A stretch of DNA of 64,000 nucleotides from Antiquaquibacter soli. Lineage in GTDB: Bacteria > Actinomycetota > Actinomycetes > Actinomycetales > Microbacteriaceae. A program made the translations under genes and the position numbers. The stretch is taken from assembly GCF_030580675.1 (NCBI RefSeq), contig NZ_JAUQUB010000002.1, forward strand, positions 248,001 through 312,000, written 5' to 3'. The notes under the pieces were generated by a model. It made no database searches. It worked only from the letters and a program-made list of their open reading frames with translations, and was not told where the DNA came from. This document shows positions 1 to 64,000 of the stretch, in pieces; the first letter of the stretch is position 1; each line of letters opens with the position of its first letter.

Positions 1-179
1 CGCAGGAGGGTGGACTTGCCGCAGCCCGACGGACCGAGGAGGGTCGTGAACCCGCCCTCCGGGAGCTCGAGCGCGATGTCGTCGAGGGCCGTGAACGTGC
101 CGCCCTTGACGGCGAAGTCCATGCCGACGCCGTCGATCGTGACGGTGCGGGCCTCGGCCGGGGCTGCGGCGGCGCCCAT
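1..179 (-). CDS. ABC transporter ATP-binding protein, N-terminal part (runs off the left edge)
   Basis: About 59 N-terminal codons of an ABC ATPase are present; the rest lies left of the window. The reading contains a Walker A P-loop, GPSGCGKST, near residue 50, preceded by the usual first-strand and A-loop region. The ATG at 179-177 overlaps the TGA stop (181-179) of the amidohydrolase gene by one base, so the two are probably translationally coupled. With an NMT1/THI5-like binding protein in the same operon, this is most likely a nitrate/sulfonate/pyrimidine-precursor (SsuB/TauB/ThiZ) type importer ATPase that energises uptake at the inner face of the membrane. The permease gene is not in the window and probably follows. 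The family call is firm; the substrate is unknown. Confidence 0.85.
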   Translation of the reverse strand, partial: MGAAAAPAEARTVTIDGVGMDFAVKGGTFTALDDIALELPEGGFTTLLGPSGCGKSTLL

Positions 180-910
180 CAGGCGATCCTCAGGATGCGG
201 GCGAGGTTGTCGCCCTCGATGAGCGCGCGGTCGGCGTCGTTCGGGATGGCCCGGGCGATCTTCATCCGCTCGAGCGCGGGCACCGATCCCGGCCAGTCGG
301 TGCCCATGACGATCTTCTCGGGGCCGACGCGCTTGTACGCCGTCTGCACCTCGAGGAGCTGGGTGCTCGACGTCTCGAGGTAGATGTGCGGGTTGCGCTC
401 GGAGACGATGAGCGCCTCGGTGGTGTTCCACACGGTGCCCATGTGGGCGATGAGCACGGGCGCCTCGGGGAAGTTCTTGGAGATCTCCTCGATCGAGAGG
501 GGCGCGCACCACGGGTCGTCGAGCGCGTTGACGAGGATGGTGAGGCCCTCCTCCGTGGCGGCCTTGAAGATGCCGTCGAGGAGGCCGTGGTCGGCGAAGT
601 GGTAGCCGTGGAGCGTCGGGTGGAGCTTGATGCCCTTGAGGCCGAGCCGCGCGCACTCCCGCAGCGTCTCGAGCGCATCGGGCAGTCGTGGATTGACTCC
701 CCCGAACCCGATGAAGCGGGTGGGGTACTTCTCCACGACTGCCGCGATGTACTCGTTGTTGATCGCCTGGCCGAGCGAGCAGCCCACGGCCATGTCCACG
801 CCAGCCTCATCGAGGAAGGGGATCAGGTCCTCCGCGGTGAAGGACTCACCGGTCAGGTAGTCGGAGTTGCCTGATGCTTCCCAGATGTTGTTGTACGCGT
901 CGATGATCAT
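179..910 (-). CDS. amidohydrolase-fold (PF04909-like) protein with altered N-terminal metal motif
   Basis: This 243-residue protein has the TIM-barrel layout of amidohydrolase-2 enzymes: an IKLHP strand near residue 95, VLIAHMG near 152 and IVMGTDWPGS near 205, the last carrying the usual metal or acid Asp. The N-terminal signature differs. The family normally starts D-x-H-x-H, whereas this protein reads MIIDAYNNIW, so both metal-ligand His positions are Tyr and Asn. It may bind metal differently, be metal-independent, or be non-catalytic. It lies 35 bp after the binding-protein gene, with an AGGAAGGG ribosome site, and overlaps the ATPase start, so it belongs to the uptake operon. It could hydrolyse or sense the imported compound. 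Fold confident; reaction unknown. Confidence 0.75.
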   Translation of the reverse strand: MIIDAYNNIWEASGNSDYLTGESFTAEDLIPFLDEAGVDMAVGCSLGQAINNEYIAAVVEKYPTRFIGFGGVNPRLPDALETLRECARLGLKGIKLHPTLHGYHFADHGLLDGIFKAATEEGLTILVNALDDPWCAPLSIEEISKNFPEAPVLIAHMGTVWNTTEALIVSERNPHIYLETSSTQLLEVQTAYKRVGPEKIVMGTDWPGSVPALERMKIARAIPNDADRALIEGDNLARILRIA

Positions 911-945
911 GAGCTGTCGCCCTTCCTGGCTATCGGTTGGTGGTG

Positions 946-1992
946 TTAGTCGAGCAGCGACGTCTTGTCGCCGAAGACCTCGTCGAGCACGGAGGTGTCG
1001 ACGACGTCCGCAGCATCCAGCGGGCCCGAGAGGGTGCCGGCGGCGACGAGGGAGTCGATGATCTCCTGGAACTTGTCGAGGTCGAGGCGCAGGACGCCCG
1101 TCGGGCCGGCGATGAGGTCGGCCTGGATCTCGGCGGTGGCCTCCTCGGTCGCGAGGTCGAGGCCGCCGGTCGGGTTCACGTCGTTGACGACGATCGCGGC
1201 GCCCTCCTTGGGGTTAGCGTTGATCCACTCGTAGCCCTTGACGGTCGCCGTGAGGAACTTGACGATGAGGTCGCGGTTCTCCTCGAGGTTCTTCTTCGTC
1301 GTGATGATGACGTTGCCGTAGCTCGGCACGCCGAGGTCGTCGAGGTAGAGGTAGTCGACGTCGAGGCCCTGCAGCTCGAGCGAGGCGCCCTGCGCGGTCG
1401 CGTAGCCGCCGTAGCCGTCCACCTGGCCGGTGACGAGCTGGGTCGGGTCGGCGCCCGCCGGGACGATCGTCACGGTCGACGTGTCGACGCCCTGCGCCTC
1501 GAGCACCGAGGTGAACTGCGCGATGCCGTTGTCGGGGTAGGCGATCGTCTTGCCCTCGAAGTCCTCAGGGCTCGTGATCGGGTCCTCGGAGAGGCTCATG
1601 ATCGCCATCGGCGACTTCTGGAACACTGCGCCGAGCGCGACGAGGTCCTCGCCGGACTCGATCGCCTGCAGCAGCAGCGTGTTGTCCTCGTCGCCGAGGA
1701 GCGCCGCTCCGCCGGTGACCTGCTGCCACGCGAGGATGTTCGAGCCGCCAGCCGTGAAGGTGGGCGCGATGCCCTCCTCCTCGTAGAAGCCCTCAGCCTC
1801 GCCGGCGAAGAATCCGCCGAACTGGGTGATCTTGAGCCAGCTGAGCTGGTAGTTGACGTCGGTGAGCTCGGCCGAGCCGGACTCCTCCGCGGCGGGAGCC
1901 GCGCAGCCGGCGAGTCCCAGGACGAGGGCCGTGGCCGCAGCCGCGACGATCGCGAGGCGACGCCGCGGCGCGGAAGGGGCAAAGTGCTTCAT
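946..1992 (-). CDS. ABC transporter substrate-binding lipoprotein, NMT1/THI5-like
   Basis: A 348-residue lipoprotein. A basic start is followed by a hydrophobic stretch and a lipobox (GLAGC) near residue 29, with mature N-terminal residues AAPAAEE, so it should be tethered outside the membrane. The mature part resembles NMT1/THI5-like binding proteins: YQLSWLKITQFGGFFAGEAEGFY near the start (a region that contacts ligand in ThiY-like proteins) and periplasmic-binding-protein-II segments after it. It is the first gene of a minus-strand operon with the amidohydrolase-like gene and ABC ATPase. The start is supported by a GGAAG ribosome site. The ligand could be a pyrimidine-type thiamine precursor, a sulfonate or another small organic; the sequence does not decide. 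Confidence 0.85.
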   Translation of the reverse strand: MKHFAPSAPRRRLAIVAAAATALVLGLAGCAAPAAEESGSAELTDVNYQLSWLKITQFGGFFAGEAEGFYEEEGIAPTFTAGGSNILAWQQVTGGAALLGDEDNTLLLQAIESGEDLVALGAVFQKSPMAIMSLSEDPITSPEDFEGKTIAYPDNGIAQFTSVLEAQGVDTSTVTIVPAGADPTQLVTGQVDGYGGYATAQGASLELQGLDVDYLYLDDLGVPSYGNVIITTKKNLEENRDLIVKFLTATVKGYEWINANPKEGAAIVVNDVNPTGGLDLATEEATAEIQADLIAGPTGVLRLDLDKFQEIIDSLVAAGTLSGPLDAADVVDTSVLDEVFGDKTSLLD

Positions 1993-2172
1993 GTCGTTGC
2001 TTCCAATCGGGTCTGTGTGACGGGAGGACGGCGGATGAGTCGACCCGGCAGCACCGGAGACTCGACGCCGCGGCGGTGCGGGACTTGCACGGGCGCGGGG
2101 CCCTTGAACCGATGCTCAGACCCGTGAGGGAGGGGTCACAATCGACAATCTGCTTCGTCTCGTGCGAAGCGA

Positions 2173-2187
2173 CACTACGAAGTGTCA
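2173..2187. promoter_or_regulatory. operator-like motif copy 1, CACTACGAAGTGTCA
   Basis: Part of a perfect hexamer inverted repeat, GACACT-acga-AGTGTC (2171-2186). It is 13/15 identical to the copy at 2259-2273. On the minus strand it overlaps a TTGACA -35-like hexamer. It looks like a binding site for a dimeric repressor; the regulator is not identifiable here. Confidence 0.5.
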
Positions 2188-2258
2188 ATTGCCGCGGTGT
2201 TTCGAGCATGCGTCAGGGCCGTGAAACCGCGGATTTACGCGCGACGCGCGCAGGAATC

Positions 2259-2273
2259 CACTACGTAATGTCA
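2259..2273. promoter_or_regulatory. operator-like motif copy 2, CACTACGTAATGTCA
   Basis: Second copy of the same motif, 86 bp from the first in the same orientation. The consensus is CACTACG-W-A-R-TGTCA. Two such copies in one 330-bp intergenic region suggest cooperative or looping control of the uptake operon. Confidence 0.45.
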
Positions 2274-2322
2274 GTGACCCCGACTCGTAACATGCCCGAC
2301 ACAACCGCGTCAGCGGTTTCTG

Positions 2323-3099
2323 TCAGCGCTGGCACGTGGGGCACCAGTAGGTGACCCGCAGCTGCAGCTCGGAGTCGCCGAGCTCGCCCTCCTCGATGCG
2401 CGACCCGCACCTCGAGCACGGCCGCCCGGCCCGCCCGTAGACCCACGAGGTCTGGCCCCGGAGGTTGCCCGTCGTGGTGCGCTCGGCCCGGTCCTTGTTG
2501 GCGTGGATGAGCCGGTGCGCGAGGTCGACGAGCTTCTCCGGATGCTCCACCTCCCCCACCGGCCGGGTCGGCAGCACCCCGCGCAGGAAGCACACCTCCG
2601 CCCGGTACACGTTGCCCAGTCCCGCCATCACGCGCTGGTCGAGAAGGGCGAGGCCGACGGGACGCCCGGGATCGGCGAGGAGGTTCTCGAGTGCGGCATC
2701 CGGGTCCCAGTCGGGTCCCAGCAGGTCGGGGCCGAGGTAGCCGACGACGGAGTCCTCGGCCTCGCGCGGCACGATGTCGAGCATCCCGAGGTCGAAGCCG
2801 ACGGCGACCCAGTCGGCCGTCTCGAGGATGGCGCGCGCCTGGTACTCCGGCCGCTTCCAGCGCGAGCCGTGCCGGTACAGGTGCCAGCTGCCCTCCATCT
2901 TGAGGTGGCTGTGGATCGTGACCGCCCCGATGCGCATGAGCAGGTGCTTGCCACGCGGCACGACCGCCTCGACGGTCTCGCCGGTGAGATCGACCGTCGC
3001 GAAGGCGGGCACCCGGATGTCGCATCTCGTGAGCACGGCGCCGGCGAGGGCCGCGTCGAGGTTCGTCGCGGAGCGGTAGACGGTGTCGCCCTCGGGCAT
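2323..3099 (-). CDS. nei: Fpg/Nei-family DNA glycosylase/AP lyase (endonuclease VIII-like)
   Basis: A 258-residue base-excision-repair enzyme that removes oxidised bases and cuts the abasic strand. It begins MPEGDTVY, giving the Pro2 nucleophile and Glu3 of the family once Met is removed. The central part has the Fpg/Nei H2TH region (DQRVMAGLGNVYRAEVCF). The C-terminus has a CxxC...CxxC zinc finger (CSRCGSR ... WCPTC) ending in QR, with the usual DNA-binding Arg. Length and motifs match actinobacterial Nei2. The start lies 3 bp after the vapC stop, so it is cotranscribed with the toxin-antitoxin pair and probably lhr. In Mycobacterium tuberculosis lhr and nei are direct neighbours, so the association with Lhr is conserved while vapBC is the extra element. 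Confidence 0.9.
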   Translation of the reverse strand: MPEGDTVYRSATNLDAALAGAVLTRCDIRVPAFATVDLTGETVEAVVPRGKHLLMRIGAVTIHSHLKMEGSWHLYRHGSRWKRPEYQARAILETADWVAVGFDLGMLDIVPREAEDSVVGYLGPDLLGPDWDPDAALENLLADPGRPVGLALLDQRVMAGLGNVYRAEVCFLRGVLPTRPVGEVEHPEKLVDLAHRLIHANKDRAERTTTGNLRGQTSWVYGRAGRPCSRCGSRIEEGELGDSELQLRVTYWCPTCQR

Positions 3100-3102
3100 G
3101 GC

Positions 3103-3498
3103 TCAGTCCAGGGCGCTGCGGATGTCGGTGTGGGCGAAGTCGTCGCCCTTGTAGAGGAGCGGCTCGCGGAGGTCCTTCGCGAGGGCGTACGCGAAGCAGT
3201 CGCCGAAGTTGAGGTTCGCCGGGCTGCCGCTGCCCCGCCCGAAGTCCCGGTACGCGCGCCGCGCGATCTCCGCCTGGCGGGCGGTGACGGGCTCGATCTG
3301 GATGCGGTGTTCCGCGAGCAGTTCGTCGAGCCGGCCGCTCACGACCGGCTCCCGCGCCGAGTCGACGACGATCGCGCACTCGACGAGCGTGCCTGCTGAC
3401 ATCCGGGGCGACCGCGCTTGGGAGATCGCGCTGCCGAAGTCCGCGGCGTCGCTCTCGGCCCGGATGATGGCCACGATGGCGGACGAGTCAATGATCAC
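3103..3498 (-). CDS. vapC: PIN-domain ribonuclease toxin VapC
   Basis: A 131-residue PIN-domain protein. It begins MIIDSSAIVAI with the first catalytic Asp at position 4, has an acidic residue in the IRAESD region, and ends with LNFGDCFAYALAK and LLYKGDDFAHTDI, which supply the remaining Mg-binding Asp residues. Members of this family are magnesium-dependent RNases that cut tRNA or rRNA when free of antitoxin. The ATG overlaps the vapB stop (ATGA, 4 bp), typical of coupled antitoxin-toxin pairs. All catalytic positions look intact, so the toxin should be active. Confidence 0.93.
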   Translation of the reverse strand: MIIDSSAIVAIIRAESDAADFGSAISQARSPRMSAGTLVECAIVVDSAREPVVSGRLDELLAEHRIQIEPVTARQAEIARRAYRDFGRGSGSPANLNFGDCFAYALAKDLREPLLYKGDDFAHTDIRSALD

Positions 3499-3749
3499 TT
3501 CGGCAGACCCAGGTCGTCGTAGAGGTCGTCCGTCTCGAGCATCCCGCCGCTCTCCCTCAGAATCCTGCCCGTCTCGCGGCTGATCTCCATCGTCCGCTCG
3601 TAGCGGCGCTGGCTCTCGGCCTCGTGCGCCAGCTCCTCGAGGCGCGCTCGCACGGCCTCATCGACCGCTTCGGTCTGACTCACGCCCCTGATTCTCGCCA
3701 GTTCGCGAACGGCGGCATGGGTGCTCTCGTTCTTGATGTTGAGACTCAT
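3495..3749 (-). CDS. vapB: VapB-family antitoxin
   Basis: An 84-residue protein of the Rv0623-like VapB type. It starts MSLNIKNESTHAAVRELA, a short ribbon-helix-helix DNA-binding domain, then a charged helix and an acidic C-terminal tail (TDDLYDDLGLPK) of the kind that wraps the PIN active site. It is expected to neutralise VapC and repress its own promoter. A TAGAAT hexamer on the minus strand (3762-3757) lies only 7 nt before the ATG, so vapB probably has its own leaderless promoter inside the lhr-nei region. It starts 31 bp past the lhr stop. Confidence 0.92.
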   Translation of the reverse strand: MSLNIKNESTHAAVRELARIRGVSQTEAVDEAVRARLEELAHEAESQRRYERTMEISRETGRILRESGGMLETDDLYDDLGLPK

Positions 3750-3756
3750 GGGAGCG

Positions 3757-3762
3757 ATTCTA
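3757..3762 (-). promoter_or_regulatory. -10 element (TAGAAT) of a leaderless vapB promoter
   Basis: TAGAAT reads on the minus strand 7 nt before the vapB ATG, so transcription would start at or next to the start codon. No consensus -35 is visible. It would let vapBC-nei be expressed independently of lhr. Confidence 0.5.
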
Positions 3763-3780
3763 CCGTGGGGGAGCAGATTT

Positions 3781-6700
3781 CTACCCTCGCAGCCTCAGCC
3801 CCTGCGGCGTCGGCGCGAAGCCGGCCTCCACGAGCGCCTCCCCGATCGGCGAGCCCACGGAGAACTTGCCGTCGATGCGCTGGACCTTGAGCGACACCCG
3901 CGCCCGTCGCGCGGTCGCCACGAGGGACGCGGATGCCGCGCGCAGCACCTCCGGGTCGGTCGAGAAGCTCAGCACGCTCTTGCCGCCCTTCTCGACGAAC
4001 AGGGTCAGCGAGCCATCCACGAGCACGACGAGCGCGCCCGCCTTGCGGCCCGGTCGATGGCCCTTGCCGTCTTCGGCGGCAGCAGTCGGCGCGGGCCACG
4101 GGAGGGCAGCGCCGTACGGGCTCGCCGGGTCCGTGGCGGCGAGGGTCACGGCATCCCGCGGCGGCACCGCCTCCGGGTCCATCGAGAAGCCGCGCAGCCG
4201 GTCGACGGTCGCGCCCGTCGCGAACTGGGCGGCCCCGAGCCCGTCGACGAAGTAGCCGCGACGGGCGCGGCCCTGCTCCTCGAATCCGCTCAGCACCTTG
4301 TAGACGAGCCCGAAGCCGCCCCGGATGCCCTCGCTCGCGACCGCCCCGCGCGTCACCACCCCGTGCCGCTCGAGCAGCAGCTCCGCGGTCGCCTTCGCCC
4401 GCACGGTCGAGTCGGGTTCGGCGAGCGGCAGGAGCGACCAGCGGCCCGCCCCCGTCGGCGGTCCGGACTGCGCGACGGCGAGCGACCGGCCGCGGTAGCT
4501 GCGGGTGCGTGTCGGGCGCGGGGCCCGCGCCGGGCCGCCGAGCGATGAGCGCAGCGGCGCGAAGCTGTCGTTCGTGATGAGCCCCGCCCACACGAGCTCC
4601 CAGAGCGCGGCGTTGAGCGCCTTGTCGTCGGTGCTCCCGACGGCCGCCGCGAGCTGGCGGAAGAAGTAGGCCCCGCCGCCCGCGAGGGCGCCGAGGATGT
4701 CGCGCTGCAGCTCCGTCGTCTCCTCGCCGAGCGGCTCCGCGAGCGTGAGCGGCGCACTGTCGGCGAGGTGCAGGCTCACCCAGCCGTCGCCGCCGGGCAG
4801 CGACCCCGAGCCCGACCAGACGACCTCGCCCGTGACGGTGAGCTCGTCGAGCCACGCGGGCGAGTAGTTCGCGAGCCGGGCCGGCAGCACGAGCGACTCC
4901 CAGGATGACGCGGGCAGTGGCACCCCGGCGAGCTGCTCGATCACCTGCGCGAGGCCGTCGACCCCGCGCAACTGCCCGCCGACGTGCTGCCACGCGGGCA
5001 GGAACCGGCCGAGCGCCGACTGCTCTACGGGCTCGACCTCCTGGCGGAGGGCCGCGAGCGACCGGGCGCGCAGTCGGCGCAGCACCTCGACCGAGCACCA
5101 CTCCGTGCCGGTGGCGCCCGGGCGGAACTCGCCGTCCACGACGCGGCGGTCGGCGGCGAGTCGGCGGAGGGTGTCGGTGACGACGGCGATGCCGAGACCG
5201 AAGCGGGCCGCGACATCCTGAGCGGTGAAGGGGCCGTGGGTGCGGGCGAAGCGGCTCACCAGGTCGCCGACGGGGTCGTCGACGGGCTCGATGAACGCCG
5301 TCGGCACGCCGATGGGCAGGGGCACGCCGAGGGCGTCGCGGAGGCGCGCGGCGTCCTCGACGACGGCGAACTGCGGGGTGCCGGCGACGGTGACGGGGAG
5401 GACCCTGTTGGCTCTCGTGAGCGCGGTGAGCTCAGGCTCCGGATCGACCTCCGCCCGCTCCCGCAGCTCCTCGAGCGACAGCGGCCCGAGCATCCGGAGC
5501 ACGTCGACGATGCCCTCCGCGTCGCGCGCCTGGCGTTCCGGGGTGAGCCGCTGCAGCTCGCGCTCGGTCTGCTCGAGCACGTCCGGGTCGAGGAGCTCCC
5601 GCAGCTCTGCCCGCCCGAGCAGCTCGGCGAGCAGCGTCGGGTCGAGGCTCAGCGCGGCGCTGCGGCGCTCGGCGAGCGGCGAGTCGCCCTCGTAGAGAAA
5701 CGCCGCGACGTACCCGAACAGCAGGCTTCGCGCGAACGGGCTCGGCGCGGGCGTCTCCGTCTCGACCACGCGCACCTCCCGCGACTCGACCCGGCCGACG
5801 AGTTCGAGGAGGGCCGGCAGGTCGTAGACGTCCTGCAGCACCTCGCGCACCGTCTCCAGCAGGATCGGGAACGTCGGGTACTTGCGCGCCACATCCAGCA
5901 GCTGGGATGCCCGCTGCCGCTGCTGCCACAGCGGCGACCGCCGCCCCGGGTCGCGACGCGGAAGCAGCAGGGCGCGGGCCGCGCACTCGCGGAACCGCGC
6001 CGCGAACAGCGCCGAGCCGCCGACCTCCTCGGTCACGATCTGCTGCAGCTCGTCGCGCTCGAACACGAACAGCTCCGCGCCGGGCGGGTCGGCGTCGGTG
6101 TCGGGGATGCGCACGACGATGCCGTCATCCGCGGCGACGGCCGAGCCATCCACCCCGAGCCGGTCGCGGATGCGCGCGCTCACCGCGAGGGCCCACGGCG
6201 CGTGCACGGGCATCCCGTACGGCGAGTGCAGGATGACGCGCCAGTCGCCGAGCTCGTCGCGGAACCGCTCCACGACGAGCGTCGTGTCGGTGGGCACCTG
6301 CCCGGTGGACTCCTTCTGCTCGCGCACGAGGGCGACGAGGTTGGTCACCGCGCGCGGGTCGAGGCCGATCTCGGCGAGGTGGTCGTTCTTGCCGGCGGCG
6401 ACTTCCCTCGTGAACGCCCCGATCGCCTGGCCGAGCTCGGACGGGCGGCCCAGGCCGTCGCCCTTCCAGAAGGGAACCTTGCCCGGCTGCCCGAACGCGG
6501 GGCTCACGAGCACCTGGTCGTGCGTGATCTCCTCGATGCGCCAGCTCGTCGTACCGAGCGCGAAGACGTCGCCGACGCGCGACTCGTAAACCATCTCCTC
6601 GTCGAGCTCGCCGACGCGGCGGCCGGACTCGGACCCGACCATGAAGACGCCGAACAGTCCGCGGTCGGGGATGGTCCCGCCCGAGGTCACCGCGAGCCGC

Positions 6701-8328
6701 TGCGAGCCCGGGCGCCCCTCGATGGTGCCGGCGACGCGATCCCACACGACCCGCGGCCGCAGCTCGGCGAACTCGTCGCTCGGGTAGAGGCCGCTCACGA
6801 GGTCGAGGGTCGCGTCGAACGCGCTCCGAGGGAGGGTCGCGAACGGGGCGCTGCGCCGCACCGTGTCGAACCACTCCTCGACGTCCATCGGCTCGAGCGC
6901 GACGGCCGCGACCGTCTGCTGGGCGAGCACGTCGAGCGGGTTCTGCGGGATCGCGATCGCCTCGATGAGCCCCTTGCGCATGCGGTCCACCGCCACTGAC
7001 GTGTGGATGAGGTCGGTGCGGTGCTTGGGGAACAGCACGCCCGTGGAGATCTCCCCGACCTGGTGCCCGGCGCGGCCGATGCGCTGGAGACCGGATGCCA
7101 CGGACGGCGGGGACTCGACCTGGATCACGAGATCCACCGCCCCCATGTCGATGCCGAGCTCGAGGGAGCTCGTCGCGACGACGCAGCGCAAGCGGCCGGA
7201 CTTGAGGGCGTCCTCGATGTCGGCGCGCTGCTCCTTGCTCACTGAGCCGTGATGCGCTCGGGCGAGCGCGCTGGAGCTGGGAGAATCGCGCAGCGATTCC
7301 GCGACGCCAGCGCCGACCGAGCTTGCGAGGGAGGATCCCCTCGTAGAACCCGCCTGCGCCATTATCGCCGCCGGGGGCTTCGTGACGGCGCGCTCGAGTC
7401 CCGGGTTCTGCCGCTCCTCCCAGATCTCGTTCAGGCGGGCAGTCAGGCGCTCCGCCTGGCGGCGCGCGTTGACGAACACGATCGTCGAGCGGTGCTCCAG
7501 GATGCGGTCGACGATCGCCTCCTCGACGTGCGGCCAGATCGACCCCGTGGCCTCCGGAGCGGCCGCGGTCGCGCCGCTCGTGGAGCCCTCGCGGGGCGTC
7601 GTCGGGCCGATCTCCGTCATGTCCTCGACGGGCACCTCGACGGTGAGGTCGAACGTCTTCGCCGCCGGGGGCTGCACGATCGTGACCGGCTGGCGTCCGC
7701 CGAGGAAGCGCGCGACCTCCTCGAGAGGGCGCACCGTGGCGGAGAGGCCGATGCGCTGCGCCGGTGACGGGAGCAGGGCATCCAGTCGCTCCAGGGAGAC
7801 GGCGAGGTGCGCGCCGCGCTTCGTGGCCGCGACCGCGTGGACCTCGTCGACGATGACCGTTGTCACACCGGTGAGGCTCTCGCGGGCGCGCGACGTGAGC
7901 ATGAGGTAGAGCGACTCGGGAGTCGTGATGAGGATGTCCGGGGGAGTGCGCGCGAGCACGCGGCGGTCCTGCGCGGTCGTGTCGCCCGAGCGGACGCCGA
8001 CGGTGATCGCCGGGACATCCAGGCCGAGTCGCTTGGCGGTCTGCGTGACGCCGACGAGCGGCGCGCGGAGGTTGCGCTCGACGTCGACGCCGAGGGCCTT
8101 GAGGGGGGAGATGTAGAGCACGCGAGTGCCTTGGCCGGGCTGCGTGATGAGCTGGTCGATCGACCACAGGAACGACGCGAGCGTCTTGCCCGACCCGGTC
8201 GGCGCGACGACGAGCGCGTGCTGGCCGGATGACACGGCCTCCCACGCGCCGAGCTGGGCTGCTGTCGGCGCCGGGAACGCGCCCTCGAACCACTCCCGCG
8301 TGGCGGGGGAGAAGCGCTCGAGGACCAT
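3781..8328 (-). CDS. lhr: Lhr-type ATP-dependent superfamily 2 DNA helicase (large helicase-related protein)
   Basis: A 1515-residue DNA-repair helicase. Walker A is APTGSGKT at residues 42-49, the Walker B/DEVH box is VIVDEVHAV near 160, the RecA2 domain has SSLELGIDMG and QRIGRAGHQ, and a long Lhr-specific C-terminal half follows. The start was set at MVLERFSP because a GGAGG ribosome site lies 8 nt upstream; a longer in-frame reading back to 8451 would cross the SOS box and is unlikely. An extra 24-residue segment (about 330-353) interrupts the domain before ARAHHGSVS. The gene heads lhr-vapBC-nei. A perfect LexA box lies 41 bp upstream, between it and the divergent HNH gene, so DNA-damage induction is likely. 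Confidence 0.93.
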   Translation of the reverse strand: MVLERFSPATREWFEGAFPAPTAAQLGAWEAVSSGQHALVVAPTGSGKTLASFLWSIDQLITQPGQGTRVLYISPLKALGVDVERNLRAPLVGVTQTAKRLGLDVPAITVGVRSGDTTAQDRRVLARTPPDILITTPESLYLMLTSRARESLTGVTTVIVDEVHAVAATKRGAHLAVSLERLDALLPSPAQRIGLSATVRPLEEVARFLGGRQPVTIVQPPAAKTFDLTVEVPVEDMTEIGPTTPREGSTSGATAAAPEATGSIWPHVEEAIVDRILEHRSTIVFVNARRQAERLTARLNEIWEERQNPGLERAVTKPPAAIMAQAGSTRGSSLASSVGAGVAESLRDSPSSSALARAHHGSVSKEQRADIEDALKSGRLRCVVATSSLELGIDMGAVDLVIQVESPPSVASGLQRIGRAGHQVGEISTGVLFPKHRTDLIHTSVAVDRMRKGLIEAIAIPQNPLDVLAQQTVAAVALEPMDVEEWFDTVRRSAPFATLPRSAFDATLDLVSGLYPSDEFAELRPRVVWDRVAGTIEGRPGSQRLAVTSGGTIPDRGLFGVFMVGSESGRRVGELDEEMVYESRVGDVFALGTTSWRIEEITHDQVLVSPAFGQPGKVPFWKGDGLGRPSELGQAIGAFTREVAAGKNDHLAEIGLDPRAVTNLVALVREQKESTGQVPTDTTLVVERFRDELGDWRVILHSPYGMPVHAPWALAVSARIRDRLGVDGSAVAADDGIVVRIPDTDADPPGAELFVFERDELQQIVTEEVGGSALFAARFRECAARALLLPRRDPGRRSPLWQQRQRASQLLDVARKYPTFPILLETVREVLQDVYDLPALLELVGRVESREVRVVETETPAPSPFARSLLFGYVAAFLYEGDSPLAERRSAALSLDPTLLAELLGRAELRELLDPDVLEQTERELQRLTPERQARDAEGIVDVLRMLGPLSLEELRERAEVDPEPELTALTRANRVLPVTVAGTPQFAVVEDAARLRDALGVPLPIGVPTAFIEPVDDPVGDLVSRFARTHGPFTAQDVAARFGLGIAVVTDTLRRLAADRRVVDGEFRPGATGTEWCSVEVLRRLRARSLAALRQEVEPVEQSALGRFLPAWQHVGGQLRGVDGLAQVIEQLAGVPLPASSWESLVLPARLANYSPAWLDELTVTGEVVWSGSGSLPGGDGWVSLHLADSAPLTLAEPLGEETTELQRDILGALAGGGAYFFRQLAAAVGSTDDKALNAALWELVWAGLITNDSFAPLRSSLGGPARAPRPTRTRSYRGRSLAVAQSGPPTGAGRWSLLPLAEPDSTVRAKATAELLLERHGVVTRGAVASEGIRGGFGLVYKVLSGFEEQGRARRGYFVDGLGAAQFATGATVDRLRGFSMDPEAVPPRDAVTLAATDPASPYGAALPWPAPTAAAEDGKGHRPGRKAGALVVLVDGSLTLFVEKGGKSVLSFSTDPEVLRAASASLVATARRARVSLKVQRIDGKFSVGSPIGEALVEAGFAPTPQGLRLRG
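7270..7341. repeat. 72-bp in-frame palindrome-rich insertion inside lhr
   Basis: Relative to the usual Lhr sequence AGST-x-(V/A)LARAHHGS, 24 codons are inserted in frame (encoded segment starts RGSSLASSVGAG and ends SPSSS). The DNA holds a perfect inverted repeat, GAATCGC-gca-GCGATTC (7283-7299), and a second palindromic patch around a GGATCC core (7325-7343). Low-complexity Ser/Gly/Ala content and lost alignment suggest a small mobile palindromic element captured within a gene. The comparison to homologues is from memory. Confidence 0.45.
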
Positions 8329-8368
8329 GGGTCCATCCTCCCCCGGGCCGCCGTCACTATCCACAGCA

Positions 8369-8386
8369 TTCGAACACAAGTTCGAA
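8369..8386. promoter_or_regulatory. LexA-binding SOS box between lhr and the HNH gene
   Basis: The bases TTCGAAC-ACAA-GTTCGAA form perfect 7-bp arms with a 4-bp spacer and contain the actinobacterial LexA consensus TCGAAC-N4-GTTCGA without mismatch. On the minus strand a GATAGT hexamer (8361-8356) is a likely -10 for lhr; on the plus strand TAGACT (8395-8400) is the -10 of the HNH gene. The box lies where both -35 regions would be, so LexA could repress both promoters. Confidence 0.9.
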
Positions 8387-8394
8387 ACTCGTGA

Positions 8395-8400
8395 TAGACT
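8395..8400 (+). promoter_or_regulatory. -10 element (TAGACT) of a leaderless promoter for the HNH gene
   Basis: TAGACT lies 6 nt before the ATG at 8407, leaving no room for a ribosome-binding site, so the transcript is probably leaderless. The SOS box ends 8 bp upstream and covers the -35 position. Confidence 0.6.
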
Positions 8401-8406
8401 AGAGGC

Positions 8407-9729
8407 ATGAACACCCCGGGTCTGGACGCGGCGATCGCCGCCGTGCGGCACGTCGCCGCAGGCCTGGATGCGCTGTCACCGGTGGATGCCGTGGTCGCGG
8501 TCGAGAGCCTCGGTCGCGTCGTGGATGCGGCGCGCGTCGCGGCAGCGGGTCGGGTGTCGGCGGGCGAGTCCGAACGGCTGGGGTTCGCGTCGCCGATTGC
8601 GGCGGTCGCAACTCTTTCTCGGGTGTCGGAGAAGACCGCCCGATCGCGGCTGCGGATTGCCGCGGCGACGCGAGAGGATCGCTCGCTCACCGGGGCGGAG
8701 TTGCCTGCCGCGTTGCCCGTGGTCGCGGCGGCGCTGCCCGAGATCGGCCTGGATGCTGCGGAGGTGATCGTCAGGGAGCTGGATGCCGTGCGCCCGCACC
8801 TCGATCCGGCGCTCGTCTCCTCGGCGGAGCGCGTGATGGTGAACCTGGCCTCCGGTCTCGACGCGACGGGGGTCGAGCGGGTCATGCCGGAATCCGTGAC
8901 GTCCCTCGCCGGCCAGTTCTCCCTGATCGCGTCGGCGATCGATCCCGACGGTGCACGGCCCCGCGAGGAGCGCGCCCGCCGTCGGCGCTCCTTCCGCCTG
9001 GGCATGCCGGATGTCGACGGACTGGTGCCAGTCGGTGGGCTCCTGATGCCCGAAGTGGGCAGCCTCCTGCTCGGCCTCATGGAGGCGCACCGGCGCTCGC
9101 CGCGGTTCACCGCGGAGCCGGAGCTTGCGCACCACGAACCCACGGACAGCCGCACTCCGGCGCAGCGACGGCACGACGCGCTCGCCGACATCATCGTCGC
9201 CGCGGCGCGAGCCGAGGGCGCCCCCTCGCTCGACGGGATGCCCGTCTCGGTCATCGTCACGGTGGCCGCCGCAGACCTCGCCGACGAGGACGGGCTCGCC
9301 GGTGACCCGATCGGGGTGCTCGCCGGCTCGCCTGTCCCCGTCTCCCGGTCCGCGGTCGAGCGCTTCATCGACAACTGCGGGCTCCGGCTCGTGCGGCTCG
9401 CGGCGGACGGCTCAGTCGCGGGAATGTCTGCTCTGCAGCGCTGCTTCGGAGGCGGTCACCGCCTGCAGATCGCCGCGCGGGACGGAGCGCGCTGCGCGAG
9501 TCCCGGATGCACGAGCCCGCACTACGCGCTGCAGGTGCACCACGTCATCCCGTGGCGCGAGGGCGGACCGACCCACATCGACAACGGAATCCTGCTCTGC
9601 TACTGGCATCACCAGAGGGTCGACGACGGCCCGTGGGAGTGGCGGATGGTGAACGGACTCCCCGAAGTGCGGGGGCCGGGCATCCCGGAGTGGACACGGA
9701 TCTCGTCGCCCGCCCGCGTCGCGGCGTAG
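8407..9729 (+). CDS. DUF222 (13E12-type) HNH endonuclease, SOS-controlled
   Basis: A 440-residue protein with a helical DUF222 region (about 20-320) and a C-terminal HNH nuclease domain (about 355-405): CASPGCTS, LQVHHVIPWREGG, HIDNGILLCYWHHQ. The paired Cys and His residues fit a structural zinc plus the beta-beta-alpha-metal active site. These proteins are multicopy in mycobacteria and many Microbacteriaceae; several mycobacterial 13E12 genes carry LexA boxes, but the biological role is unsettled. Start chosen at the first ATG after TAGACT; it has no Shine-Dalgarno, in line with leaderless initiation. Nuclease family firm; target unknown. Confidence 0.92.
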   Translation: MNTPGLDAAIAAVRHVAAGLDALSPVDAVVAVESLGRVVDAARVAAAGRVSAGESERLGFASPIAAVATLSRVSEKTARSRLRIAAATREDRSLTGAELPAALPVVAAALPEIGLDAAEVIVRELDAVRPHLDPALVSSAERVMVNLASGLDATGVERVMPESVTSLAGQFSLIASAIDPDGARPREERARRRRSFRLGMPDVDGLVPVGGLLMPEVGSLLLGLMEAHRRSPRFTAEPELAHHEPTDSRTPAQRRHDALADIIVAAARAEGAPSLDGMPVSVIVTVAAADLADEDGLAGDPIGVLAGSPVPVSRSAVERFIDNCGLRLVRLAADGSVAGMSALQRCFGGGHRLQIAARDGARCASPGCTSPHYALQVHHVIPWREGGPTHIDNGILLCYWHHQRVDDGPWEWRMVNGLPEVRGPGIPEWTRISSPARVAA

Positions 9730-9809
9730 CGCGGCCGCCGTCGCTGCTGCCCGCAGCTTTCCGGGGGAGCAGCATGGTCTCCCTGGGGCCACTTCGATAC
9801 GCTCGCGAG

Positions 9810-10175
9810 ATGACGGATCGAGCGGTACCCAACCTGCCCTCCCGCGACTTCGATGCGACGCTCGCGTTCTACGGCGGGTTCGGGTTCGAGGTGAACTACC
9901 GGTCCGACGACTGGTTGATCCTCGAGCGCGGCGCAGTTCGACTCGAGTTCTTTCCCTTCCCCGACCTCGACCCGACGGCGAGTTCCTTCATGTGCAGCGT
10001 GCGCGTCGACGCAGTGGACGAACTCTACGAGCGCATCAAGGAGTCCGGGGTCGAGGAGCGGGAGGCCGGGCATCCCCGCCTCCATCCCGTTCGCGCGCAG
10101 CCGTGGGGGCACCGCGCGGGCTTCCTCGTCGACGTGGACGGCACACAGCTGCACCTGATCGAGAACGCGTCCTAG
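9810..10175 (+). CDS. VOC-superfamily (glyoxalase/bleomycin-resistance-like) protein
   Basis: A 121-residue single VOC domain with two beta-alpha-beta-beta-beta modules: PNLPSRDFDATLAFYGGFGFE at the N-terminus and HRAGFLVDVDGTQLHLIEN at the C-terminus. The paired arrangement resembles bleomycin-binding and dioxygenase-like proteins, which work as dimers. Only some metal positions are recognisable, so it may bind a drug-like ligand rather than act as a lyase. The ATG at 9810 was chosen over upstream in-frame starts, which lie inside the HNH gene and lack homology. TACGCT (9798-9803) 6 nt upstream is a possible leaderless -10. Ligand unknown. Confidence 0.85.
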   Translation: MTDRAVPNLPSRDFDATLAFYGGFGFEVNYRSDDWLILERGAVRLEFFPFPDLDPTASSFMCSVRVDAVDELYERIKESGVEEREAGHPRLHPVRAQPWGHRAGFLVDVDGTQLHLIENAS

Positions 10176-10242
10176 AGTCGATCACCCGCTCCGCCGGCAG
10201 TCGACTGCTCGGCGCGTCGCGCGAAGCCTGTGAACGAGTCGG

Positions 10243-10866
10243 TTACGCGTGCTCGCCCAGGAACCGCGCGAACTCGCCCAACTCGGCGGTCGAGATCGAG
10301 TGGCCCAGGTCCTCGTAGATGCGCACGGTGGCGTCGGCGTGCTCGGGCAGCCACAGCGCGGTGCGGGCGATCGCGGCATCCGGGATCACGGGGTCCTGCG
10401 TGCCACGACCCCAGAACACGGGCGGCTTCACGAGTGCGAGCTCGGCGTCGCCGGGGTGGGTCGCGGATGCCACGAACCCGGAGAGGCACACGGCGGCGGC
10501 GAACCGATCCGGCGCGTGCCGCAGCAACTGGAGCGTCATCGCGCCGCCCTGGGAGAAACCGAGGAGCGATACCGAGGTGTAGGAGAGGGTGTCGAGCCAG
10601 TCGAGCACGGCGACGGCAGCAGCATCCACCGCCTCCCCCGCCGGCTCGCCGGGCCGCTGGCCCTGCAGCGACCACCACGCGAAGCCGCCGCTCTCCGCGA
10701 GCGGAGCGCGCACGGATGCCACGACCGGACCGAGCGGCAGGGCCGGGGACATCGAGAACAGGTCGCCCTCGTGCGAGCCGTACCCGTGCAGCAGCACGAG
10801 CAGTGGTCGCCCCGCGCGCTCCCGCTCGGGGGCCGACCAGAGCACCGCGGATGCGTCGAGGTTCAT
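10243..10866 (-). CDS. alpha/beta-hydrolase, phospholipase/carboxylesterase family
   Basis: A 207-residue cytosolic esterase-type enzyme with a complete triad: Ser in LGFSQGGAM (about 112), Asp in GRGTQDPVIP (about 160) and His in EDLGHSIS (about 190). LVLLHGYGSHEGD near residue 27 forms the oxyanion region. The compact size is that of the carboxylesterase/phospholipase (PF02230) family, which hydrolyses short esters or lysophospholipids. It is divergent from the DUF4916 gene; only 31 bp separate them. TAGGGT on the minus strand (10879-10874) lies 7 nt before the ATG, a likely leaderless promoter. Substrate not predictable. Confidence 0.88.
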   Translation of the reverse strand: MNLDASAVLWSAPERERAGRPLLVLLHGYGSHEGDLFSMSPALPLGPVVASVRAPLAESGGFAWWSLQGQRPGEPAGEAVDAAAVAVLDWLDTLSYTSVSLLGFSQGGAMTLQLLRHAPDRFAAAVCLSGFVASATHPGDAELALVKPPVFWGRGTQDPVIPDAAIARTALWLPEHADATVRIYEDLGHSISTAELGEFARFLGEHA

Positions 10867-10873
10867 GACCCCC

Positions 10874-10879
10874 ACCCTA
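10874..10879 (-). promoter_or_regulatory. -10 element (TAGGGT) of a leaderless esterase promoter
   Basis: Minus-strand TAGGGT, 7 nt before the esterase ATG at 10866, with no ribosome site between. Confidence 0.45.
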
Positions 10880-10897
10880 CGTGCGCAACAATGGAGC

Positions 10898-11437
10898 ATG
10901 AGCTCCGTGGGAACCCCCGACCCGAACTCCGGCTGGCTCTCCGACGAGGAGCTCGCGGAGACCCGTCGCCGACTGCCGCTTCTGTACGTCGAGGCGATCC
11001 CGGTGCGGGTCGACGGCCTCGGCCGGGTGACCGAGGTCGGCACCCTGCTGCGGGCCAACGACGGTGAGATCACGCGCACCCTCGTCTCGGGCCGCGTCAT
11101 GTACGGGGAGACGCTGCGGGACGCCCTGTTCCGCCACCTCGAGAAGGATCTCGGCCCGATGGCGTTCCCGCTCCTCCCGGCGAGCCCGGTGCCGTTCCAG
11201 GTTGCCGAGTACTTCCCGTGGCCGGGGTCGAGCCAGTTCATGGACGTGCGGCAGCACGCCGTGTCCCTCGCGTTCGTCGTGCCGGTGACCGGCACGTGCG
11301 ACCCGCGTCAGGATGCGCTCGAGATCACCTGGCTGCGCCCCGCTGAGGCGGCCTCCGACGCCGTCACCTCCGACATGGAGGGCGGCCGCGGCGCCCTGCT
11401 TCGGGCAGCGCTAGCATCCGTGGGGGTTCTTCCCTAG
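10898..11437 (+). CDS. DUF4916/NUDIX-like hydrolase-family protein
   Basis: A 179-residue protein resembling actinobacterial DUF4916, described as NUDIX-like. It opens with SGWLSDEELAETRRRLPLLYVEAIPVRV, then a segment around SGRVMYGETLRDALFRHLEKDLG where a NUDIX box would sit. The canonical GX5EX7REUXEEXGU acidic cluster is only partly kept (GETLRDALFRHLEKDLG), so pyrophosphohydrolase activity is uncertain. The ATG at 10898 is in frame; an ATG 7 nt upstream is not. A short AT-containing stretch (AACAAT, 10887-10892) just upstream could be a leaderless -10. A strong hairpin terminator follows. Confidence 0.75.
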   Translation: MSSVGTPDPNSGWLSDEELAETRRRLPLLYVEAIPVRVDGLGRVTEVGTLLRANDGEITRTLVSGRVMYGETLRDALFRHLEKDLGPMAFPLLPASPVPFQVAEYFPWPGSSQFMDVRQHAVSLAFVVPVTGTCDPRQDALEITWLRPAEAASDAVTSDMEGGRGALLRAALASVGVLP

Positions 11438-11470
11438 CTTCGAGCCGTCGTCCATGTGGCTCGAAGACGA

Positions 11471-11501
11471 AGCCGGGGTGCAATGGCGCACCCCGGCTTT
11501 C
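11471..11501. terminator. bidirectional Rho-independent terminator
   Basis: Arms AGCCGGGGTGC (11471-11481) and GCACCCCGGCT (11488-11498) pair perfectly over 11 bp with a 6-nt loop, followed by TTT on the plus strand. It lies between two convergent genes, the DUF4916 gene and the DEAD-box helicase. Confidence 0.85.
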
Positions 11502-11511
11502 TGTCGTCGTC

Positions 11512-11583
11512 CGCAAGGGCTCGCCTCATTCGCAAGGGCCTGCAGAACTCTCGACGCCCTTGCGAGTGAGGCGGGCTCTTGCG
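11512..11583. repeat. long imperfect inverted repeat (28-bp arms), REP-like
   Basis: Two 28-nt arms (11512-11539 and 11556-11583) pair at 25 of 28 positions around a 16-nt loop. The first arm itself contains CGCAAGGGC twice, 19 bp apart. It begins 6 bp beyond the DEAD-box stop codon. It is longer than needed for termination and next to a complete terminator, so an intergenic REP-type element is likely. Confidence 0.6.
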
Positions 11584-11589
11584 GGGTGG

Positions 11590-13149
11590 TTACCGCCCGC
11601 GGACGTTCGGGCGCACGACGGTGCCGACGCGGATCGGGCCGGCAGCAGACTGCGCGCGGCCCTTGCCGCCGCGGCGACGGGACGAGGATGCCGCTGCCGG
11701 CTGCTCCGAGCGGGTGGCGGGCTGCGCCGCGCGCTCAGGGCGACCGGCGGAGTGACCCGCGGCGGAGTGCGTGCGGGTGCCCGAGCCCTGCGAGGAGCCC
11801 GCGGCCGCCGGGCGACCGCTGCGGTCCCGGCGCGGGCGACCCGAACCGGAGCCCTGCCCGGCGCCCTGGCCGCGGGCATCCCGAGCCGCGCGCTTGCGCT
11901 GCGCGTTCGCGCCCTGCGACTGACCGCCCTGCGACTGACCGCGCGCCGGCTGGGCCGCACGGGGGGCGGGCTTCACGTAGGCGGCGACGTCTCCGACGAG
12001 CTTCACGACGGGAGCCGACTCGGCGGTGACGGTCTGCGGGGTGACGGTGATCGCGGCCTTGCGCAGCAGCTGCGCGGTGTCGCGGCGCTGCGCGGGCAGC
12101 ACGACGGTCACGACATCGCCCTCGGAGCCGGCGCGCGCGGTGCGACCCGAGCGGTGCAGGTAGGCCTTGTGCTCCATGGGCGGGTCGACGTGCACGACGA
12201 GTTCGACTCCGTCGACGTGCACTCCGCGGGCCGCGACATCCGTCGCCACCAGCACGCGGGCCGATCCGTCGGCGAACGCGGCGAGGTTGCGGTCGCGCTG
12301 CACCTGCGACAGGTTGCCGTGCAGGTCGACGGCAGGGATGCCCGACTCGGTGAGCTGCTTGGCGAGCTTCTTCGCGTGGTGCTTGGTGCGCATGAACAGG
12401 ATGCGACGGCTCGTGCCGGAGGCGAGCATCCGCACGAGCGCGTTCTTCTCGTCGACGCCGGCGACCTCGAAGACGTGGTGGGTCATCGCGGCGACGGGCG
12501 AGTGGGCCTCGTCGACGGAGTGCAGCACCTCGTTGTGGAGGTAGCGCTTGACGAGCTTGTCCACGCCGTTGTCGAGGGTCGCACTGAACAGCAGGCGCTG
12601 ACCCGACTGGGGCGTCTTGTCCATGATGCGCGTGACGACCGGCAGGAAGCCGAGGTCGGCCATGTGGTCGGCCTCGTCGAGCACGGTGATGTCGACGTGC
12701 TCGAGGTGCACGAAGCCCTGCTTCATGAGGTCCTCGAGGCGGCCCGGGCACGCGACGATGATGTCGACGCCGGCGTTCAGCGCGGTGACCTGACGGTTCT
12801 GCGAGACGCCGCCGTAGATGGTCGTGACCGAGAGCCCGTTGGCGTCGGCGAGCGGCTGGATGGTGGCGGTGATCTGCGTGGCGAGCTCTCGGGTGGGGGC
12901 GAGCACGAGGCCGAGGGGGGTGCCCTTCGGCTTGGAGCGGCGGGCCTGCGAGAGCCGCGCGACGAGCGGCAGCGCGAACGCGAGCGTCTTGCCCGAGCCG
13001 GTCTTGCCGCGGCCGAGCACGTCGCGACCGGCGAGGGTGTCGGGGAGGGTGTCGAGCTGGATGGGGAACGGCTCCGTCTTGCCGTCCGCGGCGAGCACGG
13101 CGACGAGGGGAGCGGGCACGCCGAGCGTGCTGAAGGTGGGTGTTGACAT
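11590..13149 (-). CDS. DEAD-box ATP-dependent RNA helicase (RhlE-like)
   Basis: A 519-residue RNA helicase. Motifs in order: Q-motif region EPFPIQLDTLP, motif I GRGKTGSGKT (about 45), PTRELA, motif II VLDEADHMADLGF (about 160), motif III SATL, and motif VI HRSGRTARAG in RecA2. Residues after about 380 form a Gly/Ser/Arg/Gln-rich disordered tail typical of actinobacterial RhlE proteins, which bind structured RNA. The start at 13149 (MSTPTFSTLG) was preferred to an upstream ATG at 13203 because homology begins there and an AGG lies just upstream. The long leader suggests post-transcriptional or cold-shock control, which is inferred. Confidence 0.92.
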   Translation of the reverse strand: MSTPTFSTLGVPAPLVAVLAADGKTEPFPIQLDTLPDTLAGRDVLGRGKTGSGKTLAFALPLVARLSQARRSKPKGTPLGLVLAPTRELATQITATIQPLADANGLSVTTIYGGVSQNRQVTALNAGVDIIVACPGRLEDLMKQGFVHLEHVDITVLDEADHMADLGFLPVVTRIMDKTPQSGQRLLFSATLDNGVDKLVKRYLHNEVLHSVDEAHSPVAAMTHHVFEVAGVDEKNALVRMLASGTSRRILFMRTKHHAKKLAKQLTESGIPAVDLHGNLSQVQRDRNLAAFADGSARVLVATDVAARGVHVDGVELVVHVDPPMEHKAYLHRSGRTARAGSEGDVVTVVLPAQRRDTAQLLRKAAITVTPQTVTAESAPVVKLVGDVAAYVKPAPRAAQPARGQSQGGQSQGANAQRKRAARDARGQGAGQGSGSGRPRRDRSGRPAAAGSSQGSGTRTHSAAGHSAGRPERAAQPATRSEQPAAASSSRRRGGKGRAQSAAGPIRVGTVVRPNVRGR

Positions 13150-13305
13150 GGGTGTCCTGTAGTTCGGGTGGAGCATGGCGCGGGCGGACGGGAGTGTCGG
13201 CACACGATCGCCGCAAGAAAGTGTCTACGAGCCCAGCTGGTCGCGGGCGAGAAGAGGAAGCGTTCTACGACGCAGGGAAGCCGTCGTGGCTTCGCAAGTG
13301 AATCC

Positions 13306-13311
13306 AGCCTA
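13306..13311 (-). promoter_or_regulatory. candidate -10 (TAGGCT) for the DEAD-box gene, giving a leader of about 155 nt
   Basis: Minus-strand TAGGCT is the best -10-like hexamer in the 239-bp gap 13150-13388. It would give a long 5-prime leader, common for RNA helicase genes. The -35 is weak. The rest of the gap holds no gene. Confidence 0.35.
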
Positions 13312-13388
13312 GCAGGCAAGGTTGCACGGACGTTGTGCGGGCTCCGACGGCCCGTCGGCGGGATGCCCGTGCCGCCACTGTAAGAGCC

Positions 13389-14687
13389 ATGTCCAGCATC
13401 CTGATCTGCAGTACGCCCGTCCACGGGCACGTCACCCCGCTCCTTGCCGTCACGCGGGCGCTCGTCGCCGCGGGCCACGACGTGCGCTTCCTCACCGGTC
13501 AGCGCTACCGCGAGGCGGTGGAAGCCGCGGGCGCGGCCTTCCTGCCGCTCCCGGCGGTCGCCGACTACGACGACCGGTCGATGGATGCCGCGTTCCCCGG
13601 TCGCGTCGGCCTGACCGGCCCCGCGGGCATCCGCTTCGACATGATCGAGATCTTCCTGAAGCCCCTCCAGGCCCAGCTCGCCGCCGTTCGGGTGGCGCTC
13701 GGCACCCCGACGGACGTCGTGATGACGGAGCCCCTCTTCACGGGCATCCTCGGCCTGCTCGTGGAGCCGGCGCACTCGCGTCCGCCGATCGTGAGCCTGG
13801 GCATCCTGCCGCTCGGCACGAAGAGCAGGGACACGGCGCCGTTCGGGCTCGGCGTGCTGCCGATGGGCGGTCCCCTCGGGCGACTGCGCAACGCGGTCAT
13901 GACGGTCATGGCCGAGAAGGCGGTCTTCGCCCCCGTGCAGCGCTTCGCGGAGGAGCAGGTACTCGCGGCGACGGGCCGCGAGCTCGGCGGCTTCTTCCTG
14001 GACTGGCCGCGCCGCGCGGACGCGCTCGTGCAGTTCACCGTTCCCGAGTTCGAGTACCCGCGCAGCGACCTGCCCGCGTCGGTGCGCTTCGTCGGCCCGG
14101 TGTCGACGTCGGCCCCGTCGTCGGCGACGCTCCCGGACTGGTGGGGCGAGCTGGATGGCTCGCGCCGAGTCGTCCACGTCAGCCAGGGCACCGTCGCCAA
14201 CCAGGACTACGAGGAGCTCATCCTCCCGACGATCCGCGGCCTCGCGGACGCCGACGACGTCGTCGTGATCGCCACGACCGGGGGCCGACCGGTGTCGAGC
14301 ATCCCGGGCCGCATCCCGTCGAACGTGTACCTCGCCGAGTACCTGCCGTACGACGAGCTGCTGCCGCGCACCGACGTCATGGTCACCAACGGTGGTTACG
14401 GCGGCGTGCACTTCGCTCTTCGCCACGGGGTACCCCTCGTGGTCGCGGGGATGACCGAGGACAAGATCGAGGTCAGCGCCCGCATCCAGTGGTCGGGCGT
14501 CGGGGTGAACCTCCGCACGAACCGGCCCTCGGACGACGCCGTCGCGGAGGCGGTGCGCGAGGTGCTGCGCACGCCCTCCTTCGCGGATGCCGCGAACCGC
14601 ATCGGTGTGGCCATCGCGCGGTCCCCCGGGGTCGCCGGCCTCCTGCCCATCGTCGACGAGCTCGTCTCGGCCCGCGCGCGATCGTGA
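13389..14687 (+). CDS. MGT-type (UDP-glucuronosyl/glucosyltransferase-like) glycosyltransferase
   Basis: A 432-residue GT-B enzyme. The N-terminal acceptor domain starts SSILICSTPVHGHVTPLLAVTRAL, the hallmark of macrolide/UGT transferases. The C-terminal donor domain carries TNGGYGGVHFALRHGVPLVVAG (about 335-356), matching the nucleotide-sugar-binding signature with its His, then Asp/Glu and Lys in the MTEDKIE segment. It should transfer a sugar from UDP-sugar to a hydrophobic or phenolic acceptor; the acceptor is unknown. Its stop overlaps the GTG of the next gene (GTGA), so the two are coupled. Surface-glycan or small-molecule modification is possible given the adhesin downstream. Confidence 0.88.
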   Translation: MSSILICSTPVHGHVTPLLAVTRALVAAGHDVRFLTGQRYREAVEAAGAAFLPLPAVADYDDRSMDAAFPGRVGLTGPAGIRFDMIEIFLKPLQAQLAAVRVALGTPTDVVMTEPLFTGILGLLVEPAHSRPPIVSLGILPLGTKSRDTAPFGLGVLPMGGPLGRLRNAVMTVMAEKAVFAPVQRFAEEQVLAATGRELGGFFLDWPRRADALVQFTVPEFEYPRSDLPASVRFVGPVSTSAPSSATLPDWWGELDGSRRVVHVSQGTVANQDYEELILPTIRGLADADDVVVIATTGGRPVSSIPGRIPSNVYLAEYLPYDELLPRTDVMVTNGGYGGVHFALRHGVPLVVAGMTEDKIEVSARIQWSGVGVNLRTNRPSDDAVAEAVREVLRTPSFADAANRIGVAIARSPGVAGLLPIVDELVSARARS

Positions 14688-15511
14688 CCGCCGCGACCCG
14701 CCCCGCGCCCCGGCTCGTGCCCACGAGGCTCGGCCGCCTCGCCGTGCGCGAGTACGGGGCAGGCGCCGCGGCGGTGCTGTGGCACGGGCTGCTCGTCGAC
14801 TCGGCGAGCTGGTCGCGCGTCATCCCGCCGCTCGCGGAGCACCGCCGGCTCATCGTCGTCGACGGCCCCGGGCACGGCGACTCCGACGAGCTCGCGCGCG
14901 TGACGACGATCGCCCGCTGCGCCGATGCGGCCGTCGACCTGCTCGATGCGCTCGGCCTCGTCGATCCCGTCGACTGGGTGGGGTCGGCGTGGGGCGGACA
15001 CGTGGGCTACGCGGTGGACGCAGCCCACCCGGGCCGCCTCTCCAGCCTCGTCGCCATCGAGTCGCCGACGGAGCCGGCCTCGACCGCGGAGCGGCGCCGA
15101 CTGCGCGCCCTCCGACCGGTGCTGCGGGTCGCGGGCCGCGGCGGGTTCGTCGTGCGACTCGTGGCGGAGGCCCAGCTGACCGACTACAGCCGCGCGGTCG
15201 ACGCCGAGGCGGTCGCGATCGTGCGCGAGTCGCTGCGGCGGCAGTCGCGGCGCAGCCTCTCGACCTCGATCGCCTCCTTCGTGCTGCGCCGCGCCGACCT
15301 CGAGGCCGACCTCGTGGGCGGCTCCGCTCCCGCGCTCCTCGTCGCGAGCGACGACCGCGGCTACTGGACGCCGGAGTCGGTGCGCCGGGCGGCGGGGCGC
15401 CGCGCCGGGGCGACGGCGACGACGGTGTCGTGGAGCCGGATGCTCGTCCCGATCGAACAGCCCGCCGCCCTCTCCCGCGAGATCGTCGGGTTCTGGCGGG
15501 GACTCGGATAG
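14684..15511 (+). CDS. alpha/beta-hydrolase-fold protein with Ala at the nucleophile position
   Basis: A 275-residue alpha/beta-hydrolase fold protein: LWHGLLVDSASW oxyanion region, GPGHGDSD loop, and a nucleophile-elbow segment DWVGSAWGGHVGY (about 95-107). In active relatives this reads G-x-S-x-G; here the third position is Ala (G-S-A-W-G). A clear catalytic His near the C-terminus is also not visible, though an Asp (VASDDRGYW) is. It may be a binding or chaperone-like member rather than a hydrolase, or use a different residue. GTG start overlaps the glycosyltransferase stop, so function is probably tied to that enzyme. Confidence 0.8.
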   Translation: MTAATRPAPRLVPTRLGRLAVREYGAGAAAVLWHGLLVDSASWSRVIPPLAEHRRLIVVDGPGHGDSDELARVTTIARCADAAVDLLDALGLVDPVDWVGSAWGGHVGYAVDAAHPGRLSSLVAIESPTEPASTAERRRLRALRPVLRVAGRGGFVVRLVAEAQLTDYSRAVDAEAVAIVRESLRRQSRRSLSTSIASFVLRRADLEADLVGGSAPALLVASDDRGYWTPESVRRAAGRRAGATATTVSWSRMLVPIEQPAALSREIVGFWRGLG

Positions 15512-15543
15512 TGGGGGCCCGCACCGTGGAGCACCTCGTGGGT

Positions 15544-15549
15544 CAGAAT
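15544..15549 (+). promoter_or_regulatory. candidate -10 (CAGAAT) of a leaderless promoter for the SARP regulator
   Basis: CAGAAT lies 6 nt before GTG 15556, with no ribosome site, in the 44-bp gap after the hydrolase gene. Confidence 0.35.
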
Positions 15550-15555
15550 GGCACC

Positions 15556-18321
15556 GTGTCCGCGATCGCCCGCTTCCGACTCTTCGGGAGGGTTGCGGTG
15601 TCCGTCGGCGAGCACGCGATCCCCGTGCGCGGGGCGATGCCCGCGGCGATCCTCGCGCGGCTCGCTCTCACCTGCGGCGAGCCCGTACCCGTGGACGAGT
15701 TCGTCGCCGACCTGTGGTCGAGCCCGCCTCCGACGGCGGCCGGCACGCTCCGCGCGCACATCTCCCGACTGCGATCCGCGGGCCTCGCCGAGCACATCGT
15801 CGGAGGTCGGGGCGGTTACACGCTCGCGGACAGCCGCGTCGACGTGATCGAGTTCCGCGACCGGGCGGCCTTCGCGCTGTCCACTCGCGAGCGGGACGAC
15901 CTCGAGGCGGCGGAGGAGGCGTGGCGGGGCGAGCCCTTCCGCGACGTGTCGGCGCCGTTCGTCGCCGACTGGTCGGCGGAGCTTCACGGCCTCCGGCGCC
16001 GGGTGGCCGAGTCCCTCGCCGAGCTGCGCCTCGACGCGGGGGAGCTGGATGCCGTGCTCGGCTCGCTGCCCGCGGTCGTGCGCGAGCATCCCGACCACGA
16101 GGAGCCGGTGCGACTGCTCGCGACGGCGCTCGCCCGCGCCGGGCGGTCGACGGACGCCCTCGGCGCGATCGACGGGTTCGCCGAGCGATTGCGAGAGACC
16201 CAGGGGCTCGACGTGTCCCCGGCGCTCGCCGCGGCCCGCCTCTCGATCGTGCGGCAGGACCCGGAGCTCGTCGCCCCGGTCGGGCGGGAGCGGGGCATCC
16301 AGCACGGCGTCCCGCTGCCGATCACGCGCTTCATCGGCCGCAGCTCCGCGCTCGAGCTCGTCGCCGCCGGGCGCCGGGAGTCGCGGCTCGTAACCCTCAC
16401 CGGCCCGGGCGGCGTCGGCAAGAGCCGCCTCGCCGTGGAGTCGCTCGCGGAGTCGCTCGGCCCGGTCGACTCCGCGCAGTGGCTGCTCGAGCTGGCCAGC
16501 TACGACACGGGGGAGGACGTCGTGCTCGCGCTGAGCGAGCTCGTGGGGGCGACGAACGCGACGGTCGAGTCGATCGCGCAGCAGCTCTCCGGTCGCGGCG
16601 CCCTGCTGGTGCTCGACAATGCGGAGCACGTGCTCGAGGCCGCCGCCGCGCTCGTCTCGGCCCTGCTCGCCGCGAGCCCCGGGCTCAGCGTGCTCGTGAC
16701 GAGTCGTGAGCCGCTGCGCATCCCGGGGGAGCGGCTCATCCCGATCGCCCCCATGCTCGGCGATGACGCCCCCGACGCGATCGCGCTCTTCGCGGAGCGC
16801 GCCGCCGACGTCGTGCCCGGCTTCGCGCTGACGGATGCCTCGCTCCCGCTCGTTCGGCGGCTCGCGAAGCTCCTCGACGGACTGCCCCTCGCGCTCGAGC
16901 TCACCGCCGCGCGCCTCGACGTCATGGACCTCGCCGAGCTCGTGCGCTCGATCGAGTCCGAGGAGCTGCTCACCCTCCACGGCCCGGCTGCCGGTCGGCA
17001 CGGCAGCCTGCAGAGCACGATCGAGTGGAGCGCGCGGATGCTCCGCCCCGCCGAGCTCGAACTGCTCGCGCAGCTCGGCAACTTCGCCGGCAGCGTGACC
17101 CTCGACGCGATCGACGGCATCTGCGTGCTCCCGGACGGCGATGTGCGGGAGGTTGCCGCCGTGCTCGCTCAGAAGTCGCTGCTCGCGGTCGTGGGCGGGG
17201 CGGTTCGCGGGCGCCGCTACCGCTTGCTCGAGTCGGTGAAGCTCTACGCCCGGCAGCTTCCCGCGCAGGATGACCGGGAGCGGTGGCGAGAGCGCCACGC
17301 GCAATGGTTCGCCGACGCCGCCGACGAGCTGGAGTCGCGCGTGCGGGGCCCGGAGTCGGCGATCGTCCACGAGCAGTTCGAGGTCGACCGCAGCGAGCTG
17401 CTCGCCGCGCTCTCGTTCTCCGTGGCGCGCGGGGATCGGGCGACGGCCGTCCGGCTCGCGGGGGCGATGTCGTGGCACTGGTTCCTGCGGGGTGCGGTTG
17501 CGGAGGGCAAGGGGTGGATCGACTCGGCGCTCGAGATGCCGGGGCCGGAGCATCCCCGCGCCGACGCCCGCGCGATCTGGGGAGCCGTGATGATCGTCTA
17601 CCGCTCGGGCGACAAGTTCGGTGGGGAGGTCTACGCGCGGCGGGGGCTCCCGCTCGCGGAGCGCTCGGGCGACCCGACGCTCACCGCCCTCTTCACCGCG
17701 TGCAACGCGATGTGGGACGCCGAGGCGGATCCGGCGGGCGGGCTGGCCCGGATGCGCCGCGCGGAGGCGCTCCTCGGCGATGTCGAGCCGTGGGCGGTGA
17801 GCGAGGTGCTGACGTTCCGGTCGATCTGCCACATCTACGCCCGCAAGCTCGCTGAGACGATGCGCGACCTCCAGGCGGCGCTCGAGTCGGCGCTCGCGGC
17901 GCACAACGCGTGGGCGGCGGGCTCGGCGTCGTGGCGGCTGGCGCACGCCCTCATCGGGAGCCATCGCGAGCGGGATGCGGTGGAGCAGCTCGTGCAGTGC
18001 TTCGACCTGCTCGCTCCGCAGGGCGACGTGCTCGCGGTCATCCTCGCCCTCCATGCCGCGGCGATCGCGGTGTCGGGGATCGAGCGGCAGCGCGACGGTG
18101 CACGACTGTTCGGCGCCGTCGACCGGCTCGGTGCGGTGTACGGCTTCCCGCGGGCCGCCATCAACGACGACGTGCACGAGGGCTACCGCTCCCGCACGAA
18201 GCAGGCGCTCACGGCGGCCGAGTGGAACGCGTGCTATCGGGAGGGCGCCGCGCTGTCGCTCGACGAGGCGGTGTCGCTCGTGCGCGCGGTCGCGGCATCC
18301 CTGCCGCCGCGCCGCCGCTAG
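15556..18321 (+). CDS. SARP/AfsR-type ATPase transcriptional regulator
   Basis: A 921-residue regulator of the AfsR architecture. Residues 1-90: OmpR-like winged helix (RFRLFGRVAVSVGEHAIPVRG ... AHISRLRSAG). About 95-240: bacterial transcriptional activation domain. About 265-520: STAND/NB-ARC-like ATPase with P-loop TGPGGVGKSRLA (about 283), LLVLDNAEHV Walker B and LVTSREPLRIPGE. The remainder is TPR-like helical repeats. Such proteins bind direct repeats near promoters and recruit RNA polymerase in response to ATP/ADP state. It sits 165 bp upstream of the giant adhesin, same strand, so the adhesin is a plausible target. The start is uncertain: GTGs at 15512 and 15526 are alternatives. Confidence 0.85.
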   Translation: MSAIARFRLFGRVAVSVGEHAIPVRGAMPAAILARLALTCGEPVPVDEFVADLWSSPPPTAAGTLRAHISRLRSAGLAEHIVGGRGGYTLADSRVDVIEFRDRAAFALSTRERDDLEAAEEAWRGEPFRDVSAPFVADWSAELHGLRRRVAESLAELRLDAGELDAVLGSLPAVVREHPDHEEPVRLLATALARAGRSTDALGAIDGFAERLRETQGLDVSPALAAARLSIVRQDPELVAPVGRERGIQHGVPLPITRFIGRSSALELVAAGRRESRLVTLTGPGGVGKSRLAVESLAESLGPVDSAQWLLELASYDTGEDVVLALSELVGATNATVESIAQQLSGRGALLVLDNAEHVLEAAAALVSALLAASPGLSVLVTSREPLRIPGERLIPIAPMLGDDAPDAIALFAERAADVVPGFALTDASLPLVRRLAKLLDGLPLALELTAARLDVMDLAELVRSIESEELLTLHGPAAGRHGSLQSTIEWSARMLRPAELELLAQLGNFAGSVTLDAIDGICVLPDGDVREVAAVLAQKSLLAVVGGAVRGRRYRLLESVKLYARQLPAQDDRERWRERHAQWFADAADELESRVRGPESAIVHEQFEVDRSELLAALSFSVARGDRATAVRLAGAMSWHWFLRGAVAEGKGWIDSALEMPGPEHPRADARAIWGAVMIVYRSGDKFGGEVYARRGLPLAERSGDPTLTALFTACNAMWDAEADPAGGLARMRRAEALLGDVEPWAVSEVLTFRSICHIYARKLAETMRDLQAALESALAAHNAWAAGSASWRLAHALIGSHRERDAVEQLVQCFDLLAPQGDVLAVILALHAAAIAVSGIERQRDGARLFGAVDRLGAVYGFPRAAINDDVHEGYRSRTKQALTAAEWNACYREGAALSLDEAVSLVRAVAASLPPRRR

Positions 18322-18346
18322 CGCCGCCGCCGCACGTCGCCGACCC

Positions 18347-18360
18347 CCCCCGAACGGGGG
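18347..18360. promoter_or_regulatory. CCCCCGAACGGGGG palindrome upstream of the giant adhesin
   Basis: One of three sites in the window with the core CCCCCGAACGGG. It lies 126 bp before the adhesin start. A TACCCT (18381-18386) and a TAGCCT downstream are candidate -10s. A second inverted repeat, CCCC-attct-GGGG (18364-18376), follows directly. Confidence 0.6.
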
Positions 18361-18486
18361 CCTCCCCATTCTGGGGAATGTACCCTGCCTCCCGACGGAC
18401 CCTAGCCTGGGGGCGGCAACCCGAATGCCCCAGGGCCCTCACCCCCTGTGCGTCGCGGAAGCCGCACGCTTGGGGGGAAGCACCAC

Positions 18487-21400
18487 ATGAGTTTCATCGG
18501 CTCCAGTCGACGCCGGTCGACCATCGCCGCGCTCGCCGCGCTCATCGGACTCGTCGGCACGCTCGCCATCGGCGCGCCCGCGGTCGCGGACGAGGACGAC
18601 CCGCTCTCGCCGGTCGTCGTCGACATCTCGAAGACCGTCGACAAGGCCCTCATCACGCCGGGCGAGACCGTCACCTACTCGATCGCCGTCAACTGCGCCT
18701 CCACCATGGCCGACTGCGTCAACCTCGCCATCGACGACACGATCCCCGCTCCCCTCGTGCTCGGCTCGGTCGCCCTCCCGACTGGGGGCGAGTCGTCGCT
18801 CGCGACTGTCGCGACCGACCCGGCGACCAACAGCTTCCGCGTGAGCTTCGTCGACGACCTCGGGGAGGGCCGCCGCGGCCTCCAGGCCGGTGTGCTCTTC
18901 AACTTCGCAGTGACGGCGACGCTGCCGACCTCCGTCTCCGCCGACTTCGACGGCCAGACGATCACGAACACGGCGTTCGCGACCCTCGACAACCTCAACA
19001 GCAACAAGGACGACTCCGCCGACGTCGTGCTCGACATCCCGCTCCAGCTGCGATCGAGCGTCGACAAGTCCTACTCGGAGTCCGACGTGCCGTCGGTTCC
19101 GGGGCGCGCGCTGTCGATGTCGCTCTCCGCGTCCAACACGTCCAACATCGGCGTCGACCGGCTGGTGATCGAGGATGCCACGGCCGCCGCGTTCACCCAC
19201 CTGCGCGCCACGGGCCTCTCCGTGCCGACGTGGCCGACGGGTGCCGACGAGGTGCGCGTCGACTGGTTCGACGGGACGGATTGGAGCGAGGGCGCGTTCG
19301 GCGCGACGGCGGTCATCCCCGACGGCGTCGACCCGCGCGGACTCCGTTTCGTGTTCCAGTCGTCGACGGGCGCGCCGCTGCCCCGGGATGCCTCGGCCGT
19401 CGTCTCCGTCGCGCTCGAGCTGCGCGACTCCGTTCTCTCGATCTCGGGCTCGGCGTCGGTGTCGAACGTCGCGAGCTCGTGGGTCGAGCTCGGCGAGGAG
19501 TCGAGCACCCCCGTGTCGAAGCCCGCGAGCATGACGATCACGAAGGCGGAGATCTCGCCCGTCGCGACGAAGAGCTTCTCGACGAACAGCCTCGTCGGCG
19601 GCCGTGAGGTGACCGCGACGCTCGGCGCCTCCAACGGCGGGCGCTTCGACCTCGAGTCGATGGCGATCACCGAGCCCGCGACCGACACCCCCGACCTCAT
19701 CGAGCAGGGCCTGAGCTTCGGCGGCTGGGTGTCGGACGACATCGAGTGGCCGGTGGGGGCGACCGAGGCATCCGTCGCCTACCGGTACGAGGGCCAGGAG
19801 GACTTCGCCGCCGCCGTGTCGACGACGACGCGGGACACGCTCCCGGCGCCGGACGCCGAGGCCGGCCGGGTCGCGGCCTTCATCGTGACGTTCACCGGCC
19901 TCATGCCGCAGTACCAGTACGCGGTCGTGCCGTACACCGCGACGACCTCGGCGGTGGCGGCGGACGAGACGCACTCGAACACCATCCAGGTCGACGTGGA
20001 GACGACGGGCGGTCTGACGGCGTCCACGACCGCCAGCGCGGACCTCACGAGCCGCACCGCGCGCATCAACACGACGGTGCGCAAGATCGCGACCCCCGAT
20101 TCGATCTACTCGGTCGCGGGCTCGTCGTCGATCGTCGTGCTGCCCGCGGCTCTCGACGCGCGCCCGACCTCGCCGTCGGACACCGGCGGCTCGACGGTCG
20201 GCGCCGACTCGCTCGTCGTCGTGGACGACGACGAGGCGTTCTTCGACCTCTTCAACGTCACCTCGATCCTGCCGACGGTCGTGCCCTCGGGTGTGACCCT
20301 GACGGTCGAGTACTTCGACGGCGAGGCCTGGCACTCCTTCGACGGAGTCTCGCCGCTCGCCGGGCCGGCGACGTTCAGCCGCACCCTGTCGGGCGCGGAG
20401 CGCGAGCTCGTCGCGGGCGTGCGCTTCACGTTCACGCCGAGCGACGGCTCCACTCTCGCTCCGGGCTTCGCCGTGCAGCCGAACCTCCGCGTGGCGCTGC
20501 GCTCGACGCTGCGCAGCGACCCGGCCTCGCCCGCCGCGAACCCGGATGCCCCGGCCCTCGTCACGGTCTCCAACACCGCGACCTCGATCGCGACGAGCTC
20601 GAGCGCGACCCCCTCGGAGGTGTCGGACGACGTCGTCGAGACCATCGGGCTGCGCCCGGTGCCGGGCGGGTCGGGCGGCAGTGGCGGCATCCAGCTCGTC
20701 ACCAAGCGCTGGGCCGAGGAGACCCTCCCGGCCCGCACCGGCGAGCGCTCCGACGTCGTCGTCAGCTGGGGCACCGGCAACCTCGAGTTCGAGAGCGTCG
20801 CGGTGAGCGACCCGGCCGACCCCACGACGGGCGTCGCGGGAACCGTCTTCGAGGCCTTCGACCTCGTCGCGGTCAAGCCGATCACGAGCTCGCTCGACCC
20901 CTATCTCACGTACGACGCGGTGACGGCCGTCGAGCTGTACATCGACGGGGAGTGGGTGCCGACGGCGACGAACCCGTGCGCGAGTGGCGCGTGCGACGGC
21001 GCATTCCCGGGCTACACGCTCACCGCCGACGAGCGCGCTGACGCGGTCGGCGTCCGGCTCGTGTTCGAGGAGAGCCCCACCCGCGGCGACCGGATCGGCA
21101 GCGACCCGGATGCCCCGCCCGTGGGCAGTGGCGTGGCATCCACGTTCCAGCTCGACCGCGACATCGCGCTCACGTTCGAGCTGCGCGACGTGCGCCGCTC
21201 GAACCCGGACGTGCCGGTGCTCGGCTCGAGCCGCCTCGCGCTCTACAACGCGGGCCCCGGCGACTACGGCGTCGTGCGCAACACCGCGCGAGTGGTCGGC
21301 ACCGCGACGGATGACTCGACGCGCTCCTCGACGTGGAGCGACGACATCCTCCTGCTCGACCAGGCGCTCACGGTCGTCGCCGGCAAGACCTGGACCGGCG

Positions 21401-24400
21401 GACCCCTCGGCATGCCGCCGGAGGGGACCCCGCAGTCGCTCTTCCCGACCGCGCGCATGACCCTCTCCGCGCAGAACACGTCCCTCGCGCGAGTCGAGCA
21501 CCTGTCGCTCGCGGAGCCGTCGAACCGCGTGACCGTCAACCCGTTCGAGTTCGTGACCCTCACGGACCTCGTGAGCATCCAGGTGCCGAACGGACCCACG
21601 GCGACCGTCACGCTGCAGCCGTCCGGCGCGGAGCTGACGATCGCCGAGGCGCTCCTGCTGACGCGCTCGCAGCTCGCCGACGTCACCGGCTTCGAGGTGT
21701 CCCTCGACGGCGTCGTGCCGGCCGGAGCGACCATCACGGTCGTCGCCGACACGCAGCTGCGGTCCACCGAGCGCACCTCGGGCGACGAGATCGTCGACGC
21801 GCGCCAGCTCGACAACGACGTCGCCGCGACGATCGTCGACCCGGGCGGATCGCAGCTGCCCGCCGAGGGCAGCGACGTCAACGTCGTCACGTCGTACGCC
21901 TCCGCGCACGTCGACATCCAGGTCTTCGAGTACGGCGTCGAGGCGACGAAGACGCTCATCGCCGACACGACGGCGAGCGGCCCCACCCCCGCGACGCAGT
22001 ACGAGTCGACGACGCCGGCCACGGTGCGCCTCACCGGCCAGCCGACGGGCAACGTGCGCACGACGCGCATGGTCCTCGAGGACACCGACCCGTCGTTCTG
22101 GAACGCCTTCGACTTCGTCGGATTCCCGGCGCTGTCGTACTCGACCCCGATCAACCGCGTGCAGGTCGACGCCCTCGTCGGCGTGGAGTACACGGTCGCG
22201 GGCGACGGCTCGATCTCGTGGTCGTGCCCGGAGACGGACTGCTGGGTGACGGGCACGCCGTCCGCGACGCCGACGCTCCCCGCGGGCGTCGATCCTTCGG
22301 AGGTGCGCGGCATCCGCCTCACCTTCACGAAGTCGGACTACTCCGCGTGGGAGCGCCCGTTCAACCCGCTCCAGGTCATCGACCTCACCGTCGAGCGACG
22401 GGAGACTCTCATCGCCCCGGCGGGCGAGCCGGTGCCCACGACGCTCTTCACGTTCACCGAGCCGGCCCCCGGCGAGACCGAGGTGGGCGTCTACACGAAC
22501 GACGTCACGGTCGACGTCGCGGCGGCCCTGAACGCCGAGGACACCGACCCGGTGTGGCAGGCCTCCGACGACGACTCGAGCTCGATCCTCGTGCAGCACC
22601 TCCCGGCGCGCATCTCGATCGTCAAGAGCCAGTACGGCCCTCAGTCGCTCGGCGTGGACATCCCGTTCGACATCACCGTCACCAACACCGGCGGCGCGCA
22701 CGACAGCCCGCTCACGGGCCTCACGATCGTCGATGAGATCCACACGGATGCCTCGGGCCCGCGACTCGTCGTGCCCGTGGACCCCGACACCAACCAGATC
22801 TACACCGCCGACGAGGCGTTCACGTACTCGCTCCTCAACGGCTCGGGTGCCGAGCAGCCGGCGCCGGACGTCACGGCGAGCTACGACGACCCCGAGCATC
22901 CCGCCGTCATCACCTTCGAGCTCGAGCAGCCGCTGCCGCTCGGGTGGAGCCTCGTCATCCACGCCCCGCTGCAGTTCCGCGCGCTCCTCGGCGCGGGTCT
23001 CGAGACCGACAACACCGTCACGGCGACCGCCGACCAGCCGTTCGACGTCTGCCGGGGTGCGGAGGACACCGGCTGGGTTCCCGAGACCTACGAGGTCTTC
23101 ACGTGCGAGGCCTCGACGACCGTGTGGCCGCTGCCGAGCTCGCCCATGACGATCGTCAAGGGCGTCCGCGGCGTGGAGGCGGGACCGCTCGACGAGGACG
23201 GCGTGCCGCTCGTCGACCCCGACACCGGACTGCCCTTCGACGACCTGGGCGTGCTGCGCACCTCGGGCACCTCGAGCTGCGAGGAGCCGACGACGGCGAT
23301 CCCGGGCCGCTCGGAGCTGTTCTACCGCTTCCCGTGCGTGCCGATCACCCGGCCCGGCGCGGAGGAGGAGTGGGGCGCCCGCTTCTTCAACTCGGGCAAC
23401 ATCTCCATCAAGCAGCTCGTCGCGATCGACGTCCTGCCGGCCCCGAACGACCGCGGCGTCATCATCGACGAGGCGCGCTCCTCGAAGTGGGCGGCGAAGC
23501 TGTCGAGCTACCCCGAGGTCACGGGCATGCCCGACGGCTCGACGTACACGGTCTACTACACCGACCAGGCGGGCGTCGCGACGCCCAACTGCAACGGCGC
23601 GGACATCCAGCTCACCATGGGCATGACGACGGCGACCAACCCGCCCATCCTCAACACGGCGCAGTACCGCAACTGCCTCGCCGCGGACGGCGCGTCGCTC
23701 CTCGCCCCCCGCGAGTGGAAGGTGCTCGACCCGGGCGCGGATGCCGCGACCCTCGCGTCCGTCGTCGCCCTCAAGTTCGACGTGCGCATGCCGTCGGGAC
23801 TCGAGCCGGGCAACTCGGTCGGCGTGCTCTACTCCACGGTGACCGCGAACCAGCAGGCGATCAAGGAGTCGACGGGCAACCTGTTCCGCGACTCGATCGC
23901 CTACAACTCGATCGCGGGGGCCGCGGTCGGCATCAACCACGACTCCGAGGGCAACCCGCTCGACCTCGCGTACCGCTTCGTCACCGAGCCGCGCAAGGTC
24001 GGCGTCGCGCTCGCGACCGGTCAGCTCACACTCTCCAAGAGCATCACGGGGGATGCCGCGGCCTACGCCACCGACGTCTTCAACCTCGCCGTGAGCTGCA
24101 CCTCGAACGACGAGCCGGTCGCACTCACCCTCGCGGACGGCTCCCCGCGCAGCCCGTTCGCGGTCACCGCGGGCTCGCCGCTGAACGTCTACGGCATCCC
24201 GCTGTACTCCGACTGCACCGTCGGGGAGACAGGCTCGTACGGGGCGACGACGGTGACGACTCCCGGCGCCCCGGTGCCCGTGCTCGCGCAGCCGAACTCG
24301 GGCACGTCCACCGTCTTCGACCCGCACCCCGCCTTCGAGGACCGGCCGGCCCCCGAGGTCGCGACCGTCACCAACGACTACCCGGATGCCCAGCTCACGA

Positions 24401-27400
24401 TCACCAAGTCGGTGACCACGAACGGCGCCGTCGACCAGGACGGCACCCCGATCGCGTACCTCGCCGCGCTCGTCACGGCGAGCTGCTCGTTCGACAACGG
24501 GACCGGGTCGCGCGTCATCTGGTCGATCACGAACGAGCCGGTGACCCCGTCGGCGCCGATCGTCAAGACCGGCCTGCCCGCGGGTGCGGTCTGCACCGTG
24601 ACCGAGTCCAACCAGCGCGGGGCGACGACGACCTCGACCGTCTCGACGACGGGAGCGACGGATGACGCGACCGTCGCGCCGTTCACCCTCGCGGAGGACG
24701 GCAACACCGTCGCCTTCGCCAACGACTTCGGCGTCGGATCGCTCACGGTGACGAAGGCGCTCGCCGGACTCGCGAAGGACTCCGACTGGGCCGCCGGGCC
24801 GTTCGACATCCGCGTCGTGTGCACGAACTCGAACGCGACCTCGACGACGGTCTTCGCGAAGACGTTCTCGGTGACCCGCACGTCGCCGTCCTTCACGATC
24901 GACAACCTCGCGACGGGCTCGAGCTGCGCGATCACCGAGCCGCAGAAGAACGGCGCGACGTCGACGACCCTGCCGTCGAACGTCACGATCACCCGGTCCT
25001 CCTCGAGCGCGACCGTCACGAACACGTTCGACTTCGCGCGCCTCACCGTGAGCAAGACCGTGACGACGAACGCCGTCGACGGTGCGGGCGCGGCGACGCG
25101 CCCCGGCCCGTTCGACTTCTCCGTCACGTGCACGTTCACCCACGCCGGGACGACCGACACGGTGCTCGCGACCGGCTTCTCGGCGAGCCCGATGACGTTC
25201 TCGCTCTCGCACGGCCAGAGCCGCGCGCTCACCGGCCTGCCCGCGGGCAGTTCCTGCACCGTGACGGAGGCGACCCCGCCCGGCTCGCCGACGACGACCA
25301 TCCGCACGCAGACCGCGACGGTCGGCGCGACGACGACGACGGGTCTCTCGGCGACGATCTCCTCCCTCACCCCCGACTCCTCGCCGACGACCGGCACGAA
25401 CACTGCGCTCGTCACGAACACCTACCCGGTGGGCACGCTGCGCATCGTGAAGTCGCTGCAGGGCGGGGCGAGCACCCAGTTCGGCACGGGCCCGTTCACG
25501 TTCCTCGTGACGTGCACGCAGCCGGGCATGAGCTCGGGCTACTCGAAGACGGTGACGCAGAACACCGCGGGCACGACCAACGTGACCAACATCCTCGCGG
25601 GCTCGGTCTGCTCGGTGTCTGAGTCGAACTTCTCGTCCACCGGCGCCGACGCGCTCGTCTACCTCAACAACTCGGGCACAGCGTTCGACGGCACCGGCAC
25701 GACGATCGTCGGCTCGGCGACCCGGCAGGTGACGGTGCAGAACTGGTACCTCACGGGCCAGGTCACGGTCACCAAGCAGGTCGAGGGGCCGGCCGCCTCG
25801 TACGGCACCGGACCGTTCACCGTCCACCTCGACTGCACCCGCGACGGCAAGACGGTGACGATCGCGGGCGGCGCTGACCGCACCCTCACGAACGGCTCGT
25901 CGACGACGTACACGCTGCTGCCCTCCGGCGCGCTGTGCACGCTGTCCGAGCCCGGCTCGTTCGGCGCCGGCGAGATCACGATCACGGATTCCGAAGGCAC
26001 CTTCGGTCCGGCCGACGATTTCGACTTCGTCGTCGACGTGGATGCCTCGAGCCGCACCGACAACCAGGTGCAACCCGCACTGACCCTCACCAACCACTAC
26101 GAGTTCGCGTCGCTGACCATCGAGAAGCACGTCGTGAGCGACGCGGAGCACGAGGACGGCTCGCTCGTCGAGTACGGCGCGTTCGGCTTCACCGTCGAGT
26201 GCACGTTCGAGGGCGCCGCCGTGCGCGCGACCGGCTTCTCGGTCAACGCCATGGCGTTCACCCTCGAGGACGGCCAGTCGCGCACCCTCACGGGTCTCCC
26301 GGCGGGTGCCGAGTGCGCGGTCACGGAGAGCGACCCGCGCGGCGCCGCCGTGACCACGATGGCGACGGTCGACCTCGACGGCTCCCGCAGCACCGACGCC
26401 ACCACCGTCGACGTGGTTCTCGCACCCGACTTCGGCGACGAGACCCGCAACACGGTGTCGGTCACCAACACGTACCGGTCGGGCATCCTGACGCTCTCGA
26501 AGGCCTTCACCGGCGACGCCCGACTGACGTGGGGCTCGGGCCGCACTGCCGTCGTCGACCTCGAGTGCCGCCTCGGCGGGCCGACGGGCCAGGTCGTCTG
26601 GGAGGACACGTTCGAGTTCACGGACGGATCGCCGACCTACGAGATGGCGCCCGTCGCCGCCGGGGCCGAGTGCGCGGTCATCGAGTCCGACACGGCGGGA
26701 GCGACGGCGACGAGCATCCTCGTGGGCAGCACGTCGACGGCGGGCACGAGCGCGACCGCGACGATCCCCGCGGACTCCCTGCTCGCCGTGACCGTCTCCA
26801 ACCGCTACGACTTCGCGAGCCTGACGGTGTCCAAGACGGTGCTCTCCGACGCCGAGGACCAGGACGGCGAACCCGTCTACCCGGGCGGCTCGTTCGCGGT
26901 CGCCGTGGAGTGCTCCTTCCTCGGCGAGACGGTGCTCGCGACCGGCTTCGACACCTCGCCGATGACGTTCTCGCTCGGCCACCTCGGCTCGCAGACCCTC
27001 ACGGGGCTGCCCGCGGGCGCCTCGTGCGCCGTGACCGAGACGGACACCGTCGAGGCTGCGTCCACGTCGATCGCGACCGCCACGTCGGCCGTGTCCGCGT
27101 CGACGGATGACACGACCGCGACGATCGCCTCGGTCACGAGCGACTCCGCCGGTGCCGCGACGAACTCCGCCGCGATCACCAACCGGTACGGCATCGGCAG
27201 CCTCACGGTCGAGAAGATCCTCGAGGGCGGCGCCGCCGCGCAGTACGGCGACGGACCGTTCGACATCCACGTCGAGTGCGTCGCCGCCGGTGGAGTGACG
27301 GCGTTCGACGACACCGTCTCGCTGCCGATCGGCAACTCGTGGTCGACGACGATCGAGTCGATCCCCGTCGGATCCGTGTGCGAGATCGAGGAGACCAACG

Positions 27401-30400
27401 CGGGCGACACGGGCGCCGACGCGCACCGAGTGGTGGATGCCGCGGGCGATCCCGCGACGAGCACCACCGTCGGCCTCGAGGAGCCCGGCTACCTCGCCGT
27501 CGAGAACTTCTACCTCACGGGCTCCGTCGAGGTCTCCAAGACCGTCACCGGCGCCGGCGCCCACTACGGCGACGGCCCCTTCGAGGTGAGCCTCGAGTGC
27601 GTGCGCGACGGCGAGACCGCCGTGCTGCCGGGCGGCGCGACGCGATCGATCGTCGACGGTGAGACCGTGACGTACACCGGCCTTCCCTCGGGCGCCGAGT
27701 GCACCCTCACCGAGTCGGATGTCGCGGGAGCAGCATCCACGTCGCTGCGGGTCGGCGACGCCGAGGTCGCGGCCGACGCGACCGAGGGCTACTCGTTCAC
27801 GGTCTCGGTCGACGCCGAGTCCCTCGACGACGACCAGCCCCAGCCGGCGATCGAGGTCGTCAACGACTTCCCGCTCGCGGGCCTCGATGTCAGCAAGGTC
27901 GTCGAGACCGAGGCGCGCTCGGGCGATTCGGCGGTGGCCTACGGCCCGTTCGAGGTCGCCGTCGAGTGCACGTTCCTCGGCGAGCCGGTGTGGGCGACGG
28001 GCTACGACGCCGAGTCGCCGATGGTCGCCTCGCTCGAGTCGGGCGCGTCTCCGTGGCAGCTGCGGGGCCTCCCGACGGGCGCCGAGTGCCTCGTCGAGGA
28101 GACCCAGACGATGGATGCCGATGCCACGGTCATCACCGTGACCCAGGCCGGGGCATCCGACGACACCGACGGGGCGAGCGTCACGATCGTGCTGGACGCG
28201 AACGAGGACGGCGCCGCCACCAACGAGGCCGTGATCACGAACAGCTACGAGTCCGGCAGCATCGAGCTCTCCAAGCTAGTGACCGGTGCCGGCGCCGAGG
28301 CGTGGGGCACGACCGACTTCGAGATCGAGGTCGTCTGCTCGCTCACGGATGCCTCGGGCACGCGGCCGATCCTCGGTGCGACCTACCCGTTCACCGCCTC
28401 GAGCGAGCCCGTCGTCATCCCGAACCTGCCCGCCGGAACCCTCTGCACCATCGAGGAGACCGCGACGGGCGCCGCGACCGCGACGACGATCACGGTCGGC
28501 GACGAGGAGCCGACGCCGGGCACGACCGCGCAGGTGACGGTGCCCGCGGGCCAGATCGCGGTGGCCGTCGAGAACCGTTTCGACGTGACGTCGATCGCGG
28601 TCGACAAGCAGATCACCGGCGAGGGTGCCGAGGCGTGGGGTCAGAACGACTTCGAGGTGACCCTCGTGTGCTCGCGCGACGTGGACGGCGACACCGAGGA
28701 GATCGCGATCCCCGGCGGTGCGACCCGCGACCTCGTGGCGCCCGACTACGCGGCCTCGTTCGACGACCTGCCGGTCGGTGCGGACTGCGCGATGACCGAG
28801 TCCCGCTTCGGCGGCGCGAACGGCTCGGCGGTCTCGCCGAACGTCTTCACCCTCGACGCGGAGCAGACCGAGGTCACCGTGACGAACGAGTTCCGCCTCG
28901 GCGACCTGCGCGTGACCAAGGAGATCGAGGGCGACGGGGTCGGCATCGAGGACTCCGACGGCGAGTGGGGCTTCGGTCCGTTCGAGGTGTCCCTCGAGTG
29001 CGAGCGGTCGGTGAACGGCGAGGTCGTCGCGGTCGAGGTGCCCGGCGGCGCCACGCGCACGCTCGAGTCGCCCGAGTATGTCGCGACCTACTCGGGCCTG
29101 CCGGCCGGCGCGGTGTGCGTCGTGACCGAGTCGGTCGACGGGGATGCCTCGAGCTCGAGCGTCGACCCGGGTGCGATCGCGATCGTGGCCGACGAGACCG
29201 TCGACGTCACCGTCACGAACACCTTCACCATCGGCCAGCTGCAGATCGTCAAGACCGCCTCGACGCCGATCGTCGAGGGCGCCGAGTCGTTCGACTACTC
29301 CTTCGCGGTCTCGAACACGGGCACCGTACCGGCCGCGGGCATCACCGTGGTCGACGAGATCCCGGCGCTGCTGCGGGTCACGGGCATCGACGCGAGCGGC
29401 TGGAGCGAGTGCGCCGTCGACGGCACCGACGAGAACGGCTACGGCGGCACGCTCACGTGCGTGTTCGACGAGCCGCTCGCGGCGGGAGCATCGGCGACCC
29501 CGTTCTCGATCACCGTCGAGGTGCTGCCCGAAATCGCCGTCGACTCGATCCTCAACGCCGCTTCCGTCACCTCGACGACTCGCGGGGTGACGGGCGACGA
29601 CGACGACGAGACGGTGCTCGTGAAGTGGCTCGACGCCACGGCCGCGTCGGAGTGCGTCCTGGACGCGCCGTGGTTCGACTACTCCATCGACGCCCGCAAC
29701 CTCGACACGACCGGCCGCACCCTCACGGTGACGTGGCGCGACGGCACCGGGGCTGTCGTGGAGACCGACGAGGTGCCCCTCGACGGCGGACCCATCGAGG
29801 GCCGCCTGCTGTGGCCGGGCGCCGAGGTGAACGACGACGGCATCGGCGTGATGTGGCCTGGCTATCGCCCGGCGCGCGCCGGTGAGACGCCCACGTGGGA
29901 GAACCTCGTGCTCGACCCGACGCTGCCGACCTACGGGTTGCGCTCGGGCGCCGAGATCGAGCTCGCCATCAACCCCGAGACGACGGTCACCGTCCAGTAC
30001 CCGGAGGCGACCCCGGAGTGCGCCGTCGAGCGCGAACCGGGCCTGTGGGTCGAGAAGACGGCATCCGGCGCGATGATCCCGGCGGGCGGCGAGTTCGACT
30101 ACACGATCTCGGTCGGCAACGACGGGCTCGGCGCGGTCACCGGGCTCACCCTCGTCGACGAGCTGCCGAAGGAGACCACGCTCCTCGCCATCGAGACCAA
30201 CACCCCGGACAGCGCCGACGACCCCGCGTGGGAGTCGTGCACCCACGACAAGCCGCTCGCGGGAGGCGCTGGCGGAGTGGTCACGTGCGTGCTCGACCGC
30301 CCGCTCGGCTGGGGCCAGTCGGTGCCCGACGTCGTGCTCACGGTGCGCCTCGGCGCCTCCGTCCCGGCCGGCAGCGTCACGAACGTCGTGCACGTCGAGG

Positions 30401-30585
30401 CTGTCTCCGCCGCCGCGGGAGAGGCCGAGCTCGCCGCCGAGAGCTCCGCGCTCATCCTGACGCCGGGGATGCTCGCCCTCACCGGCTCCAGCATCGCCGC
30501 GTTCGTGCTGCCGACGGCAGTCGGCCTCATCGTCCTCGGCGGGGTCGTGCTCGTGGCACGGTCCCGGCGTCGCCGGACCAGCTAG
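18487..30585 (+). CDS. giant surface adhesin-like protein with DUF11 and about 15 DUF5979 modules, LAxTG-anchored
   Basis: A 4032-residue secreted wall-anchored protein taking 19% of the window. Signal peptide about 1-33 (basic start, LAALIGLVGTLAIGAPAVA). Residues about 35-1845 are DUF11-like beta-sandwich domains (for example ISKTVDKALITPGETVTYSIAVN). About 1845-3580 hold some 15 DUF5979 modules of about 115 residues, each with L-x-V-x-K near its start, two Cys, G-P-F, LPAGAxCxVTE in the middle and V-T-N-x-Y/F at the end. Two DUF11-like units follow, then LALTG, a hydrophobic helix and an RRRR tail: a class-E-type sortase signal. The ATG at 18487 has a GGGGGGAAG ribosome site. Surface fibre or adhesion function inferred. 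Confidence 0.9.
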   Translation: MSFIGSSRRRSTIAALAALIGLVGTLAIGAPAVADEDDPLSPVVVDISKTVDKALITPGETVTYSIAVNCASTMADCVNLAIDDTIPAPLVLGSVALPTGGESSLATVATDPATNSFRVSFVDDLGEGRRGLQAGVLFNFAVTATLPTSVSADFDGQTITNTAFATLDNLNSNKDDSADVVLDIPLQLRSSVDKSYSESDVPSVPGRALSMSLSASNTSNIGVDRLVIEDATAAAFTHLRATGLSVPTWPTGADEVRVDWFDGTDWSEGAFGATAVIPDGVDPRGLRFVFQSSTGAPLPRDASAVVSVALELRDSVLSISGSASVSNVASSWVELGEESSTPVSKPASMTITKAEISPVATKSFSTNSLVGGREVTATLGASNGGRFDLESMAITEPATDTPDLIEQGLSFGGWVSDDIEWPVGATEASVAYRYEGQEDFAAAVSTTTRDTLPAPDAEAGRVAAFIVTFTGLMPQYQYAVVPYTATTSAVAADETHSNTIQVDVETTGGLTASTTASADLTSRTARINTTVRKIATPDSIYSVAGSSSIVVLPAALDARPTSPSDTGGSTVGADSLVVVDDDEAFFDLFNVTSILPTVVPSGVTLTVEYFDGEAWHSFDGVSPLAGPATFSRTLSGAERELVAGVRFTFTPSDGSTLAPGFAVQPNLRVALRSTLRSDPASPAANPDAPALVTVSNTATSIATSSSATPSEVSDDVVETIGLRPVPGGSGGSGGIQLVTKRWAEETLPARTGERSDVVVSWGTGNLEFESVAVSDPADPTTGVAGTVFEAFDLVAVKPITSSLDPYLTYDAVTAVELYIDGEWVPTATNPCASGACDGAFPGYTLTADERADAVGVRLVFEESPTRGDRIGSDPDAPPVGSGVASTFQLDRDIALTFELRDVRRSNPDVPVLGSSRLALYNAGPGDYGVVRNTARVVGTATDDSTRSSTWSDDILLLDQALTVVAGKTWTGGPLGMPPEGTPQSLFPTARMTLSAQNTSLARVEHLSLAEPSNRVTVNPFEFVTLTDLVSIQVPNGPTATVTLQPSGAELTIAEALLLTRSQLADVTGFEVSLDGVVPAGATITVVADTQLRSTERTSGDEIVDARQLDNDVAATIVDPGGSQLPAEGSDVNVVTSYASAHVDIQVFEYGVEATKTLIADTTASGPTPATQYESTTPATVRLTGQPTGNVRTTRMVLEDTDPSFWNAFDFVGFPALSYSTPINRVQVDALVGVEYTVAGDGSISWSCPETDCWVTGTPSATPTLPAGVDPSEVRGIRLTFTKSDYSAWERPFNPLQVIDLTVERRETLIAPAGEPVPTTLFTFTEPAPGETEVGVYTNDVTVDVAAALNAEDTDPVWQASDDDSSSILVQHLPARISIVKSQYGPQSLGVDIPFDITVTNTGGAHDSPLTGLTIVDEIHTDASGPRLVVPVDPDTNQIYTADEAFTYSLLNGSGAEQPAPDVTASYDDPEHPAVITFELEQPLPLGWSLVIHAPLQFRALLGAGLETDNTVTATADQPFDVCRGAEDTGWVPETYEVFTCEASTTVWPLPSSPMTIVKGVRGVEAGPLDEDGVPLVDPDTGLPFDDLGVLRTSGTSSCEEPTTAIPGRSELFYRFPCVPITRPGAEEEWGARFFNSGNISIKQLVAIDVLPAPNDRGVIIDEARSSKWAAKLSSYPEVTGMPDGSTYTVYYTDQAGVATPNCNGADIQLTMGMTTATNPPILNTAQYRNCLAADGASLLAPREWKVLDPGADAATLASVVALKFDVRMPSGLEPGNSVGVLYSTVTANQQAIKESTGNLFRDSIAYNSIAGAAVGINHDSEGNPLDLAYRFVTEPRKVGVALATGQLTLSKSITGDAAAYATDVFNLAVSCTSNDEPVALTLADGSPRSPFAVTAGSPLNVYGIPLYSDCTVGETGSYGATTVTTPGAPVPVLAQPNSGTSTVFDPHPAFEDRPAPEVATVTNDYPDAQLTITKSVTTNGAVDQDGTPIAYLAALVTASCSFDNGTGSRVIWSITNEPVTPSAPIVKTGLPAGAVCTVTESNQRGATTTSTVSTTGATDDATVAPFTLAEDGNTVAFANDFGVGSLTVTKALAGLAKDSDWAAGPFDIRVVCTNSNATSTTVFAKTFSVTRTSPSFTIDNLATGSSCAITEPQKNGATSTTLPSNVTITRSSSSATVTNTFDFARLTVSKTVTTNAVDGAGAATRPGPFDFSVTCTFTHAGTTDTVLATGFSASPMTFSLSHGQSRALTGLPAGSSCTVTEATPPGSPTTTIRTQTATVGATTTTGLSATISSLTPDSSPTTGTNTALVTNTYPVGTLRIVKSLQGGASTQFGTGPFTFLVTCTQPGMSSGYSKTVTQNTAGTTNVTNILAGSVCSVSESNFSSTGADALVYLNNSGTAFDGTGTTIVGSATRQVTVQNWYLTGQVTVTKQVEGPAASYGTGPFTVHLDCTRDGKTVTIAGGADRTLTNGSSTTYTLLPSGALCTLSEPGSFGAGEITITDSEGTFGPADDFDFVVDVDASSRTDNQVQPALTLTNHYEFASLTIEKHVVSDAEHEDGSLVEYGAFGFTVECTFEGAAVRATGFSVNAMAFTLEDGQSRTLTGLPAGAECAVTESDPRGAAVTTMATVDLDGSRSTDATTVDVVLAPDFGDETRNTVSVTNTYRSGILTLSKAFTGDARLTWGSGRTAVVDLECRLGGPTGQVVWEDTFEFTDGSPTYEMAPVAAGAECAVIESDTAGATATSILVGSTSTAGTSATATIPADSLLAVTVSNRYDFASLTVSKTVLSDAEDQDGEPVYPGGSFAVAVECSFLGETVLATGFDTSPMTFSLGHLGSQTLTGLPAGASCAVTETDTVEAASTSIATATSAVSASTDDTTATIASVTSDSAGAATNSAAITNRYGIGSLTVEKILEGGAAAQYGDGPFDIHVECVAAGGVTAFDDTVSLPIGNSWSTTIESIPVGSVCEIEETNAGDTGADAHRVVDAAGDPATSTTVGLEEPGYLAVENFYLTGSVEVSKTVTGAGAHYGDGPFEVSLECVRDGETAVLPGGATRSIVDGETVTYTGLPSGAECTLTESDVAGAASTSLRVGDAEVAADATEGYSFTVSVDAESLDDDQPQPAIEVVNDFPLAGLDVSKVVETEARSGDSAVAYGPFEVAVECTFLGEPVWATGYDAESPMVASLESGASPWQLRGLPTGAECLVEETQTMDADATVITVTQAGASDDTDGASVTIVLDANEDGAATNEAVITNSYESGSIELSKLVTGAGAEAWGTTDFEIEVVCSLTDASGTRPILGATYPFTASSEPVVIPNLPAGTLCTIEETATGAATATTITVGDEEPTPGTTAQVTVPAGQIAVAVENRFDVTSIAVDKQITGEGAEAWGQNDFEVTLVCSRDVDGDTEEIAIPGGATRDLVAPDYAASFDDLPVGADCAMTESRFGGANGSAVSPNVFTLDAEQTEVTVTNEFRLGDLRVTKEIEGDGVGIEDSDGEWGFGPFEVSLECERSVNGEVVAVEVPGGATRTLESPEYVATYSGLPAGAVCVVTESVDGDASSSSVDPGAIAIVADETVDVTVTNTFTIGQLQIVKTASTPIVEGAESFDYSFAVSNTGTVPAAGITVVDEIPALLRVTGIDASGWSECAVDGTDENGYGGTLTCVFDEPLAAGASATPFSITVEVLPEIAVDSILNAASVTSTTRGVTGDDDDETVLVKWLDATAASECVLDAPWFDYSIDARNLDTTGRTLTVTWRDGTGAVVETDEVPLDGGPIEGRLLWPGAEVNDDGIGVMWPGYRPARAGETPTWENLVLDPTLPTYGLRSGAEIELAINPETTVTVQYPEATPECAVEREPGLWVEKTASGAMIPAGGEFDYTISVGNDGLGAVTGLTLVDELPKETTLLAIETNTPDSADDPAWESCTHDKPLAGGAGGVVTCVLDRPLGWGQSVPDVVLTVRLGASVPAGSVTNVVHVEAVSAAAGEAELAAESSALILTPGMLALTGSSIAAFVLPTAVGLIVLGGVVLVARSRRRRTS
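24019..29230 (+). repeat. tandem DUF5979 modules with A-D-A-B-C higher-order order
   Basis: Modules begin near residues 1845, 1969, 2084, 2185, 2317, 2425, 2542, 2667, 2777, 2904, 3013, 3131, 3257, 3368 and 3473. By sequence subtype, modules 2-13 read A-D-A-B-C-A-D-A-B-C-A-D. Equivalent modules are 573-592 residues apart. Marks include ATGF...SPMTFSL for A, (S/D)TGADA and (Q/E)N(W/F)YLTG for B, TYT-LPSGA-C and D-DNQVQPA or DDDQPQPA for C. Confidence 0.75.
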
Positions 30586-30609
30586 CGCCGGGGAGCCCCC
30601 CTCGTCGGC

Positions 30610-31095
30610 CTAGCGGCCGGGATGCCCGGCTCGCCCCCACGTGGGCGCGAGCCGGCGCATCCCGATCGCCCGCCACTGCCAGAACGCCCAGAACACGAGC
30701 CACAGCAGCGGAGTGAGGGCCCCCGCGCCGATCACGAGCCGGTCTCGGTAGAGGGTGCGGCCGCCCGGCGCGGGCGCGACGGTGAGCGTGTGCTGCCAGC
30801 GCGACACGACCCGAAGCGGGCCGCTCAGCGCCCGGCCCGTGTCGCGCATCGCCCGCACGCCCGGCAGCTCGGGGAACGAGATGCCGATGACCTGCTCGCC
30901 CATCGGCACGAGCCCCGCGGCCCGGACGCGGACCGGATGGTCGCCGGCGTCCCAGCGGTCGGGGAAGCCACCCGCCTCGAGGGACTCGAAGGAGAGCAGC
31001 GGGGCCGACACGGCGGCGAACACCCGGGGGTCGCGGATGGCGTCCCACGCGGCATCCGGTGAGCAGTCGAGGACGATCCTGAGCAGCACGCGCAT
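30610..31095 (-). CDS. SRPBCC-family (START-like) protein
   Basis: A 161-residue protein with a polyketide-cyclase/START-like helix-grip pattern: an N-terminal strand MRVLLRIVLDCSPDAAWDAI, central strands around WQHTLTVAP and GGRTLYRDRLVIG, and a C-terminal helix rich in Trp (LLWLVFWAFWQWRAIGMRRL). Such proteins bind hydrophobic ligands; some are enzymes. The Trp-rich helix could contact membrane. It converges on the adhesin gene with only 24 bp between stop codons. Ligand unknown. Confidence 0.65.
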   Translation of the reverse strand: MRVLLRIVLDCSPDAAWDAIRDPRVFAAVSAPLLSFESLEAGGFPDRWDAGDHPVRVRAAGLVPMGEQVIGISFPELPGVRAMRDTGRALSGPLRVVSRWQHTLTVAPAPGGRTLYRDRLVIGAGALTPLLWLVFWAFWQWRAIGMRRLAPTWGRAGHPGR

Positions 31096-31142
31096 GGCTC
31101 TAGCGTGCCGTACACCGGCGTCATCCGCCCCTCCCGCTCCGC

Positions 31143-31148
31143 TAGCCT
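31143..31148 (+). promoter_or_regulatory. -10 element (TAGCCT) of a leaderless promoter
   Basis: TAGCCT lies 6 nt before the GTG at 31155 of the ComB-like gene, leaving no space for a ribosome site. Confidence 0.5.
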
Positions 31149-31154
31149 CGAACG

Positions 31155-31688
31155 GTGAGCTCCGCGACCAATCAGTCCCGCTACCAGGTCCGATTCGACT
31201 GGGGGGTGGCCGGCGCGAACGCGATCGCCCCCGGCGCCCACATCGTCGTGTGGGTCGACGCCCTCCCCGACGGGTCGGTCGACCCGCTCGCGATCGAGCA
31301 CGACGGCGCCATCGTCACGGGGTCGACGGGGTCGCGGGCGGCGGTCGCCCAGTGGGTGCTCGACCGGCAGGTGGAGCTCGGCGACCGGGCGTTCGTCGCC
31401 GTCGTCGCGGCGGGCACCCCGGAGGGCCGCTTCAGCGTCGAGGACCTTGTCGCCGCGGGCGCGGTCATCGATGCGCTCGCCGACGTCGGCCTCGACTTCA
31501 CCTCGCCCGAGGCGGCGGCCGCCGCCGGCGCCTTCGCGGGCTTGCGCAATGCGGGAAGCCACGTGCTCACGGCGTCGGTGAGCGGGCAGGAACTGCTCGA
31601 GGCATCCGGGCCGGCCGCCCTGGATGCGGCGCGCGAGGCCGCGGCGGGCGCCGGTTTCGACGTTCTGCGGGAATTCAGCCGCCCGTGA
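31155..31688 (+). CDS. ComB-like (2-phosphosulfolactate phosphatase family) protein, tentative
   Basis: A 177-residue protein with YQVRFDWGVAGANAI and IVVWVDALPDG near the N-terminus, and FVAVVAAGTPEGRFSVEDLVAAGAVIDAL in the middle, recalling the ComB phosphatase family, whose members hydrolyse 2-phosphosulfolactate in coenzyme M synthesis. In bacteria the family has no established role and this copy is shorter than the usual 230-250 residues. Activity should not be assumed. GTG start follows a leaderless-type -10. Confidence 0.5.
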   Translation: MSSATNQSRYQVRFDWGVAGANAIAPGAHIVVWVDALPDGSVDPLAIEHDGAIVTGSTGSRAAVAQWVLDRQVELGDRAFVAVVAAGTPEGRFSVEDLVAAGAVIDALADVGLDFTSPEAAAAAGAFAGLRNAGSHVLTASVSGQELLEASGPAALDAAREAAAGAGFDVLREFSRP

Positions 31689-31734
31689 CACGGTTGGCTC
31701 CTACGTCGTTTCGCTACCCACCGAAGGAGACACC

Positions 31735-32037
31735 ATGAAGGCCGTCATCGGCGACACCGTGATCGCAGAGGCCCCGGTCGAGGACCTTATCAAGATCGAG
31801 GGCAACTGGTACTTCCCGCCGTCGAGCGTCAACTCCGATCTCCTCGAGAAGTCGCCCACGCCCTACACGTGCCCGTGGAAGGGCGAGTGCCAGTACTTCT
31901 CCGTGAAGACGGATGCCGGGCTCCTGCAGGACCGCGCGTGGAGCTACCCGCACCCGTACCCGACCGCGTTCGACCGCGTCGGCAAGGACTTCAGCGACTA
32001 CGTGGCGTTCTGGAAGGAAGTCCAGGTCGTCGAGTAG
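31735..32037 (+). CDS. DUF427 domain protein
   Basis: A 100-residue single-domain DUF427 protein. The conserved core is visible: GNWYFPPSSVN, PTPYTCPWKGECQYFSV and AWSYPHPYPTAFDRVGKDFSDYVAFW. The Cys in TCPWKG and the Tyr/Trp cluster are typical. The family is widespread in actinobacteria and fungi and has no proven function. A good GAAGGAGA ribosome site lies 6 nt before the ATG. It could be cotranscribed with the ComB-like gene 46 bp upstream. Confidence 0.85.
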   Translation: MKAVIGDTVIAEAPVEDLIKIEGNWYFPPSSVNSDLLEKSPTPYTCPWKGECQYFSVKTDAGLLQDRAWSYPHPYPTAFDRVGKDFSDYVAFWKEVQVVE

Positions 32038-32114
32038 CGGCTCGCCCGCGAGTCATCCGGCCGACCGGCGCGCTGTTAGGTTCGTCTCAGGAGTTCTGGG
32101 ACCGAGGTAACACA

Positions 32115-32750
32115 ATGGACGAACGCGGCTCCGTGCGCGTGCGCCGGGAGACCGGCTGGAAGATCGAGCGCTACCCGCAGACGGTGGCCGGGGCGAGGGA
32201 CGAGCGACCCGACCTCAAGGCGCAGCTGCTGCGCAGCGCCCTCGAGATCGCGCTGCGCGAAGGCCTCGAGCCCGTGACGCTCGACGCGGTCGCCGCCGCG
32301 GAAGGCGTCACGCCGACGGCGGTCGTCGAGCGGTTCGGCAGCCGCGAGGGGCTCATGCTCGCCCTCCTCGACTCGGTGCTCGCCCGAACGCTCAACGCCG
32401 ACCGCGACCTTGGCGAGTCCGACTCCGGCCGCCGCGGACTCGGCGAGATGCTCGTCGCCGAGATGGAAGGCTTGCGTCGGCAGGCGCCCGTCGTCGAGCT
32501 CATCTTCATGTTCTACTTCGCGCGGCGCGACGACGTGTACCGCCGGCGCATCCGCGAGGCGCTGTCGAACTACCGGCGCTCCTTCGAGGCGGCGCTCGAC
32601 GAGTCCGACGCCCGTCGCGGCGTCGACGCCCGGGTGCTCTCGTCGATCGTGCTGTCGTTCCTGCAGGGAGCGGCGGTGCAGATCATCCGCGACCCCGACA
32701 ACTTCGCCCCGGATGACGCGATCGCGGCCGTCCGCGCCCTGCTGCCGTAG
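32115..32750 (+). CDS. TetR/AcrR-family transcriptional regulator
   Basis: A 211-residue TetR-type repressor. The helix-turn-helix spans about 35-80: AQLLRSALEIALREGLEPVTLDAVAAAEGVTPTAVVERFGSREGLMLALLDSV with the usual recognition helix before an aromatic residue. The C-terminal ligand domain is all-helical. A short basic N-terminal extension (RVRRETGWKIERYPQ) precedes it. GAGGT 6 nt upstream supports the ATG. The likely role is ligand-controlled repression; no adjacent efflux or catabolic gene reveals the target. Confidence 0.88.
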   Translation: MDERGSVRVRRETGWKIERYPQTVAGARDERPDLKAQLLRSALEIALREGLEPVTLDAVAAAEGVTPTAVVERFGSREGLMLALLDSVLARTLNADRDLGESDSGRRGLGEMLVAEMEGLRRQAPVVELIFMFYFARRDDVYRRRIREALSNYRRSFEAALDESDARRGVDARVLSSIVLSFLQGAAVQIIRDPDNFAPDDAIAAVRALLP

Positions 32751-32785
32751 TACGGCCGCCGCCGCACGCGCCGACGCCGCGCTCC

Positions 32786-33169
32786 TCAGATCACCGCGAC
32801 GGCCTCGATGCCCACGCACGCGTCGGGGCGGCCCATCGCGTAGACCTGCAGCACCGTGATGGCGGTCGGATGGTCGCCCCACACCTCCTCGGACGCCTCG
32901 AAGAGGGGCGCGAGCTCGGTGTTGCGGTCGAAGTACACCGTGAGGCGCACGACGTTGGACTGGTCGGCGCCGACGTCGGCGAGCACGAGCTTGATCTGCT
33001 CGAGGGCGGCGGCGCACTGCGCCTTGGGTCCGCCCGGCACGATGGCGCCGTTCTCGTCGACGCCGTTCTGCTCGCCGATGTAGAGCGTGCGGCCGCTCTC
33101 GACGAGCACCGCTTGCGAGAACGCCGGATTCTTGTGCATCGTCCCCGGATTGATGTGCGCGATGGTCAT
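32786..33169 (-). CDS. RidA/YjgF/UK114-family protein
   Basis: A 127-residue RidA-like protein, trimer-forming in the family. Motifs: NPAFSQAVLVESGRTLYIGEQNG, AQCAAALEQIKLVLADVGAD, VVRLTVYFDRNTEL and AMGRPDACVGIEAVAVI. RidA enzymes deaminate reactive 2-aminoacrylate and related enamines. The usual catalytic Arg lies in a (R/K)xxVEIE context; here the matching region reads GRPDACVGIEA, with an Arg nearby, so it may be a Rid subfamily with another imine substrate. Its ATG overlaps the stop of the CGNR regulator (ATGA), so regulator and enzyme are coexpressed. Confidence 0.87.
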   Translation of the reverse strand: MTIAHINPGTMHKNPAFSQAVLVESGRTLYIGEQNGVDENGAIVPGGPKAQCAAALEQIKLVLADVGADQSNVVRLTVYFDRNTELAPLFEASEEVWGDHPTAITVLQVYAMGRPDACVGIEAVAVI

Positions 33170-33777
33170 GCCACTGCCTCCTTCTTCCCCTTCTTGGACC
33201 GGTGGGCTCGCACCTTGGCCCGGTTGCCGCAGCGCGCCATGGAGCACCAGCGGCGGTTGTTGGATCGGGACTCGTCGTAGAACACGAACGAGCAGTCGTC
33301 GGCGTCGCACTCCCGGATGCGCTCGCGCTCATCGATCGCGAAGAGGGCGACCGCCTCCCGCGCGATCGCGGAGAGCGCTTGCGCCGCGCGGGCGCGGGTG
33401 CGGCCCGCCTGCCGGGTTCCGCCGGGTAGCGACGGCGGGATGTCGGGGATGGCCGCGTACAGGTTCACGATGTCGACGTCGGCGGGGCTCGGCTGCTCGC
33501 CGCGGCTCGCGCTCAGCGCGGCCCCGGCGATTGCGTCCCGCAGGGCGAGGGCGTCGCGCAGGTCGCCGTCGGACACCGTGCCGTCGACCTCCTCGAAGCG
33601 CTCCTCCAACCAGGCCGCGAGCTCGGCGGTTGATCCGAGCCGCTCCGGCTGGTCGAACCGCCCGGTGTAGGCGAGGTCGAGCGCGAGCGCTCCGGAGTCG
33701 AACCACCAGCGGGTTCCGTCGGTTGTGAGCCACTGGCCGGTCGGTCGAGCGGGTCGTGCAGCAGTCGGGTTCAGCAT
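33166..33777 (-). CDS. CGNR zinc-finger/ABATE-domain transcriptional regulator
   Basis: A 203-residue stress-response type regulator. The N-terminal ABATE domain (about 15-150) includes RWWFDSGALALDLAYTGRF; the C-terminal CGNR zinc finger reads CDADDCSFVFYDESRSNNRRWCSMARCGNRAKV, giving four Cys ligands and the CGNR signature. Basic residues at the end (HRSKKGKKE) suit DNA binding. It is translationally coupled to a RidA-like gene. A perfect GTAACC/GGTTAC inverted repeat lies directly before the ATG, so autoregulation is likely. The effector is unknown. Confidence 0.9.
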   Translation of the reverse strand: MLNPTAARPARPTGQWLTTDGTRWWFDSGALALDLAYTGRFDQPERLGSTAELAAWLEERFEEVDGTVSDGDLRDALALRDAIAGAALSASRGEQPSPADVDIVNLYAAIPDIPPSLPGGTRQAGRTRARAAQALSAIAREAVALFAIDERERIRECDADDCSFVFYDESRSNNRRWCSMARCGNRAKVRAHRSKKGKKEAVA

Positions 33778-33798
33778 GTAACCATTGTGATGGGTTAC
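33778..33798. promoter_or_regulatory. inverted repeat GTAACC-N9-GGTTAC at the CGNR promoter
   Basis: Perfect 6-bp arms with a 9-bp spacer, abutting the CGNR start codon. On the minus strand the spacer carries CACAAT (33789-33784), a -10-like hexamer 6 nt from the ATG. The palindrome overlaps the promoter of a regulator gene: a candidate autoregulatory operator. Confidence 0.55.
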
Positions 33799-33817
33799 GC
33801 CGACATCGGGGGCCGGT

Positions 33818-34477
33818 CTAGGCGGTGACCCACTCCACGAGCCGCCCCACGAGCTCCCGCACCGGCTCGGCGTCGTACGCCGCAGCGTCGTGGCCGAGCG
33901 CACTGTACGCGCGTCGCGGCGCGCCCTCGACGAGCCATGCCACGGGCTCCGTGCCGCCGCCCTCTGCGTCGACCTCGAGCAGCACCGAGCGCTCCGCCGC
34001 GGGGCGCAGCGCGTGGTAGCGCTCGTCCACCGTGTCGAAGTCCGCGAGACCGAGGCCGCGCCCGGCGGCGGTCGCGGACACCCGCACCGGCCCGTAGTCG
34101 GGGTGCCACGAGACGCCGTCGATCCAGCGGGCGCCGACGGCGGCCGCCCACGCGTCCGAGTCGGGGAACGAGTTGGCCGCCGCGTGGACCGCGAGCAGGG
34201 GCACCTCGGCGAGAGCCCGCTCCAGGCCCGCCGGTGCGGCGGGGGAGGGCATCCCGTCGACCGGCTTGCCGAGATTGGCGATCAGCAGCTCGGGCAGTGC
34301 GCCGTGCTCGAGGGCGGCGACCGCGGCATCCACGTCGTCGGCGATCGTCACGGCGAACCCGCGTGACTCGGCGACCGCCGCGATCACCTCGCTCGTCGGG
34401 GCGAAAGGATGCCACGGGTCGGCGTACCGGCCGACTCCGGACAGCAGCAGCGCGGTTCGGGTCACGCCTCCCATCAT
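33818..34477 (-). CDS. ThuA-like domain protein
   Basis: A 219-residue protein resembling ThuA, a class-I glutamine-amidotransferase-like fold linked to sugar utilisation. It opens TALLLSGVGRYADPWHPFAPTSEVIAAV, has LLIANLGKPVDG and LLAVHAAANSFPDSDAW, and GARWIDGVSWHPDYGPVRV toward the middle. The biochemical role of ThuA proteins is not settled; genes often sit with ABC sugar uptake and dehydrogenases, as here. Its ATG at 34477 overlaps the ALDH stop (ATGA), so both are translated from one messenger. It is probably part of the LacI-type regulated locus. Confidence 0.82.
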   Translation of the reverse strand: MMGGVTRTALLLSGVGRYADPWHPFAPTSEVIAAVAESRGFAVTIADDVDAAVAALEHGALPELLIANLGKPVDGMPSPAAPAGLERALAEVPLLAVHAAANSFPDSDAWAAAVGARWIDGVSWHPDYGPVRVSATAAGRGLGLADFDTVDERYHALRPAAERSVLLEVDAEGGGTEPVAWLVEGAPRRAYSALGHDAAAYDAEPVRELVGRLVEWVTA

Positions 34478-35913
34478 GCCTGGGCGATGAGCTTGTGCAC
34501 CATGTAGTCCTCGACGGCCTCGGGCCCGCCGTCGGAGCCGTAGCCCGACTGCTTGCGCCCGCCGAAGTAGGTGTCGCGAGCGCCGACCCCGAACCGGTTG
34601 ACGCTCACCATGCCCGAATCGAGGCGGGAGGGGATGCTCAGCGCCCGATCGGCGGACCCCGTGAAGAGGTACGACGCGAGCCCGAACGCCACGTCGTTGG
34701 CGCGGGCGACGACCTCGTCCTCGTCGCTGAACGTCGTCACGACGGCGATCGGGCCGAACGGCTCGTCGTGCATGAGCAGCGCGTCCTCCGGAACCCCGTC
34801 GAGGAGGGTGGGGCGCCAGTAGTACCCGGTCGAGTCGTCGCCCGTGCCGCCCGCGACGAGAGTGGCGCCCTTCGCGAGGGCGTCGTCGATGAGGGGCTTC
34901 ATGGCGTCGAACCGTCGGGCGTTCGAGAGCGGCCCCATCTGGGTGGCGTCGTCGAACGGGTCGCCGACGACTGCGGCGTCGAGGGCGGCGCCGAGGCGCG
35001 AGACGAACTCGTCGTGCACCGCCTCGTGCACGAAGAACCGGATGGGAGAGCCGCACGACTGGCCGGTGTTGTGCAGCTTCGCACCCGTCGCTCCCTCGAC
35101 CGCCGCGTCGAGGTCGGCGTCGTCGAAGACGAGCACCGGGGCGTGGCCGCCGAGCTCGAGGCTGATGGGCTTGACGAGCTCCGCGGCCTGGCGGGCGAGG
35201 AGCTTGCCGACGGCGGTCGACCCGGTGAACGAGACCTTGCGGATGACGGGGGACTCGATGAGCCGCGTCGAGATCGCGGCGGGGTCGCCGAACACCATGC
35301 TCATCACGCCGGCGGGAAGCCCCGCGTCGTGGAGGGCGTGGGCGAGGGCGAGGGCGCTCGCGGGAGTCTCCTCGGCCGGCTTGATCACGACGGTGCAGCC
35401 GGCCGCGAGCGCCGCGGCGACCTTGCGACCGGGCACCGTGAGCGGGTAGTTCCACGTCGTGAACGCCGCGACGGGGCCGACGGGTTCCGCGACGAGCATC
35501 ATGCGGCCCTGGCCCTCTCCCGCGGGGAGCACCTTGCCGTAGCGGCGGGGGCCGTCGGTGGCCATCGACTCGATGATGTCGGCGGTGTAGTCGACCTCGT
35601 CGAGGGAGTCGCGCAGCGGCTTGCCGTTCTCGAGCGTCATCGCCTCGGCGATCGTCTCGCGGCGCTCGCGGAGGAGCGCGGCGGCCCGGACGAGGATGCG
35701 CTCGCGCTCGAAAGGCGAGGTGGCGCGCCATCCGTCCGCCGCCCGCGCCGCTCCGTCGAGCGCGCGGTCCAGGTCGGCCTCGGTGGCGACGGGGACGCTG
35801 CCGACGATGCGCCGCGTCGCGGGGTCCTCGACCGGGAGCGTCTCGCGCTCGACCGCAGGGATCCACTCGCCGTCGACGTAGAGCGCGAGGTCGGGGTAGG
35901 AGGGCGTGGTCAT
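34474..35913 (-). CDS. NAD(P)-dependent aldehyde dehydrogenase (succinate-semialdehyde-dehydrogenase-like)
   Basis: A 479-residue ALDH. The cofactor site has TTWNYPL, KPAEETP and FTGSTAVGK; the catalytic Glu is in LELGGHAPV and the nucleophile Cys in NTGQSCGSP; EPFGPIA and a C-terminal KQSGYGSDGGPEAVEDYM are standard. Family members oxidise aldehydes to acids; closest pattern is succinate-semialdehyde/glutarate-semialdehyde or lactaldehyde/glycolaldehyde types, and the true substrate is not readable. The start was placed at 35913 because an AAGGA lies about 11 nt upstream; the ATG at 35925 would overlap that site. The gene diverges from the D-2-hydroxyacid dehydrogenase across a LacI-type operator. 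Confidence 0.92.
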   Translation of the reverse strand: MTTPSYPDLALYVDGEWIPAVERETLPVEDPATRRIVGSVPVATEADLDRALDGAARAADGWRATSPFERERILVRAAALLRERRETIAEAMTLENGKPLRDSLDEVDYTADIIESMATDGPRRYGKVLPAGEGQGRMMLVAEPVGPVAAFTTWNYPLTVPGRKVAAALAAGCTVVIKPAEETPASALALAHALHDAGLPAGVMSMVFGDPAAISTRLIESPVIRKVSFTGSTAVGKLLARQAAELVKPISLELGGHAPVLVFDDADLDAAVEGATGAKLHNTGQSCGSPIRFFVHEAVHDEFVSRLGAALDAAVVGDPFDDATQMGPLSNARRFDAMKPLIDDALAKGATLVAGGTGDDSTGYYWRPTLLDGVPEDALLMHDEPFGPIAVVTTFSDEDEVVARANDVAFGLASYLFTGSADRALSIPSRLDSGMVSVNRFGVGARDTYFGGRKQSGYGSDGGPEAVEDYMVHKLIAQA

Positions 35914-35934
35914 AGCTGCAATCATCCTTCGTCT

Positions 35935-35963
35935 TTGACAGGGGCGCTCGAGCTTGCCATCAT
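35935..35963 (+). promoter_or_regulatory. promoter for the D-2-hydroxyacid dehydrogenase gene
   Basis: TTGACA (35935-35940), 17-bp spacer, CATCAT (35958-35963). The -35 is perfect and the -10 matches at four positions. Start of transcription would be near 35970, just before the operator at 35979. Confidence 0.6.
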
Positions 35964-35978
35964 GTGGCGAGCATTCTG

Positions 35979-35992
35979 GGAATGCGGTTGCC
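35979..35992. promoter_or_regulatory. LacI-type operator 1, GGAATGCGGTTGCC
   Basis: CpG-centred 14-mer sharing 11 of 14 bases with operator 2 (37107-37120). It overlaps a further GCATTC-tgg-GAATGC inverted repeat (35971-35985). It lies between the divergent ALDH and D-2-hydroxyacid dehydrogenase genes and could control both. Confidence 0.6.
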
Positions 35993-36049
35993 CGCAGCCC
36001 AGCATAGCCCTATCGTGGGTGCGGATCATCGAGCGGAACGGAAGACGAC

Positions 36050-37072
36050 GTGGCGGCAGGACGACGGGGTCGCCGACCCTTGGCGGCGTTCGCGCTGCAC
36101 GCGGGACTCGTTCCCGCCCTCTTCGACGCCGCGGCACGCTCGCGCCTCGACGAGAGGCTGGACGTCGTGCTGGATGCCCCGATCTCCTCCTTCGACGATG
36201 TCGCGCCCGAGGTGCTCGCCGAGCTCGAGGTGCTCGTCACCGGCTGGGGTGCGCCCACCATCGGCGCGAGAGAGCTCGACGCGATGCCCCGCCTCCGCGC
36301 GATCTTCCACGCGGCGGGCAGCGTCAAGGGCCACCTCGGCGCCGAGGTCTGGGAGCGGGGAGTGCTCGTCACGACCGCCGCGGCCGCGAACGCCCACCCG
36401 GTGGCGGAGTACACGCTCGCCATGATCCTGCTCGCCGGCAAGGGCGTCCTGCCGCTCGTGGTGCAGGAGCGCGACTTCGACCACGACCCCGGCCTCGTCG
36501 ACCACGACCCGGACATCGGCAACTACCGCAGAACCGTGGGCATCATCGGCGCGTCGACGATCGGCCGGCGGGTGATCGGGCTGCTGTCCGCGTTCGACTT
36601 CGATGTGCTCCTCTACGACCCGCTCATCGACGACGGCGATCCCGTGACGCTCCAGTCGACCCGGGTGGGTCTCGACGAGCTGCTGACCCGCAGCTCGATC
36701 GTGAGCATCCACGCGCCGCTCCTGCCGTCGACGGTCGGGATGATCGGCCGGGCCGAGCTCGCGAGGATGCCCGATTCCGCGGTACTCCTCAACACGGCCC
36801 GGGGGCCCATCGTCGACAGCGCCGCCCTCGAGGCTGAGCTGCGCGCCGGCCGGCTGCGGGCGATCCTGGATGTCACCGACCCGGACCCGCTCGAGGCCGG
36901 GGCATCCCTGCGCTCCGCCCCCGGCCTCGTGCTGACGCCGCACGTGGCCGGCGCGCTCGGCAACGAGGTCCTCCGGCTCGGCGAGTCGGTGCTGCAGGAG
37001 GTCGAGCGGTTTGTCGTCGGCGCCCCCGCGGCGTACCCCGTTCTGCGCGAGCACTTGAGCGCGATGGCCTAG
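36050..37072 (+). CDS. D-isomer-specific 2-hydroxyacid dehydrogenase
   Basis: A 340-residue NAD-dependent dehydrogenase. The cofactor motif is VGIIGASTIGRR (about 164-175). Later LNTARGPIVD provides the substrate-binding Arg, DVTDPDPLEAG sits where the catalytic acid is normally Glu (here Asp is seen in the DP pair), and LTPHVAG gives the catalytic His. It interconverts a 2-hydroxyacid and a 2-oxoacid. GTG start at 36050, with GGAAG upstream. It opens the plus-strand arm of the LacI-type locus and may process an acid made by the ALDH across the intergenic region. Substrate unknown. Confidence 0.88.
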   Translation: MAAGRRGRRPLAAFALHAGLVPALFDAAARSRLDERLDVVLDAPISSFDDVAPEVLAELEVLVTGWGAPTIGARELDAMPRLRAIFHAAGSVKGHLGAEVWERGVLVTTAAAANAHPVAEYTLAMILLAGKGVLPLVVQERDFDHDPGLVDHDPDIGNYRRTVGIIGASTIGRRVIGLLSAFDFDVLLYDPLIDDGDPVTLQSTRVGLDELLTRSSIVSIHAPLLPSTVGMIGRAELARMPDSAVLLNTARGPIVDSAALEAELRAGRLRAILDVTDPDPLEAGASLRSAPGLVLTPHVAGALGNEVLRLGESVLQEVERFVVGAPAAYPVLREHLSAMA

Positions 37073-37075
37073 CAA

Positions 37076-37104
37076 TTGACAGCACGACCCGGGATGCCTA
37101 TTCT
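37076..37104 (+). promoter_or_regulatory. sigma-A-type promoter of the sugar ABC operon
   Basis: TTGACA (37076-37081), exactly 17 bp, TATTCT (37099-37104). The start point would be near 37111, inside the operator at 37107-37120. It begins 3 bp after the upstream gene ends. Confidence 0.8.
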
Positions 37105-37106
37105 CT

Positions 37107-37120
37107 GGAATGCGCATTCC
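37107..37120. promoter_or_regulatory. LacI-type operator 2, GGAATGCGCATTCC (perfect palindrome)
   Basis: A perfect 14-bp palindrome centred on CpG, typical of LacI/GalR sites, 2 bp after the -10 and over the predicted transcription start. Binding would block initiation. The LacI-family gene at the end of the operon (40314-41360) is the obvious candidate binder. Confidence 0.8.
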
Positions 37121-37177
37121 CACCGAATCCGCACCACCCGACCCCTCCGGTCAGCAATCACATCAAAGGAGATGCAC

Positions 37178-38488
37178 GTGACACCTCGATCGCTCCGCCG
37201 CCTCGCCGCGGCTGCGACTGCCACCGCGGCGACCGCCGCCCTGCTGGCCGGCTGCGCCACCACCGGCGGCACCGGCTCGGACGGCGGCCCCGTCACCCTC
37301 GAGTTCGTGTCCTGGGACCCGAACATGGAGACCATCGTCGACACCTGGAACGAGGCCAACCCCGACATCCAGGTCGAGCTCACCAAGCCGAGCGAGTCGG
37401 CGGACGAGCTCGTGACGAAGTTCATCACCCAGGCGCAGGCCGGCGCCAACCCCGACATCGTCAAGGTCGAGTACCAGTCGCTGCCCGCGCTCATCGCCAA
37501 CGGCGTCGTCGTCGACCTGAACGAGTACGACAGCGACCTCGCCGGCAAGTTCGACGACGCCTCGCTCGCGCAGGTGCAGTTCGAGGGCGCGCTCTACGGC
37601 GTGCCGCAGGACTTCGCCCCGCTCGTCTTCTTCTACCGCCAGGACGTCTTCGACTCCCTCGGACTGTCCGCGCCGACGACGTGGGACGAGTACGCGGCCG
37701 CGGCCCGCACCATCCACGCGGCGAACCCCGCCCAGTACCTCGGCACGTTCAGCGCGGGCGACCCCGGCTGGTTCGCCGGCCTCGCCCAGCAGGCGGGAGC
37801 CAACTGGTGGAGCGCCGCCGACGACACGTGGACCGTCGCGATCAACGACGCGGCGAGCAAGAAGGTCGCCGACTACTGGCAGGGCCTCATCGGCGAGGGC
37901 GTCATCAAGTCCGACCCGTTCTGGTCGACCCAGTGGTCCGCCGAGATGAATGACGGAACCCTCGTCGGCTGGGTGAGCGCCGCGTGGGCCCCCGCCCAGT
38001 TCCCGAACATCGCTCCCGACACGGCGGGCCTGTGGACCGCGGCGGCCCTGCCGGCGTGGACCGCGGGCGACGACGCCACCGGCATCTGGGGCGGCTCGGC
38101 GATGGCTGTCACGAGCGACTCGAAGCACCCCGCGGAGGCGACGAAGTTCCTCGACTGGCTCAACACGAGCGACGAGGCCCTCGCGCTGCAGATCTCCACC
38201 ATCAACGTCTACCCGGCGGCCACCTCCGGCCGCTCGCTGCCCGAGCTCGACGCCCCGCCGGCGTTCATGTCGAACCAGCCCGACTACTACGCCTTCATCG
38301 GGCAGGTCGCGCCGACGGCGAAGAGCTTCGACATCTGGGGACCGAACGCCACGGTGACCTTCGGCGCCTACCGTGACGACTTCGGTACGGCGTTGCAGAA
38401 TGGCACCTCGCTGTCCGACGCGCTCGACGCCATCCAGGCGACGAGCGTCGAGGACCTCGAGAAGCTCGGCTTCACCGTCGCCCAGTAA
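37178..38488 (+). CDS. ABC sugar transporter, extracellular solute-binding lipoprotein (family 1)
   Basis: A 436-residue lipoprotein. Basic n-region, Ala-rich hydrophobic stretch, lipobox LLAGC at about residue 26, then a Gly/Thr linker. The mature part begins VTLEFVSWDPNMETIVDTWNEANPDIQVEL and has the family-1 fold, with GVPQDFAPLVFFYRQDVFDSLGL and WGGSAMAVTSDSKHPAEATKFLDWL typical of CUT1 sugar receptors. Start: AAAGGAG overlaps the ATG at 37172, so GTG 37178, 5 nt after it, is preferred. First gene of the uptake operon; the sugar ligand is not predictable. Confidence 0.92.
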   Translation: MTPRSLRRLAAAATATAATAALLAGCATTGGTGSDGGPVTLEFVSWDPNMETIVDTWNEANPDIQVELTKPSESADELVTKFITQAQAGANPDIVKVEYQSLPALIANGVVVDLNEYDSDLAGKFDDASLAQVQFEGALYGVPQDFAPLVFFYRQDVFDSLGLSAPTTWDEYAAAARTIHAANPAQYLGTFSAGDPGWFAGLAQQAGANWWSAADDTWTVAINDAASKKVADYWQGLIGEGVIKSDPFWSTQWSAEMNDGTLVGWVSAAWAPAQFPNIAPDTAGLWTAAALPAWTAGDDATGIWGGSAMAVTSDSKHPAEATKFLDWLNTSDEALALQISTINVYPAATSGRSLPELDAPPAFMSNQPDYYAFIGQVAPTAKSFDIWGPNATVTFGAYRDDFGTALQNGTSLSDALDAIQATSVEDLEKLGFTVAQ

Positions 38489-38551
38489 GCACCTCGGGCG
38501 GGCGCCGCGACCGGAATGGATCGCGGCGCCCGCTCCGCCCGGAGGAACAGC

Positions 38552-39454
38552 ATGACCACCGCTCCCGCCCGCCCGCGCCGGAAGCTGCACAGCAACCGCA
38601 TCGCCGTCGTGCTCGTGACCCCCGCACTGCTGCTGCTCGCGGGCTTCACCGTCGCCCCGACGGTCTACGCCTTCGTGCTCAGCCTGCAGCAGACCAAGAT
38701 CTCCGGCGGACTCTTCGGAGGCGACCCCCAGGCGGTCTTCGTCGGCCTCGAGAACTATGCCGCCGCACTCGGTGACGCGGAGTTCTGGGCCAGCATCGGC
38801 CGGATGCTCGCCGTCGCCGTCATCGGAGTGCCCGCGACGGTCATCCTCGCAACCGCGTTCGCCCTCTGCCTCGACGCGCGCGGCGCTCGACTCGTCGGTT
38901 TCTCACGCATCGCGATCTTCCTCCCGTACGCGGTGCCGGGCGTGCTCGCATCCATGCTCTGGGGCTTTCTCTACCTCCCGGCGACGAGCCCGATCGGCGG
39001 CGACGTCATCGACTTCTTCGGGTCGCGCGAGATCTTCTTCTCCGTCGCCAACATCGCCGTGTGGGGCGTCGTCGGATTCAACATGGTCATCCTCTACACC
39101 GCGGTCCGGGGTCTCCCGGGCGAGATCTACGACGCGGCCATGATGGATGGCGCGAGCGAGCTGCAGATCGCGCTGCGCATCAAGCTCCCGATGATCCGGC
39201 CCGCGCTCGTCATGGTGACTCTCTTCTCGGTGCTCGGCGCCCTCCAGCTCTACAACGAGCCGACCGCGCTGCGACCGCTGTCCAACGCGATCACGTCGAG
39301 CTGGGTGCCCCTCATGAAGGTGTACAGCGACGCGTTCGTTCAGAACAACATCCACCAGGGAGCGGCGAGCGCGCTCGTCATCGTCGTGCTCACCGTCGCG
39401 GCCACCGTCCTCGTGAACGTGATCGGGCGCCGACTGCAGGGGCGGGCGTCGTGA
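38552..39454 (+). CDS. ABC sugar permease (MalF/UgpA type)
   Basis: A 300-residue integral membrane protein with about six hydrophobic helices. The cytoplasmic EAA loop reads IYDAAMMDGASELQIALRIKLPMIRPAL (about 205-232), where the ATPase docks. N-terminal VVLVTPALLLLAGFTVAPTVYAF is typical of CUT1 permeases. GGAGGAAC lies 7 nt before the ATG. It follows the binding-protein gene by 63 bp and its stop overlaps the next start (GTGA). With the second permease it forms the translocation pore. Confidence 0.92.
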   Translation: MTTAPARPRRKLHSNRIAVVLVTPALLLLAGFTVAPTVYAFVLSLQQTKISGGLFGGDPQAVFVGLENYAAALGDAEFWASIGRMLAVAVIGVPATVILATAFALCLDARGARLVGFSRIAIFLPYAVPGVLASMLWGFLYLPATSPIGGDVIDFFGSREIFFSVANIAVWGVVGFNMVILYTAVRGLPGEIYDAAMMDGASELQIALRIKLPMIRPALVMVTLFSVLGALQLYNEPTALRPLSNAITSSWVPLMKVYSDAFVQNNIHQGAASALVIVVLTVAATVLVNVIGRRLQGRAS

Positions 39455-40305
39455 GCGCGCGCGTTGCCCGACCGCGGCTCAACCTCGCCGCGACGGCCGT
39501 GCTCGTCGTCGGCGCGCTGTACACGATCGTGCCGGTCGCGTGGATCCTCATCGCCTCCACGAAGTCCAACGCGGAGCTGTTCGGCACCGAGCCGTTCGTC
39601 CCGGCGTTCACGGGCGGGTTCCAGGACAACCTCGTCGGCCTCTTCTCCTACCGCGACGGCATCTTCGGGCAGTGGGCGCTCAACTCGCTGCTGTACGCGG
39701 GGGGCGGGGGCATCCTGTCGACGCTCATCGCGGCGGGCACCGGCTACGCCCTCGGAAAGTACCGCTTCCGCGGCAGCACGACGATCTTCCGCATCATCGT
39801 CGCCGCCGTGCTCCTGCCGGCGATCGTCCTCGCGATCCCGCAGTACCTGATGCTCGCCCAGCTCGGCTTCACGAACAACTACCTCGCGGTCATCCTGCCG
39901 CTGCTCGTGAGCCCGTTCGCCATCTACCTGTGCAAGATCTACGCCGAGGCCTCCGTGCCCGACGAGCTCATGGAGGCCGCGCGGCTCGACGGCTCGAGCG
40001 AGTGGCGAATCTTCCGCTCGGTCGGCGTGCGGCTCATGGCCCCGGCCGTGGTCACCGTCTTCCTGCTGCAGTTCATCGGCATCTGGAACAACTTCCTGCT
40101 GCCCTCGATCATGCTGAGCAACGACAAGCTCTACCCGCTCACGCTCGGCCTGCTCGGGATGCTCCGCGTCAGCGGCGGTCAGGCGGCCCTGTACTCGTTC
40201 GTCATCATGGGCTCGCTGCTATCGATCATCCCCGTCGTGATCCTGTTCCTCAGCCTGCAGCGGTTCTGGCGCATCGACCTGTTGAGCGGCGGCGTCAAGG
40301 CGTAG
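39451..40305 (+). CDS. ABC sugar permease (MalG/UgpE type)
   Basis: A 284-residue membrane protein, about six helices. The EAA loop is DELMEAARLDGSSEWRIFRSVGVRLMAPA (about 170-198). The N-terminal VLVVGALYTIVPVAWILIASTKSNAELF is standard for this partner permease. GTG start overlaps the preceding stop. No ATPase gene follows, so the importer must borrow an ATPase encoded elsewhere, as many actinobacterial CUT1 systems do with MsiK. It converges with lacI, leaving 8 bp. Confidence 0.92.
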   Translation: MSARVARPRLNLAATAVLVVGALYTIVPVAWILIASTKSNAELFGTEPFVPAFTGGFQDNLVGLFSYRDGIFGQWALNSLLYAGGGGILSTLIAAGTGYALGKYRFRGSTTIFRIIVAAVLLPAIVLAIPQYLMLAQLGFTNNYLAVILPLLVSPFAIYLCKIYAEASVPDELMEAARLDGSSEWRIFRSVGVRLMAPAVVTVFLLQFIGIWNNFLLPSIMLSNDKLYPLTLGLLGMLRVSGGQAALYSFVIMGSLLSIIPVVILFLSLQRFWRIDLLSGGVKA

Positions 40306-40313
40306 CACCGTCG

Positions 40314-41360
40314 TCAGTTCAGCCGGGGCGTCGAGTCCCGCAGCACGACCGAGGTCGGCAGGATGCTGCCCGGCGCCCCCGGGACGCCGTGCGCGATCCG
40401 GCCGACCACCTCGGCGGCGAGGTCGGCGATCGGCACGTGCACCGTCGTCAGCCCGGGCACGACGTCGCGAAGGGTGCGGATGTCGTCGAAGCCGGCGACC
40501 GAGATGTCCTCGGGGATGCGGAATCCGCGCCCGCGCAGGGCGGCGACCGCCCCGAGCGCCATCTCGTCGTTGACGGCGAAGACGAGCCGGGTGCCGGCGA
40601 GCACGTCGTCTCCGAGGCGCTGGACCGCGTCTCGAGCGCCCTCCCAGCTGAACGCGCTCGGGATGACGCGGTCGTCGTCGAGCTCGATGCCGGCGTCCGC
40701 GAGCCCCGCCCGGAAGCCGGCGACCCGGTCCTGGGTCGCGACGAGCTCGGGCTCGCCGGCGAGGACGAGGAAGTCCCGGTAGCCGAGCCGCGCGAGCGAG
40801 GCCCCCAGCTGTCGCGCCCCGCCGGCGTTGTCGAAGTCGACGCTCTCGAACGGGAGATCGCCGCGGCTCACGGTCACGACCCTGCCCCCCGACTCGATCA
40901 CCATGTCGAGCTCGGCGCGCAGCGTGCCGGTGAGGGCGGCGTCGCGGTACCCGGACCCCGCGAGCACGATCGCCCGCGCGTGCTGCCCGCGCACCTCCCG
41001 GACGACCTCGAGCTCGCGCTCGATGCGGCGCTCGGTGACGATGACGCTCACACGGAGCCCGGCGCTCTCCGCCTCCGCCATCATCGCGGCGGCCATCGAC
41101 GAGAAATAGGCGTCGGCGATGTCGCTCACGAGGAGGGCGATCGTCGTCGTCCTGCCGCGCGCCACGGCTTGCGCCTGGGTGTTGGGCACGTAGTTGAGAC
41201 GGGCCGCGGCTTCGAGCACCCTCTGCTTGAGGGCCTCGTCGACGCGGCGGGCGCTCCCGTTGAAGGCCCTCGACGCCGTCGACTGCGAGACCCCGGCAGC
41301 ACGAGCCACGTCCGACAGGGTGACGGGTCGGACGCGGTCTCCCGAGGAGGGCTGAGGCAC
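40314..41360 (-). CDS. LacI/GalR-family transcriptional regulator
   Basis: A 348-residue repressor. The N-terminal helix-turn-helix reads VTLSDVARAAGVSQSTASRAFNG (about 13-35) with the hinge region LNYVPNTQAQAVARG. The effector domain has the periplasmic-binding-protein fold: TIALLVSDIADAYFSSM, DDRVIPSAFSWEGARDAV, FAVNDEMALGAVAALRGRGFRIPEDISVAGFDDI. Palindromic sites GGAATGCGCATTCC and a relative, at the promoters of the locus, are its likely targets. The inducer is probably the imported sugar or a product. Confidence 0.92.
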   Translation of the reverse strand: MPQPSSGDRVRPVTLSDVARAAGVSQSTASRAFNGSARRVDEALKQRVLEAAARLNYVPNTQAQAVARGRTTTIALLVSDIADAYFSSMAAAMMAEAESAGLRVSVIVTERRIERELEVVREVRGQHARAIVLAGSGYRDAALTGTLRAELDMVIESGGRVVTVSRGDLPFESVDFDNAGGARQLGASLARLGYRDFLVLAGEPELVATQDRVAGFRAGLADAGIELDDDRVIPSAFSWEGARDAVQRLGDDVLAGTRLVFAVNDEMALGAVAALRGRGFRIPEDISVAGFDDIRTLRDVVPGLTTVHVPIADLAAEVVGRIAHGVPGAPGSILPTSVVLRDSTPRLN

Positions 41361-41381
41361 CCCCTCAGGCTATCGCCCGGT

Positions 41382-41828
41382 CTACCGTCGCACCCACGTG
41401 ATCGCGTTCGTCGGGTCGTACCGGCGGGAGCACTTCGCGCAGGAGAGCGGCCGGGTCGGCTTGCGGTAGCGGTGCACGACGTGGCCCGCGGGGCACGTGC
41501 CCACCCACGGGGCGAGATCCTCGGCGACCGCACCGTCGTGGAGCCGCTTGCCCTCGTAGCCGATCGATCGCGCGATCGCCTTCCACTTCGGGCCGTGGCC
41601 GGCCCGGTTGCCCGCCATGGCGTGCGCGACCTCGTGCAGCAGCACCTGGTGGATCTCGTCGTCCTCGTAGCGGGCGGCGAGGTACCGCGACACCGAGATT
41701 CGCTTCGTCGTGTAGTTGCACAGACCGGCGCGCGTCTTCGCATTGTCGAAGCCGAAGCTCCACGAGTCATCCAGGTGGAGCGAGATGAGGGTGCTCGCCC
41801 ACGTGCGTACGCGCAATAGATCAGCCAC
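41382..41828 (-). CDS. SprT-like zinc metalloprotease-domain protein
   Basis: A 148-residue SprT-family protein. The zincin motif is HEVAHAM in QVLLHEVAHAMAGNRAGHGPKWKAIA (about 65-90), giving two His, the catalytic Glu and a third His. C-terminal CPAGHVVHRYRK and CAKCSRRY supply a Cys/His zinc ribbon. Eukaryotic Spartan relatives cut DNA-protein crosslinks; bacterial members are less studied. GTG start at 41828; minus-strand TAGCCT 6 nt upstream suggests a leaderless messenger. Confidence 0.88.
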   Translation of the reverse strand: MADLLRVRTWASTLISLHLDDSWSFGFDNAKTRAGLCNYTTKRISVSRYLAARYEDDEIHQVLLHEVAHAMAGNRAGHGPKWKAIARSIGYEGKRLHDGAVAEDLAPWVGTCPAGHVVHRYRKPTRPLSCAKCSRRYDPTNAITWVRR

Positions 41829-41834
41829 TCATCG

Positions 41835-41840
41835 AGGCTA
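41835..41840 (-). promoter_or_regulatory. -10 element (TAGCCT) of the leaderless sprT-like promoter
   Basis: Minus-strand TAGCCT, 6 nt before the GTG at 41828. No ribosome site fits in between. Confidence 0.5.
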
Positions 41841-41918
41841 ACCCGGCGGCAGCGGGCATCCGGATTGCAGGAAGGTTGCGGGGGATGATCGCCCCCTGTG
41901 GACAGCGGATGCTCTCCG

Positions 41919-41924
41919 TAGCGT
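41919..41924 (+). promoter_or_regulatory. -10 element (TAGCGT) of a leaderless small-protein promoter
   Basis: TAGCGT, 7 nt before the GTG at 41932. Confidence 0.4.
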
Positions 41925-41931
41925 TGCTCCC

Positions 41932-42108
41932 GTGAATCAGACAGAAGCCGACGAGCGGTTCGTTCTCCCCGAGGAGCGCATCGACCTCGATGCGGGATTC
42001 GGGCGGCTCCGACTCACCGAGCGCAGGCGGGACTTCGAGGCCGGACGGTCGGGTGGTCTCGGGATGGCCCTCGAGTCCCTCCTGCGCGGAGTATCGAACC
42101 TGCGCTAG
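41932..42108 (+). CDS. small protein of 58 residues, unknown
   Basis: A GTG-started reading frame of 58 codons: starts VNQTEADERFVLPEER, continues DAGFGRLRLTERRR and ends ALESLLRGVSNLR. GC3 bias and the leaderless-type -10 7 nt upstream support it being translated. It is highly charged with a short amphipathic C-terminal helix; no signal peptide, Cys or membrane segment. Its TAG stop shares the palindrome CTAG with the stop of the convergent sugar dehydrogenase gene. It has no recognisable family. It may be a small regulatory or binding protein; the role is not predictable. Confidence 0.5.
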   Translation: MNQTEADERFVLPEERIDLDAGFGRLRLTERRRDFEAGRSGGLGMALESLLRGVSNLR

Positions 42109-43229
42109 CCGACCGGCGCGACGTCGAACTGCAGGATGCGATCGTCGCCGGCGCGCATGGTGCCCCGGCCGTCAGTGTTGTTCGTCGCGAACCACAGCGA
42201 ACCGTCCGGGCCGGGGACGATGTCGCGGATGCGCCCGAACTGTTCCGTGAAGTGCTCCTGGATCACCCCCGTCGACGGCACGATCGACCAGACCCGCTCG
42301 CCGCCGAGTCCTGCGAGGAAGAGCGTTCCCCGGTAGTAGGCGAGCCCGCTCGGGCTCGCGTCGTCGGTGGGCCACTGCGCGACCGGGTCGGTGTACCCGG
42401 CGACCCCGCCGACGCCCTCGACGACCGGCCAGCCGTAGTTCGCGCCCGGCTCGATGAGGTTGAGCTCGTCCCAGGTGTCCTGGCCGAACTCGGCGGCCCA
42501 CAGCCGGCCCTCGTCGTCCCACGCGATGCCTTGCGGGTTGCGGTGCCCGAGCGAGTACACGAGCGAGCCGGGGAACGGATTGTCGTCGGGCACGTCCCCG
42601 TCGAGCGTCATGCGCAGGATCTTGCCGTTGAGGCTCGAGGGATCCTGCGCGAGCGAGGGCACCGAGGCGTCGCCGACCGTGGCGTAGAGCATCCCGTCGG
42701 GCCCGACCTTGATGCGACCGCCGTTGTGGTTGCCCGCCTTGGCGATGCCGGTGAGGATGTCGGTGCCCGCGCCGAGGGAGTACCCGTCGAACGCGTTGCC
42801 GAGCAGCTCGAACTTGACGATCCGGTTGTCGGTGGCGGTCGTCAGGTAGGCGTAGAGGAACGAGTCGACCACCTCGATGCCGAGGAGCCCGCCCTCGCCC
42901 GCCGCGACGACGTCGGGCACGACCGCGACGTCGCGCAGGGCGCCGGAGGGGGTGAGCTCGCGGACCACGCCGCGGTCCCGCTCGCTGATGAGGGTCGATC
43001 CGCTCGCGAGCGGCACGATCGACCACGGCACGTCGAGCCCCTCGGTGATCGTGCCCACGCCGCCGGTGGGCATGACCGGCCCGAGACTCGCGGGGTCGAC
43101 CGTGGGCGTCGGGCTCGGCGACGGCGACGAGGCGGACGGGGTCGGGGTGGGGGCAGGAGCGGCGGCGCAGCCCGCGAGGGCGAAGCCGGAGGCGAGCAGC
43201 AGGCCGGCGGTCACGGTCGATCGGCGCAT
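42105..43229 (-). CDS. PQQ-type soluble aldose sugar dehydrogenase-like lipoprotein
   Basis: A 374-residue secreted beta-propeller protein. Lipobox ALAGC at about 21, then a Pro/Ser/Thr linker (about 25-48) and six-blade propeller. Family marks: GLDVPWSIVPL, EGGLLGIEV, GNHNGGRIKVGPDGMLYATVGD (the catalytic His in HNGG) and YSLGHRNPQGIAWD (Arg region). It resembles YliI/Asd aldose dehydrogenases that oxidise sugars to lactones using PQQ. PQQ synthesis genes are not in this window, so cofactor supply is open. It is convergent with the small gene to its left; 4 bases are shared. Confidence 0.88.
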   Translation of the reverse strand: MRRSTVTAGLLLASGFALAGCAAAPAPTPTPSASSPSPSPTPTVDPASLGPVMPTGGVGTITEGLDVPWSIVPLASGSTLISERDRGVVRELTPSGALRDVAVVPDVVAAGEGGLLGIEVVDSFLYAYLTTATDNRIVKFELLGNAFDGYSLGAGTDILTGIAKAGNHNGGRIKVGPDGMLYATVGDASVPSLAQDPSSLNGKILRMTLDGDVPDDNPFPGSLVYSLGHRNPQGIAWDDEGRLWAAEFGQDTWDELNLIEPGANYGWPVVEGVGGVAGYTDPVAQWPTDDASPSGLAYYRGTLFLAGLGGERVWSIVPSTGVIQEHFTEQFGRIRDIVPGPDGSLWFATNNTDGRGTMRAGDDRILQFDVAPVG

Positions 43230-43274
43230 GCTTCATCCCACCACGACTGGGCTGAGGATGCACCCACAACCGGC

Positions 43275-44102
43275 TCAGTCCGAGCCGGGCCTCACCTGGA
43301 AGATGCTCTTCGCCGGCGGCGGTGACGGGAGGGCCGTGGCATCCGTGACGACCGCAGCGGACCCGATGAACTCTCGCAGCTCGGCCTCGTCGACGACCTT
43401 GGAGGGGTGGGGTCCGGCGGCGAGCAACCGCGGCATCCAGTCGAGCGGCAGCGGCGACGGCGACGCGACGAAGACGATGTTGCCGAACCGGCGGCCCTTG
43501 AGGATCTGCGTCTCGGCGAGCGCGGCGACGTGGCCGAACACCTCTGACAGGGTCGCCGCCTGGCCGCGAGCGAACGCGAGGCCGGGTCCGTCCGCGATGT
43601 TGGCGAGCAGGATGCCGCGAGCCGACAGCAGTCGCGCCGCCGAGCGGTAGAACTCCACCGACGTCACGTGCGCGGGAGTCCGCGCCCCGCTGAACACGTC
43701 CACGACGAGGAGGTCGACCTGGCCCGTGAGTCCGGCGGGCAGCTTCTCGAGCACCTCGCGGGCATCCCCGTGACGGACCCGGATGCTCGCCCGCGACGAC
43801 CACGGAAGCTCCTGCCGCACGAGCTCGACGAGCTCCGACTCGAGCTCCACGACCTGCTGCCGCGACCCGGGGCGGGTCGCCTCGACGTAGCGGGGCAGCG
43901 TGAGGGCGCCCGCCCCGAGGTGGACGGCGGTGATCGGTTCGCCGGGCATCCCGATCTGGTCGATGACGTGCCCCATGCGCTGCACGTACTCGAAGAACAG
44001 TTGGGTGGGGTCGTCGAGGTTGACGTGGGACTGCGGGGTACCGTCGACAGTGAGCGTGTACGCGCCGGGAACCCACTTGTCGGGCGTAATGACGGCGTGC
44101 AT
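43275..44102 (-). CDS. spermidine-synthase-like SAM-dependent methyltransferase-fold protein
   Basis: A 275-residue protein with a Rossmann fold like SpeE: VHLGAGALTLPRYVEATRPG binds the nucleotide-like cofactor, QQVVELESELVELVR gives the acidic strand-2 residue, and LLVVDVFSGARTPAHVTS is where SpeE has its catalytic Asp (D-x-x-D-P). Here the DxxDP pattern is absent (DVFSGARTP), so true aminopropyl transfer is doubtful. Actinobacteria commonly carry such homologues annotated as spermidine synthase. It diverges from the globin-agmatinase cluster, which hints at polyamine metabolism but does not prove it. The upstream reading to 44534 is not used. Confidence 0.75.
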   Translation of the reverse strand: MHAVITPDKWVPGAYTLTVDGTPQSHVNLDDPTQLFFEYVQRMGHVIDQIGMPGEPITAVHLGAGALTLPRYVEATRPGSRQQVVELESELVELVRQELPWSSRASIRVRHGDAREVLEKLPAGLTGQVDLLVVDVFSGARTPAHVTSVEFYRSAARLLSARGILLANIADGPGLAFARGQAATLSEVFGHVAALAETQILKGRRFGNIVFVASPSPLPLDWMPRLLAAGPHPSKVVDEAELREFIGSAAVVTDATALPSPPPAKSIFQVRPGSD

Positions 44103-44171
44103 GCCACTATGGGTCAGCGTTCTGTGCGGAAAGTCAGCCACCACATGACACTGCCACACCGGGAGGTTTTC

Positions 44172-44528
44172 GTGTCCGTCTTCGACAAACTCGGGGGAGA
44201 AGCGGCGATCGCGCTCGCCGTCGACGACTTCTCCGCGCGGATGACCGCCGATCCCGAGCTCGCCGGTTGGTTCGAGGAGCTCGACCTCGAGGCCCTCAAG
44301 CACCACCAGCGCGCCTTCCTCGCGGTCGCCCTCGGCGGCCCGGAAGAGTACAGCGGCCGCAGCATGCGCACCGCGCACGCCGGTCTCGGCATCACCGATC
44401 ACGCCTACACGCGAACGGTCGCGCACCTCGCCGACGCGCTCACCGCGCTCGGGGCGGACCCCGAGCTCGTTGCCACGGTCGTGCGCCGGGTCGAGCTCAT
44501 GCGCGCCGCGATCGTTGACATACGGTGA
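44172..44528 (+). CDS. group I truncated hemoglobin (first copy)
   Basis: A 118-residue 2-on-2 globin. VFDKLGGEAAIALAVDDF starts the B helix region; HHQRAFLAVALGGPEEYSGRSM is the E helix; RTAHAGLGITDHAYTRTVAHLADAL carries the proximal His (AH, near residue 72). GTG at 44172 is preferred to the ATG at 44145 because GGGAGG lies 5 nt before it. Group I globins bind O2, NO or CO and may detoxify NO. Its stop is 4 bp upstream of the agmatinase start; a second globin follows the agmatinase. Confidence 0.92.
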   Translation: MSVFDKLGGEAAIALAVDDFSARMTADPELAGWFEELDLEALKHHQRAFLAVALGGPEEYSGRSMRTAHAGLGITDHAYTRTVAHLADALTALGADPELVATVVRRVELMRAAIVDIR

Positions 44529-44532
44529 GTTC

Positions 44533-45534
44533 ATGACCGAGCCATCCCGCCCCGTCCCGCCGGGGCTCCGCGCCCAGCTCGACTCGCAGTCCTACCTCGG
44601 CCCCGCGACGTTCGGCATGCGCCCCCTCCTCACCGAGCCCGAGCAGCTCGACTCCTGGCAGCCCGACGTCGCTGTCATCGGGGCGCCGTGGGACGACAAC
44701 ACGACGTTCCGGCCGGGAGCGCGATTCGGCCCCCGGGCCCTCCGCGCGAGCACGTACGACCCGGGCACGTACCACCTCGACCTCGGCGTCGAGATCTTCG
44801 ACCACCTCGAGGTCGTCGACTACGGCGACGCGATCATCAGCCACGGCATGTGGGAGCTGTCGAAAGCGGCGATCGAGCAGCGCGTCGGCGAGGTCGTCGA
44901 CCGCGGGATCATCCCGTTCGTCCTGGGCGGCGACCACTCGATCACGTGGCCGACGGCGACCGCGGTCGCGCGGCACCACGGTTTCGGGAACGTCGCGATG
45001 ATCCACTTCGATGCGCACGCCGACACCGCCGACATCCTCGAGGGAAACCTCGCCAGCCACGGAACGCCCATGCGCCGCCTCATCGAGTCGGGGGCGATCC
45101 CCGGCGAGAAGTTCATCCAGGTCGGCCTGCGCGGCTACTGGCCGGGCGAGGACGACCAGAAGTGGATGCGCGACCACGGCCTGAAGCACTTCATGATGCA
45201 GGAGTTCTGGGAGCGCGGCGTCCACGCGGTGCTCGCCGATCTCATCGCGGCGGGTCGGGAGCGCGGCGACAAGGTCTACATCTCCATCGACGTCGACGTG
45301 CTCGACCCCGCCCACGCCCCCGCGACGGGCACCCCGGAGCCGGGAGGCTTTGCGACGATCGACCTCCTGCGCATCGTGCGCGCGCTCGTGCTCGAGTTCG
45401 ACGTCGTCGGCTTCGACGTCATGGAGGTCGCCCCGGCGTACGACCACGCCGACCTCACCGTCAATGCCGCTCACCGGCTCATCTGGGAGGCCTTCGCGGC
45501 GCTCGCCGTGAAGCGGCGCGATGCCGGGAACTGA
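44533..45534 (+). CDS. agmatinase/ureohydrolase-family enzyme
   Basis: A 333-residue Mn-dependent ureohydrolase. Metal-binding motifs are complete: LGGDHSITWP, HFDAHADT and SIDVDVLDPAHAPATGTPEPGG. The family hydrolyses agmatine, guanidinobutyrate, guanidine or related guanidino compounds to urea and an amine. Specificity is not readable, so agmatine is only the default. The ATG follows the first globin stop by 4 bp; TACGGT lies 6 nt before it and could support a leaderless transcript, though coupling to the globin is at least as likely. Polyamine supply is a plausible role. Confidence 0.9.
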   Translation: MTEPSRPVPPGLRAQLDSQSYLGPATFGMRPLLTEPEQLDSWQPDVAVIGAPWDDNTTFRPGARFGPRALRASTYDPGTYHLDLGVEIFDHLEVVDYGDAIISHGMWELSKAAIEQRVGEVVDRGIIPFVLGGDHSITWPTATAVARHHGFGNVAMIHFDAHADTADILEGNLASHGTPMRRLIESGAIPGEKFIQVGLRGYWPGEDDQKWMRDHGLKHFMMQEFWERGVHAVLADLIAAGRERGDKVYISIDVDVLDPAHAPATGTPEPGGFATIDLLRIVRALVLEFDVVGFDVMEVAPAYDHADLTVNAAHRLIWEAFAALAVKRRDAGN

Positions 45535-45570
45535 GTAGTGGTTGCTCAGGTCGCCGCGACGACAGCGCCC

Positions 45571-45576
45571 TAGGCT
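45571..45576 (+). promoter_or_regulatory. -10 element (TAGGCT) of the leaderless second-globin promoter
   Basis: TAGGCT lies 7 nt before the ATG at 45584, in the 49-bp gap after the agmatinase gene. Confidence 0.5.
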
Positions 45577-45583
45577 CGAACCC

Positions 45584-45952
45584 ATGAGCGTGTACGACGA
45601 GGTGGGCGGCGCCGCCGGGGTCAAGGCGGCGGTGACCGTGTTCTACAACCGGGTGACGGCGGATGACTCGCTGGCGCCCTGGTTCGAGGGCGTCGACCTC
45701 TCCCGGCTCAAGGCCCACCAGCGCGCGTTCCTCACCGCGGCCCTCGGAGGCCCCGAGCTCTTCGCCGGCCGCGACCTCGAGGTCGCGCACGAGGGGCTCG
45801 AGATCACCCCGGAAGCATTCGACGCCGTGGTGCAGCACCTCGCGGTCGCGCTGCACGACCTCGGCGTCGGCGACGACGCCATCGGCGAGGTGCGCGCCCG
45901 GATCGCGGTGCTGCGCGACCGGGTCGTCTCGCTGCAGACCGCCGCGGACTAG
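45584..45952 (+). CDS. group I truncated hemoglobin (second copy)
   Basis: A 122-residue paralogue of the globin at 44172. VYDEVGGAAGVKAAVTVFYNRV, LKAHQRAFLTAALGGPELFAGRDL, and VAHEGLEITPEAFDAVVQHL with the proximal His in AHEG. The two copies share the same architecture but differ throughout, so this is an old duplication or separate acquisition. It has its own leaderless-type promoter, unlike the first copy, which has a clear ribosome site. It converges with the LuxR-type regulator, leaving 11 bp. Confidence 0.92.
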   Translation: MSVYDEVGGAAGVKAAVTVFYNRVTADDSLAPWFEGVDLSRLKAHQRAFLTAALGGPELFAGRDLEVAHEGLEITPEAFDAVVQHLAVALHDLGVGDDAIGEVRARIAVLRDRVVSLQTAAD

Positions 45953-45963
45953 CCGAGGGCGGT

Positions 45964-48621
45964 TCAGCGCAGCGACGCGGCCTTGAGCTCGTGCCGACCG
46001 CGGATGCCGAGCTTGCCGTACAGCGACTGCAGGTGGTTGTCGACGGTCCGCGCCGAGAGGAAGAGCCGATCGGCGATCTCCTTGCTGCTCAGACCCTGAG
46101 CCGCGAGCGCGCCGATCTCGCGCTCGCGCCGGGTGAGCGGGCTGAGCTCCTCGGTGAACTGCAGCAGGGGGGTGGATGCTCCGCCGCACGCCCGGGCGTG
46201 CTCGTCCGCCGACGCCTGCAACGACACCGCCGCCCGGTGCTCCTCCGCCCGCCGCGCCGCGCGCGCGGCCGACGCGAACGCCTCCGCCGCGAACAGCCGT
46301 GCTCCGGACGCCGCCCACTCCTCGGCGACGGCGACGAGCCCGGCTCGGTCGCCCGTCGCCTCGGCCGCCGCGTGCCGGGCCTGCCGGTCGAACAATGCGC
46401 TGCCCGTCTCGCGGGCGAGTGCGGCGAGCAGGGGGGCGGCGTCCGCCGCGAAGCCGAGCCGGGTGAGGTGGAAGAGCATCACGGCCTCGAGGTAGCGGTG
46501 ACCCGGGCGGCCGAAGCGCTCGGCGCCGCCGAGCAGCGCGGTGCGGGCGGCCGCGGCATCCCCGCTGAGGGCGCTCAGCCACGCGCGGGCGATCACGGCG
46601 CCGGGGACGTGGTCGGCGGGATCGGGAACGGTCGCGAGGGCGTCGCGCGCGGCCGCGGCGTCGCCGCGCGTGGCGAGCGTGATCGCGAGTCCGCACGCGG
46701 CGGGAACGTGGAGGCTGATGGGGCCGAGTGACAGGGCGCCGCTCATGGTGTCGAGATTCCAGCGCTCCGCGGCGTCGAGGTTGCCCCGCTCCCACTCGAT
46801 GCGCGCGAGGAGGAATTCGATCGACCGCGCCACGATCTCGTCGTCAGCGACGAGCGACTCGAGCAGAGCCGACGTCGCCGACTGCAGCGCGCCGTCGAGG
46901 TCGCCGACGTGGAGCTGGACGGTCGCGAGCGTGGCGAGCGTGTTCGCCACGGTAAGCCCCGGGATCGCCGCCCCGTTGGTCGCCCGCGCGAAGTCGAGGG
47001 CGAGCCGGGCATCCCGCAGGGCCTCGTCCGTTCGCCCCAGGGCCGCGTGCGGCTGGGCTCGGGCAGAGGCGATGAGCGCGCGCTCGGCAGGGGAGTCCCC
47101 GAGCTCCACGTCGAGCCGGGCGAGCAGGGCGTCGGCCTCGATCGCGCGATTCTGGTAGAGCTCGATGAGGGATCGGGTGAGCACGAGCCCCACGTCGGGG
47201 GAGTCGAGCGACTGCTCCGCGGCGGCGACGACGCCGAGCCCCGCTTCGAGGCCGTCGTGGATGCTCGCGTGCGCCATCGCCGTCGTCGCGGCGATGGCGG
47301 TGCGCAGCTCCGGCGGCGCGTCCTCGGGGCGCGAGCGCGACAGGACAGCGAGCGCGTCGGCGGCCCGGCCCATCCTGAGGAGCGCCTCGCCCTGGAGGAG
47401 GAGCAGGTCGGGCCGGTCCCCGGCGACGCGGATGGCCGCGGCGGCGAGCCGGTCGACGGTCGCGTGGTCGCCCGCCTGTCGGGCGAGGCGCGCGGCGCTC
47501 GCGAGGAGCTCGGGGTCGGTCGCGCGACCCGCCTCGAGCCGCCACATCACGACGCGCAGGTCGTCGCTCGCGCTCGAGCGGTCGGCCTCGAGGATGCCGG
47601 CCTGCTCGAGGAGCACGTCCGAGACCCGCAGCCGGCTGAGCGAGCCGACGACCGCCCCCGCGTACTGCGGGTGCACCAGTCGCGCTGCGAGACCTCGCGG
47701 GCCGTCACCGAGCGCGACGATCCCCGCGGACTCGAGTCGGATGACAGCGGCCCGAGCGCCCTCGGCGCGCAACTGATCGACGGGCAGCTCGCCGCACAGC
47801 GCGAGCCGCTCGACGACGTCGCGCTCCGCGTCGTCGAGGTGGCGGAGCCGCGAGAGGATGAGGTCGCGGAGGGCGGGAGTGCCCACCGGCTCGCCGATGA
47901 GCTGCCACACCCCGGCGCGCTCGACGAGTCGCTCCGCCTCGAGGGCGCCGATCGCGAGCTCGCGGAGGAACAGCGGGTTGCCCGCCGTCGACTGGTGCAG
48001 CTCGACGGCCGTGCGGTGGGCGACGGCTCCGCCGAGGACGTCGGCGAGCAGGGCCTCGTAATCGGGCACGGTGAGCGGCGGCACGTCGACGCGCAGCGCA
48101 GCGTCGGCCGACCAGAGCGTCATGATCGGGTCGGGGAGGGGCTCGCCGTCGCGGACGGTCGCGAGGAGCCGAACGGACCCGGAGGCCACGAGCTGGGCGA
48201 TGAGTGTCGTGGAGAGCGGGTCAAGGAGCGAGAGGTCGTCGACGACGAGCAGCGCCGGGCGGCCGGCCGAGGCATCCCTAACCGCCTCGGTGGCCCGCCG
48301 GAACAGCGCGCCGGCGTCGGTCGCGACCGCGTCGAGGGCATCGCGCCCGCTCGCGAAGAGCGGGGTGAGGGCGCCGAGCGGCACCGTCGCCATGATGGTG
48401 CTGGCCGTGACGGGGAAGGATGCCCAGCCGGTCGCCACGAGGGCCGCCGCGACCTCCGCCGCGAGCCGCGACTTGCCGACCCCCGAAGGGCCGTAGAGCA
48501 CGGCGACGCGAGCGCCGTCGCCCGCCAACCAGCGGCGGAGCCGGTCGACGAGCGCTCCGCGGCCGACGAGCGGCCACCGGCTGTCGGCCGCTCGGGTGCC
48601 GGTCGGTGCGGAGCGGGTCAC
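45964..48621 (-). CDS. LuxR-type ATPase regulator (LAL-like)
   Basis: An 885-residue regulator. P-loop YGPSGVGKSRLA (about 44) and LLVVDDLSLLDP form the AAA/STAND module, a TPR-like helical region follows to about 815, and the C-terminal 60 residues are a LuxR/FixJ helix-turn-helix: LTRREREIGALAAQGLSSKEIADRLFLSARTVDNHLQSLYGKLGI. Such proteins activate sugar or surface genes when ligand and ATP are bound. GTG start at 48621 with GGAGG 5 nt upstream; a TAGAAT -10 on the minus strand (48654-48649). It diverges from the cadherin-like surface gene, which may be a target. Confidence 0.9.
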   Translation of the reverse strand: MTRSAPTGTRAADSRWPLVGRGALVDRLRRWLAGDGARVAVLYGPSGVGKSRLAAEVAAALVATGWASFPVTASTIMATVPLGALTPLFASGRDALDAVATDAGALFRRATEAVRDASAGRPALLVVDDLSLLDPLSTTLIAQLVASGSVRLLATVRDGEPLPDPIMTLWSADAALRVDVPPLTVPDYEALLADVLGGAVAHRTAVELHQSTAGNPLFLRELAIGALEAERLVERAGVWQLIGEPVGTPALRDLILSRLRHLDDAERDVVERLALCGELPVDQLRAEGARAAVIRLESAGIVALGDGPRGLAARLVHPQYAGAVVGSLSRLRVSDVLLEQAGILEADRSSASDDLRVVMWRLEAGRATDPELLASAARLARQAGDHATVDRLAAAAIRVAGDRPDLLLLQGEALLRMGRAADALAVLSRSRPEDAPPELRTAIAATTAMAHASIHDGLEAGLGVVAAAEQSLDSPDVGLVLTRSLIELYQNRAIEADALLARLDVELGDSPAERALIASARAQPHAALGRTDEALRDARLALDFARATNGAAIPGLTVANTLATLATVQLHVGDLDGALQSATSALLESLVADDEIVARSIEFLLARIEWERGNLDAAERWNLDTMSGALSLGPISLHVPAACGLAITLATRGDAAAARDALATVPDPADHVPGAVIARAWLSALSGDAAAARTALLGGAERFGRPGHRYLEAVMLFHLTRLGFAADAAPLLAALARETGSALFDRQARHAAAEATGDRAGLVAVAEEWAASGARLFAAEAFASAARAARRAEEHRAAVSLQASADEHARACGGASTPLLQFTEELSPLTRREREIGALAAQGLSSKEIADRLFLSARTVDNHLQSLYGKLGIRGRHELKAASLR

Positions 48622-48648
48622 GGGTGCCTCCTCGGGCGGATGAAAGGG

Positions 48649-48654
48649 ATTCTA
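48649..48654 (-). promoter_or_regulatory. -10 element (TAGAAT) of the LuxR-type regulator
   Basis: Minus-strand TAGAAT, 27 nt before the GTG. A canonical -35 is not evident. This gap (48622-48811) also holds the inverted repeat TGTGCC-catc-GGCACA (48760-48775), a possible operator for the divergent surface gene. Confidence 0.45.
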
Positions 48655-48811
48655 GCGACGGGCGGAGTAAGTAATCGGCGGCGACTGAGTAACGGCGTCG
48701 TCGAGATTGAGCAGCACCTCCCCATCCGGCGCCCGGGGGGTCGACGGCACTGTTGTCGATGTGCCCATCGGCACACCGACCCCTCATCCTCAACACTTCC
48801 GAAGGACGATC

Positions 48812-50689
48812 ATGCCTGCTCCGCTCGAGTCGCCCGCACGCCGCTTCCGGCCCGTGGCGATCACCCCCGACCCCCTCCGCATCGGCGCGATGATCCTCGT
48901 GATCATTCTCACGATCGGCTTCAGCCTCTGGGCCGTGCTACCCGCCTTCGCCGACGACCCCGTCGACCTCCCCCCGGTCGCTGCCGACGACTACTTCTCC
49001 GGGACCGAGGACTCCGTCATCACCGGCAGCGTGTGCGGCAACGACTCGGACCCGGAGGCCGGCGACCTCGACGCCGTCGGGTGGGGCACCCCGTCCGCCG
49101 GCGGCCAGCTCGACTACAACGGCTCGAGCTGCGAGTTCTGGTACTACCCGCCGGCGGGCTTCTCCGGCGTCTCGACGTTCACCTACTTCGCCCACGACCA
49201 CGTGCAGTCGAGCATCGCGCCCGCGACGGTCACGGTCGAGGTGACGCCCGTGGACGACCCGGCTCCCGTCAACACCGCGCCCGTCGCGGTCGACGACTAC
49301 TACTCGACGCCGGCGGGCGAGACCCTCACCGCGCCCGTCTCGATCCTCGCGAACGACACGGACGCCGAGGGCGACGCCCTCGTCGTCGACTGGAACTCTG
49401 GGCCGCCGTCGGGGCTCCTCACCCTCGACTCGGGGACGGGCCTGTTCACCTACGTTCCTGCTGCGGGCTACTCCGGCCCGGTCACCTTCACCTACTACGT
49501 CTACGACGGCACCGACACGAGCAACTACGCGACCGTGACGATCACCGTCATCGACGACGACCCGGACGTCAACCACGTGCCCGTCGCGGTCGCCGACGCC
49601 TACGTCACCGGCAAGAACCAGAAGCTCGTGATCCCGGCCCCCGGCGTCGTCGTCAACGACACCGACGCCGATGGGGATCCGCTGATGTTCTCCCTCACGG
49701 CGCCCGTCGGCGGCAAGCTCCCCGGCGAGATGCTGCTCAACGACCTCGACGGAACGATGTACTACACGCCCCCGACGGATTTCACGGGAACGCGTACCTG
49801 GAGCTCGCGGGCGTGGGACGGCATCGACTACTCCGCGCCGGTGGACCTCGTCATCGAGGTGACCGAGGAGCCCGTCGACTACGCGGAACCGGTCGCCGTC
49901 GACGACGAGTACTCGGTCGTGACGGGGACGACGCTCTCGGTGCCCGCGCCCGGGATTCTCGGCAACGACTCCGACGCCGACTCGGGCTTCAGCCTCACGT
50001 CCTACATCGTGCCCGACCACGGCGCGATCACCTCAATGTCGCCGCTCACCGGTGCCTTCGAGTACGTGCCCGCCGCCGGGTTCGTCGGCGACGACAGCTT
50101 CACGTACGTCGCCGTCGACCCGCAGGGCGGCGAGAGCAACTCCGCGACCGTCATCATCCACGTCCTCGCCGAGGTCCCGGCGCCCGAGGCGGGCGCGCCG
50201 GTGGCGATGGATGACGCGTACACCGTCGCCGAGGGCGGCACGCTCTCGGTGTCGAGCCTCCTGGGCGTGCTCGTCAACGACTCCGACCCCGACGGCGACC
50301 TGCTCTCCGTCTCGGGAACGAACGACCTCTCGGACGGAACGCTCTCGGTGGATCCTTCGGGCGGCTTCGACTACACGCCGTCGGCCGGCTTCACGGGTGA
50401 CGCGACGTTCGAGTACCGCGTGACGGATGGCTCGAACCTCTCCGAGTGGGCGACGGTGACGATCACCGTGACCCCCGCGGAGTCGGCTCCCGAGCTGCCC
50501 ACCCAGCCGGACGGCCCGGGCGACGCACCTAGCGGGGCGTCGGACGGCTCGCCGACGGGCACCGGCGCGGCGGGCCTGGCGTCGACGGGCAGCAGCGTGA
50601 GCGCCCTCGCGGCGTTCAGCGCGCTCCTGCTCGTCGCGATCGGGGCGGTGGTGATGCGGCGCGGCCGTGCTCGGAGCGGCGTCCGGTAG
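48812..50689 (+). CDS. secreted cadherin-like tandem-repeat surface protein, LAxTG-anchored
   Basis: A 625-residue wall-anchored protein. An N-terminal membrane/signal helix (about 20-46, MILVIILTIGFSLWAVLPAFA) is followed by five Ig/cadherin-like repeats, each beginning P-V-A-x-D-(D/A)-x-(Y/F) and containing N-D-(S/T)-D-(A/P), a calcium-binding-like loop, then Y-x-P-x-x-x-F-x-G. A Pro/Ser/Gly spacer precedes LASTG, a hydrophobic helix and RRGRAR, a class-E sortase signal. ATG at 48812 with GAAGGA upstream. Likely a surface adhesin or fibre. Terminator at 50707-50742. Confidence 0.88.
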   Translation: MPAPLESPARRFRPVAITPDPLRIGAMILVIILTIGFSLWAVLPAFADDPVDLPPVAADDYFSGTEDSVITGSVCGNDSDPEAGDLDAVGWGTPSAGGQLDYNGSSCEFWYYPPAGFSGVSTFTYFAHDHVQSSIAPATVTVEVTPVDDPAPVNTAPVAVDDYYSTPAGETLTAPVSILANDTDAEGDALVVDWNSGPPSGLLTLDSGTGLFTYVPAAGYSGPVTFTYYVYDGTDTSNYATVTITVIDDDPDVNHVPVAVADAYVTGKNQKLVIPAPGVVVNDTDADGDPLMFSLTAPVGGKLPGEMLLNDLDGTMYYTPPTDFTGTRTWSSRAWDGIDYSAPVDLVIEVTEEPVDYAEPVAVDDEYSVVTGTTLSVPAPGILGNDSDADSGFSLTSYIVPDHGAITSMSPLTGAFEYVPAAGFVGDDSFTYVAVDPQGGESNSATVIIHVLAEVPAPEAGAPVAMDDAYTVAEGGTLSVSSLLGVLVNDSDPDGDLLSVSGTNDLSDGTLSVDPSGGFDYTPSAGFTGDATFEYRVTDGSNLSEWATVTITVTPAESAPELPTQPDGPGDAPSGASDGSPTGTGAAGLASTGSSVSALAAFSALLLVAIGAVVMRRGRARSGVR

Positions 50690-50706
50690 CGCGCATCCCC
50701 TCCCCG

Positions 50707-50742
50707 GGAGCGGGGTAGCCTCTGGTCGGGCTGCCCCGCTCC
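50707..50742. terminator. hairpin terminator after the cadherin-like gene
   Basis: Arms GGAGCGGGGTAGCC (50707-50720) and GGCTGCCCCGCTCC (50729-50742) with an 8-nt loop, one mismatch, then TT. Separates the surface gene from the next promoter. Confidence 0.7.
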
Positions 50743-50749
50743 TTCGCGT

Positions 50750-50763
50750 GTCGGGTACCCGAC
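50750..50763. repeat. perfect 14-bp palindrome GTCGGGTACCCGAC
   Basis: A self-complementary 14-mer, 87 bp before the glycoamylase-like start and 26 bp before the CCCCCGAACGGGGG site. It may be a second regulator site. Confidence 0.5.
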
Positions 50764-50788
50764 CGTTTCCCGATCCGCAACCCCTTGC

Positions 50789-50802
50789 CCCCCGAACGGG
50801 GG
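50789..50802. promoter_or_regulatory. CCCCCGAACGGGGG palindrome upstream of the secreted glycoamylase-like gene
   Basis: Identical 14-mer to the site at 18347-18360. It ends 40 bp before GTG 50843, at about the -35 region if CATGCT (50804-50809) is the -10. Confidence 0.6.
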
Positions 50803-50842
50803 TCATGCTTGCCTGAGAGCACGGAGAACAAGGGAGTTTCCA

Positions 50843-52387
50843 GTGCGCTCACGATTCCGCATCCTCGTGCCCACCGTGCTCGCCGCGGTCGCGCTCGTCG
50901 CCACCCCGCTCGCCGCCCACGCGGGCGGAGGCGGCCATCCCGACGGCGACGTCGCCACCCTCGAGCGCTACGCCGCGGACACGTGGGCGTCTCTCGTGGC
51001 GATGACCGACGAGGCGACCGGCCTGCCGTCCGACAACATCGAGGGCGACCTCTCGGCGCCGTCCGCGTACACGTCGCCGACGAACATCGGCGGCTACCTG
51101 TGGTCGACAGTCGTCGCCCGCGACCTCGGCATCATCGACCGCCACGAGGCGCGCGACCGGCTGACGACGACGCTCTCGACTCTCGCCTCCCTCGAGAAGC
51201 ACGAGCCGAGCGGCATGTTCTACAACTGGTACTCGCCGGCGGACGGCTCGAAGCTCACGACCTGGCCGGACAGCGGCGACGTCGTGCATCCCTTCCTCTC
51301 CACCGTCGACAACGGCTGGCTCGCCGCCGCTCTGCGCGTGGTGGCGAAGGCGGAGCCGAGCCTCAAGCGCGAGGCGCTCGCCCTCTACGACGCGATGGAC
51401 TTCTCGTGGTTCCACGACCTGAGCGCCCGCGAGGGCGTGAGCCTCAACCGCGGTGGCTTCTGGGTGGACCCGCCGGGCGACGGATGCGCGGTGCCCGGCA
51501 ACTACGCGGGCTCCGGGCCCGACGTCTACTACACGTGCCACTGGTACGACACGACGGTGAGCGAAGCGCGCATCGCGACCTACATCGGCATCGCCAACGG
51601 CCAGATCCCCGCGACCGCCTATTACGGCACGTACCGCACGATGCCCGACCAGGGCTGCGACTTCGGCTGGCAGGAGCAGAAGCCCGTCGGCGAGACCCGC
51701 GAGTACCTCGGGGTCAGCGTCTTCGAGGGAACGTACGAGTATGCGGGGATGCGCCTCGTGCCGTCGTGGGGCGGCAGCATGTTCGAGGCCCTCATGCCCG
51801 ACCTGTTCGTGCCCGAGGCCGAGTGGGGGCCGAGGTCGTGGGGCCTCAACCACCCGGCGACCGTGGAGGCGCAGCGCTGGCACGGCATGGAGGAGGCCGG
51901 CTACGGCTACTGGGGATTCTCGCCCGCGAGCGACCCGTTCGCGTCCTACCGCGAGTACGGGGTCGAGCACCTCGGGATCAGCTCCGACGGCTACGCGAGC
52001 GACGCCGAGTCGACGGACGTCGACACCGGGTACGAGGGATGCCGCGACGCGACCAATCCCGACCCCGCCTTCGGCGACGGCGTCGTGACGCCGCACGCCG
52101 CCTTCCTCGCCCTTCCCTACGACGAGGATGCCGTGCTCGAGAACCTCGCCGGGCTCGAGAACGACCTCGGCGCGTACGGTCCGGGCGGGTTCTACGATGC
52201 GGTCGCGGTGGGCAGCGGCACGATCGCGGACCGGTACCTGTCGCTCGACCAGTCGATGATCATGGCCGCGATCGGCAATGCGCTGCTCGATGACCGGCTC
52301 AAGGACTACTTCGTCGACAAGCGGTTCGAGCGAGCCATCCGACCGCTCGTCGAGGCGCAGGTCTTCGGCACCGTGCTGGTTCCCTGA
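50843..52387 (+). CDS. secreted glycoamylase-like/DUF3131-type protein
   Basis: A 514-residue secreted protein. Signal peptide about 1-27 (VLAAVALVATPLAAHA, then Gly-rich GGGGHP). The catalytic-like alpha/alpha-barrel carries YTSPTNIGGYLWSTVVARDLG, EPSGMFYNWYSPADGSK, FLSTVDNGWLAAALRVV and RSWGLNHPATVEAQ, patterns shared with glycoamylase-like domains (PF10091; GH144-type beta-1,2-glucanases) and cyclic-glucan synthase modules. Acidic residues are present but the pair used for catalysis cannot be named. A role in trimming or making surface glucan is inferred. GTG start with GGGAG 7 nt upstream. Just upstream of rpoB. Confidence 0.75.
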   Translation: MRSRFRILVPTVLAAVALVATPLAAHAGGGGHPDGDVATLERYAADTWASLVAMTDEATGLPSDNIEGDLSAPSAYTSPTNIGGYLWSTVVARDLGIIDRHEARDRLTTTLSTLASLEKHEPSGMFYNWYSPADGSKLTTWPDSGDVVHPFLSTVDNGWLAAALRVVAKAEPSLKREALALYDAMDFSWFHDLSAREGVSLNRGGFWVDPPGDGCAVPGNYAGSGPDVYYTCHWYDTTVSEARIATYIGIANGQIPATAYYGTYRTMPDQGCDFGWQEQKPVGETREYLGVSVFEGTYEYAGMRLVPSWGGSMFEALMPDLFVPEAEWGPRSWGLNHPATVEAQRWHGMEEAGYGYWGFSPASDPFASYREYGVEHLGISSDGYASDAESTDVDTGYEGCRDATNPDPAFGDGVVTPHAAFLALPYDEDAVLENLAGLENDLGAYGPGGFYDAVAVGSGTIADRYLSLDQSMIMAAIGNALLDDRLKDYFVDKRFERAIRPLVEAQVFGTVLVP

Positions 52388-52450
52388 GGCCCTCGAAGGG
52401 ACGCCGCCCCGCGCTTATAGCCGATCCAGCGAATCAGGTCAAGAAAAAGC

Positions 52451-52480
52451 TTGCAATGGCGCGTCGAACCGGCCTATAGT
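52451..52480 (+). promoter_or_regulatory. rpoB promoter P1 (TTGCAA, 18 bp, TATAGT)
   Basis: TTGCAA at 52451-52456 and TATAGT at 52475-52480, spaced by 18 bp, five of six matches in each consensus. Confidence 0.75.
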
Positions 52481-52515
52481 TGTTCTTTGCGCTCCCAGAC
52501 ACCCATGCCGTCATA

Positions 52516-52546
52516 TTGTGGACAGCTGGCGCGCCCCGAGTATAGC
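52516..52546 (+). promoter_or_regulatory. rpoB candidate promoter P2 (TATAGC -10)
   Basis: TATAGC at 52541-52546 with TTGTGG (52516-52521, 19-bp spacer) or TGGACA (52519-52524, 16-bp spacer) as -35. Weaker than P1. Confidence 0.45.
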
Positions 52547-52644
52547 GGCGGGGCAAATCTTTCGTGGGTCCTGGTGAGTCTTCCATTGCCGACCGTCATT
52601 TGATGACATGAGGGCCCTCGAGAGGGTCCACGGAGGTTAGTTCC

Positions 52645-56169
<3,525 letters not shown>

Positions 56170-56185
56170 GCCGGCCGATACACAG

Positions 56186-56215
56186 AGTTTCGAAGACAGA
56201 AGTTTCGAAGAGAGA
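56186..56215 (+). repeat. tandem 15-bp direct repeat in the rpoB-rpoC gap
   Basis: AGTTTCGAAGACAGA (56186-56200) followed directly by AGTTTCGAAGAGAGA (56201-56215), 14/15 identical. Each copy has a TTCGAA palindrome. It ends 8 nt before the rpoC TTG, where a ribosome site would be. Confidence 0.7.
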
Positions 56216-56223
56216 AGACACAG

Positions 56224-60105
<3,882 letters not shown>

Positions 60106-60115
60106 GGCGACCCGA

Positions 60116-60155
60116 ACGACGGCCCGTCACCCTCCGGGGTGGCGGGCCGTCGTCG
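60116..60155 (+). terminator. terminator after rpoC
   Basis: Hairpin with arms starting ACGACGGCCCG (60116-60126) and ending CGGGCCGTCGT, one bulged or mismatched pair and a 3-nt loop. Located 10 bp after the rpoC stop. Confidence 0.85.
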
Positions 60156-60188
60156 TTCGTGCGGCGGGTGGGCTGGCGTCGCGGATGC

Positions 60189-61184
60189 TCAGCCCGCGAG
60201 CACGACGTCGCGCCGCTGCATCCCTAACCCGTCCACGAGGATCGTGGCGATCTCGTCGCGTCCCTCGGGCAGCAGCCGGGCGACGACGCGACCGTCCGTC
60301 GCCGACCGCAGCGCCTCGGCGACGCGCGAACGCACCGAGTCGAGCACGGCGGGGTCGGCCTCGGCCGGGTAGAGATCGTCGAGGAGGACCACCTCGATCC
60401 CTCGGCGGCGGGCATCCCGTGCCGCCTCGACCACCTCGGGGGCGACGAGGGCCCGAGCGCGAAGCCCGTCCCTCAGCTGCGCCTCCGCGACCGCGAAGTC
60501 GAGGCGGTCCTCGGCGGTGAGCGGCTCCCCGCTGACGATCCGCGCGAGCAGGGGAGTGGCGATCGCGTCGAGCTCCGCGAGCCGGGCGTTGCGCTCGGCC
60601 GTCGTGGCGAGCTGCGCTGCTTCGACGGCGGCCCGCGTCGACGTCTCAGCGCTCAGTCGGAGGATGCTCGCCGACGTGCGTCGCAGCCCGTAGACGAACA
60701 GCGTGCTCACGAGCAGGATGGGCAGCTGCTTGCCGATGAGCAGGACCGCGACAACGGGCCCGAAGCCCATCGAGACGGTGGCGGCGGCGATCACGGCGGA
60801 GAGCGCAGCGAAACCCAGCCACGAGATGACCTGGCGTCCGCGCAGACCGACGAAGAACATGCTCACGGTGCCGGCGCCGTAGTACCACTGCGAGTGCCCA
60901 CCCGGCTCGCGAAGCTGCCAGGAGATGAGGACGGCGGTTGCGACCCACGCCGCGGCCACGACGATCGCGGTCGTCCGCGACATCGGCTCGGCGCGGTCGA
61001 GGGTGAGCAGCACTCCCACGGCGACGAGGATCGCGATCCCGTGGAGGGTCGGCAGGGGTGAGACGACCTCGTCGAGGGACCACAGGGCGAGCGCCGCCAT
61101 CGTCACCACGTAGCCCCAGATGAGCACCCGCGTGCCCGGGCCGGTGAGGGCGACGAGCTCGAGGCGCTGCGCCGCGGGGCTCAC
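60189..61184 (-). CDS. membrane protein of a two-component operon, lacking a kinase ATPase domain
   Basis: A 331-residue protein. Four or five hydrophobic segments in the first half (VLIWGYVVTMAALALWS, GIAILVAVGVLLTL, TAIVVAAAWVATAVLI, VISWLGFAALSAVIAA, LLIGKQLPILLVSTLFVYGL), then a coiled region (STRAAVEAAQLATTAERNARLAELDAIATPLLARI) and a soluble tail. No HATPase motifs (N-box, DxGxG) follow. Its GTG at 61184 overlaps the kinase stop (61181-61183). It resembles the kinase in layout but has lost the catalytic part; sensing or a regulatory partner role is inferred. Confidence 0.75.
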   Translation of the reverse strand: MSPAAQRLELVALTGPGTRVLIWGYVVTMAALALWSLDEVVSPLPTLHGIAILVAVGVLLTLDRAEPMSRTTAIVVAAAWVATAVLISWQLREPGGHSQWYYGAGTVSMFFVGLRGRQVISWLGFAALSAVIAAATVSMGFGPVVAVLLIGKQLPILLVSTLFVYGLRRTSASILRLSAETSTRAAVEAAQLATTAERNARLAELDAIATPLLARIVSGEPLTAEDRLDFAVAEAQLRDGLRARALVAPEVVEAARDARRRGIEVVLLDDLYPAEADPAVLDSVRSRVAEALRSATDGRVVARLLPEGRDEIATILVDGLGMQRRDVVLAG

Positions 61185-62392
61185 GATTCGCTCCAGCCGA
61201 GTGCGACGACCGTTCCGCTGCCCGGACGGCTGCTCACCGCGGCACGACCGCCGGGGAGCGCGGCGAGGCGGCCCTGGATGCTCACCGGGATGCCGAGGCG
61301 GTGGGGTGCGACATCCCGCGGGTCGAAGCCGCGACCGTCGTCCTGCACGATCACCTCGACGCCCGAGTCCGTGAGCACGACGTTGACCGCGCGATGGCGC
61401 GCTTCGGGGGCGTGGGTGAGACTGTTGCGCGCGGCCTCCGCGGTCGCCTCCGCGAACGCCTCCGCCACAGCTCCGGGAATGGACTCGGTCCGCGAGCCGT
61501 GCTGCGAGAACGCGAAGGCGAGGGAGGCGTCGAGGACCACGGAGCGGATGCGCGAGACGAAGGTCGCCGCATCCACCTCGCCGCTGCTCTCGGGCCGGCC
61601 GAGTCTGAGCGCCTCGAGCTGCGCGAGCGCGTCGGCCGCTTGCGACCGCACGCTCGCGAGCAGGGACCCGTCGTCTCGCGAGGCGTAGAACAGGGTGCTC
61701 ATGACCTCGTCGTGCACGAGCGCATCGAGCCGGGCCTGCTCCTGGGCCCGGGCGGTCGCGGCCGCCGACCTCGCCGCCGTCTCGCGGAGCTCCGCCGTGG
61801 CCGCATCGACGATGGCCGCGTTGCGCAGAGATACGCTCGCGAGGGCGGTGAAGAGCCCCGCGAGAGTCACGGTGAGCAGGGCGTACTGGAGCGGCACGAC
61901 GAGGTCGGTGCCGTCGAGGGAGATGTAGCGCACGACGCCCACGACCGCGGCGTTCAGCAGGAGGTACGCCCACGCGATCCAGGCACGCCACGCGATCGTC
62001 GCCGGGACCGAGCCGAGCGCCGTCATCTCGAGCACCCAGGGGTTGAGGTTGCCCGGCGTGGAGTGGTCGAGCGCCGGCAACCACGCGAGCTGCACGACGA
62101 CGAAGACGATGGCGTAGATGCCGTGAGCGATGCGGATGCCCGGCATCGGCACGAGGAACGTGACGACCGCCACGAACCCCAGTCCCCCGAAGATCGCGCC
62201 GGCCGCGAACGGGGTGTACCACGGCTGCAGGTAGGACGCGGCGTCGAGCATCCCGCCGACGGCCGTGCCGCCCAGCAGCAATGCCGCGGCCGCGGTCACG
62301 ACGGTGATGGTGCGCGCGACGCGCTCCTCAGCGTGCGGGCCGAACCCGTCGAGCGCACCGAGGCGCTGACGCTCCGCGGTGGCGGCGCTCAT
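61181..62392 (-). CDS. sensor histidine kinase (NarX/DesK-type, HisKA_3)
   Basis: A 403-residue membrane kinase with about six hydrophobic helices up to residue 195. The phosphoacceptor region reads QARLDALVHDEVMSTLFYA (His near 228). N-box EATAEAARNSLTHAPE and the G1 motif VIVQDDGRGFDPRD are present, with LGIPVSIQGRLAALPGGRAAVSSRPGSGTVV as the lid/G2. All catalytic features look intact. It phosphorylates the NarL-type regulator whose stop overlaps its start (ATGA). The signal is unknown; a membrane or envelope stimulus is likely. Confidence 0.92.
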   Translation of the reverse strand: MSAATAERQRLGALDGFGPHAEERVARTITVVTAAAALLLGGTAVGGMLDAASYLQPWYTPFAAGAIFGGLGFVAVVTFLVPMPGIRIAHGIYAIVFVVVQLAWLPALDHSTPGNLNPWVLEMTALGSVPATIAWRAWIAWAYLLLNAAVVGVVRYISLDGTDLVVPLQYALLTVTLAGLFTALASVSLRNAAIVDAATAELRETAARSAAATARAQEQARLDALVHDEVMSTLFYASRDDGSLLASVRSQAADALAQLEALRLGRPESSGEVDAATFVSRIRSVVLDASLAFAFSQHGSRTESIPGAVAEAFAEATAEAARNSLTHAPEARHRAVNVVLTDSGVEVIVQDDGRGFDPRDVAPHRLGIPVSIQGRLAALPGGRAAVSSRPGSGTVVALGWSES

Positions 62393-63051
62393 TGCTCGGG
62401 GGCGGGCAGGATGCCGTCCTCCACGGCCCGCTTGTAGAGGTCCACCTTGGTGTGGGCCGGTCGGCCGGCGATGGCGTACTTGTAGCGGATGCGGCGGACG
62501 TACTCGGCGACGGTTCCGGTCGAGAGCCCGGCGCGGTTCGCGACCGTCACCGACTTGTCCCCGCCGGCGTAGAGCGCGAGCACCTCGCGCTCTTTGGGGC
62601 TGAGTCCCGCGGAGGCCAGCAAGGGGTCGGCGTCGAGGGCCGCCGCCCACTCGGTGGTGGCGACGGTGACGCCGCGCGCCGCGCTGCGCACCGCCTCGAC
62701 GATGGTGTCGCGCGACTCGGACTTGCGGACGATGCCGAGCACGCCGCCCCGCGACGCGGTGCGCAGCTCGGCGGCGTTGTCGGCAGCGGTGAAGGCGAGT
62801 ACCCGCGCCCCGGCGGCGTGCAGCACGGAGAGGTTGTGCGCGATCGTCGACCCGTCGGAGAGGCGGATGTCGAGGACGACGAGATCGAGAGTCGGCACGA
62901 TCGGCAGGATGTCGTCGACTCGGGTCGAGGACTGCACGAGGTGGAGATCCTCAGCGCCGGCGAGGAGGGAGGCGAAGCCGAGCTGCACGGTCTCGTGATC
63001 GTCGACGTGCGCGATGCGCAGCGCGCGCACCCGCTCGGACTCTCGCGACAT
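62389..63051 (-). CDS. NarL/LuxR-type response regulator
   Basis: A 220-residue response regulator. Receiver residues are intact: IAHVDDHETV acidic pair, phosphoacceptor Asp in LVVLDIRLSDGS, Thr in AFTAADN and Lys in IVRKSESRD. The C-terminal LuxR helix-turn-helix reads LSPKEREVLALYAGGDKSVTVANRAGLSTGTVAEYVRRIRYKY, an actinobacterial variant. First gene of the operon; GGGAGGGG ribosome site. A near-perfect 26-bp palindrome containing CCCCCGAACGGG lies 53 bp upstream, so autoregulation and a link to the same site before two surface genes is plausible. Confidence 0.92.
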   Translation of the reverse strand: MSRESERVRALRIAHVDDHETVQLGFASLLAGAEDLHLVQSSTRVDDILPIVPTLDLVVLDIRLSDGSTIAHNLSVLHAAGARVLAFTAADNAAELRTASRGGVLGIVRKSESRDTIVEAVRSAARGVTVATTEWAAALDADPLLASAGLSPKEREVLALYAGGDKSVTVANRAGLSTGTVAEYVRRIRYKYAIAGRPAHTKVDLYKRAVEDGILPAPEQ

Positions 63052-63103
63052 CGCCCCTCCCGTTGTTGCTATGAGAATGCCACGTTTCGTCGGGATGCAC
63101 CCG

Positions 63104-63129
63104 CACTGACCCCCGAACGGGTGTCAGTG
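63104..63129. promoter_or_regulatory. 26-bp palindrome with the CCCCCGAACGGG core, between the response regulator and the 130-residue gene
   Basis: Outer arms CACTGAC (63104-63110) and GTCAGTG (63123-63129) pair perfectly; the inner part is CCCC-GAAC-GGGT. Eleven of 13 base pairs match. The same core occurs at 18347-18360 and 50789-50802. It lies between divergent genes, the response regulator (-) and the small Cys protein (+). Confidence 0.7.
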
Positions 63130-63201
63130 GATTCGACGACTGCGGACTGTTCTGTCCACTGCAACGATGGTAGTAACCCGAGCACAACGGAGCCGCAAGC
63201 C

Positions 63202-63594
63202 GTGAATCGCCCCGCCATAAACGACCTCCTGGGCGGAATCCTGTCCGGATGGTACGAGTCCATCGCCGAGTGGATGCCGCCCGGCCAGTGGGGTGCCGAC
63301 ACGTGCGCCCTGTGCCGCACCTCCCTCCTCGCTGACTGCGTCGAGACCTCCGAGTGGCCCCACGAACTCATCCACCAGCTCGCCTCCACCCTCGAGTCGC
63401 TGAGCCTGCAGGTGTTCGACTCACTGACCGTGAACGGCTCCTTCGAGGAGGTGCGCGAGTACATCGCCTCGCGCGTCCGAGACAGCGCCGACGACCTGCG
63501 GGACGTGCTCGCCGAGTGCGTCGAGCCCCGGGTCGAGGCCTGGGCTCAGGGGGAGCTCGAGCGGGGTCTCGTCAGGGTCGACCTCTTGTCCTGA
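63202..63594 (+). CDS. 130-residue protein with a CxxC cluster, unknown
   Basis: A GTG-started protein: VNRPAINDLLGGILSGWYESIAEW, then ADTCALCRTSLLADCVETSEW with a CxxC plus a third Cys that could bind a metal or form a disulfide, and an acidic helical C-terminal half ending VRVDLLS. No signal peptide or membrane helix. ACGGAGC 8 nt upstream is the ribosome site. No recognised family. It lies across the palindromic site from the response regulator and 183 bp before a PilB-type gene; a role in pilus or envelope control is possible but not shown. Confidence 0.6.
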   Translation: MNRPAINDLLGGILSGWYESIAEWMPPGQWGADTCALCRTSLLADCVETSEWPHELIHQLASTLESLSLQVFDSLTVNGSFEEVREYIASRVRDSADDLRDVLAECVEPRVEAWAQGELERGLVRVDLLS

Positions 63595-63642
63595 CCCACC
63601 CGAGCCGCCTTCCGCATCGAACCCGATCGAGCGCGGGAGGCA

Positions 63643-63682
63643 GCGGCGGTCCGCGGGCGAGGGAGCTCCCGCGGACTGCCGC
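63643..63682 (+). terminator. hairpin downstream of the 130-residue gene
   Basis: Arms GCGGCGGTCCGCGGG (63643-63657) and CCCGCGGACTGCCGC (63668-63682), one mismatch, 10-nt loop. No T-run follows, so Rho-independent activity is moderate. Confidence 0.55.
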
Positions 63683-63777
63683 GGTTCGCGCGCTGCGCTG
63701 CCCCCCGGTTGCGGGACTGGTAGCGGTGTGACGCGTGTGGATAGCGTGGGACGTCGCTATCACTGGGGGGTGAAAGA

Positions 63778-64000
63778 ATGGCGTCGCTCACCGAGATCCT
63801 CATCCTGCGCGGCGTCATGCCGATCGAGAGCCTCGACAGCATGTCGGGTGCCGCCGACGAGGAGAGCACGGTCCGTGACCTGCTCGAGCGCGGAGTGCTC
63901 ACCGAGGTCCAGCTGGCCTCCGCTCGAGCCGCGCTCGTGGGTCTTCCGTTCGTCGAACTTCTCGACTTCGCCGTCGACCAGCGCGCGGTCTCCCTCGTCC
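63778..64000 (+). CDS. PilB/GspE-type secretion or pilus ATPase, N-terminal part (runs off the right edge)
   Basis: About 74 codons. The start (MASLTEILILRGVMPIESLDSM) and VRDLLERGVLTEVQLASARAALVGLPFVELLDF match the MshEN/GspE N-terminal domain found in PilB and type II ATPases. The ATPase core is outside the window. GGGGGTGAAAG before the ATG is a ribosome site. In actinobacteria such genes head type IV pilus-like or Tad-like loci. Family good; system type not decidable from this fragment. Confidence 0.8.
   Translation, partial: MASLTEILILRGVMPIESLDSMSGAADEESTVRDLLERGVLTEVQLASARAALVGLPFVELLDFAVDQRAVSLV

Follow-up and report, generated by a model that had tools for sequence, protein, structure and literature searches.

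A 20-bp palindrome at a type IV pilus locus of Microbacteriaceae is a predicted binding site of a NarL-type response regulator and recurs before exported-protein genes

The window, i.e. the whole stretch of 64,000 nucleotides that was analysed, closes with a gene group that has a common order in the genus: rpoC, then on the reverse strand a second membrane protein, a histidine kinase and a NarL-type response regulator, and then a divergently transcribed CxxC protein and pilB (Table 1). Twenty further genus genomes carry an ortholog of the regulator with 68-84 % identity, and pilB was found in 16 of these 20 loci, the flanks of which were short. The GerE/LuxR DNA-binding domain of the regulator scored 28.2 bits, above the cut-off of 23.5, and in its receiver domain Asp18, Asp61, Thr88 and Lys110 were invariant and Asp17 nearly so among 19 aligned orthologs. 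The C-terminal tail TKxDLYKRAxEDG, which follows the helix-turn-helix (62389-62460 of the window), was conserved in the 20 sequences compared. In the translated kinase, inspected by eye, the N-terminal half is hydrophobic and the stretches LVHDEV and DDGRGF are present, and a kinase homolog lies beside the regulator at 19 of the 20 other orthologs. None was found at the remaining locus (L064 of G012, positions 2-2175); there rpoC homology comes directly after the regulator, with no kinase genes between, and the palindrome described below is retained. The second membrane protein of the cassette had no Pfam match at E values up to 5 and looks like a sensor without a kinase domain. The CxxC protein had none at E values up to 0.001, and the label Cys-rich, given to it in the first-pass annotation, does not suit a protein with just 4 Cys among its 130 residues.

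Table 1. Features of the window and further sites of the own genome. Scores in bits are from the matrix of regulator-side sites; proteins at the sites on contigs C1, C7 and C8 were named by eye unless stated.
Feature	Position	Strand	Details
14-mer ahead of giant adhesin, matching the 20-bp site weakly	18347..18360		9.0 bits, tenth in 424 kb
Another palindromic element, CCCCnTTCTGGGGnATGTnCCC, in the adhesin promoter	18364..18385	+	four bases past the adhesin 14-mer
Secreted adhesin-like giant protein of 4032 aa, marginal as a target	18487..30585	+	DUF5979, DUF7601, DUF11 repeats
Palindrome copy before glycoamylase	50786..50805		24.4 bits, rank 2 in 424 kb
Secreted glycoamylase-like protein, predicted target	50843..52387	+	Pfam Glycoamylase and DUF3131
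Second membrane protein of cassette, no recognisable kinase domain	60189..61184	-	homologs beside most regulators
Membrane histidine kinase, likely regulator partner	61181..62392	-	HATPase_c
NarL-type response regulator, predicted palindrome binder	62389..63051	-	Pfam Response_reg and GerE
20-bp palindrome, predicted operator	63107..63126		between regulator and CxxC-protein genes; 28.3 bits, top in 424 kb
130-aa CxxC protein, divergent from regulator, predicted target	63202..63594	+	homolog at 20/20 other genus orthologs
pilB-type ATPase gene start, predicted target together with CxxC gene	63778..64000	+	T2SSE and MshEN domains; continues past window
144-aa membrane protein	C1:1969414		27.3 bits, 11 nt to start
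Secreted protein	C7:93034		25.7 bits
Substrate-binding lipoprotein	C1:1892965		20.5 bits
Small secreted protein	C1:246333		16.8 bits
Substrate-binding lipoprotein	C1:734549		16.5 bits, TTG start
Secreted nucleotidase-like protein	C7:16662		16.2 bits
Secreted IPT/TIG-like protein	C7:396908		14.5 bits
LacI	C8:42767		12.6 bits
58-aa membrane protein	C1:1798929		11.6 bits
Secreted protein	C1:165997		10.1 bits
Permease	C1:1332385		5.3 bits

The first-pass annotation had pointed to a short core shared by the regions upstream of a giant adhesin gene, a glycoamylase-like gene and the regulator. This holds: with both strands searched, the window has the 12-mer CCCCCGAACGGG at just three places, 18347-18358, 50789-50800 and 63110-63121, compared to a mean of 0.06 copies in shuffled windows, none of 100 shuffles reaching three. 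Two of the three 14-mers around it are indeed identical and the third has one mismatch. When up to two mismatches were allowed, the 14-mer matched at seven places against a shuffle mean of 2.15, and seven was reached in 2 of 100 shuffles. The 26-bp palindrome claimed at 63104-63129 is present as well, with 11 of its 13 pairs complementary, and its conserved part is 63107-63126. In the own genome (3.22 Mb in 14 contigs; 69 % G+C in the genome sample) the 12-mer was found 12 times and the 14-mer CCCCCGAACGGGGG seven times, compared to 1.8 and 0.11, respectively, expected from a second-order Markov model built from 360 kb of that genome, and the reversed-pattern controls of both gave no match. 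All seven 14-mers were intergenic according to a crude codon-usage gene caller, which had a training set of eight genes and fails where the genome is less G+C-rich; the motif is thus not one that is common at random. Three of the remaining five 12-mers (L003, L005, L006) were coding-like by eye. The pattern CCCCCGnnCGGGGG was found at nine places, with an AA or TT centre in seven.

All 20 other genus orthologs of the regulator gene have TGACACCCGTTyGGGGGaCA or a variant of it upstream. Because these variants agree in at least 10 of 12 positions before every one of the genes, the real conserved unit is the 20-bp palindrome TGnCnCCnnWWnnGGnGnCA around the reported core rather than the 14-mer. 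Among 100 regulator upstream stretches (20 from the genus and 80 from named loci, the organisms partly overlapping and L142 being without upstream DNA) the best match was at least 11/12 in 42 and at least 10/12 in 59, compared to 0 and 2 of the reversed controls, with a 12-position pattern derived partly from these very data. A stricter pattern, derived from the genus only, matched at least 12/14 in 13 of 66 regulator loci, nearly all of them from other genera, with one match each for the reversed pattern and for the gene interior as controls, and at least 11/14 in 26, with controls of 5 and 8, respectively. The palindrome is also found at many, not all, Cryobacterium regulators and at some other loci; in four Cryobacterium loci (L112, L113, L117, L120) the operon is followed by pilB. 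With one mismatch allowed, the 20-mer occurred at 19 places of the own genome and was thus rarer than its reversed control (59 places). The 12 of 14 such places that were examined comprised 5 coding and 7 intergenic ones, and an exported neighbour was not present at every intergenic one.

A symmetric scoring matrix was made from aligned regulator-side sites of other genomes (29 sites, 27 of them distinct) and was used to scan 424 kb, made up of the window plus 360 kb from elsewhere in the own genome. The regulator site and the glycoamylase site ranked first and second, and the next place scored 14.1 bits. With an Infernal model of the same sites, in which partial matches are allowed, the top match in the window was the regulator site; ranks two and three went to the glycoamylase site and ranks four and five to that of the adhesin. 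The glycoamylase site ends 38 nt upstream of the start codon. The glycoamylase gene was found in 3 of 27 genus genomes (E up to 1e-30) and the site is kept in all three as CCCCC-nnnC-GGGGGT following CCTTG, so that conservation in relatives, which had been left for checking, applies to this site as well as to that of the regulator. The 80 kb read in G022 and in G023 contained the core CCCCCnWWnGGGnG at the regulator and the glycoamylase alone, and a looser 20-mer was found at one additional place in the same 80 kb of G022. A directional element, such as a sigma-factor or RNA element, was considered since the own 14-mers seemed to have a single orientation, and was rejected as the centre is flipped before the same gene in G023.

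The remaining own-genome sites of Table 1 come from the exact motifs and from an Infernal search of the whole genome in which 150 of 1450 candidates were scored, and the list is thus a set of candidates rather than a census. Of 11 own sites (the seven 14-mers and four further exact 20-mers), nine adjoin the start of a gene for an exported or membrane protein, i.e. one with a hydrophobic N-terminus or a membrane segment, compared to 40 of 120 control gaps in which a gene starts (Fisher P 0.002); the controls were scored fully automatically, and four of the nine starts (C1:246333, C1:1332385, C1:734549, C7:93034) were shifted by eye against the gene caller, which favours the result. The other two sites belong to the LacI gene and to the regulator/CxxC pair.

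The strict consensus TGnCnCCCnWWnGGGnGnCA was found at 29 places in the genus, compared to two for the reversed pattern. Sixteen of these are at the regulator and two are further ones in G000. Four (G001, G006, G011, G026) precede a large secreted protein, the context having been read for three of them and that of G011 assigned by its identical site, and one (G018) precedes a 2502-aa PKD/laminin-G protein that begins similarly. Single places lie before the CxxC gene (G008), between pilC-like and pilin-like genes (G013, named by eye), before a cytoplasmic-looking gene (G016) and at a position without gene assignment (G024). The remaining two (G015, G020) precede a Ser/Thr-kinase-like gene, named by eye; at both loci (L196 and L183, respectively, 1501-1520) the full-consensus palindrome is 61 nt from this gene, and in L183 a phosphatase-like gene, also named by eye, adjoins it. 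Throughout the family, matches were found in 62 of 299 genomes, at about 76 places compared to about 19 for the reversed pattern by hand tally. Thirty of these loci were read; three are at the regulator, five (L252, L261, L264, L267, L269) lie before a start that is signal-peptide-like by eye, and many have no gene assigned to them. The exact 14-mers of L022, L023, L025 and L031 (G004, G008, G015 and G020, respectively) have partly conserved, CCCCCGAACGGGGGTgTTcCTGCGG-like flanks and are about 3 kb from a 42-43 % paralog of the regulator, with a carboxylase-like gene nearby in L022 and L025.

The idea that the giant adhesin is a conserved target was rejected. A search with its first 504 residues gave homologs in 13 of 27 genomes, the own one included, and 12 upstream stretches, again with the own one, were read (the match of G019 and a second one of G012 were left out). 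The 14-mer was absent before all 11 other homologs, and its score before the own adhesin is near background in the regulator-derived matrix. Looser palindromes matching 9-10 of 12 positions were seen before some homologs (L226, L227, L228, L230, L231, L236), and the model gave weak matches alone at these upstream regions. No adhesin homolog was found in the 80 kb around the glycoamylase of either G022 or G023. The element CCCCnTTCTGGGGnATGTnCCC is common to the adhesin upstream regions of five genomes (G000, G004, G007, G008, G014); a genus scan with two mismatches found it at 8 places in 6 genomes, i.e. the five and three elsewhere, and gave one reversed match. It is likely the better conserved control element of the adhesin family, and the own adhesin may answer to it. 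As a target of the regulator the giant adhesin is at best marginal and the link is doubtful.

According to the most probable alternative, two motifs have been mixed, the 20-bp TGnCnCC...GGnGnCA of the regulator and a bare CCCCC-nWWn-GGGGG read by another factor before the adhesin, LacI, permease and 58-aa-protein genes. These four sites score 9.0, 12.6, 5.3 and 11.6 bits, respectively, the adhesin homologs have a different palindrome in common, and in relatives some exact 14-mers precede unrelated and non-exported genes (hisS-like, GntR, LacI). On the other hand, the sites of the glycoamylase (24.4 bits) and of one lipoprotein (20.5 bits) combine the 14-mer with the 20-bp ends or nearly so, and the two motifs therefore grade into each other. 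We consider such a mixture possible but rather unlikely.

It is less likely still that the palindrome is a promoter element of the CxxC-protein and pil genes that is bound by a regulator encoded elsewhere and lies next to the response-regulator gene by coincidence. This would account for the copy between the pil-like genes of G013 and for G008, in which rpoC and the CxxC gene have no regulator cassette between them while the palindrome is kept there with 24.5 bits (L193, 1049-3019). However, G008 still carries a 51 % relative of the regulator elsewhere. No site was found within the 1.5-kb flanks of this relative, which tells against the regulator as the reader of the palindrome. In Cryobacterium a different gene, as judged by eye, precedes the regulator and the sites are nonetheless present before it, while no CxxC homolog was found within these regulator loci. 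Furthermore, diverged palindromes of similar span (TGCCCCGG-nnnn-CCGGGGCA; AGTCCTCAATTnTGAGGGCA) lie before the regulators of L130, L133, L148 and L149, and we infer that they have co-evolved with the regulator. Since the site is kept at the CxxC gene of the cassette-less G008, the palindrome would serve the CxxC/pil side in addition to the regulator. The G008 locus is in itself a natural case of gene removal. That the sites are hairpins or terminators of a G+C-rich genome, with no protein reading them, is very improbable: C5-GAAC-G5 could give a stem of five pairs in a genome of this composition, but the seven copies greatly exceed expectation and are located before gene starts, and the glycoamylase site has the centre GAAC in G000 but GTTC in G023.

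We regard it as probable that the NarL-type regulator binds to the palindrome at 63107-63126; by way of copies of this site it would control its own operon, the CxxC/pil genes, the glycoamylase gene and several exported-protein genes. The presence and rarity of the site, its conservation at the regulator and the glycoamylase, and its placement before exported-protein genes are direct observations. In the proposed mechanism the membrane kinase encoded next door would phosphorylate the regulator at Asp61, a dimer of the phosphorylated regulator would bind the two TGnCnCC half-sites, and the regulator operon, the CxxC/pil genes and the exported-protein genes would then change as a group. The distances from site to start codon, 11 to about 130 nt, fit either activation or repression. 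The idea of a surface regulon put forward in the first-pass annotation is largely supported by the conserved regulator and glycoamylase sites and the copies before exported-protein genes, with binding by the regulator predicted from sequence, but its adhesin member falls near background. In Salinibacterium-like bacteria the regulator would thus likely switch pili and other cell-surface proteins together. More tentatively, the cassette of regulator, kinase and kinase-domain-less sensor at the Microbacteriaceae type IV pilus locus could be a surface-remodelling switch in which the 20-bp operator is fixed and the giant surface proteins and secreted enzymes under its control are exchanged between lineages, i.e. 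the glycoamylase and other secreted proteins here and giant PKD/laminin-G proteins in relatives. The outcome is a single regulator with a single 20-bp site and a brief ranked list of targets, which, if true, would show co-ordination of pili and secreted proteins in little-studied actinobacteria.

By title and abstract, open-licence PMC articles on type IV pili and response regulators of Salinibacterium and Microbacteriaceae did not include this system, and the motif CCCCCGAACGGGG was absent from the open-licence PMC full texts searched. Among known systems, MacRS of Streptomyces coelicolor likewise consists of a NarL-type regulator and a membrane kinase. A review (PMC9739842) describes membrane proteins and lipoproteins as direct targets and the binding consensus as established. 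The kinase described here matched the NCBIfam MacS model weakly, with 46.3 bits against a cut-off of 300. The NCBIfam cut-off for MadR was not reached either (41 against 300 bits). The MacR binding consensus is TGAGTACnnGTACTCA, another sequence than the 20-bp palindrome, and the third gene and the pilus-locus setting belong to the present system. Relatives by sequence with solved structures in the PDB are DevR, VraR, ChrA, NarL and DesR (E 7e-18 to 2e-13), which share the receiver and GerE domains. The DevR site is a palindrome of about 20 bp containing GGG/CCC. The present system differs from these five in its half-site TGnCnCC, in its operon, in its predicted targets and in the conserved tail TKxDLYKRAxEDG after the DNA-binding domain.
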